NCBI RefSeq assembly: GCF_014199525.1
Contig: NZ_JACHNU010000003.1
Location: 186,001-250,000, forward strand
DNA length: 64,000 nucleotides
Source of the DNA: Conexibacter arvalis
GTDB lineage: Bacteria; Actinomycetota; Thermoleophilia; Solirubrobacterales; Solirubrobacteraceae
Direction: 5' to 3'
The notes beneath the pieces were generated by a model. It was not told the origin of the DNA. It made no database searches and was given only the letters and a program-made list of their open reading frames with translations. Numbering within the stretch: position 1 is the stretch's first letter; each line of letters begins with the position of its first letter. Positions 1 to 64,000 of this stretch are shown here, one piece after another. A program made the position numbers and the translations under genes.

Positions 1-190
1 AGAGGAGCTGCTCGACCGACAGCTGAGACAGCTGCTCGCTGAGGCGTACCTCCTCAGCGCCGGTCCGTGGCTGGCTCGACTCGACGGAGCGCGACTCGAT
101 GAGCTGAGGGCGACGATCGGCGACCGCACGACCGCGCTCGATGCAGAAGCGTGGGAGTGGATCGAGAGACAGCTCCCCTCCCTCGGGTGA
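1..190 (+). CDS. C-terminal end of an unidentified protein (cut by window edge)
   Basis: An open frame runs from the left edge to a TGA at 188-190, giving the last 62 residues of a protein that starts outside the window. The fragment is rich in Leu, Arg and Trp and predicted helical (ends EWIERQLPSLG). I recognise no domain. The next gene begins inside its stop codon (GTGA at 187-190), so the two are probably translationally coupled. Because the next gene resembles McrC-type nucleases, an McrB-like or other NTPase partner is a reasonable guess for this one, but nothing in the visible fragment shows it. Confidence 0.6.
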   Translation, partial: EELLDRQLRQLLAEAYLLSAGPWLARLDGARLDELRATIGDRTTALDAEAWEWIERQLPSLG

Positions 191-1410
191 TCCCGAGCAT
201 CCCTCAGAAGGGTCTCGCGGAGGCGCTCGAAGGTTGGTCGAGCAAGGGCGAGCTGTGGCAGACCCTCGCCGCTATCCCTTCCGAACGTGATTGGAGCTGG
301 CGCGACTCGGAACGCCGCGCGATGCGAGTGCTGCTCGCGGAGCTCGCAGATCTGATCGAGGATTGGCCGACGCTGGAGCTCGAGTGGATCGAAGCCCTGC
401 CGGCGGTCAGCCACCGAGTGCGCGAAGTCAGCCCCGTGCCGGGATCTGGTGTCAGTTGGGCCGCCACGCGATTGCGCGGGTGGCCGCCCTCGGAGTTCGT
501 CAGCCGTCCCAAGGCCCGTGTCGCCGACCAGTTGCTCGTCGCGTCGCTGCGATGGACGATCGAGCGCCTTGCCCTCGTGCGGATCTCCGCCGAGCAGGCT
601 GCGCCCGACGTCTCTGCCCCGATCCGTGCGCAGCTCGACACCGCTGAAAGGCTGCTGGACGTCGAACCCGTCGCGAGCGCGCCGGCCATCGCGCCCAGCG
701 AAGTCGATCTCACCGCGATCGCCGCGGAGGGCCGACCATGGGCTCAGCTGTCGCCGGTAACGGCGGCGTTGCTGGCACTCGAGGAGGCGACCGTACTGGA
801 CTTGGCTCGCCGCCTCGTCGCGCCCACCGAAGAGCGGTGGCGTCTCTTCCACCTCGGCGTCTTCGGCGAGGTCCTCCGTGCGCTCCGCGATCGCGGTCAT
901 GTTTATCGGTCGCTGCGGCCGTTGTCGGCAACGTCGTCCGGTCCCGCGTTCGAAGTCGTCGACACGGCAGGGCAGAGCTGGGATCTGTGGTTCGAGGCGG
1001 CGGGCGCGTGGAAGTACCACGGCGTGTGTGACCCGTATGCCGACGCTGTCGCAGGCGTCCCGGGAGCCGGCTCGGCGCTCGGTTGTGACGTCGCGCTGAT
1101 GCGGTTCTCCGAGCGCGCGATGCTCCTCGATGCGAAGTACTCGGCGAATGCAGCAGTCGTCGGTCGAGACGGTTACCGAGCGGCGCTGGCTTACGCTGCG
1201 GAGGCGCGTTCGGGGTTGGCCGACGAGGTCGTGTCGGTCGCCGTGGGTCCTACCGAAGTGGTGCAGACGCCAGGCTGGACACTGACTGACGTCGGCCAGA
1301 TCGGCGTCATCGCGCCTGATCACCTCGGGCATGCGTTGGCGCGTCTGTTCGATCGACGCTCGAGCTCGCCTCGGGCACCGGGTTCTCTCCGAACGGACCG
1401 GGGCCGATGA
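187..1410 (+). CDS. McrC-like PD-(D/E)XK nuclease
   Basis: About 407 residues. I do not recognise the N-terminal two-thirds, but the C-terminal part carries a PD-(D/E)XK-like core: an acidic residue in GCDVAL, then a strand ending LLDAKYS (D-x-K), spaced as in McrC and related restriction nucleases. A Glu in an upstream helix (FGEVLRALRDRG) would complete the site. Start: GTG at 187 overlaps the upstream stop by 4 bp; an in-frame GTG at 151 is the alternative and would add 12 residues. Its stop overlaps the vsr start (ATGA at 1407-1410), so at least three genes form one unit. Inference: the restriction component of a modification-dependent or type II-like system. Base composition is less GC-rich than the rest of the window, suggesting transfer. 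Confidence 0.6.
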   Translation: MIPSIPQKGLAEALEGWSSKGELWQTLAAIPSERDWSWRDSERRAMRVLLAELADLIEDWPTLELEWIEALPAVSHRVREVSPVPGSGVSWAATRLRGWPPSEFVSRPKARVADQLLVASLRWTIERLALVRISAEQAAPDVSAPIRAQLDTAERLLDVEPVASAPAIAPSEVDLTAIAAEGRPWAQLSPVTAALLALEEATVLDLARRLVAPTEERWRLFHLGVFGEVLRALRDRGHVYRSLRPLSATSSGPAFEVVDTAGQSWDLWFEAAGAWKYHGVCDPYADAVAGVPGAGSALGCDVALMRFSERAMLLDAKYSANAAVVGRDGYRAALAYAAEARSGLADEVVSVAVGPTEVVQTPGWTLTDVGQIGVIAPDHLGHALARLFDRRSSSPRAPGSLRTDRGR

Positions 1411-1838
1411 GCCCGCGGGCGGGGAAGGGTCCGATCCAGCCTGTGAGCGAGAGCGTGAGTCGGCGGTTCGCGCGGACTCGCGGGCGCGATACGAGACCGG
1501 AGATCGCACTCCGGAGGGAACTGCATCGGCGTGGGCTGCGCTATCGAGTCGACCGACCGCCACTTCCGAGACTTCGCCGACGCGCCGACGTGCTGTTTCC
1601 GCGTGCGCGTCTCGCAGTCTACGTGGACGGCTGTTTCTTCCACGGCTGTCCTCAGCATGCGACGTGGCCGAGACACAACGCACTGTTCTGGAGAGACAAG
1701 ATCGACACGAATCGAGCGCGGGACCGCGACACCGACCGCCGACTCGCCGAAGCAGGGTGGATCGTCGTCAGGGCATGGGAGCATGAGGATCCGGTCGAGG
1801 TCGCCGATCGGATCGAGCGGATCGTCCGGCCGGCTTAG
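1407..1838 (+). CDS. vsr: Very-short-patch mismatch endonuclease Vsr
   Basis: 143 residues, normal length for Vsr. It nicks next to T:G mismatches that arise when 5-methylcytosine deaminates, protecting sites modified by a partner cytosine methyltransferase. Visible family features: TRGRDTRPEIALRRELH at the N-terminus, catalytic Asp61 in RRADVLFP, the VDGCFFHGC block with His79, WPRHNALFWRDKI, and the C-terminal GWIVVRAWEHE. Starts on ATG overlapping the upstream nuclease stop by 4 bp and ends 1 bp from the end of the convergent methyltransferase gene. The pairing with a C5 methyltransferase is the classic vsr/dcm arrangement, although here the two are convergent rather than overlapping in one direction. 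Confidence 0.93.
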   Translation: MSPRAGKGPIQPVSESVSRRFARTRGRDTRPEIALRRELHRRGLRYRVDRPPLPRLRRRADVLFPRARLAVYVDGCFFHGCPQHATWPRHNALFWRDKIDTNRARDRDTDRRLAEAGWIVVRAWEHEDPVEVADRIERIVRPA

Positions 1839-1839
1839 T

Positions 1840-3036
1840 TCAGGCGATCGCGAGCTCGCCGTTCATCGCGTCCCGATGCTCGCGGACGGCCTCTCTAAAT
1901 CCCTCCGGAAATCTGAGCGTGCTCCGCTCCGTCCGCTCGTAGAATCCCGCTGTCGCGCGATACGTGAGTGGTCGCGTCGGATGCTGCAAGAAGGCGCCGA
2001 GCGGTTTGAAGCGCTCTTGCCGGGGCCACATCGACACCTCGACGCTCCAGGCCCTGTCGTCCTCACCCCATGCAGCGCGCGGCCAGCTTCTGTCCCGCGC
2101 GAACTCCTCCACGTCCGCGGCCCACGATGAGTCGACGACCGTGATCCGCTCACCAATCCAGCTTGCCACAGGCACTGAGACCGCGTTGCCGACGAGTTTC
2201 CACCGCGGCCCGTTGCGCTTCGCCGGGTCGATGACCGCCGGCGCAGTCCAATCCGCTTCGAAGCCCTGCAACCGCTCGGCATCGCGGATGTCGGGCGTGA
2301 CGATCTGCTCACCGCTCGGAGCGTCCGGCATCCAGATCGCGGGCGGAGACGGGATCCCGAGCGTTGACCCGCCCTTCAGCGTCGGCACAGCGTCAACCGC
2401 AAGTCCGAGCCCGCGGAGTCCTTCCGTCCAATAGAAGCCGAAGACGGAATCGTCACGAACAGCGGGTTCGCTCGGTCCAGTATCTTCGCCGAAGAGCACC
2501 GGACGCGGGTCCTCAGTCTTCGAAGCGAGCAGCAGGACGCGTTGCCGGCGCTGAGGAAGCCCGAACGAACGTGCGTCGACGACCCGGTAGGCCCACCGGT
2601 ACCCGCGCCGACCGAGCTCGGTGGTGAGATGCGTCATCGCTTGGCCGCGGTCGAGCTGCAGCATGAATGGCACGTTCTCAAGCAGCAGCCAGCGAGGCTC
2701 CGGCGTCGCGTTGTCGAGCAGTCGAAAGACGTGCGAGACGAGCCCGGACTGTCGCCCCGCGATGCCCGCGGTTCGGCCTGCCTGCGACAGATCCTGGCAA
2801 GGGAAACCCGCTGCGACGAGGTCGACCTCCGGCAGCGCTTCGAGGGTTGTCACATCGTCGTGAAACGCGGTTCTGAAGCGGGCTCTCAACACCCTCTGCG
2901 CGGAAACGTCGAGCTCACACAGCAACTCGGTGCGGTGCCCGTGAGCACGCATCCCGACTTCGATCCCGCCGATTCCAGCGAACAGGCCGGCGATGCGCAG
3001 ACGAGGCGCCGGCACTGTGAGGTCTCGAGCAGACAT
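1840..3036 (-). CDS. dcm: DNA (cytosine-5) methyltransferase
   Basis: 398 residues from ATG 3036 (an in-frame ATG at 3072 would give 410). Transfers methyl from SAM to C5 of cytosine in a specific site. Motifs in order: I, LFAGIGGIEVGMR (18-30); IV, AAGFPCQDLSQAG with catalytic Cys80; VI, LLLENV (117-122); VIII, SFGLPQRRQRVLL (QRR 162-164); X, LVGNAVSVPVA (281-291). A roughly 100-residue Trp- and Arg-rich tail follows motif X, where many C5 methylases end; its role is unknown. The gene converges on vsr with a 1-bp gap. It belongs to the less GC-rich left-edge island and likely protects DNA from the nuclease at 187-1410, but the recognition site cannot be read from the sequence. Confidence 0.92.
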   Translation of the reverse strand: MSARDLTVPAPRLRIAGLFAGIGGIEVGMRAHGHRTELLCELDVSAQRVLRARFRTAFHDDVTTLEALPEVDLVAAGFPCQDLSQAGRTAGIAGRQSGLVSHVFRLLDNATPEPRWLLLENVPFMLQLDRGQAMTHLTTELGRRGYRWAYRVVDARSFGLPQRRQRVLLLASKTEDPRPVLFGEDTGPSEPAVRDDSVFGFYWTEGLRGLGLAVDAVPTLKGGSTLGIPSPPAIWMPDAPSGEQIVTPDIRDAERLQGFEADWTAPAVIDPAKRNGPRWKLVGNAVSVPVASWIGERITVVDSSWAADVEEFARDRSWPRAAWGEDDRAWSVEVSMWPRQERFKPLGAFLQHPTRPLTYRATAGFYERTERSTLRFPEGFREAVREHRDAMNGELAIA

Positions 3037-3183
3037 GCGGGCACGGAGTATGGCTTGCAACGAGGACAGCATCCCGGACGCCGAGCACAGCGGATTCGAC
3101 CATTCCTCGGTGTATGCGTCGTGCTGCCAGACGTATGTCTCACCGTGCCATTTTCGGCGTCTCAAAGGTAGGTTCGGGAGACG

Positions 3184-3618
3184 ATGCGACGCTTCATTCC
3201 CCTGGTGGGTGCGCTGCTCCTCGCCGCTGCCGGCTGCGGCGGCTCCTCCGACCCGCCGCCCCACCCCGCCGACCTGCCGCCGACGCCGCGCGAGCGGGCG
3301 GAGGCGCGCGAGGCCGCGAAGCGGCCGCCGGCGCCGAGATGCCCGGCCGGCGCGGGCAACTGCAGAGCGGCGGAGGGGCGGGTGATCGGGCTGGAGTCGG
3401 TCGATCCCGACGGGGACGGCGACCTCCACCTGATCCTGACCAGCGCCCAGTCGATCACGCTGCCGGGGATCACCGTGCTCGACATCAACAAGGACCTGCG
3501 GCCGGCCAGAGACCCGAAGATCGGCGACTGGGCGGCCGGCGCCGGCCCCGTCTACACCGGCAGCTACGGGCAGAGCCAGATCCAGGTCGACGCGGTCGAG
3601 GTGTGGCCGCGGCGGTAG
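3184..3618 (+). CDS. Small secreted lipoprotein, function unknown
   Basis: 144 residues starting ATG 3184 after a GGGAG ribosome site. The N-terminus MRRFIPLVGALLLAAAGCGG is a lipoprotein signal with lipobox ending at Cys18, so the mature protein should be anchored on the outer face of the membrane. A Pro/Ala/Arg/Glu-rich linker (about 20-50) is followed by a compact domain of about 90 residues beginning GRVIGLESVDPDGDGDLH, whose DPDGDGD stretch could bind calcium. Two Cys (in RCPAGAGNC) may form a disulphide. I do not recognise the domain. It is the first gene with the window's typical high-GC composition after the modification island. Confidence 0.75.
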   Translation: MRRFIPLVGALLLAAAGCGGSSDPPPHPADLPPTPRERAEAREAAKRPPAPRCPAGAGNCRAAEGRVIGLESVDPDGDGDLHLILTSAQSITLPGITVLDINKDLRPARDPKIGDWAAGAGPVYTGSYGQSQIQVDAVEVWPRR

Positions 3619-3701
3619 GCGCGGCGCGCGCCGCGCGACTGGCTCAGCAGCCAGCCGCGCTCGGATAGCGTGCCCTCCGTCCAACGACGCGAGGAGACGT
3701 G

Positions 3702-4742
3702 ATGGCGGGTCAGCTGAAGCTCGGGCTCAACACCGGCTACTGGGCGGCCGGCCCGCCGCCGGGCGTCACCGAGTCGATCGCGGCCGCCGAGGAGCTCGGC
3801 CTCGACTCGATCTGGACCGCCGAGGCGTACGGCTCCGACGGCCTCACGCCGCTGGCGTGGTGGGGCGCGCGGACGAGACGGGTCAAGCTCGGCACCGGCA
3901 TCACGCAGATCTCCGCCCGCCAGCCGACGATGACGGCGATGTCGGCGATGACGATCGACCACCTCTCCGGCGGGCGGTTCGTGCTCGGCCTCGGCGTGTC
4001 GGGCCCGCAGGTCGTGGAGGGTTGGTACGGGATGCCGTTCGAGAAGCCGCTGGCGCGGACGCGCGAGTACGTGAAGATCCTCCGCGACGTGTGGGCGCGC
4101 GAGGCGCCGGTCACCAACGACGGTCCCCACTACCCGCTGCCGCTTCCGAACGGGACCGGCCTCGCGAAGGCGCTGAAGCCGTCGATCCACCCGCTGCGCA
4201 GAGAGATCCCGATCTACCTCGGCGCCGAGGGTCCGAAGAACATCGCGCTCGCCGCCGAGCTGTGCGACGGGTGGTTCGCGATGCTGTTCGCGCCGACGCA
4301 CGAGCAGATGTACCGCGACTACCTCGACGATGGCTTCGCGCGCGAGGGCGCCCGCCGCTCCTACGACGACTTCGAGATCTGCGCGACCGTGCCCCTGATC
4401 GTCTCCGACGACCTCGATCAGGCCGCCGACGCGCTGCGCCCCTTCTACGCCCTCTACTTCGGCGGGATGGGCGCGAAGGGCAAGAACTTCCACGCCAACG
4501 TCGCGATCCGGATGGGCTACGAGGCGATGGTCGACGAGGTCCAGGAGCTGTATCTCGCCGGCAAGAAGAACGAGGCCGGGGCCGCGATCCCGCGCGAGCT
4601 GATCGAGGCACTGTCGCTGATCGGGCCGAAGGAGAAGATCAGGCACGACCTCGAGGCGTGGCGCGAGTCGATCGTCACCACGCTGCTGATCGCCGGCGAC
4701 GCCGCGACGGTGCGGACGGCGGCGGAGCTGGTGCTGGGGTAG
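3702..4742 (+). CDS. LLM-class F420-dependent oxidoreductase
   Basis: 346 residues from ATG 3702, preceded by GAGGAG with 5-base spacing; an overlapping GTG at 3699 is less well placed. Luciferase-like TIM-barrel fold: LKLGLNTGYW at the start, LGLDSIWTAEAYG, VKLGTGITQISARQPTMTAMSAMTID, GGRFVLGLGVSGPQVVEGWYG, then PIYLGAEGPKNIALAAELCDGWF. This pattern is that of actinobacterial F420-dependent oxidoreductases rather than FMN luciferases. Cytoplasmic; substrate cannot be told from sequence. Single gene, followed by a convergent membrane-protein gene 9 bp away. Confidence 0.88.
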   Translation: MAGQLKLGLNTGYWAAGPPPGVTESIAAAEELGLDSIWTAEAYGSDGLTPLAWWGARTRRVKLGTGITQISARQPTMTAMSAMTIDHLSGGRFVLGLGVSGPQVVEGWYGMPFEKPLARTREYVKILRDVWAREAPVTNDGPHYPLPLPNGTGLAKALKPSIHPLRREIPIYLGAEGPKNIALAAELCDGWFAMLFAPTHEQMYRDYLDDGFAREGARRSYDDFEICATVPLIVSDDLDQAADALRPFYALYFGGMGAKGKNFHANVAIRMGYEAMVDEVQELYLAGKKNEAGAAIPRELIEALSLIGPKEKIRHDLEAWRESIVTTLLIAGDAATVRTAAELVLG

Positions 4743-4751
4743 CGGGGCGCC

Positions 4752-5096
4752 TCAGCGGGCCGCGGACCGGCGCATCCCGAGCCACAGCCACAGCGGGTAG
4801 GTGGCGAAGATCAGCGCGGCGACGACGTGGGTCCGACGGCCGACCCGCGTCTCGTCGATCTTCAGCACACCGGAGTTGAGCATCCAGTCGCGGCCGGAGC
4901 GGGCGCGGCAGATCCACCAGATCGGCTTCGTCCAGCGCCGGTCGAGGTAGAGGCCGATCGAGACGCCCCAGAAGACGGCCATGAAGCCGGTCGCGACGAC
5001 GGCGTCGCGGGTCGCGTCGGCCGGCCGGTCGGCGACGAGGCGGCGGTACGCCTTCCCGCCGCCGTAGAGCAGGGCGGGATCGATCAGGAACGACAT
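4752..5096 (-). CDS. Small membrane protein in GMC oxidoreductase operon
   Basis: 114 residues, starting MSFLIDPALLYGGGKAYRRL. Two hydrophobic segments are visible (around VVATGFMAVFWGVSIGLYL and VVAALIFATYPLWLWLGM) with a basic, Trp-rich loop between them. Start ATG 5096 lies inside the 3' end of the GMC oxidoreductase gene (13-bp overlap), so it is the last gene of the regulator/small protein/oxidoreductase operon reading leftwards. I do not recognise the family; position suggests a membrane partner of the oxidoreductase, for example an anchor or electron-transfer helper, but no cofactor-binding motif is visible. Confidence 0.72.
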   Translation of the reverse strand: MSFLIDPALLYGGGKAYRRLVADRPADATRDAVVATGFMAVFWGVSIGLYLDRRWTKPIWWICRARSGRDWMLNSGVLKIDETRVGRRTHVVAALIFATYPLWLWLGMRRSAAR

Positions 5097-6736
5097 GCGG
5101 CCTCCTCGCCGGCGCCGGGACGGGCGGGCTGGCCGGGCGGGTCCGCCGGGCCGGGGACCTCCCGCCCGAGCAGCCCGAACGCGAGCCGCGTCGCGAGCGC
5201 CATGATCGTGAGCTGGGGGTTGACTCCGAGCGCGCTCGGCACGACGGAGCCGTCGGCGACGTGGACGCCCTCGACCCCGTGCAGCGCGAGGCCGCCGTCG
5301 ACGACGCCGTTCGCCGGGTCGGCGTCGGCGCGGGCGGTGCCGAGCGGGTGGAAGGCGAGCAGCTTCAGGTCCCGAGCGCGGGCCCGCTGCGGCTCGACGC
5401 CCTGCGGCAGCGGCAGGTAGACCTCTCGCGCGCCGGCAGCCTCGAACAGCTCGCGCAGCAGCGCGAGCCCGCGACGGAAGCGGCGCAGGTCGTCGTCGCA
5501 GAGGTCGTACCGGATCAGCGGGCGGCCGCCGACGGCGCGGACGCGGCCGCGCGATCTGTCGCTGACCATCAGCCCGAACTGGGCGAGGTTGCGGTACCGC
5601 GCCATCGCCTCGGCATGCCTGGCACCGGAGAGCGGAAGCGACGCGGCGGCGTACGCCGGCGGGCCGGCGACCCCCTCGAAGACGATCCCCTCGTCGGCGA
5701 ACTGGTCGACGTAGAGGCTCTGCGGCACGCCGCGCGCCATGTCGACGACCTCGTCCATCAGCGCGAAGGCGGCCGTCGCCGGGTGGATCGAGAGGTTGCG
5801 CCCGAGCTGCCCCGAGCCGCCGCCGAGGCCGCTGCGCGCGAGCAGGAGCGGCGTGTGGATCGTGCCCGCGGCGACGACGACCCGCGGCGCCTCGACGACG
5901 AGCCGCGTCCAGCCGGAGGCACCACGCGACCGCCGCGCGTCGGCGGCGGCCTCGCGCGCCCCGCCGCCACGCGATCCGCCGTGCGACCCGCCACCGTGCG
6001 ACCCGCCGCCGTGCGACCCGCCACGGGCGCGCTCGTCGTCGTCGCGCACCCGCGCCTCCACTCCACGAGCGCGGCCGGCGCGGACGACGATCCGGCGGAC
6101 GTCGGCGCCGGTCACGACCTGCGCGCCGGCGGCCAGCGCGCGCGGCACGTAGGTCGAGCCGACGTCCTGCTTGGCGCCGGTCGGGCAGCCGAAGGCGCAG
6201 ACGCCCGAGCCGACGCAGCCGCGCGCGTTGCGGCGCAGGTAGCCGTGCGACCAGCCGAGCGCCTCGGCGCCGCGACGCGCGACGGCGGCGTTGCGGCCGG
6301 CCAGCTCGGGCGTCACCTCGGCGATCGAGAGCGCCGCCTCGACGCGCGCGAAGGCGGGATCGAGCCGCCGCAGGTCGGCGAGCCGCTCGAGCCCGAACTC
6401 GCGCGCCCAGCGGTCGAGCACCCGCGGCGGCGTGCGGAAGCAGGTGCCGGAGTTGACGAGCGTCGTGCCGCCGATCCCGCGACCGAGCGGCAGCAGGATC
6501 GGCGGGTTGCCGAGCGTCACCGTCTGGCCGCCGTCGCGATAGAGCCGCGCGAGCATCTCCGGCGGGTGCGCCGTGAAGCGATCGGGATCGTGGCGCGGCC
6601 CCTGCTCCAGCAGCACCACCCGCGCGCCGCCCTCGGCCAGCTCCGCCGCGACGACCGCCCCGCCCGCCCCCGCCCCGACGACGCAGACGTCCGCGACGAG
6701 ATGCCGCTCGCGCGCGCGGCGCCGCACGCGGCTCAC
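5084..6736 (-). CDS. GMC-family FAD oxidoreductase (alcohol/sterol oxidase type)
   Basis: 550 residues from GTG 6736. Flavoenzyme that oxidises an alcohol; the family includes long-chain alcohol, glucose and cholesterol oxidases. Visible: dinucleotide fold VCVVGAGAGGAVVAAELAEGG near 17-37, GGTTLVNSG substrate/FAD loop, a Cys-rich stretch GCVGSGVCAFGCPTGAK typical of the long-chain alcohol/sterol branch, and the C-terminal catalytic pair His463 (HPLGTA) and Asn506 (GVNPQLTIMALA). No Tat or Sec signal is apparent. Oddity: a Gly-Ser-His repeat (about residues 235-260, 5966-6030) inserted in the middle of the protein. It lies between a 92-residue small gene and a small membrane-protein gene under a FadR-type regulator. 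Confidence 0.9.
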   Translation of the reverse strand: MSRVRRRARERHLVADVCVVGAGAGGAVVAAELAEGGARVVLLEQGPRHDPDRFTAHPPEMLARLYRDGGQTVTLGNPPILLPLGRGIGGTTLVNSGTCFRTPPRVLDRWAREFGLERLADLRRLDPAFARVEAALSIAEVTPELAGRNAAVARRGAEALGWSHGYLRRNARGCVGSGVCAFGCPTGAKQDVGSTYVPRALAAGAQVVTGADVRRIVVRAGRARGVEARVRDDDERARGGSHGGGSHGGGSHGGSRGGGAREAAADARRSRGASGWTRLVVEAPRVVVAAGTIHTPLLLARSGLGGGSGQLGRNLSIHPATAAFALMDEVVDMARGVPQSLYVDQFADEGIVFEGVAGPPAYAAASLPLSGARHAEAMARYRNLAQFGLMVSDRSRGRVRAVGGRPLIRYDLCDDDLRRFRRGLALLRELFEAAGAREVYLPLPQGVEPQRARARDLKLLAFHPLGTARADADPANGVVDGGLALHGVEGVHVADGSVVPSALGVNPQLTIMALATRLAFGLLGREVPGPADPPGQPARPGAGEEAACRS

Positions 6737-6839
6737 CGCGGTGCCTCCGCGCGTGGGGTGACACGACGCCCAGCGCCGCTCGACCGGCCCGCCGCGCCGC
6801 GTGGGCGACGCCCGCCGGGCGCATCGCCGCGCGGCCCGC

Positions 6840-7118
6840 TCACCACGATCCCTCCACCTTCCGGGACGCGCTCGCGGCGGCCCGCAGCTCGCGTCCGCGC
6901 GCGACGACCGCGGCGGCGTCCCAGCCGAGCGGGACGGCGGTCGCGTGGTCGTCGTAGCGGATCAGGCCGAGCGTCGCGTGCGCGAGCTGGTCGGCCGCCG
7001 GGAGCCGTGCGAGCAGCGCCGCGCCGCGAGGCCGCCGGGCCAATGCCAGCAGCGCCCGCAGCGCGATCCGCTGCAGCCGCGGCGCGGCACGGAGGAAGTC
7101 GTCCAGCGCGAAGGTCAC
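6840..7118 (-). CDS. Small protein (92 aa) between regulator and GMC oxidoreductase
   Basis: Begins with GTG at 7118 overlapping the regulator's stop by 4 bp (GTGA), which fixes the start and indicates coupling. 92 residues: VTFALDDFLRAAPRLQRIAL, then Arg/Leu-rich helices and RYDDHATAVPLGWD. No signal peptide or metal site seen. Not recognised; the order regulator, small protein, GMC oxidoreductase, small membrane protein suggests an accessory subunit, as several membrane GMC dehydrogenases have small helical partners, but homology is not visible by eye. About 100 bp separate it from the oxidoreductase start. Confidence 0.62.
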   Translation of the reverse strand: MTFALDDFLRAAPRLQRIALRALLALARRPRGAALLARLPAADQLAHATLGLIRYDDHATAVPLGWDAAAVVARGRELRAAASASRKVEGSW

Positions 7119-7972
7119 CCCGCGCCGCCCGCGCCCGCGCCGCCCGCGCCCGCCACGCCGCCCGCACGCGTCGCGCGGGCCGCACCGCCCGCCCGCGCCG
7201 CGCCGGCACTCACGCCGCCCGCGCCGCCCGCAGCCGCCGCTCCGGTTTCCGTTGCGCCGCCCGCCACGCTGCCCGCGGCCGCGAACGCCTGCGCCATCCG
7301 CCGCTCCTGGGCGCTGGCGAGCAGCTCGATCGCCGCGGCGGCGGCCTGGCGGTCGCGGTCGCGGATCGCCGTGGCGACGGCGCGGTAGTGCGGCAGCAGC
7401 CGCTCGCGATCGGAGACGAGCGCGGCGAAGGCGGCGGCGTGCGGCAGGTACAGCTCCCGCACCGAGTTCATGATCAGCTGGAAGACGAGGTTGCCGGCCG
7501 CCTCCACCATCGCGGCCATGAACGCCCAGTCGGCGAGCAGCGCGGTCGTGTCGTCGGGCGCGGCGGCGACCGCCTCCGCCAGCTCGGCGAGCGCCTCCGC
7601 CTGCTCGTCGGCGCGGCGGGCGGCGGCGAGCCGCGCGGCCTCGCGCAGCAGCAGCCGGCGCGCCTCGAACAGCGCCGCGCCGAGCTGCGGGTCGGCCGCG
7701 CCCGCCGCGGCGAGTGTGAGCGCGTCCAGCCCGCCGGAGCGGCGCCAGTCGAGCACGTGGGTGCCGCTGCCGTGACGCGTCTCGACGAGACGCAGCTGTT
7801 CCAGCCGCCCGAGCGCCTCGCGCACCGTCGCCATGTTGACCCCGAGATCGGCCGCGAGCGCCCGCTGCGTCGGCAGCCTCGCGCCGGCCTCGTAATCGCC
7901 GGTGACGATCGCCTCGCGCAGCCGCTCGAAGACCTGGTCGGGCACGGTATCGCGCGAGATGTCGCCGCTCAT
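7115..7972 (-). CDS. GntR-family regulator, FadR subfamily
   Basis: 285 residues. N-terminal winged helix: VFERLREAIVTGDYEAGARLPTQRALAADLGVNMATVREALGRLEQLRLVETRHGSGTHV, followed by an all-helical FCD-type ligand domain (about 85-235). First gene of the operon with the GMC oxidoreductase, which it probably controls. The last 45 or so residues are a Gly/Ala run (GGAGGVSAGAARAGG and similar) that no regulator needs; it is encoded by a GC-rich tandem repeat at about 7118-7260 and looks like an in-frame expansion. The downstream small gene starts inside the stop codon. Confidence 0.88.
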   Translation of the reverse strand: MSGDISRDTVPDQVFERLREAIVTGDYEAGARLPTQRALAADLGVNMATVREALGRLEQLRLVETRHGSGTHVLDWRRSGGLDALTLAAAGAADPQLGAALFEARRLLLREAARLAAARRADEQAEALAELAEAVAAAPDDTTALLADWAFMAAMVEAAGNLVFQLIMNSVRELYLPHAAAFAALVSDRERLLPHYRAVATAIRDRDRQAAAAAIELLASAQERRMAQAFAAAGSVAGGATETGAAAAGGAGGVSAGAARAGGAARATRAGGVAGAGGAGAGGAG

Positions 7973-8004
7973 TCACCCAGTGTCCAGGTGTTCGGAACAA
8001 TCTG

Positions 8005-8916
8005 TCAAGCGGGAACCGCAGCGCCCTCGGCCACCTCCAGCGCGTGCAGCGCTGCCTCGACCGCGCCGGCGCTCGCCGGCACGAGCGGCAGCCGCACGGC
8101 CGGCGTCGCGATCTCGCCGCGGCGGTGGAGCAGCCCCTTGACGACGCTCGGACTCGGCTCGGCGTAGAGCGCACGGACGAGCGGCAGCAGCGTGTCGTGG
8201 ACGCGCCGCGCCTCCGCCAGCTCGCCGGTGCTCGCCGTCCGCACGAGCGCGGCGAAGCGATCGGTCGCGCAGTTCGCCGCCGCCGCGATCGCCCCGACGG
8301 CGCCGTGGACGAGCGCGGCGAGCATCAGCGCGTCCTCGCCGGCCAGCACGCCGAAGCCGGAGGGGGCGCCGGCCAGCAGCGCGAGCGCGTCGCCGTCGAG
8401 CACCGGAACCGACAGCTTGACCCCGACGACCCGCGGCTCGGCGGCGTGCAGCTCGAGCAGCGCGTCGGCGCCGAAGCGGACGCCGGTTCGCGGCGGGTGC
8501 TCGTAGGCGATCAGCGGGACCGGGCTGGCCTCCGCGAGCGCGCGGAAGTGCGCGGCGATCCCGGCGCGCGACGGCCGCACGTACGGCGGAACCGAGCTCA
8601 TGATCGCCGTGACGCCGGCGCGTCCTCCGTGACGGGCCGCGGCACGCGCGACGCCCGCCGTGTCGCTGCCGCCGACGCCGACGGTCAGCGCAGCGCCGCG
8701 CTCGGCGCAGATCTCCGCGCAGCAGGCGACGACGGCCTCCTGCTCCGCGGCGCCGAGCGCGAACGCCTCGCCGGTCGTGCCGAGCGCGACGAGGCCCTCG
8801 GCGCCGTCGGCCAGACAGCGCTCGGCGAGCCGCCGCAACGCGGCGAGGTCGACCCTGCCGTCGGGATCAAAGGGGGTGACGAGCGGAACGTGGAGACCTG
8901 CGATGGGAGCAGTCAT
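8005..8916 (-). CDS. DapA-family class I aldolase/lyase
   Basis: 303 residues from ATG 8916. TIM-barrel family of dihydrodipicolinate synthase, N-acetylneuraminate lyase and keto-deoxy-sugar aldolases, which form a Schiff base with a 2-oxo acid. Motifs: LVTPFDPDGRVD (12-23), ALGTTGEAF with GTTGE 46-50, Tyr138 in PLIAYEHPPRTG, Schiff-base Lys167 in VVGVKLS. The usual DapA-type YN(V/I)P is replaced by YEHP, so lysine biosynthesis is unlikely; a catabolic aldolase is more probable. A LysR gene is divergent 75 bp away and is the obvious regulator. Confidence 0.85.
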   Translation of the reverse strand: MTAPIAGLHVPLVTPFDPDGRVDLAALRRLAERCLADGAEGLVALGTTGEAFALGAAEQEAVVACCAEICAERGAALTVGVGGSDTAGVARAAARHGGRAGVTAIMSSVPPYVRPSRAGIAAHFRALAEASPVPLIAYEHPPRTGVRFGADALLELHAAEPRVVGVKLSVPVLDGDALALLAGAPSGFGVLAGEDALMLAALVHGAVGAIAAAANCATDRFAALVRTASTGELAEARRVHDTLLPLVRALYAEPSPSVVKGLLHRRGEIATPAVRLPLVPASAGAVEAALHALEVAEGAAVPA

Positions 8917-8950
8917 GCGCCCGATCGTCGCGCGCCGGAACCGCAAGCAC

Positions 8951-8989
8951 AAATGACATTTCCTCGCCGCTTCATTTAGTATTTCTGAA
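8951..8989. promoter_or_regulatory. Candidate LysR operator in divergent intergenic region
   Basis: The 75-bp gap between the aldolase and LysR genes is strikingly AT-richer than its surroundings and holds two dyads: AAAT-GAC-ATTT at 8951-8961 and TTCA-N11-TGAA at 8971-8989. LysR-type proteins usually bind dyads with this general T-N11-A layout. The second dyad ends 2 bp before the LysR start codon, consistent with autoregulation. Assignment is by position only. Confidence 0.45.
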
Positions 8990-8991
8990 CG

Positions 8992-9954
8992 ATGATCGAC
9001 GTCCGCCGGCTCCGGATCCTGCGCGAGGTCGCCGTCGCCGGCACGATCAGCGGCGCCGCCCGTGCGCTGGGCTATACGCCGTCGGCCGTCTCGCAGCAGC
9101 TCGCGACGCTCGCGCGCGAATCGGGCGCCGAGCTGCTGCGGCGCCGCGGCCGGCATGTCGAGCTGACCGCCGAGGGACGGCTGCTGGTCGAGGTCGCCGA
9201 GCGGGTCGGCGCGGAGCTGGAGGCGGCCGAGGCCGAGCTTGCGGCACGCGCCGCACGCCCGGGCGGCGTCGTGCGCCTGCTCGCGTTCGCGACCGCGCTG
9301 CGGACGCTGGTCCCGCGCGCCGCGACGACGCTGGCCGCCAGCGCGCCCGGGCTCGAGCTGGAGATCGACGAGGCCGATCCCGACGACGCGCTCCGCCTGC
9401 TCGTCCAAGAGCGCGCCGACGTCGTGATCGCCCACGACTACGACCTGCTGGAGCGGCGCAGAAGCGCCCGCGTCCACCGGCGCGAGCTGCTCGGCGACGA
9501 GCTGCGCGTCGTCGGCGCCGTCGACGACGCCGTCTCCCCCAAGCGCCGCGCCGGTCGCGTTGGCGCGACCGGCGGCCGTGCCCCCGCCGCCCCCGCCCGC
9601 CGCGCGCCCGCGGCCGCGGTCGACCTCGCCGCGCTCGCCGATCGCCGCTGGGTGCTGCCCGATCGCGGCAGCGCCTGCGACCGCGTCGTCGAGCGGGCGT
9701 GCGCGGCGGCCGGCTTCGCGCCGCGGGTCGTCGCGCGCAGCTCCGACTTCGCCGCGATCGCGGCGCTCGCCGAGGCCTGCGACGCGGTCGCGCTCGTGCC
9801 CCGCCTCGCGCTGGAGGGCCAGGCGGAGGAGCGCGCCGGCCGGCCGCTGCGCGCGCCGGTCCGCCGCCGCCTCTTCGCCGCCGTGCGCGACGGAGCCCAG
9901 CGCCGCCCGCTGGAGTCCGCCGTCCTCGACGCCCTCGCGGACGCCGCCGCGTGA
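8992..9954 (+). CDS. LysR-family transcriptional regulator
   Basis: 320 residues. N-terminal winged HTH with the usual RILREVAVAGTISGAARALGYTPSAVSQQLATLARESGAELLRR, then a periplasmic-binding-like effector domain (about 90-300). An Ala/Pro/Arg-rich insertion lies between the effector subdomains (GATGGRAPAAPARRAPAAAV, near 190-210). Divergent from the DapA-like aldolase, its likely target. The last 19 codons and stop belong to a 71-bp unit that is repeated three more times downstream. Confidence 0.9.
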   Translation: MIDVRRLRILREVAVAGTISGAARALGYTPSAVSQQLATLARESGAELLRRRGRHVELTAEGRLLVEVAERVGAELEAAEAELAARAARPGGVVRLLAFATALRTLVPRAATTLAASAPGLELEIDEADPDDALRLLVQERADVVIAHDYDLLERRRSARVHRRELLGDELRVVGAVDDAVSPKRRAGRVGATGGRAPAAPARRAPAAAVDLAALADRRWVLPDRGSACDRVVERACAAAGFAPRVVARSSDFAAIAALAEACDAVALVPRLALEGQAEERAGRPLRAPVRRRLFAAVRDGAQRRPLESAVLDALADAAA

Positions 9955-10168
9955 TCGCCCTCGCGCCGCAGCGCCGCCCACTGGAGTCCGCCGTCCTCGA
10001 CGCCCTCGCGAACGCCGCCGCGTGATCGCCCTCGCGCCGCAGCGCCGCCCACTGGAGTCCGCCGTCCTCGACGCCCTCGCGGACGCCGCCGCGTGATCGC
10101 CCTCGCGCGCCGCAGCGCCGCCCGCTGGAGTCCGCGGTCCTCGACGCCCTCGCGGACGCCGCCGCAGA
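9898..10168 (+). repeat. 71-bp tandem duplication of the LysR gene's 3' end
   Basis: Four copies of a unit of about 71 bp. Copy 1 is the last codons and stop of the LysR gene; the shared string TGGAGTCCGC recurs at 9911, 9982, 10053 and 10126 (spacings 71, 71, 73). The unit is not a multiple of three, and each copy carries the TGA, so the repeats are not translated as an extension. Copy 4 has a 2-bp insertion, and a degenerate tail of short partial copies (GATCACCCTC-like) runs to about 10205. This fills the 290-bp gap before the next gene; no other feature seen there. Confidence 0.9.
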
Positions 10169-10244
10169 TCACCCTCCCCCACGCCACCGCACGATCACCC
10201 TCGTAACGCCCGCGGGTCAAGGCGGAAGTCCCTCGCGCCGATGG

Positions 10245-12245
10245 ATGAATGATCCGCCAGCCTCGGTCAGACGAGCTTTGCGCCACCTCACGCCCCACCG
10301 CGCCGCCGGCGCCCTCCTGCTCCTGAGCGCCGCGCTCTGCGCCGCGTCGGCGGCGCGCACCTTGCTCGGGATCGGCGGCGCGACGACGGCCGAGGCGATC
10401 TACGACGTCGGGATCGTCACCGCGTGCGTGACGTGGTGCCTGCGCGCCGCCGTCCCCGACCCCGCCCATTGGGCGTTCGTATGCGGCGTCGCCGCCTCGC
10501 TGCTGTGGGTGGCCGGCGCCGGCGTCACGGCGGTCGAGGGCAACGACTCCGCCTTCTCGACCGCCGACGTGCTGATGTTCGGCATCCATCCGCTGGTCGT
10601 GCTCGGCTTCTTCCTCTACGGACGCAGCTCCGTGCCGCGGCCGATCCCCGCGCCGCGGTGGGTCGACGCGGCGCTGAGCGCGCTGACCGTCGCGGCCGTC
10701 GGGGCGGCGTTCGTGATCGAGGGCGCGCTCGCGTCCGTCGGCGACGCGACCGTCACCGCCGCGGTCTACCCGACCGGCGCGGTCGTGCTCGCGGCGATCG
10801 CGGTCGGGCTGCTGGCGCTGCGCGGCTGGGCGTTCGACCGCCGCTTCGCGCTGATCGTCGCCGGCGCCGGCTGCTTCGTGATCACGGAGATCCTCTACCG
10901 CCACGCCCAGGCCCAGAGCGGCGTCGCGGAGTTCGGCACGCTCTACGACGTCGGCTGGATGGCCGGCGCGCTGCTGCTCGCGGCAGCGGCCTGGCAGCCG
11001 CAGCGGCCGCTGCCGAGCGAGCCGCGCAGAAGCGAGATCGTCGTGCCGATCCTGCTCGGCGCGATCGCGCTGGTCGTGCTGGTCGTCGAGGGCGGGCAGG
11101 CGAGGCCGGCGCCGCTGACGATCACGCTCTCCGGGCTCGCGGTCGCGACGCTGATCGCGCGCATGGCGCTCAGCCTGACGACGAACTACCGGCTCCTGCA
11201 GCACAGCCGCCGCGAGGCGATCACCGACAGCGTCACCGGCCTGGGCAACGGCCGCCGGCTGGTCGCCGACCTGGAGCGGCTCGGCGGCGCCCGGGCGACG
11301 CTCGTGCTGCTCGACCTCAACGGCTTCAAGGGCTACAACGACACCTTCGGCCATCTCGCCGGCGACCAGCTGCTGCGCCGGATCGGCCAGGCGCTCGCGG
11401 CCGCGGCGGAGCCCGACGGCCGCGCCTACCGGATGGGCGGCGACGAGTTCTGCGTGCTGCTCGGACCCGACGCGACGACGACCCCGGCCGAGCTGGCCGC
11501 CGGCGCCGCCCAACGCGGCGACGGCTTCACCGTCACCGCCGCCTACGGAGCGGTCGCGCTGCCGCGTGAGGCCGACGACGCGGTGGCCGCGCTGCGCCTC
11601 GCCGACGAGCGGATGTACGCGCACAAGCGGGACGACTCCGCGCGCGGCGAGCCGGTCGTCGCGGCGCTGACGGCCGTGATCGCCGCGCACGACCCGCAGC
11701 TCCACCGGCACGCGGAGGCGGTCGCGCGCCTCGCCGACGCGACCGCCGCGGCGCTCGGGCTCGACGCGGACGAGCGGCGGCTGGTCCGCCACGCGGCGCT
11801 CCTGCACGACCTCGGGACGCTGGCGCTGCCGGCCGGCGCGACCGCCGAACCGGGCCCGCTCGCCGACGACGAGGAGGCGTTCGTCGAGCGCCACACGGTC
11901 TTCGGCGAGCGGATGATCGCGGCGACGCCGGCGCTGCGCCGCGTCGCGACCGTCGTGCGCGCCAGCCGCGAGCGCTGGGACGGGAGCGGCTACCCCGACC
12001 GCCTCGCCGGCACCGCGATCCCGCGCGCGGCGCGGATCGTCTTCGCCTGCCACGCCTTCGACGCGATCGTCGGCGACCGCCCGCACGCTCCAGCGCGGAC
12101 GCGCGCGGAGGCGGTCGAGATCATGCGCCGCTGCGCCGGCAGCTCGTTCGACCCGGCGGTCGTCGAGGCGCTCGCCGGCGCGGTCGAGCGCGAGGTCACG
12201 ACGGCCGCGAGGGCCGCGAGGACCGCGGCGCCGCAGCCGGCGTAG
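10245..12245 (+). CDS. Membrane GGDEF protein with degenerate HD-GYP-like domain
   Basis: 666 residues. N-terminal half (20-310) has about eight to nine hydrophobic segments, a membrane sensor. Then a diguanylate cyclase domain with intact GGDEF at 398-402 (RMGGDEFCVLL) and an earlier DLNGFKGYNDTFGHLAGDQLL. The C-terminus is HD-GYP-like: HRHAEAVARLA, HAALLHDLG with His521-Asp522, HTVFGERM, then RASRERWDGSGYP (572-584). The canonical HHE metal ligands just before the GYP loop are A-S-R-E here, so phosphodiesterase activity is doubtful while cyclic-di-GMP synthesis looks possible. An overlapping ATG at 10241 hits a stop at once, which supports the start at 10245. Confidence 0.9.
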   Translation: MNDPPASVRRALRHLTPHRAAGALLLLSAALCAASAARTLLGIGGATTAEAIYDVGIVTACVTWCLRAAVPDPAHWAFVCGVAASLLWVAGAGVTAVEGNDSAFSTADVLMFGIHPLVVLGFFLYGRSSVPRPIPAPRWVDAALSALTVAAVGAAFVIEGALASVGDATVTAAVYPTGAVVLAAIAVGLLALRGWAFDRRFALIVAGAGCFVITEILYRHAQAQSGVAEFGTLYDVGWMAGALLLAAAAWQPQRPLPSEPRRSEIVVPILLGAIALVVLVVEGGQARPAPLTITLSGLAVATLIARMALSLTTNYRLLQHSRREAITDSVTGLGNGRRLVADLERLGGARATLVLLDLNGFKGYNDTFGHLAGDQLLRRIGQALAAAAEPDGRAYRMGGDEFCVLLGPDATTTPAELAAGAAQRGDGFTVTAAYGAVALPREADDAVAALRLADERMYAHKRDDSARGEPVVAALTAVIAAHDPQLHRHAEAVARLADATAAALGLDADERRLVRHAALLHDLGTLALPAGATAEPGPLADDEEAFVERHTVFGERMIAATPALRRVATVVRASRERWDGSGYPDRLAGTAIPRAARIVFACHAFDAIVGDRPHAPARTRAEAVEIMRRCAGSSFDPAVVEALAGAVEREVTTAARAARTAAPQPA

Positions 12246-12320
12246 GCGCGCGCCGACCGCGCGGCCGGCATCCGACGCGCGCGGATCGACCGGAAACCGC
12301 ACCTCATAGACTCAGCGACC

Positions 12321-12908
12321 GTGCCCGTCGGAACCGCCCGCCCACGCGACGCCCTGCTGGAGGAGCTGGTCGCGCTGTTCCTCGCCGAGGGCTTCCGCGA
12401 CTTCACGCTCGCCGAGCTGGCCGCCCGCCTGCGCTGCTCCAAGAGCACGCTCTACGGGCTCGGCCACAGCAAGGAGCAGCTGACCGGCAACGCGCTGAAG
12501 CGCTTCTTCCGCGACGCGACCGCCGCCGTCGAGGCGCGCACCGCGGCGGTCGCGGACCCGGCCGATCGGATCGCCGAGTACCTGCGCGCCGTCGCCGACC
12601 AGCTGCGCCCGGCCTCGACGGCGTTCATGGCCGACCTCGCGGCCCACCCGCTCGCGCGCGAGATCTACGAGCGCAACACCGCCCTGGCGGCCCAGCGCGT
12701 CTCGGAGCTGATCGCCGACGGCGTCCGCAGCGGCGACTTCCGCGACGTCCACGCCGCCTTCGTCGCCGACACGATCGCCGCGACGATGCAGCGGATCCAG
12801 ACCGGCCAGGTCCTCGCCGCGACCGGCCTGCGCGACGCCGACGCCTACGACGAGCTCGCCGCCCTCGCGCTCGACGGCATCCGCAGCGCGCCGGGGCGCG
12901 CCGAGTAG
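12321..12908 (+). CDS. TetR-family transcriptional regulator
   Basis: 195 residues from GTG 12321. N-terminal HTH: LLEELVALFLAEGFRDFTLAELAARLRCSKSTLYGLGHSKEQL, which matches TetR with the usual Y-x-x-F/H region changed to LYGLGHSKEQL. The remainder is a helical ligand-binding domain of normal length. Downstream, in the same direction after 62 bp, are two coupled genes for membrane proteins; whether it controls them is not shown. Confidence 0.88.
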   Translation: MPVGTARPRDALLEELVALFLAEGFRDFTLAELAARLRCSKSTLYGLGHSKEQLTGNALKRFFRDATAAVEARTAAVADPADRIAEYLRAVADQLRPASTAFMADLAAHPLAREIYERNTALAAQRVSELIADGVRSGDFRDVHAAFVADTIAATMQRIQTGQVLAATGLRDADAYDELAALALDGIRSAPGRAE

Positions 12909-12970
12909 CCGACCGCTCCGGCGCGCCGCGCGGGCCGCTGCCGCGGACGGCGAGCTGCGAGGATGGCGCG

Positions 12971-13576
12971 GTGACGTCAGGCGGAACGTGCGCCGAGCGC
13001 CGCTTGCGGGAGCGGCGGCTGACGCTGCTCGCGCTGGTCGCGGGGAGCGCGATCGGGATCGTCGTCACGCTGTGGCTCGCCGTCGGATGGGCGGCCGACC
13101 AGCCGAAGACGATCGAGTTCGCGATCGCGCGCGAGCCGTTCGGGTCGCGCTCGCTGCTGGAGCGCGGCAACGCCCGCGAGACGTTCGACGACCTGCTCGG
13201 GCGCCTCGACGACGACGACCGCGTCACCGACCTCCATCTCACCGCCCGCAGCCTGTCGGCGATGGCGCGCACGCGGCACGACAGACGGCGGTCGCTGTTC
13301 CTGACGGTCGAGGGCGAGGTCACCGATCACCTCACGATCGGCGGGCCGGAGGGCCGCGGCGTCCCGCTGGCGCGCATCGCCGCGCTCGACCTCGACGCCG
13401 CGCTCGAAGCGGCGCAGCGGCGCTGGCGCGAGCTGGGCACGCATCCCGAGCCGCCGCTGCTGAGCCTCCAGGTGCGCGGCGCGAGGCCGCGCGGATGGCT
13501 CGTGATCTTCACCTCCGAGGTGCCGGCCGACGAGCGCACGACGGCGATCGACCTGGAGGGGCGGGTGCGGAGGTGA
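12971..13576 (+). CDS. Single-pass membrane protein, function unknown
   Basis: 201 residues from GTG 12971. A basic N-terminus (ERRLRERRLT) precedes one transmembrane segment (LLALVAGSAIGIVVTLWLAVGWA), then an exported domain of about 150 residues with many charged residues and no cysteines. I recognise no domain. The next gene starts inside its stop codon (GTGA at 13573-13576), so the two proteins are likely made together and may act together in the membrane. Confidence 0.68.
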   Translation: MTSGGTCAERRLRERRLTLLALVAGSAIGIVVTLWLAVGWAADQPKTIEFAIAREPFGSRSLLERGNARETFDDLLGRLDDDDRVTDLHLTARSLSAMARTRHDRRRSLFLTVEGEVTDHLTIGGPEGRGVPLARIAALDLDAALEAAQRRWRELGTHPEPPLLSLQVRGARPRGWLVIFTSEVPADERTTAIDLEGRVRR

Positions 13577-14019
13577 CGCGGTCGGCCGCGCGCGCCCGTC
13601 TGCGACGGATGCGCGTCCCTGTCGCGATCGTGCTGATCGTCGCCGCCGCGTGCCTGATGGCGTGGGGCGGATTCGTGCTCGCGCGCGGGATGCCCGGCGA
13701 GTGCGGCGGCGACGCGCCGCCCTGCCCGCCCGGCTCCATGAGCGCGGTCCTCGGCGTGACCGCCAGCGTCTTCGCGCTGCTGCCGCTCGGCATCGCGCTC
13801 GGGGCGTCGCGATTTCCCGAGATCGCGCCCGCGGCGGTCGCGCTGGCGGCGGCGGGCGCCGCGGCGGGCGTCTTCAGCTCGCGCTTCGTCGCCGACCCGA
13901 TCACCGACGCGACGAGCGCGACCTGGTGGGCGACCGGCGTCCTCGGCGGGATCGCCGTCGTCGCCGCCGCGATCGCCGTGCTCGCGTTCCTCCTCCTCGA
14001 CCGCGACGATTCCTCCTGA
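13573..14019 (+). CDS. Small membrane protein with three to four hydrophobic segments
   Basis: 148 residues from GTG 13573 (4-bp overlap with the upstream gene), with an internal ATG at 13609 as alternative. Hydrophobic segments: VPVAIVLIVAAACLMAWGGFVLA, a middle segment around SVFALLPLGIALGAS, an Ala-rich segment, and a C-terminal VLGGIAVVAAAIAVLAFLLL. A loop GECGGDAPPCPPG between the first two has two Cys. No family recognised. Ends 36 bp before the end of the convergent ion-channel gene. Confidence 0.66.
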   Translation: MTRSAARARLRRMRVPVAIVLIVAAACLMAWGGFVLARGMPGECGGDAPPCPPGSMSAVLGVTASVFALLPLGIALGASRFPEIAPAAVALAAAGAAAGVFSSRFVADPITDATSATWWATGVLGGIAVVAAAIAVLAFLLLDRDDSS

Positions 14020-14055
14020 CGGCTCGCAGGCGGGCCGTCGGCACCGGCCTGAGGG

Positions 14056-14973
14056 CTACGCGACCTTCTCGGCCCTCAGCCGGGTCTCGAGGTCGTCGAG
14101 CGCTTCGCGCAGGTCGGCGATCCGCCGCACCACCTCGTCCTCGGCCGGTTCGGGCGCCTCGGCGTCGGGGTCGTCGCCGCGCTTGATCGCCGCCTCGCGC
14201 TCGGCGGTCTGGAGGCGGAGCTGCTCGATCTGGCGCGCCTCCTCCATCGAGTTGATGACGATCCCGATCAGGATGTTGAAGAGCAGGAACGACGCGACGA
14301 GCGCGAAGGAGACGAAGTAGATCGTGCCCCACGGGGAGACGGTCGCGCCGATCTCGAGCTGGTCGGGGAAGTTCTCCAGCGTCAGCGTCACGAACAGCGT
14401 CAGCATCGCGCTGCCGATGTCGCCGTAGTCGTCGGGGTGCTCGGCGCCGAACATCGACCAGCCGACCATCCCGTAGACGAACAGCACGAGCACGCCCATC
14501 ACGACCAGCGACGCGGCGGCCGGCAGCGAGCGGCCGATCGCGAGCGTGAGGACGCGCAGGTCGGGCAGCAGCCGGACGATCCGCGCGATCCGCGCCAGGC
14601 GCAGCAGTCGCAGGATCGTCGCGTTCCCGCTCAGACCCGGCACGAAGACGGCGCCGACGACGATCACGTCGAAGGTGTTCCAGCCGCTGCGGAAGAACCG
14701 TCGCGGGCTCGCCCCGACCGCGACGAAGCGGATCGCCAGCTCGACGACGAAGATCGCCAGGCAGGCCCGGTCGAGCGCCCGCAGCAGCGTCCGGTGCTCG
14801 TCGTAGAGCGTGCTGTAGGTCTCCAGCCCGAGCACGACCGCGTTGAAGAGGATCACCCCGAAGACGGCGAGGTTGAACGCCGTCGAGTCGGCGACCCGCG
14901 CGCACAGCCGCACCACCGCATGGCGGCTCCCGTGCTCTTCGATCTCGTCGGTCCCCGGCAGGTGCGTCGACAC
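14056..14973 (-). CDS. Voltage-gated cation channel (NaChBac-like, six-TM)
   Basis: 305 residues, the normal size of a bacterial single-domain voltage-gated channel that assembles as a tetramer. S1-S6 can be traced: S1 from about 33, S3 WNTFDVIVVGAVFV, S4 with gating arginines 122, 125, 128, 131 and 134 at three-residue spacing (LRLLRLARIARIVRLL), pore at about 185-215 and S6 LVASFLLFNILIGIVINSM. The selectivity filter reads TLENF (198-202) followed by PD, where NaChBac has TLESW, so Glu200 is kept but the next positions differ. The tail (245-305) is a charged coiled coil, as in NaChBac where it drives tetramerisation. Confidence 0.88.
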   Translation of the reverse strand: MSTHLPGTDEIEEHGSRHAVVRLCARVADSTAFNLAVFGVILFNAVVLGLETYSTLYDEHRTLLRALDRACLAIFVVELAIRFVAVGASPRRFFRSGWNTFDVIVVGAVFVPGLSGNATILRLLRLARIARIVRLLPDLRVLTLAIGRSLPAAASLVVMGVLVLFVYGMVGWSMFGAEHPDDYGDIGSAMLTLFVTLTLENFPDQLEIGATVSPWGTIYFVSFALVASFLLFNILIGIVINSMEEARQIEQLRLQTAEREAAIKRGDDPDAEAPEPAEDEVVRRIADLREALDDLETRLRAEKVA

Positions 14974-15031
14974 GGCCCGTCAGTGTGGCAGAGCGCCGCC
15001 GCACGGCCGGCCTGTCCGGCCGCCGCGCCGT

Positions 15032-16438
15032 CTAGCTCACGAAGCAGTACGAGTCGCTCGACGCGTCGCCGGCGTGGAGACGGGTCTGGTGGACGCGCAG
15101 CCCGCGGAAGTCGCCGTCGTGCGGGAAGAAGCCCGGATCGACGGCCATGCCGCCGGCGTCGGTGTCCGCGTCGATGCGGGCCATCCACGCGCCGACGCCG
15201 TCCGGGTAGAAGACCTCGTCCCAGGCGGCGTAGAGCGAGTTGGTGGCGTAGACGCGGCGGCCGTCGCGGCTGATCTCGATCATCTGGGGCCCGCCGGACA
15301 GCGGCAGCTCGGGCGCGGCCGGGTGCGGCGTGCGAGCGACGATGCCGCCGAGGCGGATCGAGCCGGTCTCGCGCGGGTTGCGCGGGTCGCTGACGTCGTA
15401 CTGCTTGAGCTCGCCGGTCCCCCAGCACGAGACGTACAGCCAGCGGTCGTCGACCGACAGGTCGATGTCGCTCACCAGCGGCGGCACGGCGCCGAACGGC
15501 TTCAGCGCCGGCGGGAGCCGGTCGGCGTCGGCCGGCTCGGCGGGGATCTCGATCACCTTCTCGACCGCCCAGCTCTCACCGTCGCGGCGCCACGCCCAGA
15601 CCGACGCGGAGAGGTCCGCGACGCTGATCACCACGCCGAGGAAGCCCCAGGTCTTGCTGGGATCGTGGGCAGGCCGGAGCTCCAGCGCCATCTGGTGCTC
15701 GTCGCCGAGGTCGACGCGCTGCAGCAATCTGCCGTCGGAGAGTCTCCAGAAGTCGATGTGGTGGCCGAACCGCTTCCCCAGCAGGTCCTCCGGGTTCAAG
15801 CCGCTCTCGATCATCGCGGGGGTCGCCCACTCCGACGTCATCGCGACGTCCTCGTTGAGATGCCACCAGAAGTCGTAGCTGAGGTACTGGTCGCCGCGGT
15901 CGGTCTCCCAGCGGCCCGTGACCTCGAACGTGTCGTGGTCGATCAGCGCCACGCCGCCGGGTCCCTCGTCGCCGTTCGCGGCGCCGAGGTTCGACATGTA
16001 GATGCCGCCCGGTCCGCAGTGGACGGTGTGCGGGCGCGAGTAGCCGGCCTTCTCGGCCAGCTCCTTGGGCTCGATCACGCGCGCGACCGTCGGCTGGCGC
16101 GGGTCGGGCTTGGTGTCGAGCACGTGCGTGCGCGACGAGCGCAGGCCCGGCACGACCAGGTAGCGGCGCTCGAGCAGGCCTTCGTGCCCCTCGTGGCAGA
16201 GCGCGCTGGAGCAGGCGTTCCAGCCGAAGTGATGGAGCTCGTTGCCCGCGGTCGGCAGCTCGCCCCAGCCGACCACCTGCCCGCACGAGGGAGAGCCCGC
16301 GTCGCAGTCGACGACCGCGATCGCGTCGCGCTGCTCGCCGGTCGGGTCGAAGGCGGCGACGTACGCCAGCTGCTCCGGAGGCGCGGCGATCGCGGCGGCC
16401 GGCGACCGATAGAAGGTGGGATCCGTCGTCTCGGGCAT
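15032..16438 (-). CDS. Selenium-binding protein 1 family (methanethiol oxidase)
   Basis: 468 residues from ATG 16438, with GAGGAGG just upstream. SBP56/SELENBP1 family: a beta-propeller enzyme that in bacteria and humans oxidises methanethiol to formaldehyde, hydrogen sulphide and hydrogen peroxide. Family blocks: ELHHFGWNACSSALCH (67-82) with Cys76 at the place of the conserved Cys, RPHTVHCGPGGIYMSNLG, WWHLNEDVAMTSEW, PLVSDIDLSVDDRWLYVSCWGTGELKQYDVSDP, GGPQMIEISRDGRRVYATNSLY. No signal peptide. The adjacent same-strand gene encodes an ETHE1-like hydrolase that would dispose of sulphide-derived persulphide, so a thiol/sulphide detoxification pair is plausible. Confidence 0.93.
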   Translation of the reverse strand: MPETTDPTFYRSPAAAIAAPPEQLAYVAAFDPTGEQRDAIAVVDCDAGSPSCGQVVGWGELPTAGNELHHFGWNACSSALCHEGHEGLLERRYLVVPGLRSSRTHVLDTKPDPRQPTVARVIEPKELAEKAGYSRPHTVHCGPGGIYMSNLGAANGDEGPGGVALIDHDTFEVTGRWETDRGDQYLSYDFWWHLNEDVAMTSEWATPAMIESGLNPEDLLGKRFGHHIDFWRLSDGRLLQRVDLGDEHQMALELRPAHDPSKTWGFLGVVISVADLSASVWAWRRDGESWAVEKVIEIPAEPADADRLPPALKPFGAVPPLVSDIDLSVDDRWLYVSCWGTGELKQYDVSDPRNPRETGSIRLGGIVARTPHPAAPELPLSGGPQMIEISRDGRRVYATNSLYAAWDEVFYPDGVGAWMARIDADTDAGGMAVDPGFFPHDGDFRGLRVHQTRLHAGDASSDSYCFVS

Positions 16439-16511
16439 TGCAGCCTCCTCGCGACTGCCGAGGTCTCCGAAACGCCACCGTAGCGCCGCTCGCCGGTGGT
16501 TCAAGCAAGGT

Positions 16512-17279
16512 TCAGGTATGGGTTCGACCGGGCGGCGCGGAGGAGCCCGCGCGGTTGGCCGCGACGATCGCCGCCTGGTCGGGCGGCGGCGCGGGCAGGT
16601 CGGCGAGGACCATCTCCGCGAACGCGTCGGGATCGGCGACGGCGAGCGCGGGATCGTGGCGGCGCTCGAAGCCGAGCGTCGAGAACGGGTTGCCCGACAG
16701 CGAGCGTCCGCAGACCGAGCCGCCGTAGTGGCTCGGCAGCAGCAGAAGGTCGTCGGGCAGCTCCAGCAGCCGCCGCAGCGAGGCGTGCAGCGTGCGCGCC
16801 GCCGCGCGCGGGTCGCCGCCGGCATGCAGGTCGGGACGGCCGACGTCGCCGATCAGCAGCGCGTCGCCGCTGAAGACGATCCACGGCTCCTCGTCGCCGC
16901 GACGCCGGTCGGCGACGACGTACGCGGCATGCGCGGGCGCGTGGCCGGGCGTCGAGAGCGCGGTGACGACCGTGTTGCCGAGCACGACCCGGGCCCTGTC
17001 CGCGAGCGGCTCGTGCGCGAACTCGACCTCCGCGCCGGCCGGCAGGTACGGCGTCGCCCCGGTGCGCTCGACCAGCGCCGGCAGGCCCGAGACGTGGTCG
17101 GCCTGCACGTGGGTCTCCAGCACCGCCGCGATCCGCACGCCGGCGTCGTCGGCCGCTCGCAGGTAGTCGTCGACCTTCTCGACGTGCGGATCGACGACCG
17201 CGACCTCGCCGACCGTGCCGCAGCCGAACAGACAGCTCGCGCACGCCGTCGGCGCGTGCAGGAACGGGCGCAGGATCAT
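16512..17279 (-). CDS. Metallo-beta-lactamase-fold hydrolase, ETHE1/persulphide dioxygenase-like
   Basis: 255 residues from ATG 17279 after GAGGAG. The MBL fold is shown by ETHVQADHVSGLPAL (56-70), TPGHAPAHA with His113, FSGDALLIGDVGRPDL with Asp139, and LLPSHYGGSVCG with His184. The GDVGRPDL stretch resembles persulphide dioxygenases (ETHE1-like) more than glyoxalase II. The metal motif HxHxDH reads H57-V-Q59-A-D61-H62, so the second His is Gln. It lies upstream of the methanethiol oxidase gene on the same strand (73-bp gap), consistent with sulphur detoxification. Confidence 0.82.
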   Translation of the reverse strand: MILRPFLHAPTACASCLFGCGTVGEVAVVDPHVEKVDDYLRAADDAGVRIAAVLETHVQADHVSGLPALVERTGATPYLPAGAEVEFAHEPLADRARVVLGNTVVTALSTPGHAPAHAAYVVADRRRGDEEPWIVFSGDALLIGDVGRPDLHAGGDPRAAARTLHASLRRLLELPDDLLLLPSHYGGSVCGRSLSGNPFSTLGFERRHDPALAVADPDAFAEMVLADLPAPPPDQAAIVAANRAGSSAPPGRTHT

Positions 17280-17423
17280 CGGCTGACTCCTCGGTGAGAC
17301 CGTGTGCGACCGACTCTACGCCCGGTCGTCGATTCCTTCCAGCCGACCGGCGCGACGCCGCGTCTGGCCGCTCGCGAGGACGAAGCGACCCGCGGTCCTC
17401 GGCGAGCGCATCGCCGAGCTGCG

Positions 17424-18623
17424 CTACCCGCCCGCAGACCGCGCGAGCCGATGCGCGACCTCCGACGAGGCGAGCGCGAGCAGCGCGATCGCGGCGGCGA
17501 CGAAGCCGACCCCGGCGGCGCCCGTCCACTCGATCGCGAGGCCGCCGACGACGCCCGAGAGCGCGATCGCGACGTAGAGGATCGAGGCGTGCAGCGAGAC
17601 GAGCACCGGGGCGAGCGGCGGGTTGAGGCCGATCAGGCGGTGCTGCTGCGGCGTGCTCATGCTGAAGGCCGCGACCGCCAGCAGCGCGACGAGCGCGATC
17701 GAGGCGCCGAGCGAGTCGGTCACGAGCGGCAGCGCGGCGAGGCAGGCCGCGACCCACACGAGGCAGAGGGCCATCACGCGGCGGCCGCCGACGCGGTCGC
17801 ACAGCAGCCCGGCGGCGTAGTTGCCGGCGACCGCGACGGCGCCGAGCGTGAACATCAGCACGGCGAGCCGGCCGCCGCTGCCGCCGGTCGCGGGGTCGAA
17901 GATCTCGGCGATGTAGGTGTAGAAGACGTAGACGGCGGTGAAGGCGACCATCGTCGTCGCCAGCATCGCGACGACCCGGCGGTCGGCGAGCGGCGCGACG
18001 CGCTCCCGCAGCCCCTCGGGCGCCGGGACGGAGACGGCGCGCGGCACCAGCGCGACCAGCGCGAGGCCGCCGACGAGCGCGAGCGCGACGACGAACCATA
18101 TCGTCGCGCGCCACCCGAGCGCGCCGCCGAGGGCGGTGCCGATCGGCGCGCCGAAGGCCGTCGCCGCGGTGAAGCCGGTCAGGACGGTGCCGATCGCCTG
18201 ACCGCGGCGCTCGGGCGCCACGAGCGCCGCTGCGGTGGTCGCCGCGACCGGGACGAACAGCCCGGTGCCGGCCGCCGCGACCACCTGCGCGAGCAGCAGC
18301 AGCGGAAACGACGGCGCGACCGCCGCGCCGACGGTGCCGAGCGCGTAGACCGCGACGGCGAGCAGCAGCGCCCGGCGCCGCGACCAGTGCGCCGTGAACG
18401 TCGCCAGCACCGGGCCGAGCAGCGCGCAGGCGAGCGCGAAGACCGTGACGACCTGGCCGGCGGCGGCGACCGTGATGCCGAACGAGCCGCCGAGCCGCGG
18501 CAGCATGCCGGCGAGCACGAACTCGTTCGTCGCGACCGCGAAGACGCCGAAGCCAAGGATCGGGACGCCGAGCCGCGACACGTTCGGCGACGAGGCGCTG
18601 ACGGCGGTGCTGACAGAGGGCAT
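17424..18623 (-). CDS. MFS drug/metabolite efflux transporter (DHA1 type)
   Basis: 399 residues with twelve hydrophobic segments. DHA1 features: N-terminal LGVPILGFGVFAVATNEFVLAGMLPRL (motif D-like, as in AraJ/Cmx families), WSRRRALLLA after TM2, and antiporter motif C-like GTVLTGFTAATAFGAPIGTALGG in TM5. Inner-membrane proton-driven exporter; substrate unknown, the family includes chloramphenicol and sugar exporters. Divergent from a LysR regulator 124 bp away that probably controls it. Confidence 0.88.
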   Translation of the reverse strand: MPSVSTAVSASSPNVSRLGVPILGFGVFAVATNEFVLAGMLPRLGGSFGITVAAAGQVVTVFALACALLGPVLATFTAHWSRRRALLLAVAVYALGTVGAAVAPSFPLLLLAQVVAAAGTGLFVPVAATTAAALVAPERRGQAIGTVLTGFTAATAFGAPIGTALGGALGWRATIWFVVALALVGGLALVALVPRAVSVPAPEGLRERVAPLADRRVVAMLATTMVAFTAVYVFYTYIAEIFDPATGGSGGRLAVLMFTLGAVAVAGNYAAGLLCDRVGGRRVMALCLVWVAACLAALPLVTDSLGASIALVALLAVAAFSMSTPQQHRLIGLNPPLAPVLVSLHASILYVAIALSGVVGGLAIEWTGAAGVGFVAAAIALLALASSEVAHRLARSAGG

Positions 18624-18714
18624 GGACCTCCTCGAGGAGTCGGCGGCGCGCGGCGCGACACGGCGCCGCGCCGGGTGCCATCAAGGATGTGGCCAGCGGG
18701 TTCAGAAGTCCAAC

Positions 18715-18734
18715 AGCTGATTCAGTTTGCAGCT
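18715..18734. promoter_or_regulatory. Candidate LysR operator between MFS and LysR genes
   Basis: Perfect dyad AGCTG-N10-CAGCT centred in the divergent intergenic region, 14 bp before the LysR start codon. The region is AT-richer than its flanks. Spacing suits a LysR-type dimer. No binding data; position and symmetry only. Confidence 0.45.
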
Positions 18735-18747
18735 AGCATTCTCACGT

Positions 18748-19740
18748 ATGGAGCTGCGCCATCTGCAGTACTTCGTCGCCGTCGTCGAGGAGCGCAGCTT
18801 CACGCGCGCGGCGGAGCGGCTCCACGTCGCCCAGTCGGGCGTGAGCGCGCAGGTCCGCCAGCTCGAGCGCGAGCTCGGCCAGACGCTGCTCGACCGCTCC
18901 GCGCGGACGGTCCGCGTCACCGACGTCGGCGCGGCCGTGCTGCCGTACGCCCGCGCGGCGCTCGCCGCCGCCGCGGGCGTGCGCGAGGTCGTCGACGAGC
19001 ACGTCGGCCTGCTGCGCGGGCGCGTCGCGCTCGGGATGGTCACCTCGGCCGCCGACGGCTTCGACCTGCCGGCGCTGCTGACCGCCTTCCACCGCCGCTT
19101 CCCCGCCGTCGACATGACGCTGTCGGAGGCGACCTCCGACCTGCTCGTCGCCGCCCTCCGCGCGGGCCGGCTCGACGCCGCGATCGTCGCGCCGGCGGGA
19201 CAGACCGCGTCGGCGCCGGCGGCGCCGGCAGCGGCCGCGCCGCAGTCAGGCGTTCCGACCGCCGCCGCGCCTGCGCCGCCGGCAGCGACCGCCGACGGCC
19301 TCGCCCTCCACGTCGTCGCCGACGAGCCGCTCGTCGCCGCGGTCCGCCCCGACCACCCGCTCGCGAAGAAGCGCAGGGCCAGAGTCCCGCTGACCGCCCT
19401 TCGCGACCAGCCGCTGATCAGCTTCCCGCGCAGCGTCGGCGCGCGCCTGACGATCGAGGAGGCGTGCGCCGGCGCCGGCTTCGAGCCGGCGATCGCGTTC
19501 GAGGCGAGCGATCCCAACGTGCTCGTCAAGCTCGCGGCGGCCGGCCTCGGCGTCGCGATCGTCCCAGCCCCCTACCCGCGCCAGCTGCCGCCCGACCGCC
19601 TCCGCACTCTCCCGCTCGACGACGACCGCCTGCGCGGCCGCCTCGCGCTCGCCTGGCGCGCCGACGCCCCGCTCAGCCCCGCCGCCCGAGCGCTGATCGA
19701 CCACCTGCGCGGCGCGCTGCCGGCCGCCGGCGAGCCGTGA
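18748..19740 (+). CDS. LysR-family transcriptional regulator
   Basis: 330 residues from ATG 18748 (an upstream TTG at 18727 would lengthen it by 7; the ATG gives the classic MELRHLQYFVAVVEERSFTRAAERL start). HTH 1-60, effector domain after residue 90. An Ala/Pro-rich insertion of about 30 residues (around 150-180, DNA 19200-19300) sits within the effector domain, another example of GC-rich low-complexity expansion in this window. Divergent from the MFS exporter. Confidence 0.91.
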   Translation: MELRHLQYFVAVVEERSFTRAAERLHVAQSGVSAQVRQLERELGQTLLDRSARTVRVTDVGAAVLPYARAALAAAAGVREVVDEHVGLLRGRVALGMVTSAADGFDLPALLTAFHRRFPAVDMTLSEATSDLLVAALRAGRLDAAIVAPAGQTASAPAAPAAAAPQSGVPTAAAPAPPAATADGLALHVVADEPLVAAVRPDHPLAKKRRARVPLTALRDQPLISFPRSVGARLTIEEACAGAGFEPAIAFEASDPNVLVKLAAAGLGVAIVPAPYPRQLPPDRLRTLPLDDDRLRGRLALAWRADAPLSPAARALIDHLRGALPAAGEP

Positions 19741-19817
19741 CGGTCACACGGTCCGCCGCGTGCCCAAGCGCGCGGGTGCCGACATCGCCTGCCAGCGCAG
19801 CGCTAGCCTCGTGCGCC

Positions 19818-20264
19818 ATGAATCGCCGTCTGCTCGCGCTCCTGTTCAGCGCCGTCGCCCTCGCCCTCCTCGCCCAGCCCGCCGCGGCCCGTCCGCCTGC
19901 CGGCGACTGGAGCTTCCTGCGCAAGGACGCCTTCCGCCACTACGCCTGCAAGGTCGCCGAGCGCGGCGGGGAGTGGCGGATCCGCACGGCGACCTTCATC
20001 AACGGCAACCACGACGCCCGCGCCCATGGGATCGGCGCCTACGCGGTGATCGCCCGCGGCCGCGGCGCGACCGGCCCGAGCCGCACCAGCACCGACTGGC
20101 GCGGTGCCTACATCCGGCTGACGCTCCCCGGCGCCCGCAGCGGCGATCGCCTGTGGGTGCAGGGCGCCTACTACGGCCCGGCGCGGCCGTGGGCCGACGG
20201 GGTGCGCGTCGCGTCGATCACGCGCTGCGCCAAGGGCAGAGCCTCCGCCAAGCGCGGGCGCTGA
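19818..20264 (+). CDS. Small secreted protein, function unknown
   Basis: 148 residues. MNRRLLALLFSAVALALLAQ followed by PAAARPP is a clear Sec signal peptide, probably cleaved after AAA or AAAR. The mature part of about 120 residues contains two Cys (YACKVAER and ITRCAKG) that could bridge, a GEWRIRTATFINGNHDAR stretch and ends in a basic KGRASAKRGR tail. I recognise no family. It stands alone between a LysR gene and the adenosine-deaminase-like gene. Confidence 0.72.
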   Translation: MNRRLLALLFSAVALALLAQPAAARPPAGDWSFLRKDAFRHYACKVAERGGEWRIRTATFINGNHDARAHGIGAYAVIARGRGATGPSRTSTDWRGAYIRLTLPGARSGDRLWVQGAYYGPARPWADGVRVASITRCAKGRASAKRGR

Positions 20265-20371
20265 CCGCCGCGCCGCCCGCGCGGGCGCGACCGCGGTCAA
20301 GCACTGCGCCGGACGCGGCCGCGCCGTCCCCGCGGGCGGGAGCGCGGTCAAGCCCTGCGCCACACCCGCCG

Positions 20372-21841
20372 ATGACCGGGTCGATGCCTGCTCCCGCCAC
20401 CGGCCCCGCTCGCCGCGCCGCCGCCCCGCTCCCGCACGTCCGTCGCCAGCGCGCGCTCGCCGCCCTGCTCGTCACCGCGCTCGCCCTGTTCGCAGCGCTC
20501 CTCGCGGCGGCGACGACCGCCTCTCCCGCCCGCGCCGACGAGGCCGGCGCCGCCCGCGCGCTGGAGCGCTTCCGCGACCGGCCGGCCCAGCTCAACCCCT
20601 TCCTGCGCGCGCTGCCGAAGGGCGCCGACCTGCACATGCACCTGTCCGGCGCGATCTACGCCGAGGACCTGCTGCGCTTCGGCGCGCGGGACGGCTCGTG
20701 CGCCGACACGGTCACGTTCGTCGCCAGCGTCGCGCCGTGCGGCCCGGGTCAGCGTCCGCTGACCGACGCCTACGCCGACAACGGCTTCCAGACGCAGCTG
20801 ATGAACGCCTGGTCGCTGAAGAGCTTCCCGCCCGGGATGCCCGGCCACGACCACTTCTTCGCGACCTTCGGCAAGTTCGGCGCGACGTTGAACACCAGCT
20901 ACGGCGAGGGGCTCGCGACCGTCGCGCGGCGTGCGCGGTCGCAGAACATCCAGTACCTGGAGGTGCTGACGACGCCGCGCTCGGGCGACACACGCGCGCT
21001 GTCGGAGGCGGTCCAGTTCACGCGCGACCTGCCGAGGCTGCGCGAGCGGATGCTCGCGGCCGGCCTGCGCGACATCCTCCCGAGAGCGCGCGCCGAGCTC
21101 GACGCGCTGGTCGCGCAGGAGGCGAGATTCGACCCGGCGCCCGACCCGCTCGTGCGCTACTCGGTCCAGATCTCGCGCGCGACCCCGCCGGCGCGCGTCT
21201 TCGCCCAGCTGCTGCTCGCCTTCGAGCTGATGGCCGACGACCCGCGCTGGGTCAGCCTCAACCTCGTCCAGCCCGAGGACGACGTCGTCGCGCTGCGCGA
21301 CTACCGCCTGCACATGCGGATGATCCGCTACCTGCGCGGCCTCTACCCGAAGGGCCACGTCACGCTCCACGCCGGCGAGCTGGTGCCGGGCCTGGCCCCG
21401 CCGGCCGACCTGCGCTTCCACATCCGCGCCGCCGTCGAGGTCGCGGGGGCCGAGCGGATCGGCCACGGCGTCGGCATCCGCTGGGAGCGCGACCCGGTCG
21501 GCCTGGCCCGCAGAATGGCCAGACGCGACGTGCTGGTCGAGGTGCCGCTGACCTCGAACGCCCAGATCCTCGGCGTCTCCGGCAGACGCCATCCGCTCCG
21601 CTTCTACCTGCGCCACAGAGTCCCCGTCGCGCTGGCGACCGACGACGAGGGCGTCTCGCGCACCGACCTGACCGAGCAGTACGAGCAGGCGGTGCGCGAC
21701 CACGGCCTCGGCTACCGCGCGCTCAAGCGGATGGCGATCGACTCGCTGCGCCACTCCTTCGCCGCCCCGGCGACGAAGCGCCGCCTGCTGCGCGAGCAGG
21801 CCCGCCGCTTCAAGGCGTTCGAGGCGAGGTACGAGCGTTGA
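20372..21841 (+). CDS. Secreted adenosine deaminase-family protein
   Basis: 489 residues from ATG 20372 (ATG 20384 also possible). A long N-terminal signal/anchor: basic region, then LAALLVTALALFAALLAAATTA and an ASPARADE cleavage-like site. Amidohydrolase motifs of adenosine deaminases: KGADLHMHLSGA (metal His pair), VTLHAGEL (His and catalytic Glu), AERIGHGVGI (His), LATDDEGVSRT (Asp, with DDEG where ADA usually has DDP). The layout and export resemble ADA2/ADGF-type extracellular deaminases. Likely deaminates adenosine-like nucleosides outside the cell; exact substrate not determinable. Confidence 0.85.
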   Translation: MTGSMPAPATGPARRAAAPLPHVRRQRALAALLVTALALFAALLAAATTASPARADEAGAARALERFRDRPAQLNPFLRALPKGADLHMHLSGAIYAEDLLRFGARDGSCADTVTFVASVAPCGPGQRPLTDAYADNGFQTQLMNAWSLKSFPPGMPGHDHFFATFGKFGATLNTSYGEGLATVARRARSQNIQYLEVLTTPRSGDTRALSEAVQFTRDLPRLRERMLAAGLRDILPRARAELDALVAQEARFDPAPDPLVRYSVQISRATPPARVFAQLLLAFELMADDPRWVSLNLVQPEDDVVALRDYRLHMRMIRYLRGLYPKGHVTLHAGELVPGLAPPADLRFHIRAAVEVAGAERIGHGVGIRWERDPVGLARRMARRDVLVEVPLTSNAQILGVSGRRHPLRFYLRHRVPVALATDDEGVSRTDLTEQYEQAVRDHGLGYRALKRMAIDSLRHSFAAPATKRRLLREQARRFKAFEARYER

Positions 21842-21915
21842 CCTCGCCTGCGATGCAGACGCGGTAGCGCCCCACGACACCGCCGCCGCGCTCGGTCCGC
21901 TCTACGATCAGCTTC

Positions 21916-22575
21916 ATGACGAATCCGATCGAGTCGCGCGCCGGTGCGCGCGCCGGCGCGCCGATGAGAAGCGCGAACGTCGTCTGGCACGAAGGGTCGC
22001 TGACGCGTGAGGAGCGCTGGAGCGCGCTCGGGCGCGGCGGGGCGACGGTGTGGCTGACCGGCCTGCCGGCGGCCGGCAAGTCGGAGCTGGCCGAGGCGCT
22101 GGAGGCGTCGCTGTTGAGAGCTGGCCGCGCCGCCTACCGGCTCGACAGCACGACGATGCGCCAGGGCGTCTGCTCCGACCTCGGCTACGGCGCCGAGGAC
22201 CGGCGCGAGAACAACCGCCGCCTCGCCGAGCTGGCGAAGCTGTTCGCGGATGCCGGCACGATCGCGATCGTCGCCGCCGTCTCGCCGTTCGCCGACGGCC
22301 GTCAGGCCGCCCGCGACGCCCACGAGCGCGACGGGCTCGCGTTCGTCGAGGTGTTCGTCAACACGCCGCTGGCCGACTGCGTCGCGCGCGACCCCTACGG
22401 CACCTACCGTCGCGCGCGCGAGCAGGCGACGCCGGAGGCGCCGGGGATCGACGCGCTGTACGAGCCGCCGGCCGCGGCCGACGTCGAGGTCACCCCCGAC
22501 CTCACGACCGAGCAGGCGGTCGACCGCGTCGCCGACGCGCTGCTCGCGCGGGCCGGGCTCGCGCTCGGCCGCTGA
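21916..22575 (+). CDS. cysC: Adenylylsulfate (APS) kinase-like protein
   Basis: 219 residues. Starts near ATG 21916. APS kinase features: NVVWHEGSLTREERW (21-35), P-loop GLPAAGKS (49-56), LGYGAEDRRENNRRLAELAKLFADAG, AAVSPFADGR, FVNTPLADCVARDPYGTYRRAR. It would phosphorylate APS to PAPS. Deviations: the P-loop is usually GLSGAGKST, and the substrate loop LDGDNVRHGL is LDSTTMRQGV here, so the aspartate pair is partly lost and the true substrate may differ. No sulphurylase gene is next to it. Confidence 0.82.
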   Translation: MTNPIESRAGARAGAPMRSANVVWHEGSLTREERWSALGRGGATVWLTGLPAAGKSELAEALEASLLRAGRAAYRLDSTTMRQGVCSDLGYGAEDRRENNRRLAELAKLFADAGTIAIVAAVSPFADGRQAARDAHERDGLAFVEVFVNTPLADCVARDPYGTYRRAREQATPEAPGIDALYEPPAAADVEVTPDLTTEQAVDRVADALLARAGLALGR

Positions 22576-22658
22576 GGAGGGCGCCGGCGCGGCCGCGGCG
22601 CCGCACCGCGGTCGCCGGTCGCGCGCTCGGCCTTTCGGGGCCGGCGCCCGCCCGTGCG

Positions 22659-24512
22659 CTACCGAGCGCGCGGAGCGAGCACGCGGACGAAGCGGCGGAC
22701 GGGCGCCGACAGCCGGCCGTCGGCGCGCCGCGCGCGAACGGTGATGCGGTGGAGGCCCGGTCTCAGGCGCAGTCGCAACGTTCGCGCACGCACCGGCACA
22801 CGCGCGGCAGCTGCGGCGCTGGCGCTGGCGCTCGCGCGGAGCAGGCGGGTCCTGGCGGTGAAGCTGTGGGTCGCGCGGAAACTGCCGGCGAAGCGGCGCG
22901 TCGGGTCGGGCGCGGGACAGCGGCGCAGCGCACCCGTGCCGACCGCGCGCTCGATCCGCACGACGACGGGCGCACGGGACGCGAGGCGCATCCGCAGCCC
23001 GACGCGCACGATGCCGGCGGCGGTCGGTCGGACGCAGCGTCGGGCCAGCGTCAGCTTGCTCAGGACCGGCGCGGCCGCGCGGCTCGCCGGTCGCGGCGCC
23101 GGGTCGGGCGAGGGGTGCGGCGCCTCCGGCTCGTCACCTGAGGGCAGGGCGGGGACGGGCGGGGGGGACGGGGCCGCCGGGCTCTTCGGGGACGGCCGGC
23201 ACGACGACCTCGACGCGAGCGCGCGCGCCGTCGCCGCCGTTGCACGAGACGGTCTGACCGGTGTAGACCGCCTCGGTCGAGCAGCCTTCGTCGTCGGTGA
23301 CCGTCACCGTGGCCGTGTAGCGGCCCGGCGCGGCGTAGGCGTGGGTCACCTGCGGGCTGGCGGTCGTCCGCGCGGTGCCGTCGCCGAACTCCCATGCGTA
23401 GCGCGCGACGACGCCGTCGGGGTCGGACGAGCCGCCGGCGTCGAGCGCGGTCGCGGCGCCCGCGGGCGCCGCCGTTGCGACGAGCTCCGCGCGCGGTCCC
23501 TGGTTGGGCGCGACCGCGATGCCGTACGGCAACCCGCCGACGAAGATCGGCGGTCTCGGGCTGCCGGTGGCGAGATCGACCGCCACGACGTCGCCCGACT
23601 CTCGAGTGACGTATGCAGTCGCGCCGTCGGGCGAGATCGCGATCGCCGTCGGCTTGCCACCCACCACGATCGACGGGCCGGCTGCGTTCGTCGCCGTGTC
23701 GATCGGCGTCACCTGGCCGTCGTCGCTCGTGACGTACGCGGTCGCGCCGTCGGGCGTGACGGCGACGCCATGCGCGGGGCCGCCGAGGAGGATCGAGCTG
23801 TCGGCCGTCCCCGTCGCCGTGTCGATCCGCACGACCGTGCCGTCCAACCGGCCGGCGTAGACGGTGGCGCCGTCCGGCGTCACCGCGATGCCGCGCGCGG
23901 CGAAGCCTCCCCCGATCGGCGCACCAGCGGTGCCGCTGGCGAGGTCGACCGGCGTGACCGTGCCCGTCGAATATCCGGTGACGTACGCGGTCGCTCCGTC
24001 GGGTGAGATCGCGACGGCGTAGGGGGAGAAGATGCCGATCGGCGGACGCACCGTCGCGCTCGCGAGATCGACCGGAACGAGGGCGTGGTCGCCGATCACC
24101 GTGACGTACGCGGTCGCGCCGTCTGGAGAGACCGCGATCCCGAGCGGCTGATCGCCCACGGGAATCGGCGCGCCGACCGCGCCGGTGGCGGTGTCGAACG
24201 GCGCGATCGCTCCCAGCCACTGCAGGACGACCCACCCGTTCTGCCGTCCGGCGCGAGCGCGACCGTACGCGTGCCGTCTGGCATCGCGAACGGCGCTCCC
24301 GCAACCCCCGCGACGCCGTCGATCGGCACCACGGTCCGATCGGCGTCCGTGGTGGCGTAGATCGTCCGTGCCTCCGCCGCCGCTCCGTGCCCCAGCGCGA
24401 GCAGCGCCGCGACCGCTGCGATGCACGCCGAGCCCGCGCGCCGCCGACCGCTGCGCCACCCGACGGCGGCCGACATCCCCTGCTGGTACATGCCCCGGCT
24501 ATCGGCGGGCAT
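22659..24512 (-). pseudogene. Secreted YVTN beta-propeller/PKD protein broken by two frameshifts
   Basis: Three reading frames make one coherent protein. Segment 1 (24512 down to about 24240) has a signal peptide (SACIAAVAALLALGHGAAAEA) and the first propeller blade. Segment 2 (about 24230 to 23134) continues in another frame with repeated blades (VSPDGATAYVT, five or more copies) and a PKD domain (WEFGDGTARTTASPQVTHAY). Segment 3 (about 23165 to 22659) continues in a third frame with a Pro-rich linker and a beta-rich tail starting VLSKLTLARRCVRPTAAG. One extra base restores the first junction (24231-24240), one fewer G in the G7 run at 23161-23167 restores the second. Either a pseudogene, sequencing errors, or a phase-variable surface protein. 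Start ATG at 24512, 24491 or 24476. Confidence 0.78.
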
Positions 24513-24774
24513 GAGATGGGACTTGAGCTACCGAGCGGTCGGCCGGCGTGAAGCGCGCCCCATCACCGAGGCCACGATGAAGAGCTCAGACCCGCTACCG
24601 GTCGTCCACTTCGAGGTCATCGGCAGCCGGCTGGCTCGAGCGCGCTCGGTGCATGTCGCGGCGCGGCGGCGGTCGAGCGGGTCGAGCGCGCGCGGCGACC
24701 ACCGCGCCGTTCGTCACCGTCGACGCCAGCTGAAACGTGTTGACCACGCCGCCTCCAGCGTTAGGCTTGATCGC

Positions 24775-24999
24775 ATGGACAAGTCGCCCACGACCAGCAT
24801 CGAGATCGACACCGACCTGCTTGAAGAGCTGCGCGCCGAGGCTCCCGGCAAGGATGACCGCGAGCTGATCGAGGACATGGCCGTGCGCGCTGTCGGGCTG
24901 GCGACCGTGCGGCGGGTCCGTGCCCGCTTCAACCTCCCCGAGGAAGAGGCGCTCGAGATCGCCGTCAGAGCAGTGCACGACGCTCGCGCCGGGCGTTGA
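24775..24999 (+). CDS. Small antitoxin-like protein (ribbon-helix-helix type)
   Basis: 74 residues: MDKSPTTSIEIDTDLLEELR, then ELIEDMAVRAVGLATVRRVR and a C-terminal EEEALEIAVRAVHDARAG. The TSIEIDTDLLEELR start looks like a ribbon-helix-helix strand and helix as in VapB-type antitoxins. The next gene, a PIN-domain toxin, starts inside its stop (TTGA at 24996-24999), the usual antitoxin-toxin coupling. The toxin is truncated, so the antitoxin may be a relic. The 262 bp before it (24513-24774) hold nothing I can support. Confidence 0.7.
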   Translation: MDKSPTTSIEIDTDLLEELRAEAPGKDDRELIEDMAVRAVGLATVRRVRARFNLPEEEALEIAVRAVHDARAGR

Positions 25000-25214
25000 C
25001 CCGACTCGTCGTCGACGCCAGCGCGCTGGTCTCGGGGATCATCGGCGCGGAGGACAAGCCTCCTGCCCTTCTACTCGACGCGATCTTCGACCGAGCGTTC
25101 GAGCCGGTCATCTGCCCGCGAGTGCTCGCCGAGGTCCAGCGCACGCTCACCCGTCCCTGCTTCCGCGCGGCTACTTGGCGAGACGGTCGAACGTCTCGCG
25201 GTGCTCGCCGATGA
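24996..25214 (+). pseudogene. Truncated PIN-domain toxin (VapC-like)
   Basis: TTG start at 24996, overlapping the antitoxin stop. Only about 57 residues match a PIN domain: VVDASALVSGIIGAEDKPPALLLDAIF, then FEPVICPRVLAEVQRTLTRPCF. The first catalytic Asp is present, but the later acidic residues of the fold (normal length about 130-140) are missing. After RPCFR a 1-base shift at about 25166 would give GETVERLAVLADDA, which again looks like the PIN family, and then the similarity ends. So the gene has a frameshift and a lost 3' half and is probably inactive. Confidence 0.62.
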
Positions 25215-25446
25215 CGCACTCCGCGAACGCGCGGTTCTCCGCGTGGCGCGCGACGCGCGGGTCGTCGGCGAGCTTGGCGCCGCGGAGGCGCACATCGTCG
25301 TCGAAGGCATAGCGCTCGCGCAGATCGCGCGCGACCTCGCGCACGACGTCGTCGGTGATTCGTTGCGCGCCCAGGCGGTCGAGTCTGCGCCGACGCGCGC
25401 GGACTTCCAGGCGCTTGGTATTCCCCAACCCCCAGCTACCGCGCAC
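25171..25446 (-). CDS. Hypothetical small protein or gene remnant
   Basis: 91 codons from GTG 25446 to TAG 25171. The C-terminal 70 residues look protein-like (RITDDVVREVARDLRERYAF, then DDPRVARHAENRAF and HRETFDRLAK) with high GC3, while the first 20 residues look arbitrary. It overlaps the decayed 3' end of the PIN gene on the other strand. I recognise no family. It may be the surviving end of a gene whose 5' part was lost in the same rearrangement that cut the PIN gene. From 25447 to 25551 I see nothing else. Confidence 0.35.
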   Translation of the reverse strand: MRGSWGLGNTKRLEVRARRRRLDRLGAQRITDDVVREVARDLRERYAFDDDVRLRGAKLADDPRVARHAENRAFAECVIGEHRETFDRLAK

Positions 25447-25551
25447 GCACGCACCGCGAAACGGCGCCCCCGCGGTTGCCCGGCGGCGCTCGCGACGTGC
25501 GGTGCTTCCGCGCGCGTTCCGGCGGGCCTCTGTGGCGCCGGAGCGCCATCC

Positions 25552-25583
25552 GCGCTGGGGCGCCGCGAGCGGCGCCCCAGCGC
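25552..25583 (-). terminator. Strong hairpin after the fasciclin gene
   Basis: Perfect 13-bp stem (GCGCTGGGGCGCC with its complement) and a 6-base loop, starting 7 bp beyond the fasciclin stop codon. No T-run follows, as is common in very GC-rich genomes. Likely transcription end for the fasciclin gene. Confidence 0.65.
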
Positions 25584-25590
25584 GAGGTGC

Positions 25591-26103
25591 TCAGCGCGGC
25601 AGCAGCACGCGGTCGATCGCGTGGATGACGCCGTTCGAGGCGGTGACGTCGGCGCGCACGACGCGCGCGCCGCCGACGAGCACGGCGCTGCCGCGCACGC
25701 GGACACGGACGCGCTCGCCGTCGAGCGTCCGCACGAACCGCCGTCTGGCGACGCTTGCCGCGGTCAGCCGGCCCCTGGCGACGTGGTGCAGCAGCACGGC
25801 GCGCAGCGCGGCTCTGTCGGACGCGAGTCGCCGGAGGGTGTCGCGCGGGATCTTGCGGAACGCCGCGTCGGTCGGCGCGAAGACCGCGAACGGCCCGGCG
25901 CCGCGCAGCGTTCTGACGAGGCCGGCCTCCCGCAGCAGTCTCGTCAGCGTCGTGAACGAGCCGGCCGCGACGGCCGTTCCGACGATGTCTCGCGCGGCGA
26001 CGGGCCGCGCGGGTTCGCGCGCTGCCGACGCCGGCAGCGCGACGGCGGCGGCCGCGACGAGCGCGACGGCCGTCAGTGCGAGCGTGGTGAATGTGCGTCC
26101 CAT
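25591..26103 (-). CDS. Secreted fasciclin-domain protein
   Basis: 170 residues from ATG 26103, preceded by AGGGGAG with 7-base spacing (a GTG at 26109 is too close to that site). Signal peptide MGRTFTTLALTAVALVAAAA followed by VALPASAAR. One FAS1 domain: DIVGTAVAAGSFTTLTRLLREAGL, GPFAVFAPTDAAFRKIP, LLHHVARGRL, and the H2-like end VTASNGVIHAIDRVLLPR. FAS1 proteins act in adhesion or cell-surface binding. It lies 12 bp after the DUF378 gene on the same strand, so the two are probably one operon, divergent from the CarH-type regulator. Confidence 0.92.
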   Translation of the reverse strand: MGRTFTTLALTAVALVAAAAVALPASAAREPARPVAARDIVGTAVAAGSFTTLTRLLREAGLVRTLRGAGPFAVFAPTDAAFRKIPRDTLRRLASDRAALRAVLLHHVARGRLTAASVARRRFVRTLDGERVRVRVRGSAVLVGGARVVRADVTASNGVIHAIDRVLLPR

Positions 26104-26115
26104 CGTCACGCTCCC

Positions 26116-26367
26116 CTACGACGCCGCGGTCGCGGTGCCGTGCGCAGGCTCGCCGCGGCGACGCGCGAGCAGCGCGCCGATCGCGTAGACGGCCGCGAGG
26201 CCCACGAGGCCGTAGACGATCCGGCTGGCGGCGTTGGTCGCGCCGAAGTCCTCCCCGAAGATCCACGCGACGAGATCGAACTTGGCGATCGCGACGAGTC
26301 CCCAGTTGAGGCCGCCGACGATCAGCAGCGTGGCGGCGAGCGCATCGAGCGCATCGAGCGCCTTCAT
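26116..26367 (-). CDS. DUF378 family small membrane protein
   Basis: 83 residues from ATG 26367, chosen because AGGAGGTGG lies 4 bases upstream (an in-frame start at 26397 has no such site). DUF378 pattern: LDALAATLLIVGGLNWGLVAIAKFDLVAWIFG, then ASRIVYGLVGLAAVYAIGALL, i.e. two membrane spans with the conserved GGLNWGL. Function of the family is unknown. First gene after the divergent CarH-type regulator, followed 12 bp later by the fasciclin gene; B12/light control of this pair is inferred from operator-like repeats between the divergent genes. Confidence 0.9.
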   Translation of the reverse strand: MKALDALDALAATLLIVGGLNWGLVAIAKFDLVAWIFGEDFGATNAASRIVYGLVGLAAVYAIGALLARRRGEPAHGTATAAS

Positions 26368-26393
26368 CTGTCCACCTCCTGTAGAGGTCGTGT

Positions 26394-26431
26394 ACATAGC
26401 CGCACGGTACCCGCGTTGCCCCAGGCTATGT
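26394..26431. promoter_or_regulatory. Inverted repeat in the DUF378/CarH divergent promoter region
   Basis: ACATAGCC at 26394-26401 and GGCTATGT at 26424-26431 are perfect inverted repeats 22 bp apart. TGTACA also occurs at 26391-26396 and again at 26451-26456, exactly 60 bp apart. The region lies between the divergent DUF378 and CarH-type genes and probably contains both promoters. Confidence 0.55.
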
Positions 26432-26460
26432 CAAGAGATTGTCCAGATCTTGTACAGTTG
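26428..26460 (+). promoter_or_regulatory. Three 11-bp direct repeats, candidate CarH operator
   Basis: ATGTCAAGAGA, TTGTCCAGATC and TTGTACAGTTG follow each other head to tail, sharing (A/T)TGTnnA at exact 11-bp spacing, ending 4 bp before the regulator's ATG. Characterised CarH tetramers bind tandem 11-bp repeats with three of their four DNA-binding domains, so the geometry fits. The overlap with the start region suggests autorepression. Confidence 0.65.
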
Positions 26461-26464
26461 GCGC

Positions 26465-27370
26465 ATGGCGACAAGCGGGACCCTGCGCATCGGCGAGCTG
26501 AGCAGGCGCTCGGGCGTCAGACCTGAGCTGCTGCGCGCGTGGGAGCGCCGCTACGGGCTGCTGGAGCCGACCCGCTCGGCCGGCGGGCTGCGCCTCTACT
26601 CGCCGGCGGACGTCGAGCGCGTGCGGCTGATGCGGCAGTACCTCGCCGACGGGCTCGCCGCCGCCGAGGCGGCCGCGCTCGCGCGACGCGCCGTCGCGCA
26701 CGGGGACGGCGCGCACGGGGACGGCGCGCACGGGGACGGCGCGCGGCCCGCGCTGCGAGCGTCGGCCGAGCGCGCGGATCTGGCCGCCGCACTGGAGCGG
26801 TTCGACGAGCCGCGCGCGCAGGAGCTGATCGACCGGCTGCTGAGCATCGCGACCGTCGAGACGCTGCTGGCCGAGATCGTCCTCCCCTACCTGCACGACC
26901 TGGGCGAGCGCTGGCAGCGCGGCGAGGTGACCGTCGCGCAGGAGCACTTCGCCGCAGGGGTGCTGCGCGGACGGCTGCTCGGCCTCGCCCGCGGCTGGGG
27001 GCTCGGCGTCGGGCCGGCGGCGATCCTCGCCTGCCTCCCGGGCGAACGGCACGACCTCGGCCTGATCGCCTTCGGCCTCGCGCTGCGTGCGCGCGGCTGG
27101 CGGATCGTCTACCTCGGGCCCGACACGCCGGTCGAGACGATCGCGGAGACCGCCGACCGGCTGACGCCGACCGCCATCGTCCTCACCGCAGTCACGGGCA
27201 GCCTCCTCGCCCCCGTCCTGCCACAGCTGCGCGCGCTCGCGGCGCGCCATGCGGTCGCGCTCGGCGGGGCCGCCGCACACGACCCCGCGGTCGCGCGCGA
27301 CGGCATCGCCGCGCTCGCCGACGACCCGATCGGGGCCGCCGAGCAGCTCTCGCGTCGCGTACGCGCCTGA
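26465..27370 (+). CDS. CarH/LitR-type B12-dependent photoreceptor repressor (MerR family)
   Basis: 301 residues. MerR HTH (6-75): LRIGELSRRSGVRPELLRAWERRYGLLEPTRSAGGLRLYS. Then a B12-binding helical cap with W150-x9-E160-H161 (WQRGEVTVAQEHF), the Wx9EH signature of CarH, and a Rossmann B12-binding domain with lower-ligand His196 in GERHDLG and VYLGPDTP. The family binds adenosylcobalamin, represses as a tetramer in the dark and is released by light. The residue after the Trp is Gln151, where Thermus CarH, as I recall, has the His that forms the light-state bis-His adduct. A linker carries three AHGDG repeats (about 78-93). Divergent from DUF378 and fasciclin genes, not carotenoid genes. Confidence 0.9.
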   Translation: MATSGTLRIGELSRRSGVRPELLRAWERRYGLLEPTRSAGGLRLYSPADVERVRLMRQYLADGLAAAEAAALARRAVAHGDGAHGDGAHGDGARPALRASAERADLAAALERFDEPRAQELIDRLLSIATVETLLAEIVLPYLHDLGERWQRGEVTVAQEHFAAGVLRGRLLGLARGWGLGVGPAAILACLPGERHDLGLIAFGLALRARGWRIVYLGPDTPVETIAETADRLTPTAIVLTAVTGSLLAPVLPQLRALAARHAVALGGAAAHDPAVARDGIAALADDPIGAAEQLSRRVRA

Positions 27371-27447
27371 CGAGCGTGCTGGCGTGCCGCGGCGGTAGCG
27401 GATCTTGGGCGCGCCGACGGGACCGAATTCCTCCCGAGAACGACGAA

Positions 27448-27468
27448 AACCCCCGATTTGCGGGGGTT
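27448..27468 (-). terminator. Intrinsic terminator of tRNA-Arg
   Basis: On the minus strand, AACCCCCG, a 5-base loop and CGGGGGTT form a perfect 8-bp stem followed by TTTTCG. It begins 8 bases after the 3' end of the tRNA. Confidence 0.85.
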
Positions 27469-27475
27469 CTCGAAG

Positions 27476-27549
<74 letters not shown>

Positions 27550-27650
27550 TCGCGCTTGCGGAGCGGGAATGATAGCCGGCCGGCGCGCGCGATGCCGACT
27601 CGCGGCGCGGGCGCGTCCGCGGAAGGGCTGCCCGGAGCACGGGCGGACGG

Positions 27651-28121
27651 TCAGGCGCGGGCGCCTCTGCGGCCGACAGAGCGGCGCGCATCGGGGGCCG
27701 CGGCGCTCGCGTCGCGGGCGGGAGTGCCGGGGGCGGCGGCCGGCGCCTCGGGATCGGCGGAGAGGTCGCCAAGGATGGCGCTGCTCTCCTCCAGCTGGGA
27801 GGTGAGGATCTGGCGCGCGACGGCGAGCAGCTGGAAGGTGCGCGGGTCCTTGACGCGGTAGTGGACCTTCACGCCGCTCTTGCGGCTCTCGAGCACGCCC
27901 TGGCGGCGCATCGCGGTGAGGTGCTGCGACATCCCGCTCGAGTCGAGCTCCAGCGCCGCCTGCAGCTCGCCGACGGTCAACTCGCCGTCGCGCAGCAGCT
28001 CCAGCACGCGGACGCGCACCGGGTGGCCGAGCAGGCGGAAGAGATCGGCCTTGAGCTGGTAGATCGGGTGGGACTCGCCGTCCGGCCCGAGCGTGCGCGG
28101 AGAGGGGTCGCGGTGCGACAT
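27651..28121 (-). CDS. ArsR-family transcriptional regulator
   Basis: 156 residues. Winged HTH from about 20 to 100: IYQLKADLFRLLGHPVRVRVLELL, ELTVGELQAALELDSSGMSQHLTAMRRQGVLESRKSGVKVHYRV. No Cys-rich metal site (CVC) is present, so metal sensing is unlikely; this subtype often sits next to SulP permeases. The last 40 residues are Ala/Pro/Arg-rich low complexity. The divergent SulP permease gene, beyond a small ORF, is the likely target. Confidence 0.87.
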   Translation of the reverse strand: MSHRDPSPRTLGPDGESHPIYQLKADLFRLLGHPVRVRVLELLRDGELTVGELQAALELDSSGMSQHLTAMRRQGVLESRKSGVKVHYRVKDPRTFQLLAVARQILTSQLEESSAILGDLSADPEAPAAAPGTPARDASAAAPDARRSVGRRGARA

Positions 28122-28211
28122 CTCCTCGACCCTATCGGACCCTCGCGGCGCCGCCGCACGCGGGCGGGGCGCCGCGCGCGCCGCCGGCTGCGGATACGTG
28201 CGCGCGTCGAT

Positions 28212-28427
28212 TCAGTCGCATGGCATGTCGCGGACGTGTCGGTAGATGTCGTAGGCGCGCGCGACACGGTCGCGCGCCTCCTCGCTCAGCGGTCCGGCGG
28301 CGCCGACGAGCTCCGTCGCCTGCGCGAGCGAATCCGGGCCGTTGCGCTCGAACAGCGTCACGGCGGCGGCGGTCCCGTCTCCGGGGGCATCGTCGAGGAC
28401 CTGCCGGGCAAGGCGCACATCCCACAT
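28212..28427 (-). CDS. Hypothetical small protein upstream of sulP
   Basis: 71 residues from ATG 28427 (AGGAG 11 bases upstream; a TTG at 28436 gives 74). MWDVRLARQVLDDAPGDGTA, then a helical stretch LSEEARDRVARAYDIYRHVRD ending in CD. Amphipathic and acidic, with normal GC-rich codon use. Not recognised. It lies between ArsR and SulP on the ArsR strand; the 84 bp ArsR-side gap holds nothing I can support, and the sulP side is AT-rich and probably contains the promoters. Confidence 0.5.
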   Translation of the reverse strand: MWDVRLARQVLDDAPGDGTAAAVTLFERNGPDSLAQATELVGAAGPLSEEARDRVARAYDIYRHVRDMPCD

Positions 28428-28519
28428 TATCTTCAAATCTCCTAAGACACTGAAACCAGAAGCTTTTGATATTTTCGGGAATCGCCGCGCCGTTCGTCAA
28501 GCGGCGGCTCTTCTCGCCC

Positions 28520-30238
28520 ATGCATCCGCCGCATCAGCAACGCGCAGCAGCGCGCCGCACCAAGCCGATCGGCTCGCTGCGCCCGAGCCGCCGCGACTAC
28601 CGCGACCTGCCGCGCTCGTGGGGCGCCGACCTGCTCGCCGGGATCACCGTCGCGGTCGTCGCGCTGCCGCTGGCGCTCGCCTTCGGCGTCACATCAGGCC
28701 TCGGCGCCGAGGCGGGGATCGTCACCGCGATCGTCGCCGGCATCGTCGCCGGCGTCTTCGGCGGCTCGCACGTGCAGGTCAGCGGCCCCACCGGCGCGAT
28801 GACCGTCGTGCTCGTGCCGGTCGTCGCCTCCGTCGGCCCCGACGGCGTCCTGATCGTCGCGCTCGCCGCCGGCCTGCTGCTCGTGCTCGCCGGCGCGCTG
28901 CGGCTCGGCCGCTGGGCCGGGATCCTGCCGTGGCCGGTCGTCGAGGGCTTCACGCTCGGGATCGCGCTGCTGATCTTCCTCCAACAGGTGCCGATGGCCG
29001 TCGGCGTCGACAAGCCCGAGGGCGAGAACACGGCGCTCGTCGCCGCACGCGCGCTGGTCGACTGGGCCGGCGACGGCTGGCAGCCGCTCGCGCTCGTGGC
29101 GCTCGTCTCGGTCACGATGATCGCGCTGCCGCGCCTGCACCGCGCCCTGCCAGCCTCGCTGATCGCCGTCGGCGCCGCGACCGCCCTCAGCGAGCTGGCC
29201 GGCCTCGACGTCGCCACGATCGGCGCGATCCCGGCCAGCCTCCCCGCCCCGTCGCTCCCCGCGGTCGACGTCGCCGACCTGCCCGGGCTCGCCCCCGCGG
29301 TCCTCGCCGTCGCCGCGCTCGCCGCGATCGAGAGCCTCCTGTCGGCGAAGGTCGCCGACGGGATGAGCGACGGCGAGCCGCACGATCCCGACCGCGAGCT
29401 GGTCGGCCAGGGCCTGGCGAACGTCGCAGTCTCGTTCGTCGGCGGGATGCCCGCGACCGGCGCGATCGCGCGCACCGCCGTCAACGTCCGTTCCGGCGCC
29501 CGCACGCGCGCGGCGACGATCGTCCACGGCGTCGTGCTCGCGGCGACCGTGCTCGCGCTGGCGCCGGCGATCGGGCACGTGCCGCTCGCCGCGCTCGCCG
29601 GCGTACTGATGGTGACCGCGGTGCGGATGGTCGAGTTCGCGACCGTCGGGCGGATCGTCCGCTCGACCCGCGGCGACGCGCTGCTGCTGCTCGCGACCGC
29701 CGCGGCGACGGTCGCCTTCGACCTCGTGATCGCCGTCGGCGTCGGCGTCGCGCTCGCCGCCGTGCTCGCCTTGCGCGCCGTCGCCGACAGCACCTCGTTC
29801 GCGCGCCAGACCATCGACCAGACCGCCGAGGAGATCGTCGTCGACCCGCTGCTCGAGCGCGCGCTGCTGCAGGAGCACATCGTCGCCTACCGGCTCGACG
29901 GCGCCCTCTTCTTCGGCGCCGCCCAGCGCTTCCTGCTGGAGCTGACCGAGGTCGCCGACGTCGAGGTCGCGATCCTCCGCCTCGGCCGCCTGCGAGTGCT
30001 CGACTCGACCGGCGCGCAGGCGCTCGGCGACCTCGTCGAGCACCTCCAGCGGCGCGACGTCACCGTGCTGCTCGCCTGCGCCCGGCCCGAGCACGAGCGA
30101 CTGCTGCGCCACGTCGGGGCGCTCGACGCGCTCGTCCACGAGAACCACCTGCTGCCCACCTTCGACGCGGCGCTCGCGCACGCCCACCGCCACCTCGCCC
30201 GCAACCGCGAGCGGCGGTCGGCGGCCGTCGCGAGCTGA
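28520..30238 (+). CDS. SulP-family anion permease with STAS domain
   Basis: 572 residues from ATG 28520 (TTG 28466 is an upstream in-frame alternative without an obvious ribosome site). Inner-membrane transporter for sulphate, bicarbonate or a dicarboxylate. SulP core: WGADLLAGITVAVVALPLALAFGVTSGLGAEAGIV, then GGSHVQVSGPTGAMTVVLVPVV, and a middle SLLSAKVADGMSDGEPHDPDRELVGQGLAN. About 10-12 membrane segments to residue 440, then a C-terminal STAS domain (RLDGALFFGAAQRF, LRVLDSTGAQAL). The DSTG site is the usual regulatory phosphorylation motif of STAS. ArsR-type regulator upstream on the other strand. Confidence 0.92.
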   Translation: MHPPHQQRAAARRTKPIGSLRPSRRDYRDLPRSWGADLLAGITVAVVALPLALAFGVTSGLGAEAGIVTAIVAGIVAGVFGGSHVQVSGPTGAMTVVLVPVVASVGPDGVLIVALAAGLLLVLAGALRLGRWAGILPWPVVEGFTLGIALLIFLQQVPMAVGVDKPEGENTALVAARALVDWAGDGWQPLALVALVSVTMIALPRLHRALPASLIAVGAATALSELAGLDVATIGAIPASLPAPSLPAVDVADLPGLAPAVLAVAALAAIESLLSAKVADGMSDGEPHDPDRELVGQGLANVAVSFVGGMPATGAIARTAVNVRSGARTRAATIVHGVVLAATVLALAPAIGHVPLAALAGVLMVTAVRMVEFATVGRIVRSTRGDALLLLATAAATVAFDLVIAVGVGVALAAVLALRAVADSTSFARQTIDQTAEEIVVDPLLERALLQEHIVAYRLDGALFFGAAQRFLLELTEVADVEVAILRLGRLRVLDSTGAQALGDLVEHLQRRDVTVLLACARPEHERLLRHVGALDALVHENHLLPTFDAALAHAHRHLARNRERRSAAVAS

Positions 30239-30363
30239 CGGAAACGCAGAGCAGAGCGGGGCGCGACGACGCCGCCCAGCGCCGCCTCGGGATCAGTCGA
30301 CCGCAGCGGCGCCGCTCTCCGCGCGACGCGACGACCTCCGCGTCGAACCGCGCGTCGACCGCT

Positions 30364-31320
30364 TCAGCGCCCGCTCCCCTCCTCGCGCGCCATCTGCACC
30401 AGCGTCAGCAGCTCGAACAGCACCGTCGAGGCGAGCAGCGCGGTCGCCTGCCCGGGCCCGTCGTAGGCCGGCGCGACCTCGACGACGTCGACGCCGACGA
30501 GCCGCCGCAGCCCGGTCAGCGCGCGCACGTACCGGAGCGCCTGGGAGCTCGTCGGCCCGCCGACCTCCGGCGTCCCCGTCCCCGGGCAGAAGGCCGGGTC
30601 GACGAAGTCGACGTCGAAGGTGACGAAGACCGGCCCGTCGCCGACGCGCGCCCGCGCCCGCTCCGCGAACGCCTCCGGCGACAGCTCGGCCAGCTCCAGC
30701 CAGGGGATCGACTCGACGCCCAGCTCGTCGCCGAGCGCGACGTCGCCCGGGCCGTAGAGCGAGCCGCGCAGCCCCGCCTGGACGTACCGCGCCGGGTCGA
30801 CGAGGCCCTCCTCGATCGCCCGCCGGAAGACGGTGCCGTGGTTGTACGGCTGGCCGTTGTAGCGATCCCACAGGTCGCTGTGGGCGTCGAGGTGGATCAG
30901 GCCGAGCGGGCCGTGGACGGCGGCGTGGGCGCGCAGCTCCGCGAGCGTGACCGAGTGGTCGCCGCCGATCCCGGCCGTGACGACCCCCGCCTCCGCCAGC
31001 GGCGCGACGAACGCCTCGATCCGCGGCAGCGTCTCCTCGATGTAGCCGGGCACCGTCGGGGCGTCGCCGTAGTCGATCGTCGACAGCGCGCCGAAGACCT
31101 GCGTCCGCTGCGCCGGGTTGTAGGTGCGCAGCATCGCGGAGGCGGAGCGGACCGCCTCCGGGCCGAAGCGGGCGCCTGAGCGGAACGAGGTCCCGCCGTC
31201 CCACGGCATCCCGAAGACGGCGGCGTCTACGCCGTCGAGCGCGGTCAGGTGCGGCAGGCGCCCGAAGGTGCGCGGCCCGGTGAAGCGAGGCGCCTCCAGG
31301 GCGTCCCAGGGTTGATGCAT
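30364..31320 (-). CDS. speB: Agmatinase / ureohydrolase family protein
   Basis: 318 residues. Hydrolyses a guanidino compound (agmatine to putrescine plus urea, or a related substrate such as guanidinobutyrate). Binuclear manganese ligands visible: His122 (GGDHSVT), Asp145, His147 and Asp149 (HLDAHSD), Asp236 and Asp238 (TFDVDFVDPAF). N-terminal FTGPRTFGRLPHL is typical of the agmatinase branch. Divergent from a PucR-family regulator 208 bp away; that pairing suggests nitrogen-source control and makes a catabolic substrate more likely than polyamine synthesis. Confidence 0.88.
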   Translation of the reverse strand: MHQPWDALEAPRFTGPRTFGRLPHLTALDGVDAAVFGMPWDGGTSFRSGARFGPEAVRSASAMLRTYNPAQRTQVFGALSTIDYGDAPTVPGYIEETLPRIEAFVAPLAEAGVVTAGIGGDHSVTLAELRAHAAVHGPLGLIHLDAHSDLWDRYNGQPYNHGTVFRRAIEEGLVDPARYVQAGLRGSLYGPGDVALGDELGVESIPWLELAELSPEAFAERARARVGDGPVFVTFDVDFVDPAFCPGTGTPEVGGPTSSQALRYVRALTGLRRLVGVDVVEVAPAYDGPGQATALLASTVLFELLTLVQMAREEGSGR

Positions 31321-31528
31321 GTGCGGCGGACCCTCCTCAGGCAGTCGTCGCTCGGAACGCCGACGACGCTACGGACGCGAGCGGGCCGCGACTATTGTCA
31401 GCTGTCACGAAACGAGTCGTGGGAGGCTGGTTGATCGTCCAAGCACCGTGGCGGCGCGCTCCGGTGGCCGCCGACGTGGAGCGGGCCGACGTCGAGCGCG
31501 TGCGCCGCGCCTGTCACCATGGTGCGAG

Positions 31529-33202
31529 TTGACGAGGGATGCGCTCACGGTTCGGACGTTGGCGGAGAACCGGACGCTCGCACTGCGGGTCGTCGCGGGC
31601 GCCGACGGCCTCGACGCGGTCGTGCGCGGCACGCACACCTGCGACCTCGACCGCCCGGCCCGGTACCTGCTGCCGGGCGAGCTGGTGCTGACGAACGGCC
31701 TCTGGGAGCAGCAGGTCGACGGCCGCGAATGGGCGCGCGACGTCCACGCCGCCGGCGCCTGCGGGATCGGCTACGGCCTCGCCGTCGAGCACCCGGCGCC
31801 GACGCCAGCGCTCGTCGCGGCGTGCGACGAGCTGCGCCTGCCGCTGCTGGAGGTCGCCGAGGAGCAGTCGTTCGCCGACGTCGCCGGCGTCGTCGCCGAC
31901 GCCCACGACGGCTCCGACCTGCGCACCCAGCTGTCGCGCACCCGCCGCCTGCTGCAGCGCCTCGCGGCCGACGGCGGCCATGCCGCCTTGCTCGACTTCC
32001 TGCGCGTCGAGGCGAGGCTGCCCGTGTGGCTGGTCGGCCCCGGCGGGCGGCCGATCGGGGACGGCGGGGCGGGCGCGAGCGCACGCGAAGCAGACGGCCG
32101 CGGAGCGAGCGCAAGGCGCGGCGTGAGCGCGGGACCCGACGCCGCCGGCCGGGGCGCGAGCGCCGAGCGCGGCGTGAGCGCGGGGCCCGACGCCGCCGGC
32201 CGGGGCGCGGGCGCCGAGCGCGGTGCGAGAGGCCGCCGCTCGACAGAGCCCGCCGACGACGGCTGGCCCGGCGACGACGCCGCGCGCGCGGCGGCTCGCG
32301 CGCTGCGCCGCAACCGCCTGCCCGCGGCGGTCGGCCCGGCCGCCTGCGCATTCGGCACCGCGGTCGGCTACCCAGGCGCCGCCACGATCCTCGTCGGGCG
32401 TCCGCTCGCCGAGGTCGGCGACGAGGAGCGCCTGGTGATCGACCAGGTCGCGGCGTACGTCGTGCTCGAGGACGCCCGCGCCCACGCCCGCGACGAGGCG
32501 CGCTCAGCGCTCGCGCGCGAGCTGCTGGAGCTGACGTGGAGCGGCGACCTCAGCGACGCCGCGTTCGCCGCCCGGCTGCGCGCGCTCGGCCTCGACCCGC
32601 GCGCGCCGCTGACCGCGGTCGCCTCCTCGAACGAGCGCGGCGACGTCGAGTACGCGGCACTCGCCTGCGGGCTGCCGGCGGTCGTCGGCTCCCACGGCGA
32701 GCTGACCGTCGCGCTGCTCCAGGGCGACGCCGGCGGGCTCGGCGAGCTGGTCGCCGACGGCGGCGCCGACCCGGTGCTCGGGATCGGCAGCAGCCGCAGC
32801 GGACGCGGCGGCCTGCGCCAGTCGCTCGCCGAGGCGGTCGCCGCCCACACCGTCGCGCGCGGCCGGCCGCCTGGCGAGGGGGTCGTGCGGCAGCTCGACA
32901 TCGGCTCCCACGCCGTCCTGCTCGACTTCGTCGACCGCCAGGTGCTGCGCGCCTACCGCGACACGCTGCTGGGCCCGATCGAGGCGTGGGACCGCGACCG
33001 CGGCGCCGACCTCGTCCGCACCCTGCGCGCATTCCTCGACCACGACGGCCACTGGCGCGCGACCGCCAGAGCGCTGCACATCCACCACAACACCCTCCGC
33101 TACCGCCTCGACCGCGTCGCCCGCCTGACCGGCCGCGACGTCGACACGACCGCCGGCCGCGTCGACTTCACGCTCGCGCTCGCGATCCCCGCAGGCGGCT
33201 GA
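31529..33202 (+). CDS. PucR-family transcriptional regulator
   Basis: 557 residues if it starts at TTG 31529, which gives the usual LTVRTLAENRTLALRVVAGADGLDAVVRGTH opening; an open frame extends further upstream but looks non-coding. Domains: PucR N-terminal sensor (about 5-120), GGDEF-like/CdaR middle (330-450) and C-terminal PucR HTH: FLDHDGHWRATARALHIHHNTLRYRLDRVARLTGRD. Such proteins activate purine or amino-acid catabolism. Oddity: two and a half copies of a 17-residue repeat (GVSAGPDAAGRGASAER, 51 bp each, about 32124-32225) inserted in the middle. The start is the least certain part. Confidence 0.85.
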   Translation: MTRDALTVRTLAENRTLALRVVAGADGLDAVVRGTHTCDLDRPARYLLPGELVLTNGLWEQQVDGREWARDVHAAGACGIGYGLAVEHPAPTPALVAACDELRLPLLEVAEEQSFADVAGVVADAHDGSDLRTQLSRTRRLLQRLAADGGHAALLDFLRVEARLPVWLVGPGGRPIGDGGAGASAREADGRGASARRGVSAGPDAAGRGASAERGVSAGPDAAGRGAGAERGARGRRSTEPADDGWPGDDAARAAARALRRNRLPAAVGPAACAFGTAVGYPGAATILVGRPLAEVGDEERLVIDQVAAYVVLEDARAHARDEARSALARELLELTWSGDLSDAAFAARLRALGLDPRAPLTAVASSNERGDVEYAALACGLPAVVGSHGELTVALLQGDAGGLGELVADGGADPVLGIGSSRSGRGGLRQSLAEAVAAHTVARGRPPGEGVVRQLDIGSHAVLLDFVDRQVLRAYRDTLLGPIEAWDRDRGADLVRTLRAFLDHDGHWRATARALHIHHNTLRYRLDRVARLTGRDVDTTAGRVDFTLALAIPAGG

Positions 33203-33266
33203 TGTCACATCCCGCCGTCGCGTCTCGTCTTCGACGTCGACCCTCCGAAACGACGAAGGAGCGACG

Positions 33267-33749
33267 ATGAGCCAGACCGAGACCCACACCCTCGAGCCGC
33301 GCACGCCCCACCCGATCACGCTCGTGCCCGGCGCGATGGAGGCGCTGCACGCGCTGCACGGATCGGCCCTGAAGGCGGGGCTGTCCGACAGCCTGGTCGA
33401 GCTGGTCAACCTGCGCGCCAGCCAGATCAACGGATGCAGCGTCTGCGTCGAGCTGCACGCCCGCGCGCTGAAGCGCGGCGGCGCGAGCGACGAGCGGATC
33501 TGGGCGGTCGCCGGCTGGCGCGACGCACCGTACTTCGACGCCGCCGAGCGGGTCGCGCTCGAGCTTGCGGAGGAGCTGACGCGGACCGCCGACCGCGGCG
33601 ACGCCGTCCCCGACGCGCTGTGGGAGGAGGCGCTGCGGCACTACGACGAGACGGCGCTCGCGGCGCTGACGATCGCGATCGCGAACGTCAACGTCTGGAA
33701 TCGCCTCAACGTCGCGACGCGGCAGGTCGCCGGCGCCTGGAAGGGCTGA
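33267..33749 (+). CDS. AhpD-like / carboxymuconolactone decarboxylase family protein
   Basis: 160 residues from ATG 33267 after GAAGGAG. AhpD core: LVELVNLRASQINGCSVCVELHARALKRGG, with Cys57-x2-Cys60 and His64 in the right spacing, then RIWAVAGWRDAPYFDAAERVALELAEELT. Probably a peroxidase with a redox-active CxxC. It follows the PucR gene by 64 bp in the same direction, but a separate ribosome site and promoter space are present. Confidence 0.92.
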   Translation: MSQTETHTLEPRTPHPITLVPGAMEALHALHGSALKAGLSDSLVELVNLRASQINGCSVCVELHARALKRGGASDERIWAVAGWRDAPYFDAAERVALELAEELTRTADRGDAVPDALWEEALRHYDETALAALTIAIANVNVWNRLNVATRQVAGAWKG

Positions 33750-33861
33750 GCGCACGGGCGGCGCGACGGCTTCTGCATGACGCCCACCCGCTGGCCTGCG
33801 CGGCGCGGGCGGCCGGCGCGAGGGCCGGGCGACGCGGGTGCGCCGGTCTATCCGGCACACC

Positions 33862-34470
33862 TCACGCCCGATGGTGCCCGCGCAGCGCGACGAGCCCGGC
33901 GATCACGATCTCCTCGGCGTTCACGTCGTGCTCGACGTGGAGCCTGGCGTACAGGGGAGCGACGTCCTCATCGACCGGAGCGGAGCGCTCGTCGTCGACC
34001 ACCGGCGCGGTGGTCGCGCTGCCGATGACGAAGTTCGACAGCGCGTAGGCGGCGCCGAGCGGATCCGACAGGCCCTCGCCTGCCAAGAGGACGCAGATCC
34101 GCTCGGACAGCCGCAGGTAGTTGGGTCCGCGGGGCGCGCGCATCGCGATCACCTGACAGGCCCACCGGTGCTGGACGAGGTGCCGGTAGTAGGCGAGCAT
34201 CAGCTCGTCGACCTCCGCTCCGGCGAGCGCGCGCCGAATCTCCGGATCGCCTCCGAGCGCGTCGTCGAGGGCGAGGTCGAAGAGGTCGTCGACAGAGGAC
34301 AGCCGCGAGTACAGGCTCGCCGGCGCCACACCGAGCCGACCGGCGACCGCCCGCAGCGTCAGCGCGCGCAACCCGCCCTCATCCAGCAGCGCGACGGCGG
34401 CGCTCGCGACCTCGCCGACGTCGACTGCGCGTGCGCGGAGCACGGGCTTGCGGCGTTCCCAGTAGCTCAT
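33862..34470 (-). CDS. TetR-family transcriptional regulator
   Basis: 202 residues from ATG 34470. HTH: VASAAVALLDEGGLRALTLRAVAGRLGVAPASLYSRLSSVDDLFDLALDDAL. The ligand-binding part (about 80-200) resembles TetR_C 11-type domains with a conserved YYRHLVQHRWACQVIAM. Divergent from the GNAT gene, with only 39 bp between starts, so it probably controls that gene and itself. No clear palindrome in the 39-bp gap. Confidence 0.86.
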   Translation of the reverse strand: MSYWERRKPVLRARAVDVGEVASAAVALLDEGGLRALTLRAVAGRLGVAPASLYSRLSSVDDLFDLALDDALGGDPEIRRALAGAEVDELMLAYYRHLVQHRWACQVIAMRAPRGPNYLRLSERICVLLAGEGLSDPLGAAYALSNFVIGSATTAPVVDDERSAPVDEDVAPLYARLHVEHDVNAEEIVIAGLVALRGHHRA

Positions 34471-34509
34471 ACCGGGGAAGACTATCCGATCTATGTTAGC
34501 TTTATCGCC

Positions 34510-35052
34510 ATGCTCGACTCGGCCCTGCTCCCGCTCGCGAACAGCCGCGTTCGCCTCCGCGCGCTCCGTCTCGACGACGCGACCGCGTTCGCAGAGGGGA
34601 CCGACGATCCCGACGTGCGCGCATACGGGCACCTGCCCGAGTCGGAGTACACGCCGGAGTCCGTCAAGACGATGATCGAACGAGACGCCCGGCCCGGCTT
34701 GGAACGAGGAGACCTCGCCGTCCTCGCGATCGCCGACGCCGACACCGACCAGTTCACCGGCAGCCTCGTGCTCTTCGACGTCACCGAGCCGAGTGCCGAG
34801 GTCGGGTTCTGGCTCCACCCGCGCCACCGCGGTTCCGGGATGGCGGCCGCGGCGCTCGACCTCGCAGCCCGCTTCGCCCGCGACAGCGGCCTCACCCGGC
34901 TGACCGCGCGCACGACCGAGGACAACGTCGCCTCCCAGAACGTGCTCGCCCGCGCCGATTTCGCTCGCACCGGCGCGGGCTCCGACATCGCGCCCTCGGG
35001 GGCGCGGATCCGCCTGCTGCACTACGCGCGCAGCATCGACACCGTCAGCTGA
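34510..35052 (+). CDS. GNAT-family N-acetyltransferase
   Basis: 180 residues from ATG 34510. N-terminal LPLANSRVRLRALRLDDATAFAEG, then motif A-like EVGFWLHPRHRGSGMAAAALDLAARFARDSGLTRLTART and EDNVASQNVLARADFAR (the NxAS/N-V helix typical of RimJ/RimL-type enzymes). The acetyl-CoA loop reads RHRGSG. Likely acetylates a ribosomal-protein-like N-terminus or a small amine; substrate unknown. Divergent from TetR. Confidence 0.88.
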   Translation: MLDSALLPLANSRVRLRALRLDDATAFAEGTDDPDVRAYGHLPESEYTPESVKTMIERDARPGLERGDLAVLAIADADTDQFTGSLVLFDVTEPSAEVGFWLHPRHRGSGMAAAALDLAARFARDSGLTRLTARTTEDNVASQNVLARADFARTGAGSDIAPSGARIRLLHYARSIDTVS

Positions 35053-35178
35053 CCGTCAGCGCCTGCTCCAGCCGCGCAAGTTCCCGCTCGACCTCCGCGC
35101 GCGTACTCGGTGCCGCTGTCGGCGTGGAACATGGAGCCGGAAGGCCCCGATCACCAATGGTGACGGGGCATTCCGTAA

Positions 35179-35268
35179 CGGACAGGGAGGGATTCGAACC
35201 CTCGATGGAGGTATCACCCCCATACTCCCTTAGCAGGGGAGCGCCTTCAGCCGCTCGGCCACCTGTCC
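35179..35268 (-). tRNA. tRNA-Ser (anticodon GCT)
   Basis: Class II tRNA on the minus strand: acceptor GGACAGG, D-arm GCCGAGCGGCTGAAGGC, anticodon stem CTCCC/GGGAG with loop CTGCTAA giving GCT, long variable arm, T-arm GAGGGTTCGAATCCCTC. Reads AGC/AGU. About 100 bp from the divergent tRNA-Ser(TGA). Confidence 0.95.
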
Positions 35269-35367
35269 CGGAGGAAGACGCAGTCTAGAGGCTCCGGCGC
35301 CAGGCTGCATGCCGTCCGGGCGCGGCCGGCCGGCGCCGGGTCCACTAGCATCGTCGTGCCGCATCCC

Positions 35368-35454
35368 GGAGGGGTGGCAGAGCGGTTGAATGCACCGGTC
35401 TTGAAAACCGGCAAGGGTGCAAGCCCTTCGAGGGTTCGAATCCCTCCCCCTCCG
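35368..35454 (+). tRNA. tRNA-Ser (anticodon TGA)
   Basis: Class II tRNA: acceptor GGAGGGG with CCCCTCC, anticodon stem CCGGT/ACCGG with loop CTTGAAA giving TGA, variable arm, T-arm GAGGGTTCGAATCCCTC. Reads UCA and wobble. CCA not encoded. Confidence 0.95.
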
Positions 35455-35541
35455 TAGCGCCGGAACCAGGTGCGCCGAGCGGCGGCGGAGGCGCGCCGGC
35501 GCGCCATCGAGCCGTCCGGGGACGTCGTCACCATCCGCCGC

Positions 35542-36348
35542 ATGAGCTGGCACATGCGGCGCCTGGCCGCATTCGACATCGAGACGACGGGGATCGACCC
35601 GCAGCGCGACCGCATCGTGACGGCGGCGGTCAGCCTGGTCGGCGGCGGCCGTCGCTCGGAGAGCTACGCCTGGCTCGTCGACCCCGGTGTCGAGATCCCC
35701 GCCGGCGCGACCGCCGTCCACGGCATCACGACCGAGCAGGCGCGCGCCGAGGGCGTCCCGTCGGGGGAGGCCGTCGCGGAGATCACCGTGCTGCTCGCCG
35801 ACCAGCTCCGTCAGGGCGTGCCCGTGATCGCCTTCAACGCCCGCTTCGACCTCACGACGCTCGACCGCGAGGCGCGACGCCACGGGATCGTCCCGCTCGT
35901 CGACCGCGTCGGCCGCGACGGGCTGCTCGTCGTCGACCCCTACGTGCTCGACAAGCAGTTCGACCGCTACCGCCCCGGCAAGCGCACGCTCGGCGCCGTC
36001 TGCGAGCACTACCGCGTGCCGCTGACGGAGGCGCACACCGCCAACGCCGACGCGCTCGCCGCCGCGCGCGTCGCCTGGCGGCTCGGTCAGGCGCTGGAGG
36101 AGCTGCGCGCGACCGATCTGCGCGCCCTCCACGCCCAGCAGATCGGCTGGGCCGCCGAGCAGGCCGCGTCGCTGGAGACCCACTTCCGCGAGCAGGGCCG
36201 CGAGGAGCGGGTCGAGCGCGAATGGCCGATCGTGTCGGTCGCCGCGCTCGCGCAGGAGCTGGCCGCGGCCGAGCTGGCGCGGCCGCAGCTCGCCCAGGTC
36301 GACCACGCGCTCGACGACCGCGCCCTGCAGACGGCCTTCGCCGCCTGA
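35542..36348 (+). CDS. DEDDh-type 3'-5' exonuclease (DnaQ/epsilon-like)
   Basis: 268 residues from ATG 35542 (ATG 35554 also possible). RNase-T/DnaQ fold: Exo I AFDIETTGID with Asp12 and Glu14, HGITTEQARAEG, Exo II VIAFNARFDLTTLDREA, Exo III AHTANADALAAARV with the His-x4-Asp pair. So the catalytic DEDDh set is complete. The last 80 residues are helical (RALHAQQIGWAAEQAASLE) and not part of the nuclease core. Could be a proofreading or RNA-processing enzyme; lies immediately after the tRNA-Ser gene. Confidence 0.88.
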   Translation: MSWHMRRLAAFDIETTGIDPQRDRIVTAAVSLVGGGRRSESYAWLVDPGVEIPAGATAVHGITTEQARAEGVPSGEAVAEITVLLADQLRQGVPVIAFNARFDLTTLDREARRHGIVPLVDRVGRDGLLVVDPYVLDKQFDRYRPGKRTLGAVCEHYRVPLTEAHTANADALAAARVAWRLGQALEELRATDLRALHAQQIGWAAEQAASLETHFREQGREERVEREWPIVSVAALAQELAAAELARPQLAQVDHALDDRALQTAFAA

Positions 36349-36500
36349 GCGCCTGCGGCAGGCGTCGCCCCTCCTCGGCCGCCCGCCGTCGCCCGCCGCG
36401 AGCCCGCCGGCCTCGCGACGCGGAGCCGCTCACCCCCGCAGGCGAGCTGCAATGCGCCGCCCGGCACCTGCGCGACGAGCCGGGTAGCATCGCGCGCGCA

Positions 36501-36929
36501 TTGCCGCCGACGCACCTCACGGACTCCTCGGACGCCGCCTGCGAAGGCGGGCCGCCGCGCGCGCTGGTCTGCTGTACGCGCGAGGACCTGCGCGTGCTCC
36601 GGGCCGCCGTCGCCGAGCACGCCGCGGCCGCGGGGCTGCCGGCCCGGCGCGCCGGCGACCTCGTCCTCGCCGCGCACGAGATCGCGGCCAACGCCCATCT
36701 CCACGGCGGCGGCAGCGCGACGCTGCGGACGTGGACGGCCGACGGCGAGTTCCTCTGCGAGGTCGCCGACCGCGGCGCCGGGATGACCGACCCCCACGCC
36801 GGCAGCGTCGAGCCGGAGCCGGCTCAGATCGGCGGCCGCGGGCTGTGGCTCGCGCGGCAGCTGTGCGATCGCGTGCAGATCCGCACCGGCGCCGGCGGCA
36901 CCGTCGTGCGGCTCCACCTCACCCTGTAG
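36501..36929 (+). CDS. Anti-sigma-factor-type ATPase (HATPase_c_2)
   Basis: 142 residues from TTG 36501; a longer open frame begins at 36222 but its first 90 residues are Arg/Pro-rich and overlap the exonuclease, so it is probably not coding there. GHKL ATPase signatures: N box AHEIAANAHLHGGG, G1 box VADRGAGMTDP, then GGRGLWLARQLCDRVQI and GGTVVRLHL. RsbW/SpoIIAB-like, likely a kinase or anti-sigma factor in a stress-response switch. An N-terminal MEDS sensor domain often found in this group seems absent. Start is uncertain. Confidence 0.75.
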   Translation: MPPTHLTDSSDAACEGGPPRALVCCTREDLRVLRAAVAEHAAAAGLPARRAGDLVLAAHEIAANAHLHGGGSATLRTWTADGEFLCEVADRGAGMTDPHAGSVEPEPAQIGGRGLWLARQLCDRVQIRTGAGGTVVRLHLTL

Positions 36930-37791
36930 CGGACGCGCCCGCGACCCCGTCGCCCGCCCCCGCGCGCACGAGGTGGTCGACGACCAGCCGCTCGACCGCC
37001 TCCGGCGAGTCGGCGAACGGCCAATGGCCGCTGACCGGCAGCACATGCACCTCCGCGCTCGGGAAGAGGTCGCGCTGGCGGGCGGCGTAGGAGGCTGGGA
37101 TGTAGGCGTCGTGCTCGCCCCAGATCACGAGCGCCGGGAGATCGCGCCCGGCCAGCAGCGCCGCCAGCTCGCGGCTGCCGGCACCCGGATCGCCCGTCGC
37201 GCGGTAGAGCTTCAGCACCGCGCGGCGCGTCCGCTTGTCGAAGTGGTCGTACATCGTCTCGACGAACTCGCGCGGAAGGCCGCGCGGCTCGCCGCGGTTG
37301 ACGAGCCAGCGGAAGGCCGGCCGCGTCGCCGTCGCCTGGAACAGCTCGCCGAGCAGCGGGGTGCGCCAGATCCGCGCCAGCGCGTGCCAGCGGTAGCCGG
37401 GCAGCACGCCGGTGTCGATCAACGTCGCGCTCGCGAGCCGGTCCGGTCGCCCCGCAGCCCACGCCAGCCCTATCGGGCCGCCGAAGTCGTGCGCGACGAG
37501 GTGGACCCGCTCGATCCGGAGCGCCTCGACGGCCGCGTCGACGAATGCCGCATAGCCGCCGACGGTGTGTTCGAAGCCGGCCGGCGCGACCGTCTCGCCG
37601 AAGTCGGGCAGGTCGAAGGCGACGGCGCGCATGCCGGCCGCGCCGGCGGCGTCGAGCAGCGCCTCCCAGTCGTCGGACGAGCCGGGGTTGCCGTGGAGGA
37701 AGAGCGCGGCCTCGCGGGCCTCCGGCGGTCCGGCGCTGCGCAGGCGGGTGCGCGTACCGCCGACCTCGATCCCGGCTGCGAGCGCGCTCAT
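36919..37791 (-). CDS. Alpha/beta hydrolase (dehalogenase/epoxide-hydrolase type)
   Basis: 290 residues. Fold signs: ALFLHGNPGSSDDWEALL (oxyanion loop HGNPG), FDLPDFGETV, nucleophile elbow VAHDFGGPIGL in which the nucleophile is Asp rather than Ser, WGEHDAYIP (acid) and VLPVSGHWPFADSPEAV (catalytic His). Asp nucleophile means haloalkane dehalogenase or epoxide hydrolase chemistry rather than esterase. Starts inside the stop of the upstream FAD monooxygenase (ATGA, 37788-37791), so the pair acts together, for example an epoxide made by the monooxygenase and opened by the hydrolase. Overlaps the HATPase 3' end by 11 bp. Confidence 0.88.
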   Translation of the reverse strand: MSALAAGIEVGGTRTRLRSAGPPEAREAALFLHGNPGSSDDWEALLDAAGAAGMRAVAFDLPDFGETVAPAGFEHTVGGYAAFVDAAVEALRIERVHLVAHDFGGPIGLAWAAGRPDRLASATLIDTGVLPGYRWHALARIWRTPLLGELFQATATRPAFRWLVNRGEPRGLPREFVETMYDHFDKRTRRAVLKLYRATGDPGAGSRELAALLAGRDLPALVIWGEHDAYIPASYAARQRDLFPSAEVHVLPVSGHWPFADSPEAVERLVVDHLVRAGAGDGVAGASATG

Positions 37792-39155
37792 GCGTGCACC
37801 GCCTCGCGCTCGGCGCCTCCGCCGGCGCCCGCACCGGGCGCGGCGGCCGCGTCGGGGCCGCGGCTGCGGTACGGCGCGAAGCGCTCCCGTCCCGAGCGGG
37901 CGTGGCGCAGGTTCACGGCCGCGATCCGCGGCAGCAGCGGCCCGAGCCCCCGCAGCGGCGACGTCGTGCGCGCGCCGACCGACTCGAAGGCGGCGGCGAT
38001 CCGCGCGTCGCGCGCGCCCGCCGCGTACAGCGCCCGCTCGAGGCGGTTGTTGCGACGGCCGCTCGCGTACGGCTCGATCATCCGCACGTGCGGCATCAGC
38101 CGCCCGCGCCAGCGGCGGCGGTAGGCGCGCAGGCCGCGCGCGAGCGCCCCGTCCTCGGCCGGCCCGGCCGCGAGCGGCGCGGCGACCTCGTCGCACAGCC
38201 ACTCGGCCGACTGGAGCGCCCAGCCGCAGCCGATCCCCCACAGCGGGTCGATCGCCATCGCCGCGTCGCCGACCAGCGCCAGCCCGGGTGCGATCGGCTC
38301 GCTGCGGACGTTCGGCATCTCCAGCTTGCCGAGCATCGTCCCGACACGGCGGGAGTCGCGGATCGGCGGCGCGTCGGGCAGGTTGGAGACGAACGCCGTC
38401 AGCGCCCGCTCGGGGTCGCGGCGGAACTCGGGCAGCCGCTCCTTCGTCGGCATCGCGGCGTAGAAGGTGAGGCCGTCGTCGGTCGGGAAGGCCGCCGCCC
38501 ACTGCGGGTCGAGGAACCACGCGGAGGCGTTCGGCGCTCTCTCCGGCGCGGGGCCCTCGAAGTAGGCGCCGTAGGCGAACCGCCCGTGCGCGGTGACGCG
38601 CGTCTCGACGCCGGCCAGCTCGGCGATCTGCGAGCCGCAGCCGTCGGCGCCGATCACCAGCCGCGCCCGCAGCGGCACGGCGCCGCCGCCGCGGTCGCGC
38701 ACGACGACGCCGCGGATCCGTCCGTCGCGTTCGTCGCGCAGCAGCGCGTCGGCCGTGCGGCCGAGCAGCGGCTCGACGCCGGGCGTGTCGAGCGCGGTCG
38801 CGCGCAGCAGCGGGTCGAGCCGCTCGCGGCGGAGGTTGAGCGCGCGCGGGCCGGCGTCGTCCGGCGGCGCGATCCAGCCCCAGGCGGTCCAGACGTGCAG
38901 ATGGGAGCGGACGCCGCCGAGCGCGAGCGCCGGCTCGAGCAGACCGAGGCGCTCCAGCGTCGGGACGCCCGACGCCTGTATCAGGTGGGTGCAGATTCGC
39001 TTGAACGCAGCCGGGTCGGGCTGGCGCTCGACGAGCGCGACCCGCGCACCGGCGCGGCCGAGCAGGATCGCGGCGGTGCAGCCGGCGAGGCTCGCGCCGA
39101 CGACGACCGCGTCGTACTCCGGTGCTGCGCTGCGCCACTGGCCGTCCACTGCCAT
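37788..39155 (-). CDS. FAD-dependent monooxygenase (PHBH/squalene-epoxidase-like)
   Basis: 455 residues from ATG 39155, with GGAGGCGG four bases upstream; an in-frame start at 39182 would add 9. FAD-binding GASLAGCTAAILLGRAGARVALVER, the RERLDPLL and ARLVIGADGCGS (DG motif), and GLALVGDAAMAIDPLWGIGCGWALQSAEWL (GD motif) mark a class A flavin monooxygenase. The tail is Gly/Ala-rich low complexity. Coupled to a downstream Asp-nucleophile hydrolase. A 17-bp palindrome 36 bp upstream of the start probably binds a TetR-type regulator. Confidence 0.88.
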   Translation of the reverse strand: MAVDGQWRSAAPEYDAVVVGASLAGCTAAILLGRAGARVALVERQPDPAAFKRICTHLIQASGVPTLERLGLLEPALALGGVRSHLHVWTAWGWIAPPDDAGPRALNLRRERLDPLLRATALDTPGVEPLLGRTADALLRDERDGRIRGVVVRDRGGGAVPLRARLVIGADGCGSQIAELAGVETRVTAHGRFAYGAYFEGPAPERAPNASAWFLDPQWAAAFPTDDGLTFYAAMPTKERLPEFRRDPERALTAFVSNLPDAPPIRDSRRVGTMLGKLEMPNVRSEPIAPGLALVGDAAMAIDPLWGIGCGWALQSAEWLCDEVAAPLAAGPAEDGALARGLRAYRRRWRGRLMPHVRMIEPYASGRRNNRLERALYAAGARDARIAAAFESVGARTTSPLRGLGPLLPRIAAVNLRHARSGRERFAPYRSRGPDAAAAPGAGAGGGAEREAVHA

Positions 39156-39190
39156 GTGCCCGCCTCCATCCGGCCGTTGCACTGGTTTCC

Positions 39191-39207
39191 GACCGTACTA
39201 TACGGTC
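39191..39207. promoter_or_regulatory. 17-bp palindromic operator
   Basis: GACCGTA-CTA-TACGGTC is a perfect inverted repeat, 36 bp upstream of the monooxygenase start and about 120 bp from ribokinase. Sequences of this TATACGGT type are commonly TetR-family operators. No TetR gene is adjacent. Confidence 0.6.
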
Positions 39208-39329
39208 TGCATCGCACGGCTCCGGTCAGCTCGACGAGCTGCGGGCGGACGTGGCGGCGGCGCCGCTGGCGTCGGACGAGATCGCGGGGGAGGCAGCGCG
39301 AGAGCGCGTGACGGTGGTTGGATTGGCCG

Positions 39330-40247
39330 ATGCGCGCCACCGTCGTCGGCTCGATCCACCTCGACTGGACCCTGCGCGTCCCGGCGCTGCCCCGGCCCGG
39401 CGACACCGTCCTCGCCGGCTCCCGGACGACCTCGCCGGGCGGCAAGGGCGCCAACCAGGCGGTCACGCTGCGCCGGCTCGGGGCCGAGGTCGAGATGGTC
39501 GGCGCGGTCGGCTCCGACGAGGCCGGCGCCGAGCTGCTCGCCAACTTCGACGCGGTCGGCGTCGGCCGCGCCCACGTGCGCGTCGTCGACGGCGAGCCGT
39601 CGGGGATCGCGATCGTCGCCGTCGACGCGACCGGCGACAACGGCATCCTCGTCGCGCCCGGCGCGAGCGGCGGGCTGGCGCCGGCGGACGTCGCCGCGGC
39701 CGAGCCGGCGCTGCGCGGCGCCGACGTCGTGCTGCTGCAGTTGGAGGTGCCGCTGGAGACCGTCTCCGCCGCGGTCGACGCGGCGCGCGCGGCCGGCGTT
39801 CCGGTCGTCCTCAACGCGGCGCCCGCGCGGCCGCTGCCCGACGCGCTGCTCGCCGCGCTCGACGTGCTCGTCGTGAACGAGCGCGAGGCGCTCGCGCTCG
39901 CCGGCGAGGGCGCCGCCGACGCCGAGTCGGCCGCCGCGGCGCTGCTGGCGCGCGGCGCCGGCGCGGTCGTCGTCACGCTCGGCGCCGACGGCGCGCTCGT
40001 GCTCGACGCCGCCGGCCGCACCGCGATCCCCGCCCACCGCGTCGAGGTCGTCGACACGACCGGCGCCGGCGACGCCTTCGTCGCCGCGATCGCGGCCGGC
40101 GTCGGCGCGGGGCGCGACGTGCGCGACAGCGCCCTGCTGGCCTCCGCGGCCGCCGCGCTCGCCGTCCAGCGGCCCGGCGCCCAGAGCGCGCCGACGCTCG
40201 CGGAGGCGCAGGCCTTCCTCGCGGCGCGCGAGCGGACCGCTGGGTGA
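39330..40247 (+). CDS. rbsK: Ribokinase / PfkB-family sugar kinase
   Basis: 305 residues from ATG 39330 (TTG 39318 in frame upstream). PfkB signatures: VVGSIHLDWTLRVPALPRPGDTV, PGGKGANQAV (sugar-binding, GGKGANQA), GAVGSDEAGAELL, LEVPLE, NEREAL (NxxE), TLGADGA, and the C-terminal catalytic DTTGAGDAFVAA with Asp as base. Phosphorylates ribose or a related sugar. Single gene divergent from the monooxygenase operon. Confidence 0.9.
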   Translation: MRATVVGSIHLDWTLRVPALPRPGDTVLAGSRTTSPGGKGANQAVTLRRLGAEVEMVGAVGSDEAGAELLANFDAVGVGRAHVRVVDGEPSGIAIVAVDATGDNGILVAPGASGGLAPADVAAAEPALRGADVVLLQLEVPLETVSAAVDAARAAGVPVVLNAAPARPLPDALLAALDVLVVNEREALALAGEGAADAESAAAALLARGAGAVVVTLGADGALVLDAAGRTAIPAHRVEVVDTTGAGDAFVAAIAAGVGAGRDVRDSALLASAAAALAVQRPGAQSAPTLAEAQAFLAARERTAG

Positions 40248-40337
40248 CGCCTCTCACGCTGGGACGGTGACATCGCGGGCATACGGGTAGTAAGTCCACT
40301 CGGAGACCTCAGCCCAGACATCCAAGGAGCGCGCACG

Positions 40338-40829
40338 ATGGCGAACAACATCATCGTCAGCGAAGACCACCACCCGACCCTCCGCCACAACGACCGCGAG
40401 GCGATCGGCTCCGAGCTGCAGGCGATCCTCGTGACGCTGATCGACCTGTCGCTGCTCGGCAAGCAGGCGCACTGGAACATCGTCGGCCCGCACTTCCGCT
40501 CGCTGCACCTGCAGCTCGACGAGATGATCGACGCCTGGCGCCTCGCCGCCGACGAGGTCGCCGAGCGCGCCGTCGCGCTCGGGTACCAGCCCGACGGGCA
40601 GGTCAGAACCGTCGCGGGCCGGACGATCCTCGCCCCGCTGCCGGAGGGCCAGATCCTCGACCAGGACGTCATCGCCGCCTTCACCCGCCTGCTGACCGAC
40701 TCGATCGGCGACATCCGCAGCCGGATGGACAAGCTCGAGGACGTCGACGCCGTCACCGCCGACATCCTCCACGGCGTCGTGCAGGGGCTGGAGGAGAACC
40801 TCTGGATGATCCGCGTCCAGGCCGGCTGA
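40338..40829 (+). CDS. dps: Dps-family DNA-binding ferritin
   Basis: 163 residues, AAGGAG 7 bases upstream. Dodecameric iron-oxidising, DNA-protecting protein. Typical: EAIGSELQAILVTLIDLSLLGKQAHWNIVGPHFRSLHLQLDEMIDAW (the His and Asp/Glu of the inter-subunit ferroxidase site), later HGVVQGLEENLWMIR. The N-terminus MANNIIVSEDHHPTLRHNDR has two His that might bind metal. Acts in stress; the region between it and the ribokinase (91 bp) should hold its promoter. Confidence 0.93.
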   Translation: MANNIIVSEDHHPTLRHNDREAIGSELQAILVTLIDLSLLGKQAHWNIVGPHFRSLHLQLDEMIDAWRLAADEVAERAVALGYQPDGQVRTVAGRTILAPLPEGQILDQDVIAAFTRLLTDSIGDIRSRMDKLEDVDAVTADILHGVVQGLEENLWMIRVQAG

Positions 40830-40866
40830 GATGCCGAGCGGCCGGCGCCGGTAGGCTCGCCGACCG

Positions 40867-41559
40867 GTGCTGGCGCTGCTCTACGACGTCCACGGCAACC
40901 TCCCGGCGCTCGACGCCGTGCTGGCCGACGCGCGCGCGGCCGGCGCCGAGCGCTGGCTGCTGGGCGGCGATTACGCGCTCTTCGGCGCCTGGCCGGCCGA
41001 GTCCCTGGAGCGGCTCGAGGCGCTGGAGGCCGCCGTCTGGATCCGCGGCAACGGCGAGCGCTGGACCAACGCACCGGCCGAGGCGCCGCCGCCGGTGCGG
41101 CCGGCGGCCCGCTGGTGCGCCGAGCGGCTCGGCGCCGAGACCGTCGCGCGGCTGGCGGCGCTGCCCGAGCAGGCGGTGCTCGACCGCTCGACCCGCTGCT
41201 GCCACGCCTCGCCGCTGTCGGACGTGCTCGGCCTGCTGCCCGAGCCGGCGGCCGGCGAGCAGGGGCTGCTCGACGGCGTGCGCGAGCGGCGGCTGATCGC
41301 CGGCCACACTCACCTGCCGCTGCGGCGCACGACCGCCGCGGGCCTGGAGCTGGTCAACCCCGGCAGCGTCGGGATGCCGTTCGACGGCGACCCGCGCGCC
41401 GCCTACGCGCTAATCGCGCCCGACGGGACGGTCTCCCACCGCCGCGTCGCGTACGACCACCGCGCCGCGGCGGCAGCGATCCGCGACGCGCTCGGCGCCG
41501 ACGGCGAGCTGTTCGCGCGCCGTGTCGAGCAGGCGCGGATCGACCCGGCGATGGAGTAG
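40867..41559 (+). CDS. Metallophosphoesterase (YfcE/MJ0936-like)
   Basis: 230 residues from GTG 40867. Calcineurin-like motifs: LLYDVHGNLPALDAVL (DxH), LLGGDYALFG (GD), IRGNGE (GN), RRLIAGHTHLPLRR (GHTH), all present in order, then ELVNPGSVGMPFDG. Small enzymes of this type hydrolyse phosphodiesters or mononucleotides. Starts 37 bp after dps in the same direction; possibly cotranscribed. Confidence 0.9.
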   Translation: MLALLYDVHGNLPALDAVLADARAAGAERWLLGGDYALFGAWPAESLERLEALEAAVWIRGNGERWTNAPAEAPPPVRPAARWCAERLGAETVARLAALPEQAVLDRSTRCCHASPLSDVLGLLPEPAAGEQGLLDGVRERRLIAGHTHLPLRRTTAAGLELVNPGSVGMPFDGDPRAAYALIAPDGTVSHRRVAYDHRAAAAAIRDALGADGELFARRVEQARIDPAME

Positions 41560-41678
41560 GCGGCTCGCACGCGGCCGGATCGCCGCCACGGCCGCGCGCT
41601 GGCAGCCTGCGCGCGCCAGCCGGTTCGCCGCCGCGCCGGCCGCGCGCCGGCTCCCCGCGCGCCAGCTGGGCCGCCGCC

Positions 41679-42455
41679 TCATGCGCGCACGCCGGCTCCC
41701 TGCGGGCGCGGCAGCTCGATCCGCTCCCCAGGCCTGACGCAGGCGCGCGCGATCAGCTCGGAGACGATCACCGCGCTGACCAGCTCGACGGCGAGCAGCG
41801 CCAGCAGCACGGTCAGCTGGATCCGTGCGGCGGCGGCCGGGGAGGCGCCGCCGAGCAGCAGGCCGACGAAGGTGCCCGGCAGCGTGACGAGGCCGACGCT
41901 GCGGGTCTGGTCGATCGCCGGCACGAGCCCGGTCGCGATCGCCTGGCGGGTGAACGGGCCGAGCGCGTCTCGTGCGGAGTCGCCGAGCGCGAGGCGCGTC
42001 TCCAGCTCCTCCTCGCCGCGCTCGAGCGCCTCCAGCATCCGCCGGCCGGTCAGCGTCGTCGCCGTCATCGCGCCGCCGATCAGGATCCCGGCGGTCGGGA
42101 CGGCCGCGCGCGGCGTCCAGTCGAAGGCGCCGACGGCGAGCAGGATCCCGGTCGCCGCCAGCGCCGGCAGCGCGATCGCCGCGACGGCCGCGCGGCGGGC
42201 GCCCGGCAGGCCGCGCATCCGGCTGCCGGAAGTGACGGCCGCGGTCGCGACCATCACGACGACGAACGCGACCGCGAGCGCCGGCACGCGGAAGACGAGC
42301 GCGACGACCGCCCCGACCGCCGCCAGCTGAACCGCCGCCCGCACCGCCGCGGTGACCAGCGGCCGCGCCAGCCCGAGCCGGTAGCGCCATGCCAGCAGCG
42401 CGGCGCCGAGCGCGAACGCCGCCCCGGCCGCGACCTGCGCCACCGCCGCGCTCAT
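41679..42455 (-). CDS. fetB: ABC transporter permease, FetB/UPF0014 family
   Basis: 258 residues, the normal length of FetB (YbbM). Six to seven hydrophobic segments, with the family's RPLVTAAVRAAVQLAAVGAVVALVFR, GAFDWTPRAAVPTAGILIGGAMTATTLTGRRMLE, and SVGLVTLPGTFVGLLLGGASPAAAARIQL. Inner-membrane partner of the ATPase encoded upstream, whose stop overlaps its start by 4 bp. In E. coli FetAB exports iron and protects against peroxide; specificity here is inferred. Confidence 0.88.
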   Translation of the reverse strand: MSAAVAQVAAGAAFALGAALLAWRYRLGLARPLVTAAVRAAVQLAAVGAVVALVFRVPALAVAFVVVMVATAAVTSGSRMRGLPGARRAAVAAIALPALAATGILLAVGAFDWTPRAAVPTAGILIGGAMTATTLTGRRMLEALERGEEELETRLALGDSARDALGPFTRQAIATGLVPAIDQTRSVGLVTLPGTFVGLLLGGASPAAAARIQLTVLLALLAVELVSAVIVSELIARACVRPGERIELPRPQGAGVRA

Positions 42456-43345
42456 CGCGCCTCCGGTCCGCCCGCGCCCGCGCCGCCACTCGCGCCCGCT
42501 TCGCGCCCGCCCGCACCCGCGCCGCCACTCGCGCCCGCGCCGCCACTCGCGCTCGCGCCGCCACTCGCGCTCGCGCCGCCACCCGCGTCGGCTTCGCCAC
42601 TCGCGCCCGCTTCGCCCACGCCCGCGCCACCGCCCGCAACCGCCCCCGCCCGCCCCGCTTCGGCGAGCACGGCAGCCGGCTCCCCCTCCATCGCCCGGCC
42701 GTCGCGCAGCGCGACGGCGCGGTCGGCGATCGCGGCGGCGAAGGCGAGGTCGTGGGTCGCGACGACGATGCCGAGCCGCTGCTCGTGGGCCAGGCCGCGG
42801 ACGGTCGCGGCGACGTGGGCGGCGGCCGCCGCGTCGAGCGCCGCCGTCGGCTCGTCGAGCAGCAGCAGGTCCGGCCGGCGGGTCAACGCCCGCGCGAGCG
42901 CGACCCGCGCGCGCTCGCCGCCCGACAGCTCCGCCGCCCGTCGCGTCAGGAAGCTCGCGTCGAGCCCGGCGGCCGCGAGCGCAGCGGTCAGCACCGGCTC
43001 GCCGGCCTCGGCGACGGAGAGCCCGTGGGCGAGGTTGTCGCGGACCGACCCGGGCAGCATGAACGGCGTCTGGGCGACGAGGCCGACGCGGCGCCGCAGC
43101 TCCCGCGCCGGCAGCCGCTCGACCGGCGCGCCGTCGAGCAGGACGGTGCCGGCGTCGGGCACGAGCAGGTTGTTGCAGCAGCGCAGCAGCGTGCTCTTGC
43201 CCGCCCCCGACGGCGCGACCACGACCGTCACCGCCGCCCGCGGCACGTCCATCGTCACCTCCCGCAGCACGCTGCGGCCGCCGCGCGCGAGCGCCAGCTC
43301 GCGGAGCTGCAGCCCCGACGGGTCTGACGCGCGGTCGCCGGCCAT
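42452..43345 (-). CDS. fetA: ABC transporter ATPase, FetA type, with Gly/Ala-rich repeat tail
   Basis: 297 residues. Walker A APSGAGKST, Q-loop VGLVAQTPFMLPGSVRDNL, signature LSGGERARVALARAL, Walker B LLLLDEPTAALD, and H-loop VVATHD, all intact by residue 200. From about residue 225 the protein is a tandem Gly/Ala/Ser repeat (GGASASGGASASGG-like, DNA about 42465-42650) that FetA does not need. Coupled to fetB by a 4-bp overlap. Likely makes the iron/metal exporter with FetB. Confidence 0.9.
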   Translation of the reverse strand: MAGDRASDPSGLQLRELALARGGRSVLREVTMDVPRAAVTVVVAPSGAGKSTLLRCCNNLLVPDAGTVLLDGAPVERLPARELRRRVGLVAQTPFMLPGSVRDNLAHGLSVAEAGEPVLTAALAAAGLDASFLTRRAAELSGGERARVALARALTRRPDLLLLDEPTAALDAAAAAHVAATVRGLAHEQRLGIVVATHDLAFAAAIADRAVALRDGRAMEGEPAAVLAEAGRAGAVAGGGAGVGEAGASGEADAGGGASASGGASASGGAGASGGAGAGGREAGASGGAGAGGPEAR

Positions 43346-43387
43346 CGGCCAACGCTAGCGCCCCCGGCGCGCTCTATCCTGCGGGCC

Positions 43388-45724
43388 ATGACCGCCGTGC
43401 GGCTCCTGCGCGTGCCGCTCCAGGCCGACTGCTCCCCGCAGCGCGCCCTCCGCGCGCTCGCCGGCGATCCGTGGCCGTTCGCGCTGACCGGCCGCTGGGC
43501 CGGCGGCGGCGCGATCGTCGGCTCCGATCCGCTGCGCCTCGCCGCCCCCGACGACGACCCGTTCGCGCTGCTCGACGAGCTGCCGGCGGTCGATCTCCCC
43601 CACGCGGCCGACGCCGTCGGCGGCGGCGGTGTGGCCGACGCCGGCGGCGCCGCGGTGGCTGACGCCAGCGGCGGCGGAGTGGCTGAAGCGGGCGGCGGGG
43701 TGGCCGACGCCGTCGGCGGCGGCTGGTTCGGGTGGCTCGGCTTCGGGCTCGGGGCGCGCGTCGAGCGGCTCGCGCCGCCACCGTCGCGTCCGCACCCGCT
43801 GCCGCCGTTCCAGCTCGCCTACTACGACCACGTGCTGCGGCTCGACGCCGACGGCCGCTGGTGGTTCGAGGCGCTCGCCGCCCCCGAGCGCGAGGCTGCG
43901 CTCCAGCGCCGGCTGACGCTGCTGCGCGACCGCCTCGCCGATGTGAGCGCAGCGCCCACCTCCGCCGCGCCGGCCCCCGCCACGCCGCCGCCGCGGGAGC
44001 CGTTCCGGATCGCCGGCGGCGGTGCGCCGGCGCATGTCGCGGCGGTCGCCGAGTGCGTCGAGCGAATCGCCGCGGGCGAGATCTTCCAGGCGAACGTCTG
44101 CCTCCGCTTCGAGACCGCCTGGGAGGGCGATCTCGCCGCGCTCTACGCCGGCGCGAGCGAGCGGCTGCACCCCGCATACGGCGCGGCCTTCCCGGCGCCG
44201 TGGGGCGGCGTCGCGAGCCTCTCGCCGGAGCTGTTCCTGCGCCGCCGCGGCCGTGCCGTCGAGACCGGACCGATCAAGGGGACGATCGCGCGCGCCGGCG
44301 GCGACGACGACCCTGCCGCGGCGGCCGCGCGCGCCGCGCTCGCCGCCTCGGCGAAGGACCGCGCCGAGCACGTGATGATCGTCGACCTGATGCGCAACGA
44401 CCTCGGCCGCGTCTGCGCCTACGGCTCGATCGAGGCCGAGCGCGCGCCGGTCGCCGAGGCGCACCCGGGCCTGTGGCACCTCGTCTCCCGCGTGCGCGGG
44501 ACGCTGCGCCCGGAGGTCGGCGACGGCGAGCTGCTGCGGGCGACCTTCCCGCCGGGCTCGGTGACCGGCGCGCCGAAGGTCCAGGCGCTGCACGTGATCG
44601 GCGAGCTGGAGGGCAGCGGCCGCGAGCTGTACACCGGCGCCGCGGGCTTCGCGAGCCCGCTCGCGGGGCTGGAGCTGAACGTCGCGATCCGGACCTTCGA
44701 GGCGCGCGACGGGCGGCTGTGGATCGGCGCCGGCGGCGGGATCGTCGCCGACTCCGACCCGTGGGCCGAGCTGGAGGAGTGCCACGTGAAGGCGCGACCG
44801 ATCGTCGCCGCGATCGGCGGCGAGATCGCCCCGCATCGCGCCGCGCCCGCCACCGCGCCCACGCCCGCCACCGCACCCGCGCCCGTTCCCACCACCGCAC
44901 CCACGCCCGCCACCGCACCCGCCCATCGCCGCGACGCCGCCGCGCTCCAAGCCGCCCGCGTCCCCGCCCTCCCCCGCGCGCTCTCCCGCGCCCGCCACCG
45001 GCCCGATCCCGCGCGCGGGCTGTTCGAGACGCTGCTGGTCGAGGACGGCCGCGCGGCGCGCGCCGCGGCCCACCTCGCGCGTCTCGCCGACGGCGCGGCC
45101 GCGCTCTACGGCCTCCCGCTCCCGGACGACCTCGGCGCGCGCGTCGCGGAGGCGGCGGCCGCGCAGCCTTCGCCGTGCCGCGTGAGAGTGGCGGCGACGC
45201 CGCGGCCCGACGGGACGCTCGCGTGCGCGGTCACGACCGGCCCGCTGCCAGCGCGGACGCTGCCGGTCGTCCTGGCACCGGTGGTGCTGCCGGGCGGCCT
45301 CGGCGCGCGCAAGTGGCTCGACCGCGACCTGCTCGACCGGCTCGCGCCCGACGGCGCGATCCCGCCCGGCTCGACCGCGCTGCTGCTCGACGGCGACGGA
45401 TCGCTGCTCGAGGCGGCATGGGGCAGCGTCTTCGCGCTGGAGGGCGAGCGGCTTGTCACGCCGCCCGCCGACGGCCGGATCCTCCCCGGGATCACGCGCG
45501 CGGCGCTGCTGGAGGCCGCCGCGGCGGCCGGCATGAAGGTGCGCGAGGAAACGATCGACCTGCCGCGCGCGGCGGCGGCCGACGCGCTGCTGGTCAGCTC
45601 GGCGCTCGCGCTGGCGCTGCCGGCGCGACTGGCCGGCGCGGACGACGACGCGCCGACCGCGGCGAACGAGCTGGCCGCACGCCTGCGCGCGCTCCTGCGC
45701 GGCGCGGTCGCGGCGACCGCGTGA
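43388..45724 (+). CDS. pabBC: Aminodeoxychorismate synthase component I fused to aminodeoxychorismate lyase (PabBC)
   Basis: 778 residues. The first 480 are PabB: FQANVCLRFE, ETGPIKGTIAR (PIKGT 295-299, the chorismate-binding lysine), MIVDLMRNDLGRVC, FPPGSVTGAPKVQALHVIGELE. It makes 4-amino-4-deoxychorismate for folate. After a Pro/Ala/Thr linker (about 485-515) comes a class IV PLP fold PabC (520-778): GLFETLLVEDGR, Lys642 in GARKWLDRDLL, ILPGITRAALLEAA; it would release 4-aminobenzoate. Two low-complexity stretches: Gly/Ala/Val (75-112) within PabB and the linker. Followed by a bidirectional terminator. Confidence 0.93.
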   Translation: MTAVRLLRVPLQADCSPQRALRALAGDPWPFALTGRWAGGGAIVGSDPLRLAAPDDDPFALLDELPAVDLPHAADAVGGGGVADAGGAAVADASGGGVAEAGGGVADAVGGGWFGWLGFGLGARVERLAPPPSRPHPLPPFQLAYYDHVLRLDADGRWWFEALAAPEREAALQRRLTLLRDRLADVSAAPTSAAPAPATPPPREPFRIAGGGAPAHVAAVAECVERIAAGEIFQANVCLRFETAWEGDLAALYAGASERLHPAYGAAFPAPWGGVASLSPELFLRRRGRAVETGPIKGTIARAGGDDDPAAAAARAALAASAKDRAEHVMIVDLMRNDLGRVCAYGSIEAERAPVAEAHPGLWHLVSRVRGTLRPEVGDGELLRATFPPGSVTGAPKVQALHVIGELEGSGRELYTGAAGFASPLAGLELNVAIRTFEARDGRLWIGAGGGIVADSDPWAELEECHVKARPIVAAIGGEIAPHRAAPATAPTPATAPAPVPTTAPTPATAPAHRRDAAALQAARVPALPRALSRARHRPDPARGLFETLLVEDGRAARAAAHLARLADGAAALYGLPLPDDLGARVAEAAAAQPSPCRVRVAATPRPDGTLACAVTTGPLPARTLPVVLAPVVLPGGLGARKWLDRDLLDRLAPDGAIPPGSTALLLDGDGSLLEAAWGSVFALEGERLVTPPADGRILPGITRAALLEAAAAAGMKVREETIDLPRAAAADALLVSSALALALPARLAGADDDAPTAANELAARLRALLRGAVAATA

Positions 45725-45748
45725 CGGCCGCCCCGACCGGCGCGAAGC

Positions 45749-45781
45749 GATCGGGCGACCGCCTCGCGCGGCCGCCCGATC
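45749..45781. terminator. Bidirectional terminator between pabBC and the HtaA-like gene
   Basis: A 14-bp stem with one mismatch and a 5-base loop (left arm GATCGGGCGACCGC) lies in the 70-bp gap between two convergent genes. No T-run; hairpin only. Confidence 0.7.
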
Positions 45782-45794
45782 CGAGGGATGACGG

Positions 45795-46829
45795 CTAGCG
45801 CGCGGTCGCCTGCAGCGAGCCGGTCGCGATCGTCGCGCCGGCCTCGAGGACGCCTCTGCTGCCGAAGAAGGCGGCGTCGAGCGTCGTCGCGGCGAGCTGG
45901 TTGACTCTGATGCCGACGCCCTCGAGCGAGACCGTCCGCGTCTGCGGGTCGACGTCCGATCTCAGCGCCGAGACGTCGAGGTCGGCGATGGTGCCGAGGT
46001 TGGTCGACAGCGTCGGCTTCGCGGAGATCTGGATCGCGAGGTCGGTCAGCGTGAAGCTGCCGATGCCGAGGCCGCCGCCGTGTCTGATCGTGCCGAACAG
46101 CGATCTCGCGTTCAGCGTCCCGCTCGTGACCGGGAACGAGATCGCGCCGGTGGCCGCGTCGGCCGTCGCCGGGGCGACCGGGGCGATCGTCGCGCCGGCC
46201 TGTCTCAGCGCGCCCGCGACCTGCGGGACGAACGCCAGCGTCGTCGTGCCTCTGTCGAGCGCGATCTCGTTGGAGGACGGCTTCGAGCCGGCGGTGCCGA
46301 GCTTGGCGCCGGCCTTGAACGCTCTGCCGCCGAGCGCCTTGTTGAGCGCGGCGGCGCCCTTCTTGCTGATCGCGACGCGATAGCCGGCGACCGAGGTGGC
46401 GAAGCCGTCACGGCTGACCTTCCCACCCTTGACCGAGGCGAAGGCGACCGACTTCTTGCCGGCCTTGGCGGTGAACGTGCCCTTGCCCGAGTTGAGCGTG
46501 ATCGCCGTGAGCGCGAGCTTTCTTCTGCCCATCTTGAGCGTCAGGCCGCCGCGGTGCTTGAGCGTGCCCTTCGCGGTCGCGGGGTCGATCGATCCGCCGG
46601 AGACCGGGAACGAGACGGTGCCGCCTCGCAGCTTCGCGGGCTTGGAGGCGCTCACCGCGACCCCGGCCCGTCTGAGCGCTCTGACGGTCTTGCCGTCGAG
46701 TCTGAGCGTCGTGGTGCCGCCGGAGACGCTGACCGTCGGCGCGGCGACCGCGGGAGCGGCGACGGCGAGCGACGCGGTCAGGCCCAGCGCCACTGCGAGG
46801 CGGCCGTGCCAACCGAACCTCGTGTGCAT
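45795..46829 (-). CDS. Secreted protein with two HtaA-like domains
   Basis: 344 residues. Signal peptide RLAVALGLTASLAVAAPAVA then APTVSV. Two homologous halves of about 150 residues, each with FPVSGGSIDP / FPVTSGTLNA, GTLKHRGGLTL / GTIRHGGGLGI and a following hydrophobic strand. That pattern matches the HtaA (heme transport-associated) domain found in actinobacterial surface proteins. Heme binding cannot be confirmed: the tyrosine ligands of HtaA are not obvious. Likely surface-bound or secreted; no sortase or TM anchor at the end. Confidence 0.78.
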   Translation of the reverse strand: MHTRFGWHGRLAVALGLTASLAVAAPAVAAPTVSVSGGTTTLRLDGKTVRALRRAGVAVSASKPAKLRGGTVSFPVSGGSIDPATAKGTLKHRGGLTLKMGRRKLALTAITLNSGKGTFTAKAGKKSVAFASVKGGKVSRDGFATSVAGYRVAISKKGAAALNKALGGRAFKAGAKLGTAGSKPSSNEIALDRGTTTLAFVPQVAGALRQAGATIAPVAPATADAATGAISFPVTSGTLNARSLFGTIRHGGGLGIGSFTLTDLAIQISAKPTLSTNLGTIADLDVSALRSDVDPQTRTVSLEGVGIRVNQLAATTLDAAFFGSRGVLEAGATIATGSLQATAR

Positions 46830-47015
46830 GACGTGTGGTCCTTTCTTGGGTGGAAACTCCTCGGAAACAACCTAGATGTCGCCGAAGTTGCGTGTCAAAT
46901 GTGACGCGGTGAACCTCTTACGACGCTTTGGCGTCGGGCGGGCGGGCGAACGCGCCAACTCCTACCGTCGCCATACCGTGAACGGCTGCCGATCGTGCGA
47001 CAGTGAGGACGCCCG

Positions 47016-47582
47016 ATGCGCCGAAGCAGTCCGTCCGAAACCGAGCTCCGAATCGCCGATGGTCTGCGCCGGCGGGACCCCGAGGCGGTACGTGCCCTCT
47101 ACGCCGAGTACGGCCCGTTGACGCTCGCTCAGCTGTCCGACACGCTCGGCGACCGCAGCGCCGCCGAGGACGTCTTCCAGCAGGTGCTGCTGGAGGCGTG
47201 GCTGCGCTGCACCACCTACGACCCCGCGCGAGCGTCGCTGCGCACGTGGCTGGCGACGATCGCCCGCTCGCGCGCGATCGACCATCTGCGCAGGAGGATC
47301 CCCGAGCCGCTCGACCCGGCCGACACGATCGGCGTCGACCGCGTCTGCGACCGCGAGCCGATGGCCGACATCGTCGACCGGATGGTCGTCGACGGCCTGC
47401 TCGCGCGCCTCTCGCCCGGCGAGGCGGAGGTCGTGCGGCTGCACTTCCACTTCGGCTTCAGCCAGAGCCAGATCGTCAGCCGCACCGGCGTGCCGCTCGG
47501 CACGGTCAAGTCGCGCATGAAGAGCGCGCTGAGGCGGCTGCGGGAGATGATGGCCGAGGAGGAGGGGGCGATGCCGCTCTAG
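47016..47582 (+). CDS. ECF-type RNA polymerase sigma factor
   Basis: 188 residues from ATG 47016, with GTGAGGA upstream. Region 2: VRALYAEYGPLTLAQLSDTLGDRSAAEDVFQQVLLEAWLRCTTYDPARASLRTWLATIARSRAIDHLRRR. Region 4: DGLLARLSPGEAEVVRLHFHFGFSQSQIVSRTGVPLGTVKSRMKSALRRLREMM. No anti-sigma gene follows; a convergent ferredoxin gene comes next. A short hairpin (CGACGC, TTTG, GCGTCG at 46921-46936) lies in the 186-bp promoter gap. Confidence 0.92.
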   Translation: MRRSSPSETELRIADGLRRRDPEAVRALYAEYGPLTLAQLSDTLGDRSAAEDVFQQVLLEAWLRCTTYDPARASLRTWLATIARSRAIDHLRRRIPEPLDPADTIGVDRVCDREPMADIVDRMVVDGLLARLSPGEAEVVRLHFHFGFSQSQIVSRTGVPLGTVKSRMKSALRRLREMMAEEEGAMPL

Positions 47583-47603
47583 CGGCACCGCCCCGCTCTC
47601 ACG

Positions 47604-47860
47604 TCAGTTCGCGTAGTAGTCCGCGTTCAGTCTCGCGAAGTCGGACCACTGCTCGGGCAGCAGGTCCTCCGGGAAGATCGCGTCGACCGGGCACGCCTCC
47701 ACGCAGGCGTCGCAGTCGATGCACTCCTCCGGGTCGATGTAGAGCATTCTCGCCTCGGCGTAGCCGGGCTCGTCCTGCGTCGGATGAATGCAGTCGACCG
47801 GGCAGACCTCCGTGCAGGAGGCGTCCTTCTCGCCGATGCACGGCTCCGCGATCACATAGG

Positions 47861-47864
<4 letters not shown>
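47604..47864 (-). CDS. fdxA: 7Fe ferredoxin ([3Fe-4S][4Fe-4S])
   Basis: 86 residues. Cys9-x7-Cys17-x3-Cys21-x3-Cys25 and Cys48-x2-Cys51-x2-Cys54-x3-Cys58: the spacing of 7Fe ferredoxins such as Azotobacter FdI. It carries electrons in the cytoplasm. Its ATG overlaps the stop of the superoxide dismutase gene (ATGA at 47861-47864), so both come from one transcript, an uncommon but sensible oxidative-stress pairing. SufR-like regulator divergent from the pair. Confidence 0.93.
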
Positions 47865-48466
<602 letters not shown>

Positions 48467-48498
48467 ATCGGCTCCTTCGTGGTCAGCGGCGGATATAG

Positions 48499-48512
48499 AC
48501 AGTCGCTACTGT
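48499..48512. promoter_or_regulatory. Dyad between sodA and the SufR-like gene
   Basis: ACAGT-N4-ACTGT at 48499-48512, in the 56-bp gap between divergent starts, 10 bp before the regulator's ATG. It probably binds the SufR-like regulator and may control both genes. Confidence 0.55.
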
Positions 48513-48522
48513 TCAAACATAC

Positions 48523-49191
48523 ATGGAACCGGCGCTTGGTCCAGTCCTCGCAGAGCTTCCACCTACCCGCAGGGCGCTGCTCGTCACCCTCCGCAAGCGC
48601 GGGGAGGCGCGGGCGGAGGAGCTGGCGCAGGAGCTCGGCGTCACCGTCAGCGCCATCCGCCAGCACCTCGCCGGCCTCGCCGCCGCCGATCTCGTCGTCC
48701 ACAGGGACGAGCGCTCGGGGCCCGGTCGCCCGCGCCGCAGCTACGCGCTGGGACCGGCCGCCGAGGCGCTCTTCCCGAAGGCCTACGGCACGCTGACGCT
48801 GGAGCTGCTCGACCACCTCGCCGATGAGGACCCGGGCGTCGTCAGGCGCGCCTTCGAGCGCCGCCGCGATGCGCGCGTCGCGCGCGTGCGGGCGCGGCTG
48901 GAGGGGCTGTCGTTCGAGCAGCAGGTCGCGGAGGTCGCGAAGGTGCTCGACGAGGACGGCTACCTCGCCGACCTCTCCCGCACCGACGACGGCGAGGGCT
49001 TCCTGCTGCGCGAGCACAACTGCGCGATCCTCGCGGTCGCGAGACGATACGGCCACGCCTGCGCGACCGAGCTCTCGTTCCTGCGCGAGGTGCTGCCCGG
49101 CGCGAAGGTGACGCGCGTCGCCCACATCCTCAGCGGCCACCACGCCTGCGTCTACGAGGTGCGGCCCGAGGCCGCCACCGACGCGGCCTAA
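48523..49191 (+). CDS. SufR-like iron-sulphur HTH regulator
   Basis: 222 residues. Winged HTH (10-75): RALLVTLRKRGEARAEELAQELGVTVSAIRQHLAGLAAADLVVH. C-terminal Cys167-x12-Cys180 and Cys209; the spacing from 180 to 209 (28 residues) equals the SufR C-x12-C-x13-C-x14-C layout with its third Cys replaced by Ala194. So three ligand Cys remain, enough for a 4Fe-4S cluster with one other ligand. SufR-type repressors sense iron-sulphur status. Here it faces sodA and fdxA rather than a suf operon. Confidence 0.85.
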   Translation: MEPALGPVLAELPPTRRALLVTLRKRGEARAEELAQELGVTVSAIRQHLAGLAAADLVVHRDERSGPGRPRRSYALGPAAEALFPKAYGTLTLELLDHLADEDPGVVRRAFERRRDARVARVRARLEGLSFEQQVAEVAKVLDEDGYLADLSRTDDGEGFLLREHNCAILAVARRYGHACATELSFLREVLPGAKVTRVAHILSGHHACVYEVRPEAATDAA

Positions 49192-50408
49192 TCGACCAGG
49201 TCCCGCACGAGCGCGTCGGCGAGCAGGCGGCCGCGACGGGTCAGCAGCACGCGGCCGCGCTCCAGCGCCTCCGGCTCGGCGAGGCCGTCGGCGACGGCCC
49301 GCTCCGCCGCCGCGCGGCCGTCGGCGCGCAGCAGCTCCATGTCGAGCCCCTCGCGCAGGCGCGTCTCCAGCATGATCCGCTCGAAGCGGCGCGTCTCGTC
49401 GTCGAGCAGCTCGCGGCCCGCGGCCGGCGAGCGCGCCTCGCGCAGCGCGCCGGCGTAGGCGCTCGGGTGCAGGACGTTCCACCAGCGCACGCCGCCGACG
49501 TGGCTGTGGGCGCCGGGCCCCACGCCCCACCAGTCGCCGCCGCGCCAGTAGGCGAGGTTGTGGCGGCAGCGGGCGGCGTCGTCGACGGCCCAGTTGGAGA
49601 TCTCGTACCAGCGCAGGCCGGCGCCGGCGAGCAGCTCGTCGGCGATCGCGTAGCGGTCGGCGAGCGCGTCCTCGTCGGGCTCGGGCAGCTCGCCGCGGCG
49701 GACGCGCGCGTGCAGCCGGGTGCCCGGCTCGACCGTCAGCGAGTACGCGGAGAGGTGGTCGGGCGCGGCCGCGAGCGCCGCCTCGACCGACGCGCGCCAG
49801 TCGTCGTCGGACTCGCCGGGCGTCCCGTAGATCAGGTCGAGGCTGACGTGCTCGAAGCCGGCGGCGCGCGCCTCGGCGGCGGCGGCCTGCGGCCGGCCGG
49901 GCGTGTGCGTGCGGTCGAGCGTCGCGAGCACGTGCGGGGCGGCGCTCTGCATCCCGAGCGAGACGCGCGTGAAGCCGCCTTCGCGCAGCGCCGCGAACGC
50001 GGCCGGGTCGACGCTCTCCGGATTGGCCTCGGTCGTCACCTCGGCGCCGGGCGCGAGCCCGAACGTCTCGTCGATCGCCCGCACGATCGCGACGAGGTCG
50101 GCGGGATCGAGCAGCGTCGGCGTGCCGCCGCCGAAGAAGACCGTCTCGACCGGCGGCGCCCCCTCCCCCAGCACCCGCCGCGCGAGCGCCAGCTCGGCGA
50201 TCGCGGCGGCGGCGTAGCTGGCGCGGCTGACGCCGCCGGGCAGCTCCTCGGCGGTGTAGGTGTTGAAGTCGCAGTAGCCGCAGCGGGTCGCGCAGAACGG
50301 CACGTGGACGTAGATCCCGAACGGCCGCTCGCCGAGCCGCGCGCGCGCCGTCTCCGGCAGCGCGCCGTCGGCGGGCGCGGGCGAGGCGTCGGGCAGCGCG
50401 GCGGGCAT
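49188..50408 (-). CDS. hemW: HemW, radical-SAM heme chaperone
   Basis: 406 residues from ATG 50408. Radical SAM Cys39-x3-Cys43-x2-Cys46 (CATRCGYCDF), GGGTPTLL (SAM contact), TTEANPESV, GMQSA, DLIYGTPGES. The family was long named coproporphyrinogen III oxidase-like, but HemW (no HemN C-terminal motif) loads heme onto respiratory proteins. The 3' end overlaps the SufR-like stop by 4 bp (convergent). Confidence 0.9.
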   Translation of the reverse strand: MPAALPDASPAPADGALPETARARLGERPFGIYVHVPFCATRCGYCDFNTYTAEELPGGVSRASYAAAAIAELALARRVLGEGAPPVETVFFGGGTPTLLDPADLVAIVRAIDETFGLAPGAEVTTEANPESVDPAAFAALREGGFTRVSLGMQSAAPHVLATLDRTHTPGRPQAAAAEARAAGFEHVSLDLIYGTPGESDDDWRASVEAALAAAPDHLSAYSLTVEPGTRLHARVRRGELPEPDEDALADRYAIADELLAGAGLRWYEISNWAVDDAARCRHNLAYWRGGDWWGVGPGAHSHVGGVRWWNVLHPSAYAGALREARSPAAGRELLDDETRRFERIMLETRLREGLDMELLRADGRAAAERAVADGLAEPEALERGRVLLTRRGRLLADALVRDLVD

Positions 50409-50429
50409 CGGCTCAGTGTGGCAGGCGCG

Positions 50430-50632
50430 TTCGGGCGGGCGCGCGGGCGAGCGGGCGCAGGCGACGCAAGCGGGCGGGCGGGCGAGCCAGGGCGGGTGAC
50501 CCGAGCGAGCGGGCGCAGGCGACGCGAGCGGGCGGGCGAGCCAGCGCGGGCGCGCGGGCGACCGGGCGCAGGCGACGCGAGCGGGCGGGCGAGCCAGCGC
50601 GGGCGACCCGAGCGAGCGGGCGTGCGGGCGGA
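50430..50632. repeat. Intergenic GC-rich tandem repeat
   Basis: About three and a half copies of a 53-58 bp unit, recognised by GCGCAGGCGACGC at 50455, 50513 and 50566 and by the recurring CGGGCGGGCGAGCCAG. It fills the 240-bp gap between hemW and the CynX-type MFS gene. Not in frame with either gene. Nothing else seen in the gap. Confidence 0.85.
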
Positions 50633-50647
50633 GCGCCGGCCCCGCCC

Positions 50648-52054
50648 TCAGGCCGCCGCGCGCGCGTCGGCGGGCGCGACGCCCTCCGGGCGGCAGGCGA
50701 CCGGGGCCGGCGCGTCGCCGACGTAGCCGGGTCGCGAGGCGGCGAGCGCGGCGAGCAGCTCCGGCAAGCCCAGCAGCGCGAGCGCGACGAGCGGCAGCGT
50801 CCAGGCGCCGGTCGCGTCGTGCAGCGCGCCGATCGCAAGCGGGCCGAGCGCGGCGAGCGTGTAGCCGACCGACTGCGCCATCCCCGACAGCGCGGCGGTG
50901 TGGCGAACGTCGCGGGCCCGCAGCACGAACAGCGTCAGCACGAGCGGGAAGCCGGTGCCGGCGCCGATCCCGAGCACGACCGCCCACACCAGCGGCGGGA
51001 CGCCGGGGAACAGCAGCAGACCGAGCCAGCCGATCGCGGGGAAGATCGCGGCGACGACCGCGAGCGGCCGCTGGTCGCGCATGCGACCGGCGACGGCCGC
51101 GGTCACGAAGCCGATCGGTATCCCCAGCAGCATCATCAGCGACAGCAGCGCGCCGGCCTGTCCGGCGCTGAGCCCGCCGCGGTCGCCGACGATCTCCGGC
51201 AGCCAGGCGGAGCAGGTGTAGAAGATCGTCGACTGCATCCCCATGAACAACGTCACCGCCCAGGCGCGGCGGTCGCGCCACAGCGCGACGCGCGGCCGTC
51301 CGGCCTCGCGCTCGACGCCGGCCCGGCGGGCGGCCGCACGGGCCCGCGCCGCCTCCTCGCGCTCCTCGGCGCGGCGGCGCAGCTGCGGCAGCCAGACGAC
51401 CGCGGCCAGCAGCGCCGGCGCCGCCCACAGCGCGAGCGCGAGGCGCCAGTCGCCGACGAGGTCCTCGATCGGCACCGTCAGCCCGGCCGCGAGCGCGGCG
51501 CCGCCGCTGAGGCCGACCGAGTAGACGCCGGTCATCGTCGCGGCGCGGCCGCCGAAGCGGCGCTTGATGATCCCGGGCATCAGCACGTTGCCGACGGCGA
51601 TCGCGCAGCCGGACAGCAGCGCGCCGCCGAACAGCAGCGCGACCGGGTGCAGCCAGCGCAGCGCGACGCCGACGCCGATCGCCAGCATGCAGCCGAGCAC
51701 GACGTGCTCGGCGCCCCAGCGGTCGGCCAGCCGCGGCGCCAGCGGCGAGACGAGCCCGAGCGCCAGCAGCGGCGCCGTCGTCAGCATCCCGAGCGCGCTG
51801 CCGGAGAGGTGGAGGTCGGCTCTGAGATCGTCGATCAGCGGGCCGACGCTCGTCAGCGCGAAGCGCAGGTTGAGCGCGACCAGCACGAGCCCGAGGACGA
51901 GCAGCAGCGTGCCGCGCGCGTCGATCCCCCGCGCGCCGCCCGGCCCGCCCGCCGTGCCGCCGCCCGGCCCGCCCGCCGCGCCGCCGCCCGGCCCGCCCGC
52001 CGCGCCGCCGCCCGGCCCGCGCGCCGTGCCGCCGTCGGCCGGCAGCGCGCTCAC
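50648..52054 (-). CDS. MFS transporter, CynX/NimT (cyanate/2-nitroimidazole) type
   Basis: 468 residues from GTG 52054 overlapping the regulator's stop by 4 bp. CynX family pattern: LVLVALNLRFALTSVGPLIDDLRADL, LTTAPLLALGLVSPLAPRLADRWG, GNVLMPGIIKRRFGGRAATMTGVYSVGLSGGAALAAGLTVPI. Twelve membrane segments. N-terminal first 45 residues are a Gly/Pro/Ala repeat of an 8-residue unit (GGPGGGAA, DNA about 51937-52030), an added low-complexity leader. Substrate uncertain; the family takes up cyanate and similar small anions. Confidence 0.88.
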   Translation of the reverse strand: MSALPADGGTARGPGGGAAGGPGGGAAGGPGGGTAGGPGGARGIDARGTLLLVLGLVLVALNLRFALTSVGPLIDDLRADLHLSGSALGMLTTAPLLALGLVSPLAPRLADRWGAEHVVLGCMLAIGVGVALRWLHPVALLFGGALLSGCAIAVGNVLMPGIIKRRFGGRAATMTGVYSVGLSGGAALAAGLTVPIEDLVGDWRLALALWAAPALLAAVVWLPQLRRRAEEREEAARARAAARRAGVEREAGRPRVALWRDRRAWAVTLFMGMQSTIFYTCSAWLPEIVGDRGGLSAGQAGALLSLMMLLGIPIGFVTAAVAGRMRDQRPLAVVAAIFPAIGWLGLLLFPGVPPLVWAVVLGIGAGTGFPLVLTLFVLRARDVRHTAALSGMAQSVGYTLAALGPLAIGALHDATGAWTLPLVALALLGLPELLAALAASRPGYVGDAPAPVACRPEGVAPADARAAA

Positions 52055-52728
52055 GAGCGCCGCACCTGCGCCATCAGCGCGTCGAGCACCTCGACGGTCG
52101 CGGCGGCCGCGGCGTCGGGGTCGCCGGCGCGGATCGCCGCGACCAGCGCGTCGTGGATGTCGACGTGCTGGGCCCACGGGCTGCGCTGGACCGAGTCGTA
52201 GAGGAGGTCGCGCAGGGCGGCCGAGAAGTCGTCGTACAGCTCCGCCAGCATCGCGTTGTGGGAGGCGGCGGCGATCAGTCGGTGGAGGCGGACGTCGGTC
52301 TCGACGAACCGCTCCAGCTCGTGCGCGCGGCCGGCCTCGGCCCGCTCGCGCTGGAGCGCCTCCAGCGCGGCGAGGTCGGCATCGGTCCGCCGCATCGCCG
52401 CCAGCCGCGCGGCCTCGACCTCCAGCGCGCGACGGACCTCGAACACCTCCAGCAGCTCGGCCCGCGAGGTGCGGCGGCGGACGGCGCCGGCCAGCTCGCT
52501 GGTGGCGCGCACGTAGGTGCCGTCCCCCTGGCGCGGCTCGAGCAGGCCGGCGTGGACGAGCGCCCGCACCGCCTCGCGCAGCGCGTTGCGCCCGATCCCA
52601 AGCTGTTCGACGAGCCGCGGCTCGGTCGGGATCTTCTCGCCGACCGGCCAGGCGCCGGAGGCGATCTCGGCCCGCAGCGCCTCGATCGCCTGGTCGACGA
52701 GCGAGGTCCGCTGCAAACGTCCAGTCAT
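52051..52728 (-). CDS. GntR-family regulator, FadR subfamily
   Basis: 225 residues. HTH: LVDQAIEALRAEIASGAWPVGEKIPTEPRLVEQLGIGRNALREAVRALVHAGLLEPRQGDGTYV, then FCD domain with FEVRRALEVEAARLAA, ETDVRLHRLIAAASHN (metal/ligand His) and VDIHDALVAAIRAGD. Coupled to the CynX-type MFS gene and probably its regulator. Confidence 0.92.
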   Translation of the reverse strand: MTGRLQRTSLVDQAIEALRAEIASGAWPVGEKIPTEPRLVEQLGIGRNALREAVRALVHAGLLEPRQGDGTYVRATSELAGAVRRRTSRAELLEVFEVRRALEVEAARLAAMRRTDADLAALEALQRERAEAGRAHELERFVETDVRLHRLIAAASHNAMLAELYDDFSAALRDLLYDSVQRSPWAQHVDIHDALVAAIRAGDPDAAAAATVEVLDALMAQVRRS

Positions 52729-52798
52729 GGGACGAATCTACCACCGCCGAAACACCACCAACCGTGCGTTCCGACACACACGTCTGGCCCACAACGAG

Positions 52799-52845
52799 AT
52801 GAGGTGCGAGTTCTGGTCGCTCAGCGACCGAAACTCGCACCTCAT
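52799..52845. repeat. Long near-perfect palindrome (23-bp arms)
   Basis: Left arm 52799-52821 and right arm 52823-52845 are reverse complements with two adjacent mismatches (CT against TC) and a single central base. The arms contain GAGGTGCGAGTT. It lies 53 bp beyond the nuoN stop and 71 bp before the GntR start. It could be a terminator of the nuo operon, but its length and symmetry are more like a REP-type or mobile palindrome. Confidence 0.85.
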
Positions 52846-52897
52846 GGAGAACCGGGGCGCGGGGCGGGCGGGCGCGCGCGGCGGCGCCCGCCGCGGC

Positions 52898-54478
52898 CTA
52901 GAAGATCCCGGTGAAGACGCTGCCGGCCTTGCCGGCCAGCTCGAACAGCGGCGACGGGATGATGCCGAAGAAGAGGACGACGGCGGTCGCGATCCAGGCG
53001 ACGCCGACGACCTCCGGCTCCAGCTTGGAGGAGCGCGCCAGCTCGGCGTCGGCCTCCTGCGAGCCGCCGGCCATCACCGGCGGCGTGCCGGCGCTGCCGC
53101 CGGCCGGGGCGGGCGCGGCCGTGCGGACCGGCGTGACGTCGCCGGAGCGCTCGCCCATCCACATCGCGGCGATCACCCGCAGGTAGTAGCCGAGCGAGAT
53201 CATCGAGCCGACGACGAGGACGATGCCCAGCCAGGCGTATCCACCGTCGACCAGCGCATCGATCAAGTAGAACTTGCCGATGAAGCCGGCGGTCGCCGGG
53301 ATGCCGGCGAGGCCCAGCAGCGCGATCGTCATCGGCCACGCCATCAGCGGGTTGCTGCGGCCCAGTCCGGCGAAGGCCGGCAGCTCGTCGCCGTACTCGC
53401 TGGCGCGCTCGCGGGCGATCACGACCGCGAAGGCGGCGACGTTCATCGCGCAGTAGACGGCGAGGTAGAAGACGGTCGCCTTGACGCCGAGCTGCGTGCC
53501 GACGACGAGGCCGCACAGCAGGTAGCCGGCCTGCGCGACGCCCGAGTAGGCGAGCATCCGCTTGAGCGAGACCTGCGACAGCGCGCCGACGTTGCCGACG
53601 ACGATCGTGATCGCGGCCAGCGCGGCGACGATCGGGGCCCAGTCGAGCTGCGCGTTGACGAGCGCGGTGTCGAACAGGCGCAGCAGCACGCCGAAGGCGG
53701 CGACCTTCGTCGCGACCGCCATGAACGCGGTGACCGGCGTCGGGGCGCCCTCGTAGACGTCGGGCGTCCACTGGTGGAACGGCGCGACCGACGCCTTGAA
53801 GGCGAGGCCGACGAGCGTCAGGCCGATGCCGCTCAGCAGCAGCACGTCGCCGTTGATGCCGCCGGCGAGCGCTCTGTCGATGCCGGCGAAGTCGGTCGAC
53901 CCGGTCGCGCCGTAGATCAGCGCGAGGCCGTACAGCAGCGTCGCCGAGCCGACCGAGCCGACGATCAGGTACTTGAGGCCGGACTCGAGCGAGCCCTCCT
54001 TGCGGAACTCCGCGGCGCACAGCACGTACAGCGGGATCGAGAGCAGCTCGAAGCCGATGAACAGCGTCACGAGGTTCTGCGAGCCGACCAGCACCAGCAT
54101 GCCGAGCAGCGACAGCATCATCAGCGCGTAGTACTCGGGATGGCCGGCGACCGACGCCGCGCGCGAGCGCCACGACAGCAGGATCGCGGCGATGCCGGTC
54201 GCGCACAGGACGAAGTTGAGCGTCAGCGTCAGGTCGTCGATCGCGAGCGCGTCGGCGACGACCGACTTCCCCTCGCCGAACTGCCAGATCGAGAGGCCGA
54301 TCGAGGCGGCGATCGCGAGCAGCGAGATCAGCGGCGTGACGTTGCGCGCGGAGCGGCCGAGGAAGATGCCGACGAGCAGCGCCAGCATCCCGCCGACCGC
54401 CAGCGCGATCAGCGGCGAGAGGCCGGCGACGTCGATGTGCGGTGTTCTGACGGCCGCAGTGACGAGCGCGGATGTCAT
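52898..54478 (-). CDS. nuoN: NADH-quinone oxidoreductase subunit N
   Basis: 526 residues, about fourteen membrane segments. Antiporter-like proton channel of complex I. Family signs: LFIGFELLSIPLYVLCAAEFRKEGSLESGLKYLIVGSVGSATLLYGLALIYGATGS, LTLVGLAFKASVAPFHQWTPDVYEGAPTPVTAFMAVATKVAAFGVLLR, KRMLAYSGVAQAGYLL. Inserted Pro/Ala/Gly segment near 455-480. Last gene of the nuo operon; start overlaps nuoM stop by 4 bp. Confidence 0.96.
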   Translation of the reverse strand: MTSALVTAAVRTPHIDVAGLSPLIALAVGGMLALLVGIFLGRSARNVTPLISLLAIAASIGLSIWQFGEGKSVVADALAIDDLTLTLNFVLCATGIAAILLSWRSRAASVAGHPEYYALMMLSLLGMLVLVGSQNLVTLFIGFELLSIPLYVLCAAEFRKEGSLESGLKYLIVGSVGSATLLYGLALIYGATGSTDFAGIDRALAGGINGDVLLLSGIGLTLVGLAFKASVAPFHQWTPDVYEGAPTPVTAFMAVATKVAAFGVLLRLFDTALVNAQLDWAPIVAALAAITIVVGNVGALSQVSLKRMLAYSGVAQAGYLLCGLVVGTQLGVKATVFYLAVYCAMNVAAFAVVIARERASEYGDELPAFAGLGRSNPLMAWPMTIALLGLAGIPATAGFIGKFYLIDALVDGGYAWLGIVLVVGSMISLGYYLRVIAAMWMGERSGDVTPVRTAAPAPAGGSAGTPPVMAGGSQEADAELARSSKLEPEVVGVAWIATAVVLFFGIIPSPLFELAGKAGSVFTGIF

Positions 54479-56004
54479 GGCGTGTGCTCCTCAGAGGCCT
54501 GGGACGACGTTTCGGCGGTCAGCTGCCCGGTCTTCGCCTGCACCTGCGCGACGGCCGCCTTCGTCGTCGCCTCGCTCTTGCTCAGCCCGAACTGGGGGTA
54601 GAGCGCGAGCGCGACGATCACGACGACCGACGGGACGAGCACGCCGAGATCACGGAAGGTGATCTCGCGCGAGTCGGCCGACGGGTTGACGCGGTTGTGC
54701 ATCGAGCGGATGAACGCGCGCAGCATGTAGACCGCGGCGAGCGCGACGCCAAGCGCGGCGAAGAACGCGAACGCGGGCTTGGCGTCGAAGACGCCGAGCA
54801 GGATCAGGAACTCGCCGGCGAAGTTGGCGGAGCCCGGCATCGCGAGCGTCGCGAGCGAGACGATCAGGAACAGCGTCGCCAGCACCGGCGCGCGGAAGGC
54901 GATCCCGCCCATGTCCTTCAGCTCCTCCGAGCCGCCGGCGCGCGAGGCGAGCAGCGCGACGATGAAGAACAGCGGCACCGTCACGAGGCCGTGGTTGACC
55001 ATCTGCAGCAGCGCGCCCTGGGCGCCGTCCTCGTTGAGGGCGAAGATCCCGAGCGTGATGAAGCCCATCTGCGCGACCGACGAGTAGGCGACGACCAGGC
55101 GCACGTTCTGCGCCGAGAAGGCCATCGCCGAGCCGTACAGGATCGACGCGAGCGCGATCAGCAGCAGCAGCTCCTGGAAGTGGACCGAGGCGTCCGGGAA
55201 GACCGGCAGCACGATCCGCAGGAAGCCGTAGGCGGCGACCTTCGACAGCACGCCGGAGAAGACGGCCAGCGCCGGCAGCGGCATCGCCTTGTAGCCGTCG
55301 GGCAGCCAGCCGTGCAGCGGGAAGGCCGGCATCTTCACGAGGAAGGCGGCGGCGAAGCAGAGGAAGATCCACTGCTGCGAGCCCTCTGACAGCGGCAGCT
55401 CCTGCAGCGCGCTGAGCGCGAAGGTCAGGTCGGTGTCGTGCTGTTGGGAGGCGAGCACGCCGGTCGCGACCGCGGCGACGAGCATCAGCAGGGAGCCGAC
55501 GAGCGTGTAGATGACGAGCTTCTGCGTCCCGCGGACCCGCTGCTCGCGGTCGCCGCAGCCCCAGATCCCGGTCAGGAAGTAGAACGGGATCAGCATCAGG
55601 TCGAAGAAGGCGACGAACAGGATCAGGTCCTGGGCGCAGAAGGCGCCGAGCACCGCCGTCTGGGCGAGGCCGAGGTGGAAGTAGAACAGCCCCGGCCGGT
55701 CCCACTCGCGCAGGTTGGCGAAGATCGTCGCCAGCGCGAAGAGGAAGGTCGTCAGCAGCAGCAGGACGACGTTGAGGCCGTCGACGCCGAGCTTGTAGGA
55801 GATCCCCAGCTCGGAGATCCACGACTCGTTCGTGACGAACTGCAGCGTGTCCTGGCCGCTCTCGAAGCGGACGACGAACGAGATCGCGATGCCGAGCGCG
55901 GCGAGCGAGCCGAGCACGGCCAGCTTGGGCGCGACCTTGGCCCCAAGGATCGCGCCGAAGACGGCGACGACGAGCGGGAGCCAGATGAGAATCGAGAGAG
56001 TCAT
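54475..56004 (-). CDS. nuoM: NADH-quinone oxidoreductase subunit M
   Basis: 509 residues; second antiporter-like membrane subunit. AFFDLMLIPFYFLTGIWG, AAAFLVKMPAFPLHGWLPDGYKAMPLPALAVFSGVLSKVAAYGFLRI, VVAYSSVAQMGFITLGIFA. At the place of the key Glu (E. coli Glu144, in WEMMLVP) the protein has Asp in FDLMLIP, a conservative change. The C-terminal 35 residues are a soluble helical tail (SEATTKAAVAQVQAKTG). Ten bp after nuoL. Confidence 0.96.
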   Translation of the reverse strand: MTLSILIWLPLVVAVFGAILGAKVAPKLAVLGSLAALGIAISFVVRFESGQDTLQFVTNESWISELGISYKLGVDGLNVVLLLLTTFLFALATIFANLREWDRPGLFYFHLGLAQTAVLGAFCAQDLILFVAFFDLMLIPFYFLTGIWGCGDREQRVRGTQKLVIYTLVGSLLMLVAAVATGVLASQQHDTDLTFALSALQELPLSEGSQQWIFLCFAAAFLVKMPAFPLHGWLPDGYKAMPLPALAVFSGVLSKVAAYGFLRIVLPVFPDASVHFQELLLLIALASILYGSAMAFSAQNVRLVVAYSSVAQMGFITLGIFALNEDGAQGALLQMVNHGLVTVPLFFIVALLASRAGGSEELKDMGGIAFRAPVLATLFLIVSLATLAMPGSANFAGEFLILLGVFDAKPAFAFFAALGVALAAVYMLRAFIRSMHNRVNPSADSREITFRDLGVLVPSVVVIVALALYPQFGLSKSEATTKAAVAQVQAKTGQLTAETSSQASEEHTP

Positions 56005-56014
56005 CAGCGGCGCC

Positions 56015-58030
56015 TCACGAGCTCGCGATCAGGAAGTACAGGACGACCGCTCCTCCGCCGAGCAGCAGGAGCGCGGCGTAGTAGCGCAGGAAGCCGGACT
56101 GCAGCGTCCGCACGACGGCCGAGCCGGCTCTGACGATGCCGGTCGCGCCGCCGATGAAGAGGCCGTCGACGACCCGCGGCTCGAACCACGTGCGGAAGAA
56201 CGTCCCGGCCGCGGCCCACGGGCGCACGATCAGGAAGTCGATCAGCTCATCGAAGTACCACTTGTTGACGAGGAAGCGGTGCAGCCAGCCGAAGCGCGCC
56301 TGGAGCGCGGCCGCGGTGCCCGGCTTGCGCACCCAGATGTGGTACGCGATCGCGATGCCGGCCAGCGCGACGACCGTGCCAAGGATCATGCCGAACCAGA
56401 TCATGCCGTCGCTGGCGTGCAGGTGGACGTACTTGGAGTCGGCGAAGGTCGGCTCCAGGAAGTCGGTGATCACGTGCGTGACGAACGGGATCTGGAGCAC
56501 GCCGAGTATCGTCGCGCCGATCGCCAGCAGGCCCATCGCGATCTTCATCGGCTGCTCGCGATCGGCGATCACGTGCTCGGGGCCGGGGAAGCCGACCTCG
56601 GTGTCCTCGCGCTCGCCGTTGGCCGGGTTGGTCGGGTACTCGGCGTGGGCGATGTGGCCGTGCTCGAGCTCGACCGCCTCGGGGCACGGTCTGTTGAAGA
56701 AGGCGCGGAAGATCATCCGCCACGTGTAGATGCCGGTCAGGAAGGCGCCGATGTAGCCGACGACGTAGAGGACGGTGAACCAGCCCTCGCGCGCCCCGAC
56801 CATCGCGAGGATCTCGTCCTTGGAGAAGAAGCCGGAGAACGGCGGCACGCCCGACAGCGCGAGGCCGCCGACGACGAAGCAGCCGAACGTGAACGGCATC
56901 GCTCTCTTGAAGCCGGACATCTTGTCGAGCGACTGGGCGCCGGCCATCGCGCCGATGATCGAGCCGGCCGCCATGAACAGCAGCGCCTTGAAGAAGGCGT
57001 GCGTCATCAGGTGGAAGAGGCCCGCGGCGTAGGCGCCGGCGGAGACGCCCATGATCATGTAGCCGATCTGCGACATCGTCGAGTAGGCGATCACGCGCTT
57101 GATGTCGGTCTGCGTGAGCGCGATCGTGCCGGCGACCAGCAGCGTCGCGCAGCCGACGATCGCGCCGACGTTCGCGGCGGCCGGAGCGGCCTCGAACAGC
57201 GGGAACATGCGCGAGATCAGGTAGACGCCCGCGGTCACCATCGTGGCGGCGTGGATCAGCGAGGAGACCGGCGTCGGGCCCTCCATCGCGTCCGGGAGCC
57301 AGGTGTGGAACGGCAGCTGCGCCGACTTCGCGAAGGCGCCGACGAGCAGCAGCAGGCAGCCGGCGACGAGCGCGCCCTCGTGGGCGTCGAAGGCGCCGGC
57401 TCTGACGGCCTCGAAGGTGCCGAGGAAGTCGAGCGTCCCGCTGTAGCGCAGGATGAAGAAGGTGCCGAGCACGAGGCCGACGTCGCCGACGACGTTGATG
57501 ACGAACGCCTTGATGCCGGCCTTCGTCGCCGTGTCGCGGCGGTACCAGAACGAGATCAGCAGGTAGGAGGCGGCGCCGACGAACGCCCAGCCGACGATCA
57601 GCAGCAGGAAGTTCGCCGCCAGCACCAGCACCAGCATCGAGAAGACGAAGAAGTTCAGGTACGCGAAGTAGCGCGCGTTGCCGCGGTCGCTCTTCATGTA
57701 GCTGATCGAGTAGAGGTGGATCAGCGTCGAGACGCCCGTGACGACGAGCATCATGAAGACCGACAGCGGGTCGACGAGGATCGCCAGTCTGGCGTCGATC
57801 GAGCCGGAGACGGCGTAGTCCCACAGCGACGACGTCAGCTGCCGGTGGTGCTCGTCCTGGCCCTGCAGCGAGATGAGCGAGGCGACGGCGGAGGCGAACG
57901 CCAGCAGGATCGCCAGCGTTCCGATCGCGCCGGCCGGCCCTCTGGCCAGACGCTTGTGGCCGAGGCCGATGAGGATCGTCCCCGCCAGCGGAAAGGCGAG
58001 GACGAGCCAGGCCCAGGTGGTAGTGCTCAC
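56015..58030 (-). CDS. nuoL: NADH-quinone oxidoreductase subunit L
   Basis: 671 residues from GTG 58030; 4-bp overlap with nuoK. Largest antiporter-like subunit. [128 protein letters not shown]-terminal lateral helix with the last TM segments ([22 protein letters not shown]) is present, so full length. Confidence 0.97.
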
Positions 58031-58326
58031 CCTTGCAGCTCCTTGATCCCATCCACGTCGATCGGCATTCTGCGGCGGAAGATCGCCACGATCAGGCCGA
58101 GACCGACAGCAACTTCACATGCGGCGACGACCATCACGGTCAGCGCGAAGATCTGGCCGTCGAGGTTCCCGTGCATGCGCGAGAAGGCGACCAGCGCGAG
58201 GTTCGCCGCGTTGAGCATCAGCTCCAGGCAGAGCAGGATCACGAGCGGGTTGCGCCGCGTGAGCACGCCGCCCGCGCCGATGCAGAAGATCAGGGCGGAG
58301 ACGACCAGGTACCAACTGATTGCCAT
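58027..58326 (-). CDS. nuoK: NADH-quinone oxidoreductase subunit K
   Basis: 99 residues, three membrane segments. Conserved glutamates Glu35 ([13 protein letters not shown]) and Glu71 ([15 protein letters not shown]), needed for proton transfer. Three bp after nuoJ; overlaps nuoL by 4 bp. Confidence 0.97.
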
Positions 58327-58329
58327 GGT

Positions 58330-59040
58330 TTACGCCTCCTCCCCGGCGTCGTCGCCGGAGGCCGGGTTGGCGCCGTCGCGCGGCGCGGGGGCGGCGGCCG
58401 GCACCGGCGCCGGCTGGCGCGGCTCCTCCGGCGGGGCTCTCATGCGGCCGACGGCCTCGGCCAGGGTGCCGCTGAACAGCGAGCGCGGGGTGATGTACTG
58501 GCCCGGCACGTACGGGCGGTCGTCGAGCGCCCGGCCGCCGTCGCGGCGGCGGGCCAGCATGACGGCGCCGACGGTCGCGGTCAGCAGCAGCAGCGACGCG
58601 ATCTGGAACGGCAGCTGGAACTTCGTCAGCAGCGCCTCGCCGATGTCGGCCGGCGAGCCGAAGCCCGGGACGTACGGGGCGCCGTCGCCGTCGATCGCCT
58701 TCAGGCCCGAGCCGAGCATCGCGATGCACAGCTCGACGAACAGCATGCCGATGAACAGCCCGGCGATCACTCTCAGTCTCGCGCCGCCGCGTCCGAGCGG
58801 CACCGTCCCGTCGCCCACGTATGAGACGACGAAGACGTAGAGCACGGTCACGGCGCCGGCGTAGACGATCACCTGCGCGGCGGCGAGGAACTCGGCCCGC
58901 AGCAGCAGGAACAGCGCCGCCAGCGAGATCAGGTGCCCGACGAGCGCGAGCACGCTGTAGAAGGGGTTGTGCAGCGTGACGACGCCGATCGCCCCGGCGA
59001 GGGCGCCGATCGCCGCGATGAAGAAGATGACTTCGGCCAT
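58330..59040 (-). CDS. nuoJ: NADH-quinone oxidoreductase subunit J
   Basis: 236 residues. MAEVIFFIAAIGALAGAIGVVTLHNPFYSVLALVGHLISLAALFLLLRAEFLAAAQVIVYAGAVTVLYVFVVSYVG shows the TM1-TM3 core including the pi-bulge TM3 YAGAVTVLYVFVV. The C-terminal 60 residues are a Pro/Ala-rich soluble tail, longer than in E. coli. Lies between nuoI and nuoK. Confidence 0.96.
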   Translation of the reverse strand: MAEVIFFIAAIGALAGAIGVVTLHNPFYSVLALVGHLISLAALFLLLRAEFLAAAQVIVYAGAVTVLYVFVVSYVGDGTVPLGRGGARLRVIAGLFIGMLFVELCIAMLGSGLKAIDGDGAPYVPGFGSPADIGEALLTKFQLPFQIASLLLLTATVGAVMLARRRDGGRALDDRPYVPGQYITPRSLFSGTLAEAVGRMRAPPEEPRQPAPVPAAAPAPRDGANPASGDDAGEEA

Positions 59041-59049
59041 GGCGCTCGC

Positions 59050-59583
59050 CTACTCGTCCTCGGTCCGGAGCGGGGTGCGCTCGAGCGGCTCGGCGAGCAG
59101 CATCTCCTTGGTGAAGATGAGGTCCGTGCGGTTGTAGTCGGACATCTCGTAGTCGTGGCCCATCGTGATCGCGTCGAACGGGCACGCGACCTCGCAGTAG
59201 CCGCAGAAGATGCAGCGCGAGAGGTTGATCTCGTAGACGGCGGCGTAGCGCTCGCCGGCGGAGACGCGGTGCTCGGGCGTGTTCTCGGCCGCGACGACGC
59301 GGATGCAGTCGGCCGGGCAGGCGGCGGCGCAGAGCGAGCAGCCGACGCACTTCTCCAGGCCGGTGTCCGCGAACTTGTGCAGCTTGTGCCGGCCGCGGAA
59401 GCGCGGGTAGACCGGGACCTTCTCCTCGGGGTACTGGTAGACGACCGGTCTCTCGAGCATCCGCCCGAAGGTCGTCTTGAGCCCGCGGAGGGTCTCGCCG
59501 AACGCGCGGTACGCGCCGCCGGCGCCGCCGGGCTTCGGCGCGCGCTGGACGGCGACGACGTCCTCGCCAGGGTTCCAGGCCAT
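59050..59583 (-). CDS. nuoI: NADH-quinone oxidoreductase subunit I (two 4Fe-4S clusters)
   Basis: 177 residues. Clusters N6a and N6b: Cys79, 82, 85, 89 (CVGCSLCAAACPADCI) and Cys124, 127, 130, 134 (CIFCGYCEVACPFDAI). Peripheral arm subunit near the quinone site. Its ATG shares one base with the nuoH stop. Confidence 0.97.
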   Translation of the reverse strand: MAWNPGEDVVAVQRAPKPGGAGGAYRAFGETLRGLKTTFGRMLERPVVYQYPEEKVPVYPRFRGRHKLHKFADTGLEKCVGCSLCAAACPADCIRVVAAENTPEHRVSAGERYAAVYEINLSRCIFCGYCEVACPFDAITMGHDYEMSDYNRTDLIFTKEMLLAEPLERTPLRTEDE

Positions 59584-60614
59584 CAGTCAGTCACCACCAC
59601 GATGATTGCGGTCACGATCACGTTGGCCGTCGCCAGCGGCAGCAGGATCTTCCAGCCAAGGGCCATCAGCTGGTCGTAGCGCGGGCGCGGGAACGTGGTG
59701 CGCGCCCACACGAAGACGCAGATCACGAGGACCGTCTTGACGAGCACGACGATCGGGTCGACCCACGTGGGCGGGTCGACGAACGGCAGCTGCCAGCCGC
59801 CGAGGAACATCGTCACCGCGATCGCCGAGGCGATGACCATGTGGAAGTACTCCGCGGCGTAGTAGGTCGCGAAGCGGCCGCCGCCGTACTCGGTCGAGTA
59901 GCCGCCGACCAGCTCCGCCTCGGCCTCGGAGAGGTCGAACGGCGGGCGGCCGGTCTCCGCGAAGGCCGAGACGATGTAGATGCAGAAGCCGACGAACTGG
60001 GGAACGATGTACCACATTCCCGACTGCGCCTCGACGATCCCGGTGAGCGAGAGCGTCCCGGCGGTGATGACGATGCCGAGGATCGAGAAGCCCATCGCCA
60101 GCTCGTAGGAGATCAGCTGGGCAGCCGAGCGCATCGCGCCGAGGAAGGAGTACTTCGAGCCGGAGGCCCAGCCGCCGAGCATCAGGCCGTAGACCGACAG
60201 GCCGCTGAAGGCGAAGGCGAAGAGGATGCCGATCGAGACGTCGATCCCGTACAGCCCCACCTCGGTGCCGAAGATGTCGACGGTGCCGCCGAACGGGATG
60301 ATCGCGAAGGTCGCCGCCGCGCAGATCATCGAGATGACCGGGGCGAAGGCGAACAGGAATCCGACCGACGTTCTCGGGCGGAACTGCTGCTTGAACAGCA
60401 GCTTGCCGATGTCGGCCATCGGCTGCAGCGCGCCGTAGGGGCCGACGCGGTTGGGGCCGTAGCGCATCTGCATGCGACCCATCAGCTTGCGGTCGAGCAT
60501 CAGCGCCAGCGGGACGAGCGTGAAGCCGACCAGGAAGATGACGACCGCCTTGATGATCTGGATCCACCACGACTCGGCGAACCCGACCTCGGCGAAGGGG
60601 ACCAGCACGCTCAC
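59583..60614 (-). CDS. nuoH: NADH-quinone oxidoreductase subunit H
   Basis: 343 residues from GTG 60614. Membrane subunit forming the quinone cavity with NuoB/D. RMQMRYGPNRVGPYGALQPMADIGKLLFKQQFRP, ISYELAMGFSILGIVITAGTLSL, FAETGRPPFDLSEAEAELVGGYSTEYGG (acidic loop). Eight membrane segments. GTG overlaps nuoG stop by 4 bp. Confidence 0.97.
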   Translation of the reverse strand: MSVLVPFAEVGFAESWWIQIIKAVVIFLVGFTLVPLALMLDRKLMGRMQMRYGPNRVGPYGALQPMADIGKLLFKQQFRPRTSVGFLFAFAPVISMICAAATFAIIPFGGTVDIFGTEVGLYGIDVSIGILFAFAFSGLSVYGLMLGGWASGSKYSFLGAMRSAAQLISYELAMGFSILGIVITAGTLSLTGIVEAQSGMWYIVPQFVGFCIYIVSAFAETGRPPFDLSEAEAELVGGYSTEYGGGRFATYYAAEYFHMVIASAIAVTMFLGGWQLPFVDPPTWVDPIVVLVKTVLVICVFVWARTTFPRPRYDQLMALGWKILLPLATANVIVTAIIVVVTD

Positions 60615-63157
60615 GAATTCACCTCATCGTCGGAAGGACGAGCCCCCCGGGCGAGACCTTCCAGTGGAACCGGAGGCCTCTGGCCGTACGGTTCCACCGA
60701 CACGAGCTGCGGCGCCTCGCCGAGCAGCTCGGTCGCGGACTGCTCGGCCGTCGCCTCCGCGAGGAAGACGGTGCCGGCGGGGACGTTGCCGCGGACGAAG
60801 ACCTTGGCGAGCACGGTCGCGTCACCGGCGGTGACGGAGACCTTCGCGCCGTTGTCGACGCCGAGGCGCTCGGCGTCGACAGGCGACAGCTCGGCCTGCT
60901 GCTTGGCGGCGAGGAACTTCAGCGCCGGCGAGACCTCGACCTCGGGCGCCGCCCAGATCGGGCGGTAGGTGCCCAGGCGCAGCGCGCCGTTCGGTCTCGG
61001 AGCGGGGAGCGGCTCGCCGCTCTCGACGGGACCGGCCGGCGCGGCGGGCGCCGCGGAGGCGGCCTCGCGCTCCTGCCAGCGGACGCCGCGGCCGCCGATC
61101 TCCTTCAGCGTCAGGCCGGCGTAGAACGGGACCGCCTCGACCAGCTGTCTGGTCGCCATCGGGCCGGTGAGGACGCCGAGGTCGAGCCCGAGCCGCTTGG
61201 AGAGGTCGGCGATCACCTGCCACTCGGCGCGGACGGCGCCGGGGCGGCCGATCGCGACGCGCAGGCGCTGGACGCGGCCGTCGAGGTTGACGATCGTCCC
61301 CTCCTTCTCGGCGTACGACTCGGCCGGGAAGACGACGGTCGCGTGCTCGCGCAGCGTGTCGTTCAGCAGCGTGGCGTGGGCGACGAGCGCGTCGGCGTTG
61401 GCGGCGGCGCGCTCCCACAGGCGGCGGTCGGCGTAGTCGCGGACCGGGTCGGCGTGCAGCAGCCACAGCGTCGAGAGGTCGCCCGACGCGAGCGCGGCGG
61501 CGATCTCGCGCGCCGGCTTGCCGGGCGCCTTGGGGGCGCTCAGGCCCGGGCCGCCGTTGCTCTGGACGCCGGCCTCGCGCAGGCCGCGGCCGTTGCCGCC
61601 GACCGGCACCTCGATCAGGCCGGCGCCGTCGCGGCCCTCCAGTCTCAGCGCCGCGGCGACGTTCAGCAGCGCCGGCAGGGGCGCCGCGCCGAGCCGCTGG
61701 CTCCAGAGGATCACGACGTCCTCGCCGCCGTCCTTCAGCAGCGCGGCGAGCGCCTCGAGCGCCTTCGGGTCGGCGTCGGCGGCGTCGCAGAGCGCGCTCA
61801 GGTCGCCGCTGCCGGTGACCGCGGCCTCGAGCGCCGCGACGAAGGCGTGCTCGCCGCCGGGGGCGTAGCGCAGCCACAGCTTCGCGTTGGGGTCGAGCGC
61901 GCTCGGGCGGCTGGTCGCGACCGCGAGCTTGACGCCGTTGCGGCGCACGCCCTTGCGGATGCGCAGGTCGAGCGAGGCGACGTCGTCGATCGGGTCGGTC
62001 CCCAGCACGAGCACCGTGTGGGCGAACTCGAGGTCCGGGATCGTCGCCTGCAGGCCGGGCGCCGCGAGCGCCTGCTGCAGGCCCAGGTCGACCTGCGGGA
62101 GGCCGGCGCGGGAGTCGACGTGGGGCGACTTCAGCGCCTCGCGCACGACGCGCTGGAGCAGGAAGCCCTCCTCGTTGGTCGTCGTGCCGCCGGCGAGCGC
62201 CGCGGTCTTCGACCCGCCCGCCTGCAGCGCGGCGGCGGCGACGTCGAGCGCGTACTCCCACGTCGCCGGGACCAGCTCGCCGCTCTCGGAGTCGCGCACG
62301 AGCGGCTCGGTGATCCGCTCCTCGCTGTGGATCGCCTGGTAGGCGAAGCGGCCCTTGTCGCACAGCCAGCCGTCGTCGACGCCCTCGTTGTCGCGCGCGA
62401 GGACGCGCAGGACGCGCTCGTCGCGGACGGTGAACTCGACGTTGCACTGGGCCGGGCAGTGGGTGCAGACCGAGCCGGCGCCCTCGATGTCCCACGGACG
62501 GGCGCGGAAGCGGTAGGCGCGCGAGGTCAGCGCGCCGACCGGGCACAGCTCGATGATGTTGCCGCTGAACGGCGCGACGTACGGGTGGCCGTCGAAGGTG
62601 CCGACGTAGGTCGACGCGCCGCGCTCGTTGAGGACCAGCTGGTAGTCCTCGGAGACCTCCTGCGAGAAGCGGACGCAGCGGTAGCAGAGGATGCAGCGCT
62701 CGCGGTCGATCGCGATCAGCGGCGAGAGCTCGAGCGGCTTCTTGAAGTGGCGCTTGGGCTCGACCATCCGCGATATGCCGCGGCCCCAGCCGAAGGTGAT
62801 GTCCTGCAGCGGGCACTCGCCGCCCTTGTCGCAGACCGGGCAGTCGAGCGGGTGGTTGACGAGCAGGAACTCGATCACCGAGTTCTGCGCCTCTCTGACG
62901 CGGTCGGTCTGGGTGTGGACGACCATGCCGTCCTTGACCGGCGTCGAGCAGGCGGTCTGCAGCTTCGGTATCCCCTCGACCTCGACGAGGCACATGCGGC
63001 AGGCGCCGACGGGCGCGCCGAGCTTCGGCTCGTAGCAGAAGACGGGGATCTCGACGTCGCCGTACTTGGCGCCGTCGACCAGCATCACGCCCTCGGGCGC
63101 GCTGACCTCGCGCCCGTCGATCGAGAACGTGACGAATCTTCTTTCAGGGCGCGGCAT
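60611..63157 (-). CDS. nuoG: NADH-quinone oxidoreductase subunit G
   Basis: 848 residues. [2Fe-2S] ligands Cys41, 53, 56, 70; N5 cluster His102, Cys106, 109, 115; N4 cluster Cys155, 158, 161 with CPVGAL near 206; and a further CTHCPAQC...CDKG cluster (N7-type, present in some bacteria). The rest (from about 230) is a molybdopterin-oxidoreductase-like domain without a catalytic role, followed by a C-terminal barrel (about 745-825). Electron wire of the peripheral arm. One bp after nuoF. Confidence 0.97.
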   Translation of the reverse strand: MPRPERRFVTFSIDGREVSAPEGVMLVDGAKYGDVEIPVFCYEPKLGAPVGACRMCLVEVEGIPKLQTACSTPVKDGMVVHTQTDRVREAQNSVIEFLLVNHPLDCPVCDKGGECPLQDITFGWGRGISRMVEPKRHFKKPLELSPLIAIDRERCILCYRCVRFSQEVSEDYQLVLNERGASTYVGTFDGHPYVAPFSGNIIELCPVGALTSRAYRFRARPWDIEGAGSVCTHCPAQCNVEFTVRDERVLRVLARDNEGVDDGWLCDKGRFAYQAIHSEERITEPLVRDSESGELVPATWEYALDVAAAALQAGGSKTAALAGGTTTNEEGFLLQRVVREALKSPHVDSRAGLPQVDLGLQQALAAPGLQATIPDLEFAHTVLVLGTDPIDDVASLDLRIRKGVRRNGVKLAVATSRPSALDPNAKLWLRYAPGGEHAFVAALEAAVTGSGDLSALCDAADADPKALEALAALLKDGGEDVVILWSQRLGAAPLPALLNVAAALRLEGRDGAGLIEVPVGGNGRGLREAGVQSNGGPGLSAPKAPGKPAREIAAALASGDLSTLWLLHADPVRDYADRRLWERAAANADALVAHATLLNDTLREHATVVFPAESYAEKEGTIVNLDGRVQRLRVAIGRPGAVRAEWQVIADLSKRLGLDLGVLTGPMATRQLVEAVPFYAGLTLKEIGGRGVRWQEREAASAAPAAPAGPVESGEPLPAPRPNGALRLGTYRPIWAAPEVEVSPALKFLAAKQQAELSPVDAERLGVDNGAKVSVTAGDATVLAKVFVRGNVPAGTVFLAEATAEQSATELLGEAPQLVSVEPYGQRPPVPLEGLARGARPSDDEVNS

Positions 63158-63158
63158 C

Positions 63159-64000
63159 TCAGGCGGCTCCAGCGATCGCGATCGGAGACGGCTCCGGCAT
63201 CTCGCCGAAGCCGGCGGCGGCGCGCTTCTCCTCGATGTACTGCTCGAACTCGCCGCGGAACTTGGCGACCATCGACGACAGCGGCATCGCCATCGCGTCG
63301 CCGAGGACGCAGAGGCAGTTGCCCATGATCTGGTCCTGGACGGAGGCGATGATGTCGAGATCCATCGGCGTGGCGTCGCCCTCGTGGATCCGCTGGAGCA
63401 TCTTCACGGTCCAGTTGGTCCCCTCGCGGCAGGGGGTGCACTTGCCGCACGACTCGTGTCTGTAGAACTTCGCCAGCGTCAGCGCGACGTCGACGACCGA
63501 GTTGGAGTCGTCGACGACGATGATCGCGCCGGAGCCGAGCATCGAGCCGGCCTTCGCCATCGAGTCGAAGTCGTAGGGCAGCTCGAGGTCCTCAGGCGTC
63601 AGCACCGGCGAGGAGGAGCCGCCGGGGAACCAGAACTTGATCTCCCGGCCGGGCTCGGGGCCGCCCGCGAGGCCGTAGACGATGTCTCTCGACTTCATCC
63701 CCAGCTCGATCTCGTAGTTGCCCGGTCTCTGGACGTTGCCGGAGATCGAGATCAGCTTCGTGCCGGCCGAGTTGTCGACGCCGAGCTTCGCGTACTCCGT
63801 GCCGCCCATCTTGATGATGTGCGGGACGGTCGCGAGCGTCTCGACGTTGTTGATCAGCGTCGGGCCCTGGTAGAGGCCCTGGTTGGCCGGGAACGGCGGC
63901 TTCAGGCGCGGGTTGCCGCGCTTGCCCTCGAGCGAGTCGAGCAGGCCGGTCTCCTCGCCGCAGATGTAGGCGCCGGCGCCGCGGTGCAGCACGAGCGTCT
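63159..64000 (-). CDS. nuoF: NADH-quinone oxidoreductase subunit F (5' end outside window)
   Basis: C-terminal 280 residues; the N-terminal part lies beyond 64000, so the frame stays open to the edge. Visible: GAGAYICGEETGLLDSLEGKRGNPRLKPPFPA (FMN/NADH-binding), and N3 [4Fe-4S] ligands in ESCGKCTPCREGT with a later NCLCVLGDA Cys. The NADH dehydrogenase subunit that passes electrons from FMN to NuoG. First of the nuo genes visible in the window. Confidence 0.96.
   Translation of the reverse strand, partial: TLVLHRGAGAYICGEETGLLDSLEGKRGNPRLKPPFPANQGLYQGPTLINNVETLATVPHIIKMGGTEYAKLGVDNSAGTKLISISGNVQRPGNYEIELGMKSRDIVYGLAGGPEPGREIKFWFPGGSSSPVLTPEDLELPYDFDSMAKAGSMLGSGAIIVVDDSNSVVDVALTLAKFYRHESCGKCTPCREGTNWTVKMLQRIHEGDATPMDLDIIASVQDQIMGNCLCVLGDAMAMPLSSMVAKFRGEFEQYIEEKRAAAGFGEMPEPSPIAIAGAA

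What the first reader, a model, noticed from the sequence alone, without database searches (positions are those of the whole stretch)
26391..27370. CarH-type B12 photoreceptor with three 11-bp operator repeats, facing DUF378 and fasciclin genes
Seen: the regulator has MerR HTH, W150-x9-E160-H161 and a GERHDLG B12 site, and three perfectly phased 11-bp direct repeats end 4 bp before its start codon. Known: CarH tetramers bind tandem 11-bp repeats and lose DNA binding in light. New aspect: the divergent genes are a DUF378 membrane protein and a secreted fasciclin protein, not carotenoid genes. This suggests light or B12 control of a surface/adhesion function.
Basis: partly seen in the sequence, partly recalled or inferred. 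Interest (0 to 1): 0.75.

Follow-up and report, generated by a model that had tools for sequence, protein, structure and literature searches.

The report
Light-switch regulator facing envelope-protein genes
A vitamin-B12 light-sensor repressor of the CarH type sits back-to-back with genes for a small membrane protein (DUF378) and a secreted fasciclin protein; its binding repeats lie at both promoters and occur nowhere else in this genome, which has no phytoene synthase gene and so probably makes no carotenoids, suggesting that this light switch has been put to a different, recurrently conserved job.

Summary
Window 26465-27367(+) encodes a class I CarH/LitR protein (MerR HTH plus B12 domain; Wx9EH and ExHxxG intact). 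It faces a DUF378-fasciclin gene pair (26367-25591, minus strand). The intergenic region holds two three-unit 11-bp ladders, not one: OC (26429-26456, carH side) and OD (26369-26396, DUF378 side). They are the only perfect matches to the ladder pattern in the 5.2-Mb genome. The genome has no phytoene/squalene synthase gene, so carotenoid synthesis is an unlikely target; it has a cobalamin adenosyltransferase. Of 59 near CarH relatives, 25 have DUF378 and/or fasciclin upstream; so do 2 of 13 distant ones. Ladders lie upstream of DUF378 only where carH is divergent (13 of 13, against 0 of 17 DUF378 genes without carH nearby). Best reading: AdoCbl-CarH represses both divergent promoters in the dark and light releases them. 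Light response and the role of the two target proteins are inferred. Caveat: His132 of Thermus CarH is Gln here, and is not His in 70 of 72 relatives. This is a known kind of regulator with a new, recurrent, carotenoid-independent target module.

The parts
26465..27370 (+). carH/litR-like gene (class I): MerR HTH, four-helix bundle with W150-x9-E160-H161, Rossmann B12 domain with GERH (H196); TtCarH His132 position is Gln151
26429..26456 (+). operator ladder OC, three TGTnnA units at 11-bp spacing; overlaps the proposed -10 of carH (unit 3) and, on the other strand, the proposed -35 of DUF378 (unit 1)
26453..26458 (+). proposed -10 box TACAGT of carH, 6 nt before the ATG (leaderless geometry)
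   Evidence: sequence; start codon 6-8 nt after such a box in 14 D/F-linked and 8 other homologous loci that have it; inference
26404..26434 (-). proposed DUF378 promoter: TTGACA (26434-26429), 19-nt spacer, TACCGT (26409-26404)
   Evidence: 14 of 23 linked loci, 8 of 34 others, 0 expected; not called by the generic scan; inference
26116..26367 (-). DUF378 gene, 83 aa, predicted two-helix membrane hairpin
25591..26103 (-). fasciclin (FAS1) gene, 170 aa with a signal-peptide-like start, 12 bp after the DUF378 stop codon

Best explanation
A class I (AdoCbl-type) CarH/LitR repressor controls itself and a divergent DUF378-fasciclin gene pair. In the dark, AdoCbl-loaded CarH oligomers sit on OC, covering the carH -10 box and the DUF378 -35 box, and on OD, just downstream of the DUF378 start site, so both divergent promoters are shut. 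Light cleaves the Co-C bond, the oligomer lets go of the DNA, and CarH, DUF378 and the secreted fasciclin protein are made; loss of AdoCbl would have the same effect. The two products probably form a light-induced membrane/envelope module. Shown here: protein family, cofactor-site residues, two ladders, their uniqueness in the genome and conservation, the gene linkage, no phytoene synthase. Inferred: DNA binding, light response, direction of control, promoter positions, envelope role.
For: Full-length homology to TtCarH and complete light signature GxxW/EH/GxxH/GxxxP. Two perfect 11-bp ladders, the only ones in the genome, both between the divergent genes. 11-bp-specific ladders upstream of 38 of 61 homologues. 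Linkage in 25 of 59 near and 2 of 13 distant relatives, with repeated gains/losses on the tree. DUF378 genes with divergent carH carry ladders, those without carH do not (13/13 against 0/17). Ladder near the target start in 11 of 23 loci, 0.08 expected. Single-copy DUF378 and fasciclin at carH in this genome; five same-genus genomes without carH lack DUF378. No PF00494 gene; adenosyltransferase present.
Against: No expression, binding or light data. His132, which in TtCarH forms the bis-His photoproduct and supports light-driven disassembly, is Gln151. The score is far below NCBI's CarH equivalog cut-off (164 against 400 bits). The DUF378 promoter has a long 19-nt spacer and is not called by the generic scan. 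34 of 59 near relatives lack DUF378/fasciclin nearby, so CarH of this clade also serves other neighbours.
Confidence: 0.7

Rival explanations
1. The protein is mainly an AdoCbl (B12 status) sensor rather than a light sensor: it represses DUF378-fasciclin when AdoCbl is plentiful, and light plays little part in the natural habitat.
For: His132 is replaced, and TtCarH H132A stays mostly tetrameric after light (PMC10442372). The operator and B12 site would look the same.
Against: The Wx9EH cap and all light-signature elements are kept; CtMerR with Arg at this position still monomerises in light and SasPcob with Gln still photoreacts (PMC11796333). Bound AdoCbl is photolabile in any case.
Confidence: 0.17
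2. CarH only autoregulates; DUF378 and fasciclin are incidental neighbours under other control.
For: Many near relatives have other neighbours (ECF sigma factor, SDR, amine-oxidase-like, PRC/DUF2382 genes).
Against: A second ladder on the DUF378 side, absent from DUF378 genes without divergent carH; linkage recurs in distant phyla; OC unit 1 coincides with the proposed DUF378 -35 box.
Confidence: 0.08
3. The system is photoprotective through a carotenoid: the fasciclin protein is an AstaP-like carotenoid carrier induced by light.
For: AstaP is a photooxidative-stress-inducible FAS1 protein (PMC7477208, PMC10147662) and a distant sequence relative (E 2e-6); several carH-fasciclin genomes have PF00494 genes.
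Against: This genome and three further genomes with linked DUF378 (G023, G024, G027) have no PF00494 gene; similarity is higher to CupS, MPT70 and TGFBIp than to AstaP.
Confidence: 0.05

Closest known systems
Thermus thermophilus CarH (PDB 5C8D, 5C8E, 5C8F; 8C31 series)
   Same: Full-length homology and domain order, Wx9EH, B12-ligand His, three-unit 11-bp operator overlapping its own promoter
   Different: Gln instead of His132; targets are DUF378-fasciclin instead of carotenoid genes; two ladders instead of one
Bacillus megaterium CarH/LitR and class I LitR in general
   Same: AdoB12-type MerR repressor with tandem 11-bp operator (PMC8156234, PMC9758184)
   Different: B. megaterium operator has four repeats and serves carotenoid control
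CtMerR (8JBS) and SasPcob photocobilin (8J2W)
   Same: Light signature GxxW/EH/GxxH/GxxxP with a residue other than His at the His132 position (Arg and Gln; PMC11796333)
   Different: CtMerR has a diverged DNA-binding domain; SasPcob has a biliverdin-binding domain and is not a MerR regulator
Class II LitR of Pseudomonas (PplR, PmlR)
   Same: LitR-family control of genes other than carotenoid genes (PMC9758184)
   Different: Class II lacks the full B12 domain and targets photolyase, fatty-acid and folate genes

Membership tests
CarH / class I LitR | MerR-type N-terminal winged HTH | tested here: met
   PF13411 E 3e-15
CarH / class I LitR | Wx9EH motif capping the adenosyl group | tested here: met
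   W150, E160, H161; invariant in 38 homologues; definition from PMC8156234
CarH / class I LitR | ExHx2Gx41SxV/Tx22-27GG B12-binding motif | tested here: met
   E194-R-H196-x2-G199-x41-T241-x-V243-x23-GG; spacing exact, Ser replaced by Thr (sequence)
CarH / class I LitR | Tandem 11-bp direct-repeat operator overlapping the promoter | tested here: met
   Two three-unit ladders, period-specific and conserved, by sequence only; promoter positions inferred
CarH / class I LitR | AdoCbl-dependent oligomer that binds DNA in the dark and releases it in light | not testable with these tools
   needs purified protein
NCBIfam NF052513 CarH equivalog | Score at or above the curated cut-off (400 bits) | tested here: not met
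   164 bits, E 4e-48: related, not the same equivalog
TtCarH-type bis-His photoproduct | His at position 132 | tested here: not met
   Gln151 here; His in 2 of 72 homologues
Light-induced carotenogenesis system | Carotenoid synthesis genes present and under CarH | tested here: not met
   No PF00494 gene in a 99% complete genome while seven control genomes ring

The most novel reading that the evidence does not exclude
In bacteria without phytoene synthase, an AdoCbl photoreceptor is kept for a dedicated, light-induced envelope module (DUF378 membrane hairpin plus secreted fasciclin) as its only operator-bearing target, using photorelease without the Thermus bis-His state; this would give DUF378 a first physiological setting.
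Probability: 0.5. Interest if true: 0.65.

Novelty: new variant of a known kind. Interest (0 to 1): 0.52.

Why it matters
B12 photoreceptors of the CarH type are known chiefly as switches for carotenoid genes. Here one appears to be kept in bacteria without phytoene synthase and wired to two protein families with no known link to light. It offers a small, testable light-response module, a lead to the function of DUF378 and of bacterial single-domain fasciclins, and a compact divergent promoter region that may be light-controlled. It also shows that His132 of the model protein is the exception among these relatives.

Tried and rejected
Carotenoid target: rejected for this genome. OD as mere Shine-Dalgarno conservation: 17 DUF378 genes without carH nearby, many with a good Shine-Dalgarno, have no ladder. 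Generic sigma-70 scan: no promoter called in the intergenic region. A first trial pattern and first coordinates, off by one base, were uninformative. CarH-like genes elsewhere in the genome (C1:763985-766319) are MerR paralogues without Wx9EH. DUF378 has no solved relative and its model is of modest confidence, so no fold search was made with it. The gene calls used for neighbourhoods are rough, GC-position based; the DUF378/fasciclin linkage itself was scored by tblastn.

Full report
WHAT IS THERE. The regulator gene starts at ATG 26465 and encodes 301 aa. Pfam finds MerR_1 (E 3e-15), B12-binding_2 (7e-14) and B12-binding (1e-9). phmmer aligns it end to end with Thermus thermophilus CarH (E 2e-35), and an AlphaFold model (pLDDT 92) has TtCarH dark, DNA-bound and light structures as its best PDB matches (B12 domain about 2.5 A rmsd over about 200 columns). 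The facing genes are DUF378 (start 26367, E 2e-21) and, 12 bp after its stop codon, a fasciclin gene (start 26103, E 2e-35). The close spacing suggests one operon; that is an inference.

THE COFACTOR SITE. W150, E160, H161 and H196 are invariant among 38 aligned homologues. All four elements of the published light signature, GxxW, EH, GxxH and GxxxP (PMC11796333), are present as GERW, EH, GERH and GPDTP. The B12 motif given in PMC8156234 is met with Ser replaced by Thr. The residue after the Trp is Gln151, where TtCarH has His132. In 72 homologues this position is mostly Ala, Glu, Gln or Ser, and is His in only two, both of the Rubrobacter type. TtCarH H132A keeps the dark structure but stays mostly tetrameric after light (PMC10442372), whereas CtMerR with Arg there still falls to monomers and SasPcob with Gln still photoreacts (PMC11796333). 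So the absence of His does not rule out a light switch, but the bis-His end state cannot form through this residue.

THE OPERATORS. A search of the whole genome (5.2 Mb, 18 contigs, 99% complete) for three TGTnnA cores at 11-bp spacing gives exactly two perfect matches: OC and a second ladder OD, TGTCCACCTCCTGTAGAGGTCGTGTACA, 26369-26396, in the same intergenic region. With one mismatch allowed, two unrelated places appear, similar in number to the reversed control. In homologous loci a three-unit ladder (at most one mismatch in 12) lies upstream of carH in 21 of 27 loci with linked DUF378/fasciclin and in 17 of 34 others; shuffles give about 0, and periods 9, 10, 12 and 13 give 0 or 1. The unit consensus is compatible with the TtCarH repeat nAnnTnnACAn.

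PROMOTERS. OC unit 3 contains TACAGT exactly 6 nt before the ATG, the geometry of a leaderless start; in homologues with such a box the start codon follows 6-8 nt later. Read on the other strand, OC unit 1 is TTGACA, followed by TACCGT after 19 nt. TTGACA-N16..19-TAnnnT occurs in 14 of 23 loci with a divergent target and in 8 of 34 others, with 0 expected from shuffles. OD would then lie just downstream of the DUF378 start site. The generic scan does not call this promoter, so the reading rests on conservation.

CONSERVATION OF THE MODULE. One genome scan (64 loci) and a family search (37 of 146 genomes) were merged and de-duplicated. Of 59 near relatives, 25 have DUF378 and/or fasciclin upstream; so do 2 of 13 distant ones, in Steroidobacteraceae (DUF378) and Myxococcota (fasciclin). 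On a tree of 71 CarH proteins the linkage changes state 10 times for DUF378 and 12 times for fasciclin, so it is neither one frozen cluster nor random. In the reverse direction, DUF378 genes across the class were fetched without reference to carH: 13 have a divergent carH and all 13 carry a ladder upstream; 17 without carH nearby have none; two with carH nearby but not divergent have none either. Ladders of at least 10/12 beside the target start are found in 11 of 23 loci, 0.08 expected. In other actinobacterial classes 3 of 21 DUF378 loci are next to carH. In the own genome DUF378 and fasciclin are single-copy and both lie at carH; the five same-genus genomes without a carH hit lack DUF378, and four of them lack fasciclin.

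NOT CAROTENOIDS. The genome has no PF00494 (phytoene/squalene synthase) gene, nor do G023, G024 and G027, while seven control genomes ring. It has a cob(I)alamin adenosyltransferase, so the cofactor can be made from cobalamin. Other linked genomes (G119, G134, G136, G137) do have PF00494 genes, so the module is compatible with both states.

WHAT THE TARGETS MAY DO. DUF378 is an 83-aa predicted two-helix hairpin with a conserved LNWGLVA...DLVA core (model confidence modest), without solved relatives. The fasciclin protein has a signal-peptide-like start and a single FAS1 domain, nearer to CupS, MPT70 and TGFBIp than to the carotenoid-binding AstaP. An envelope role in light is a reasonable inference and no more.

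LITERATURE. Searches of the open PMC library found no paper holding CarH with fasciclin, nor DUF378 with fasciclin. Class II LitR of Pseudomonas is a known precedent for non-carotenoid targets (PMC9758184). Subscription papers were not searched, so prior mention cannot be excluded.

VERDICT. A light response is likely from family and residues, but unproven.

Noticed in passing
26695-26744: 15-bp tandem repeat (3.3 exact copies) encoding HGDGA repeats in the CarH linker between the DNA-binding and B12 domains; it coincides with the low-confidence stretch 85-95 of the model.
   Followed up: partly
26337-26361: 9-bp tandem repeat CGAGCGCAT (2.8 exact copies) inside the start of the DUF378 gene (LDALDAL).
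   Followed up: no
L102:8914-11395 (G000 C1, about 763.9-766.4 kb): Two neighbouring MerR regulators with CarH-like length but no Wx9EH or ExHxxG motif, just upstream of a long gene resembling isoleucyl-tRNA synthetase: apparently B12-less CarH-like paralogues.
   Followed up: partly
L024, L033, L061, L073 (ECF sigma factor); L017, L021 (amine-oxidase-like); L019, L025, L055, L059 (PRC/DUF2382): CarH relatives without DUF378/fasciclin face other recurrent genes, suggesting that CarH targets in Thermoleophilia are diverse and often not carotenoid genes.
   Followed up: partly
L058 2959-4470: Three fasciclin genes in a row upstream of carH.
   Followed up: no
27475-28121: A tRNA-Arg(ACG) gene (27475-27549) and an ArsR-type regulator (27651-28121) follow carH on the minus strand; a SulP-type transporter gene starts near 28520 on the plus strand.
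   Followed up: no
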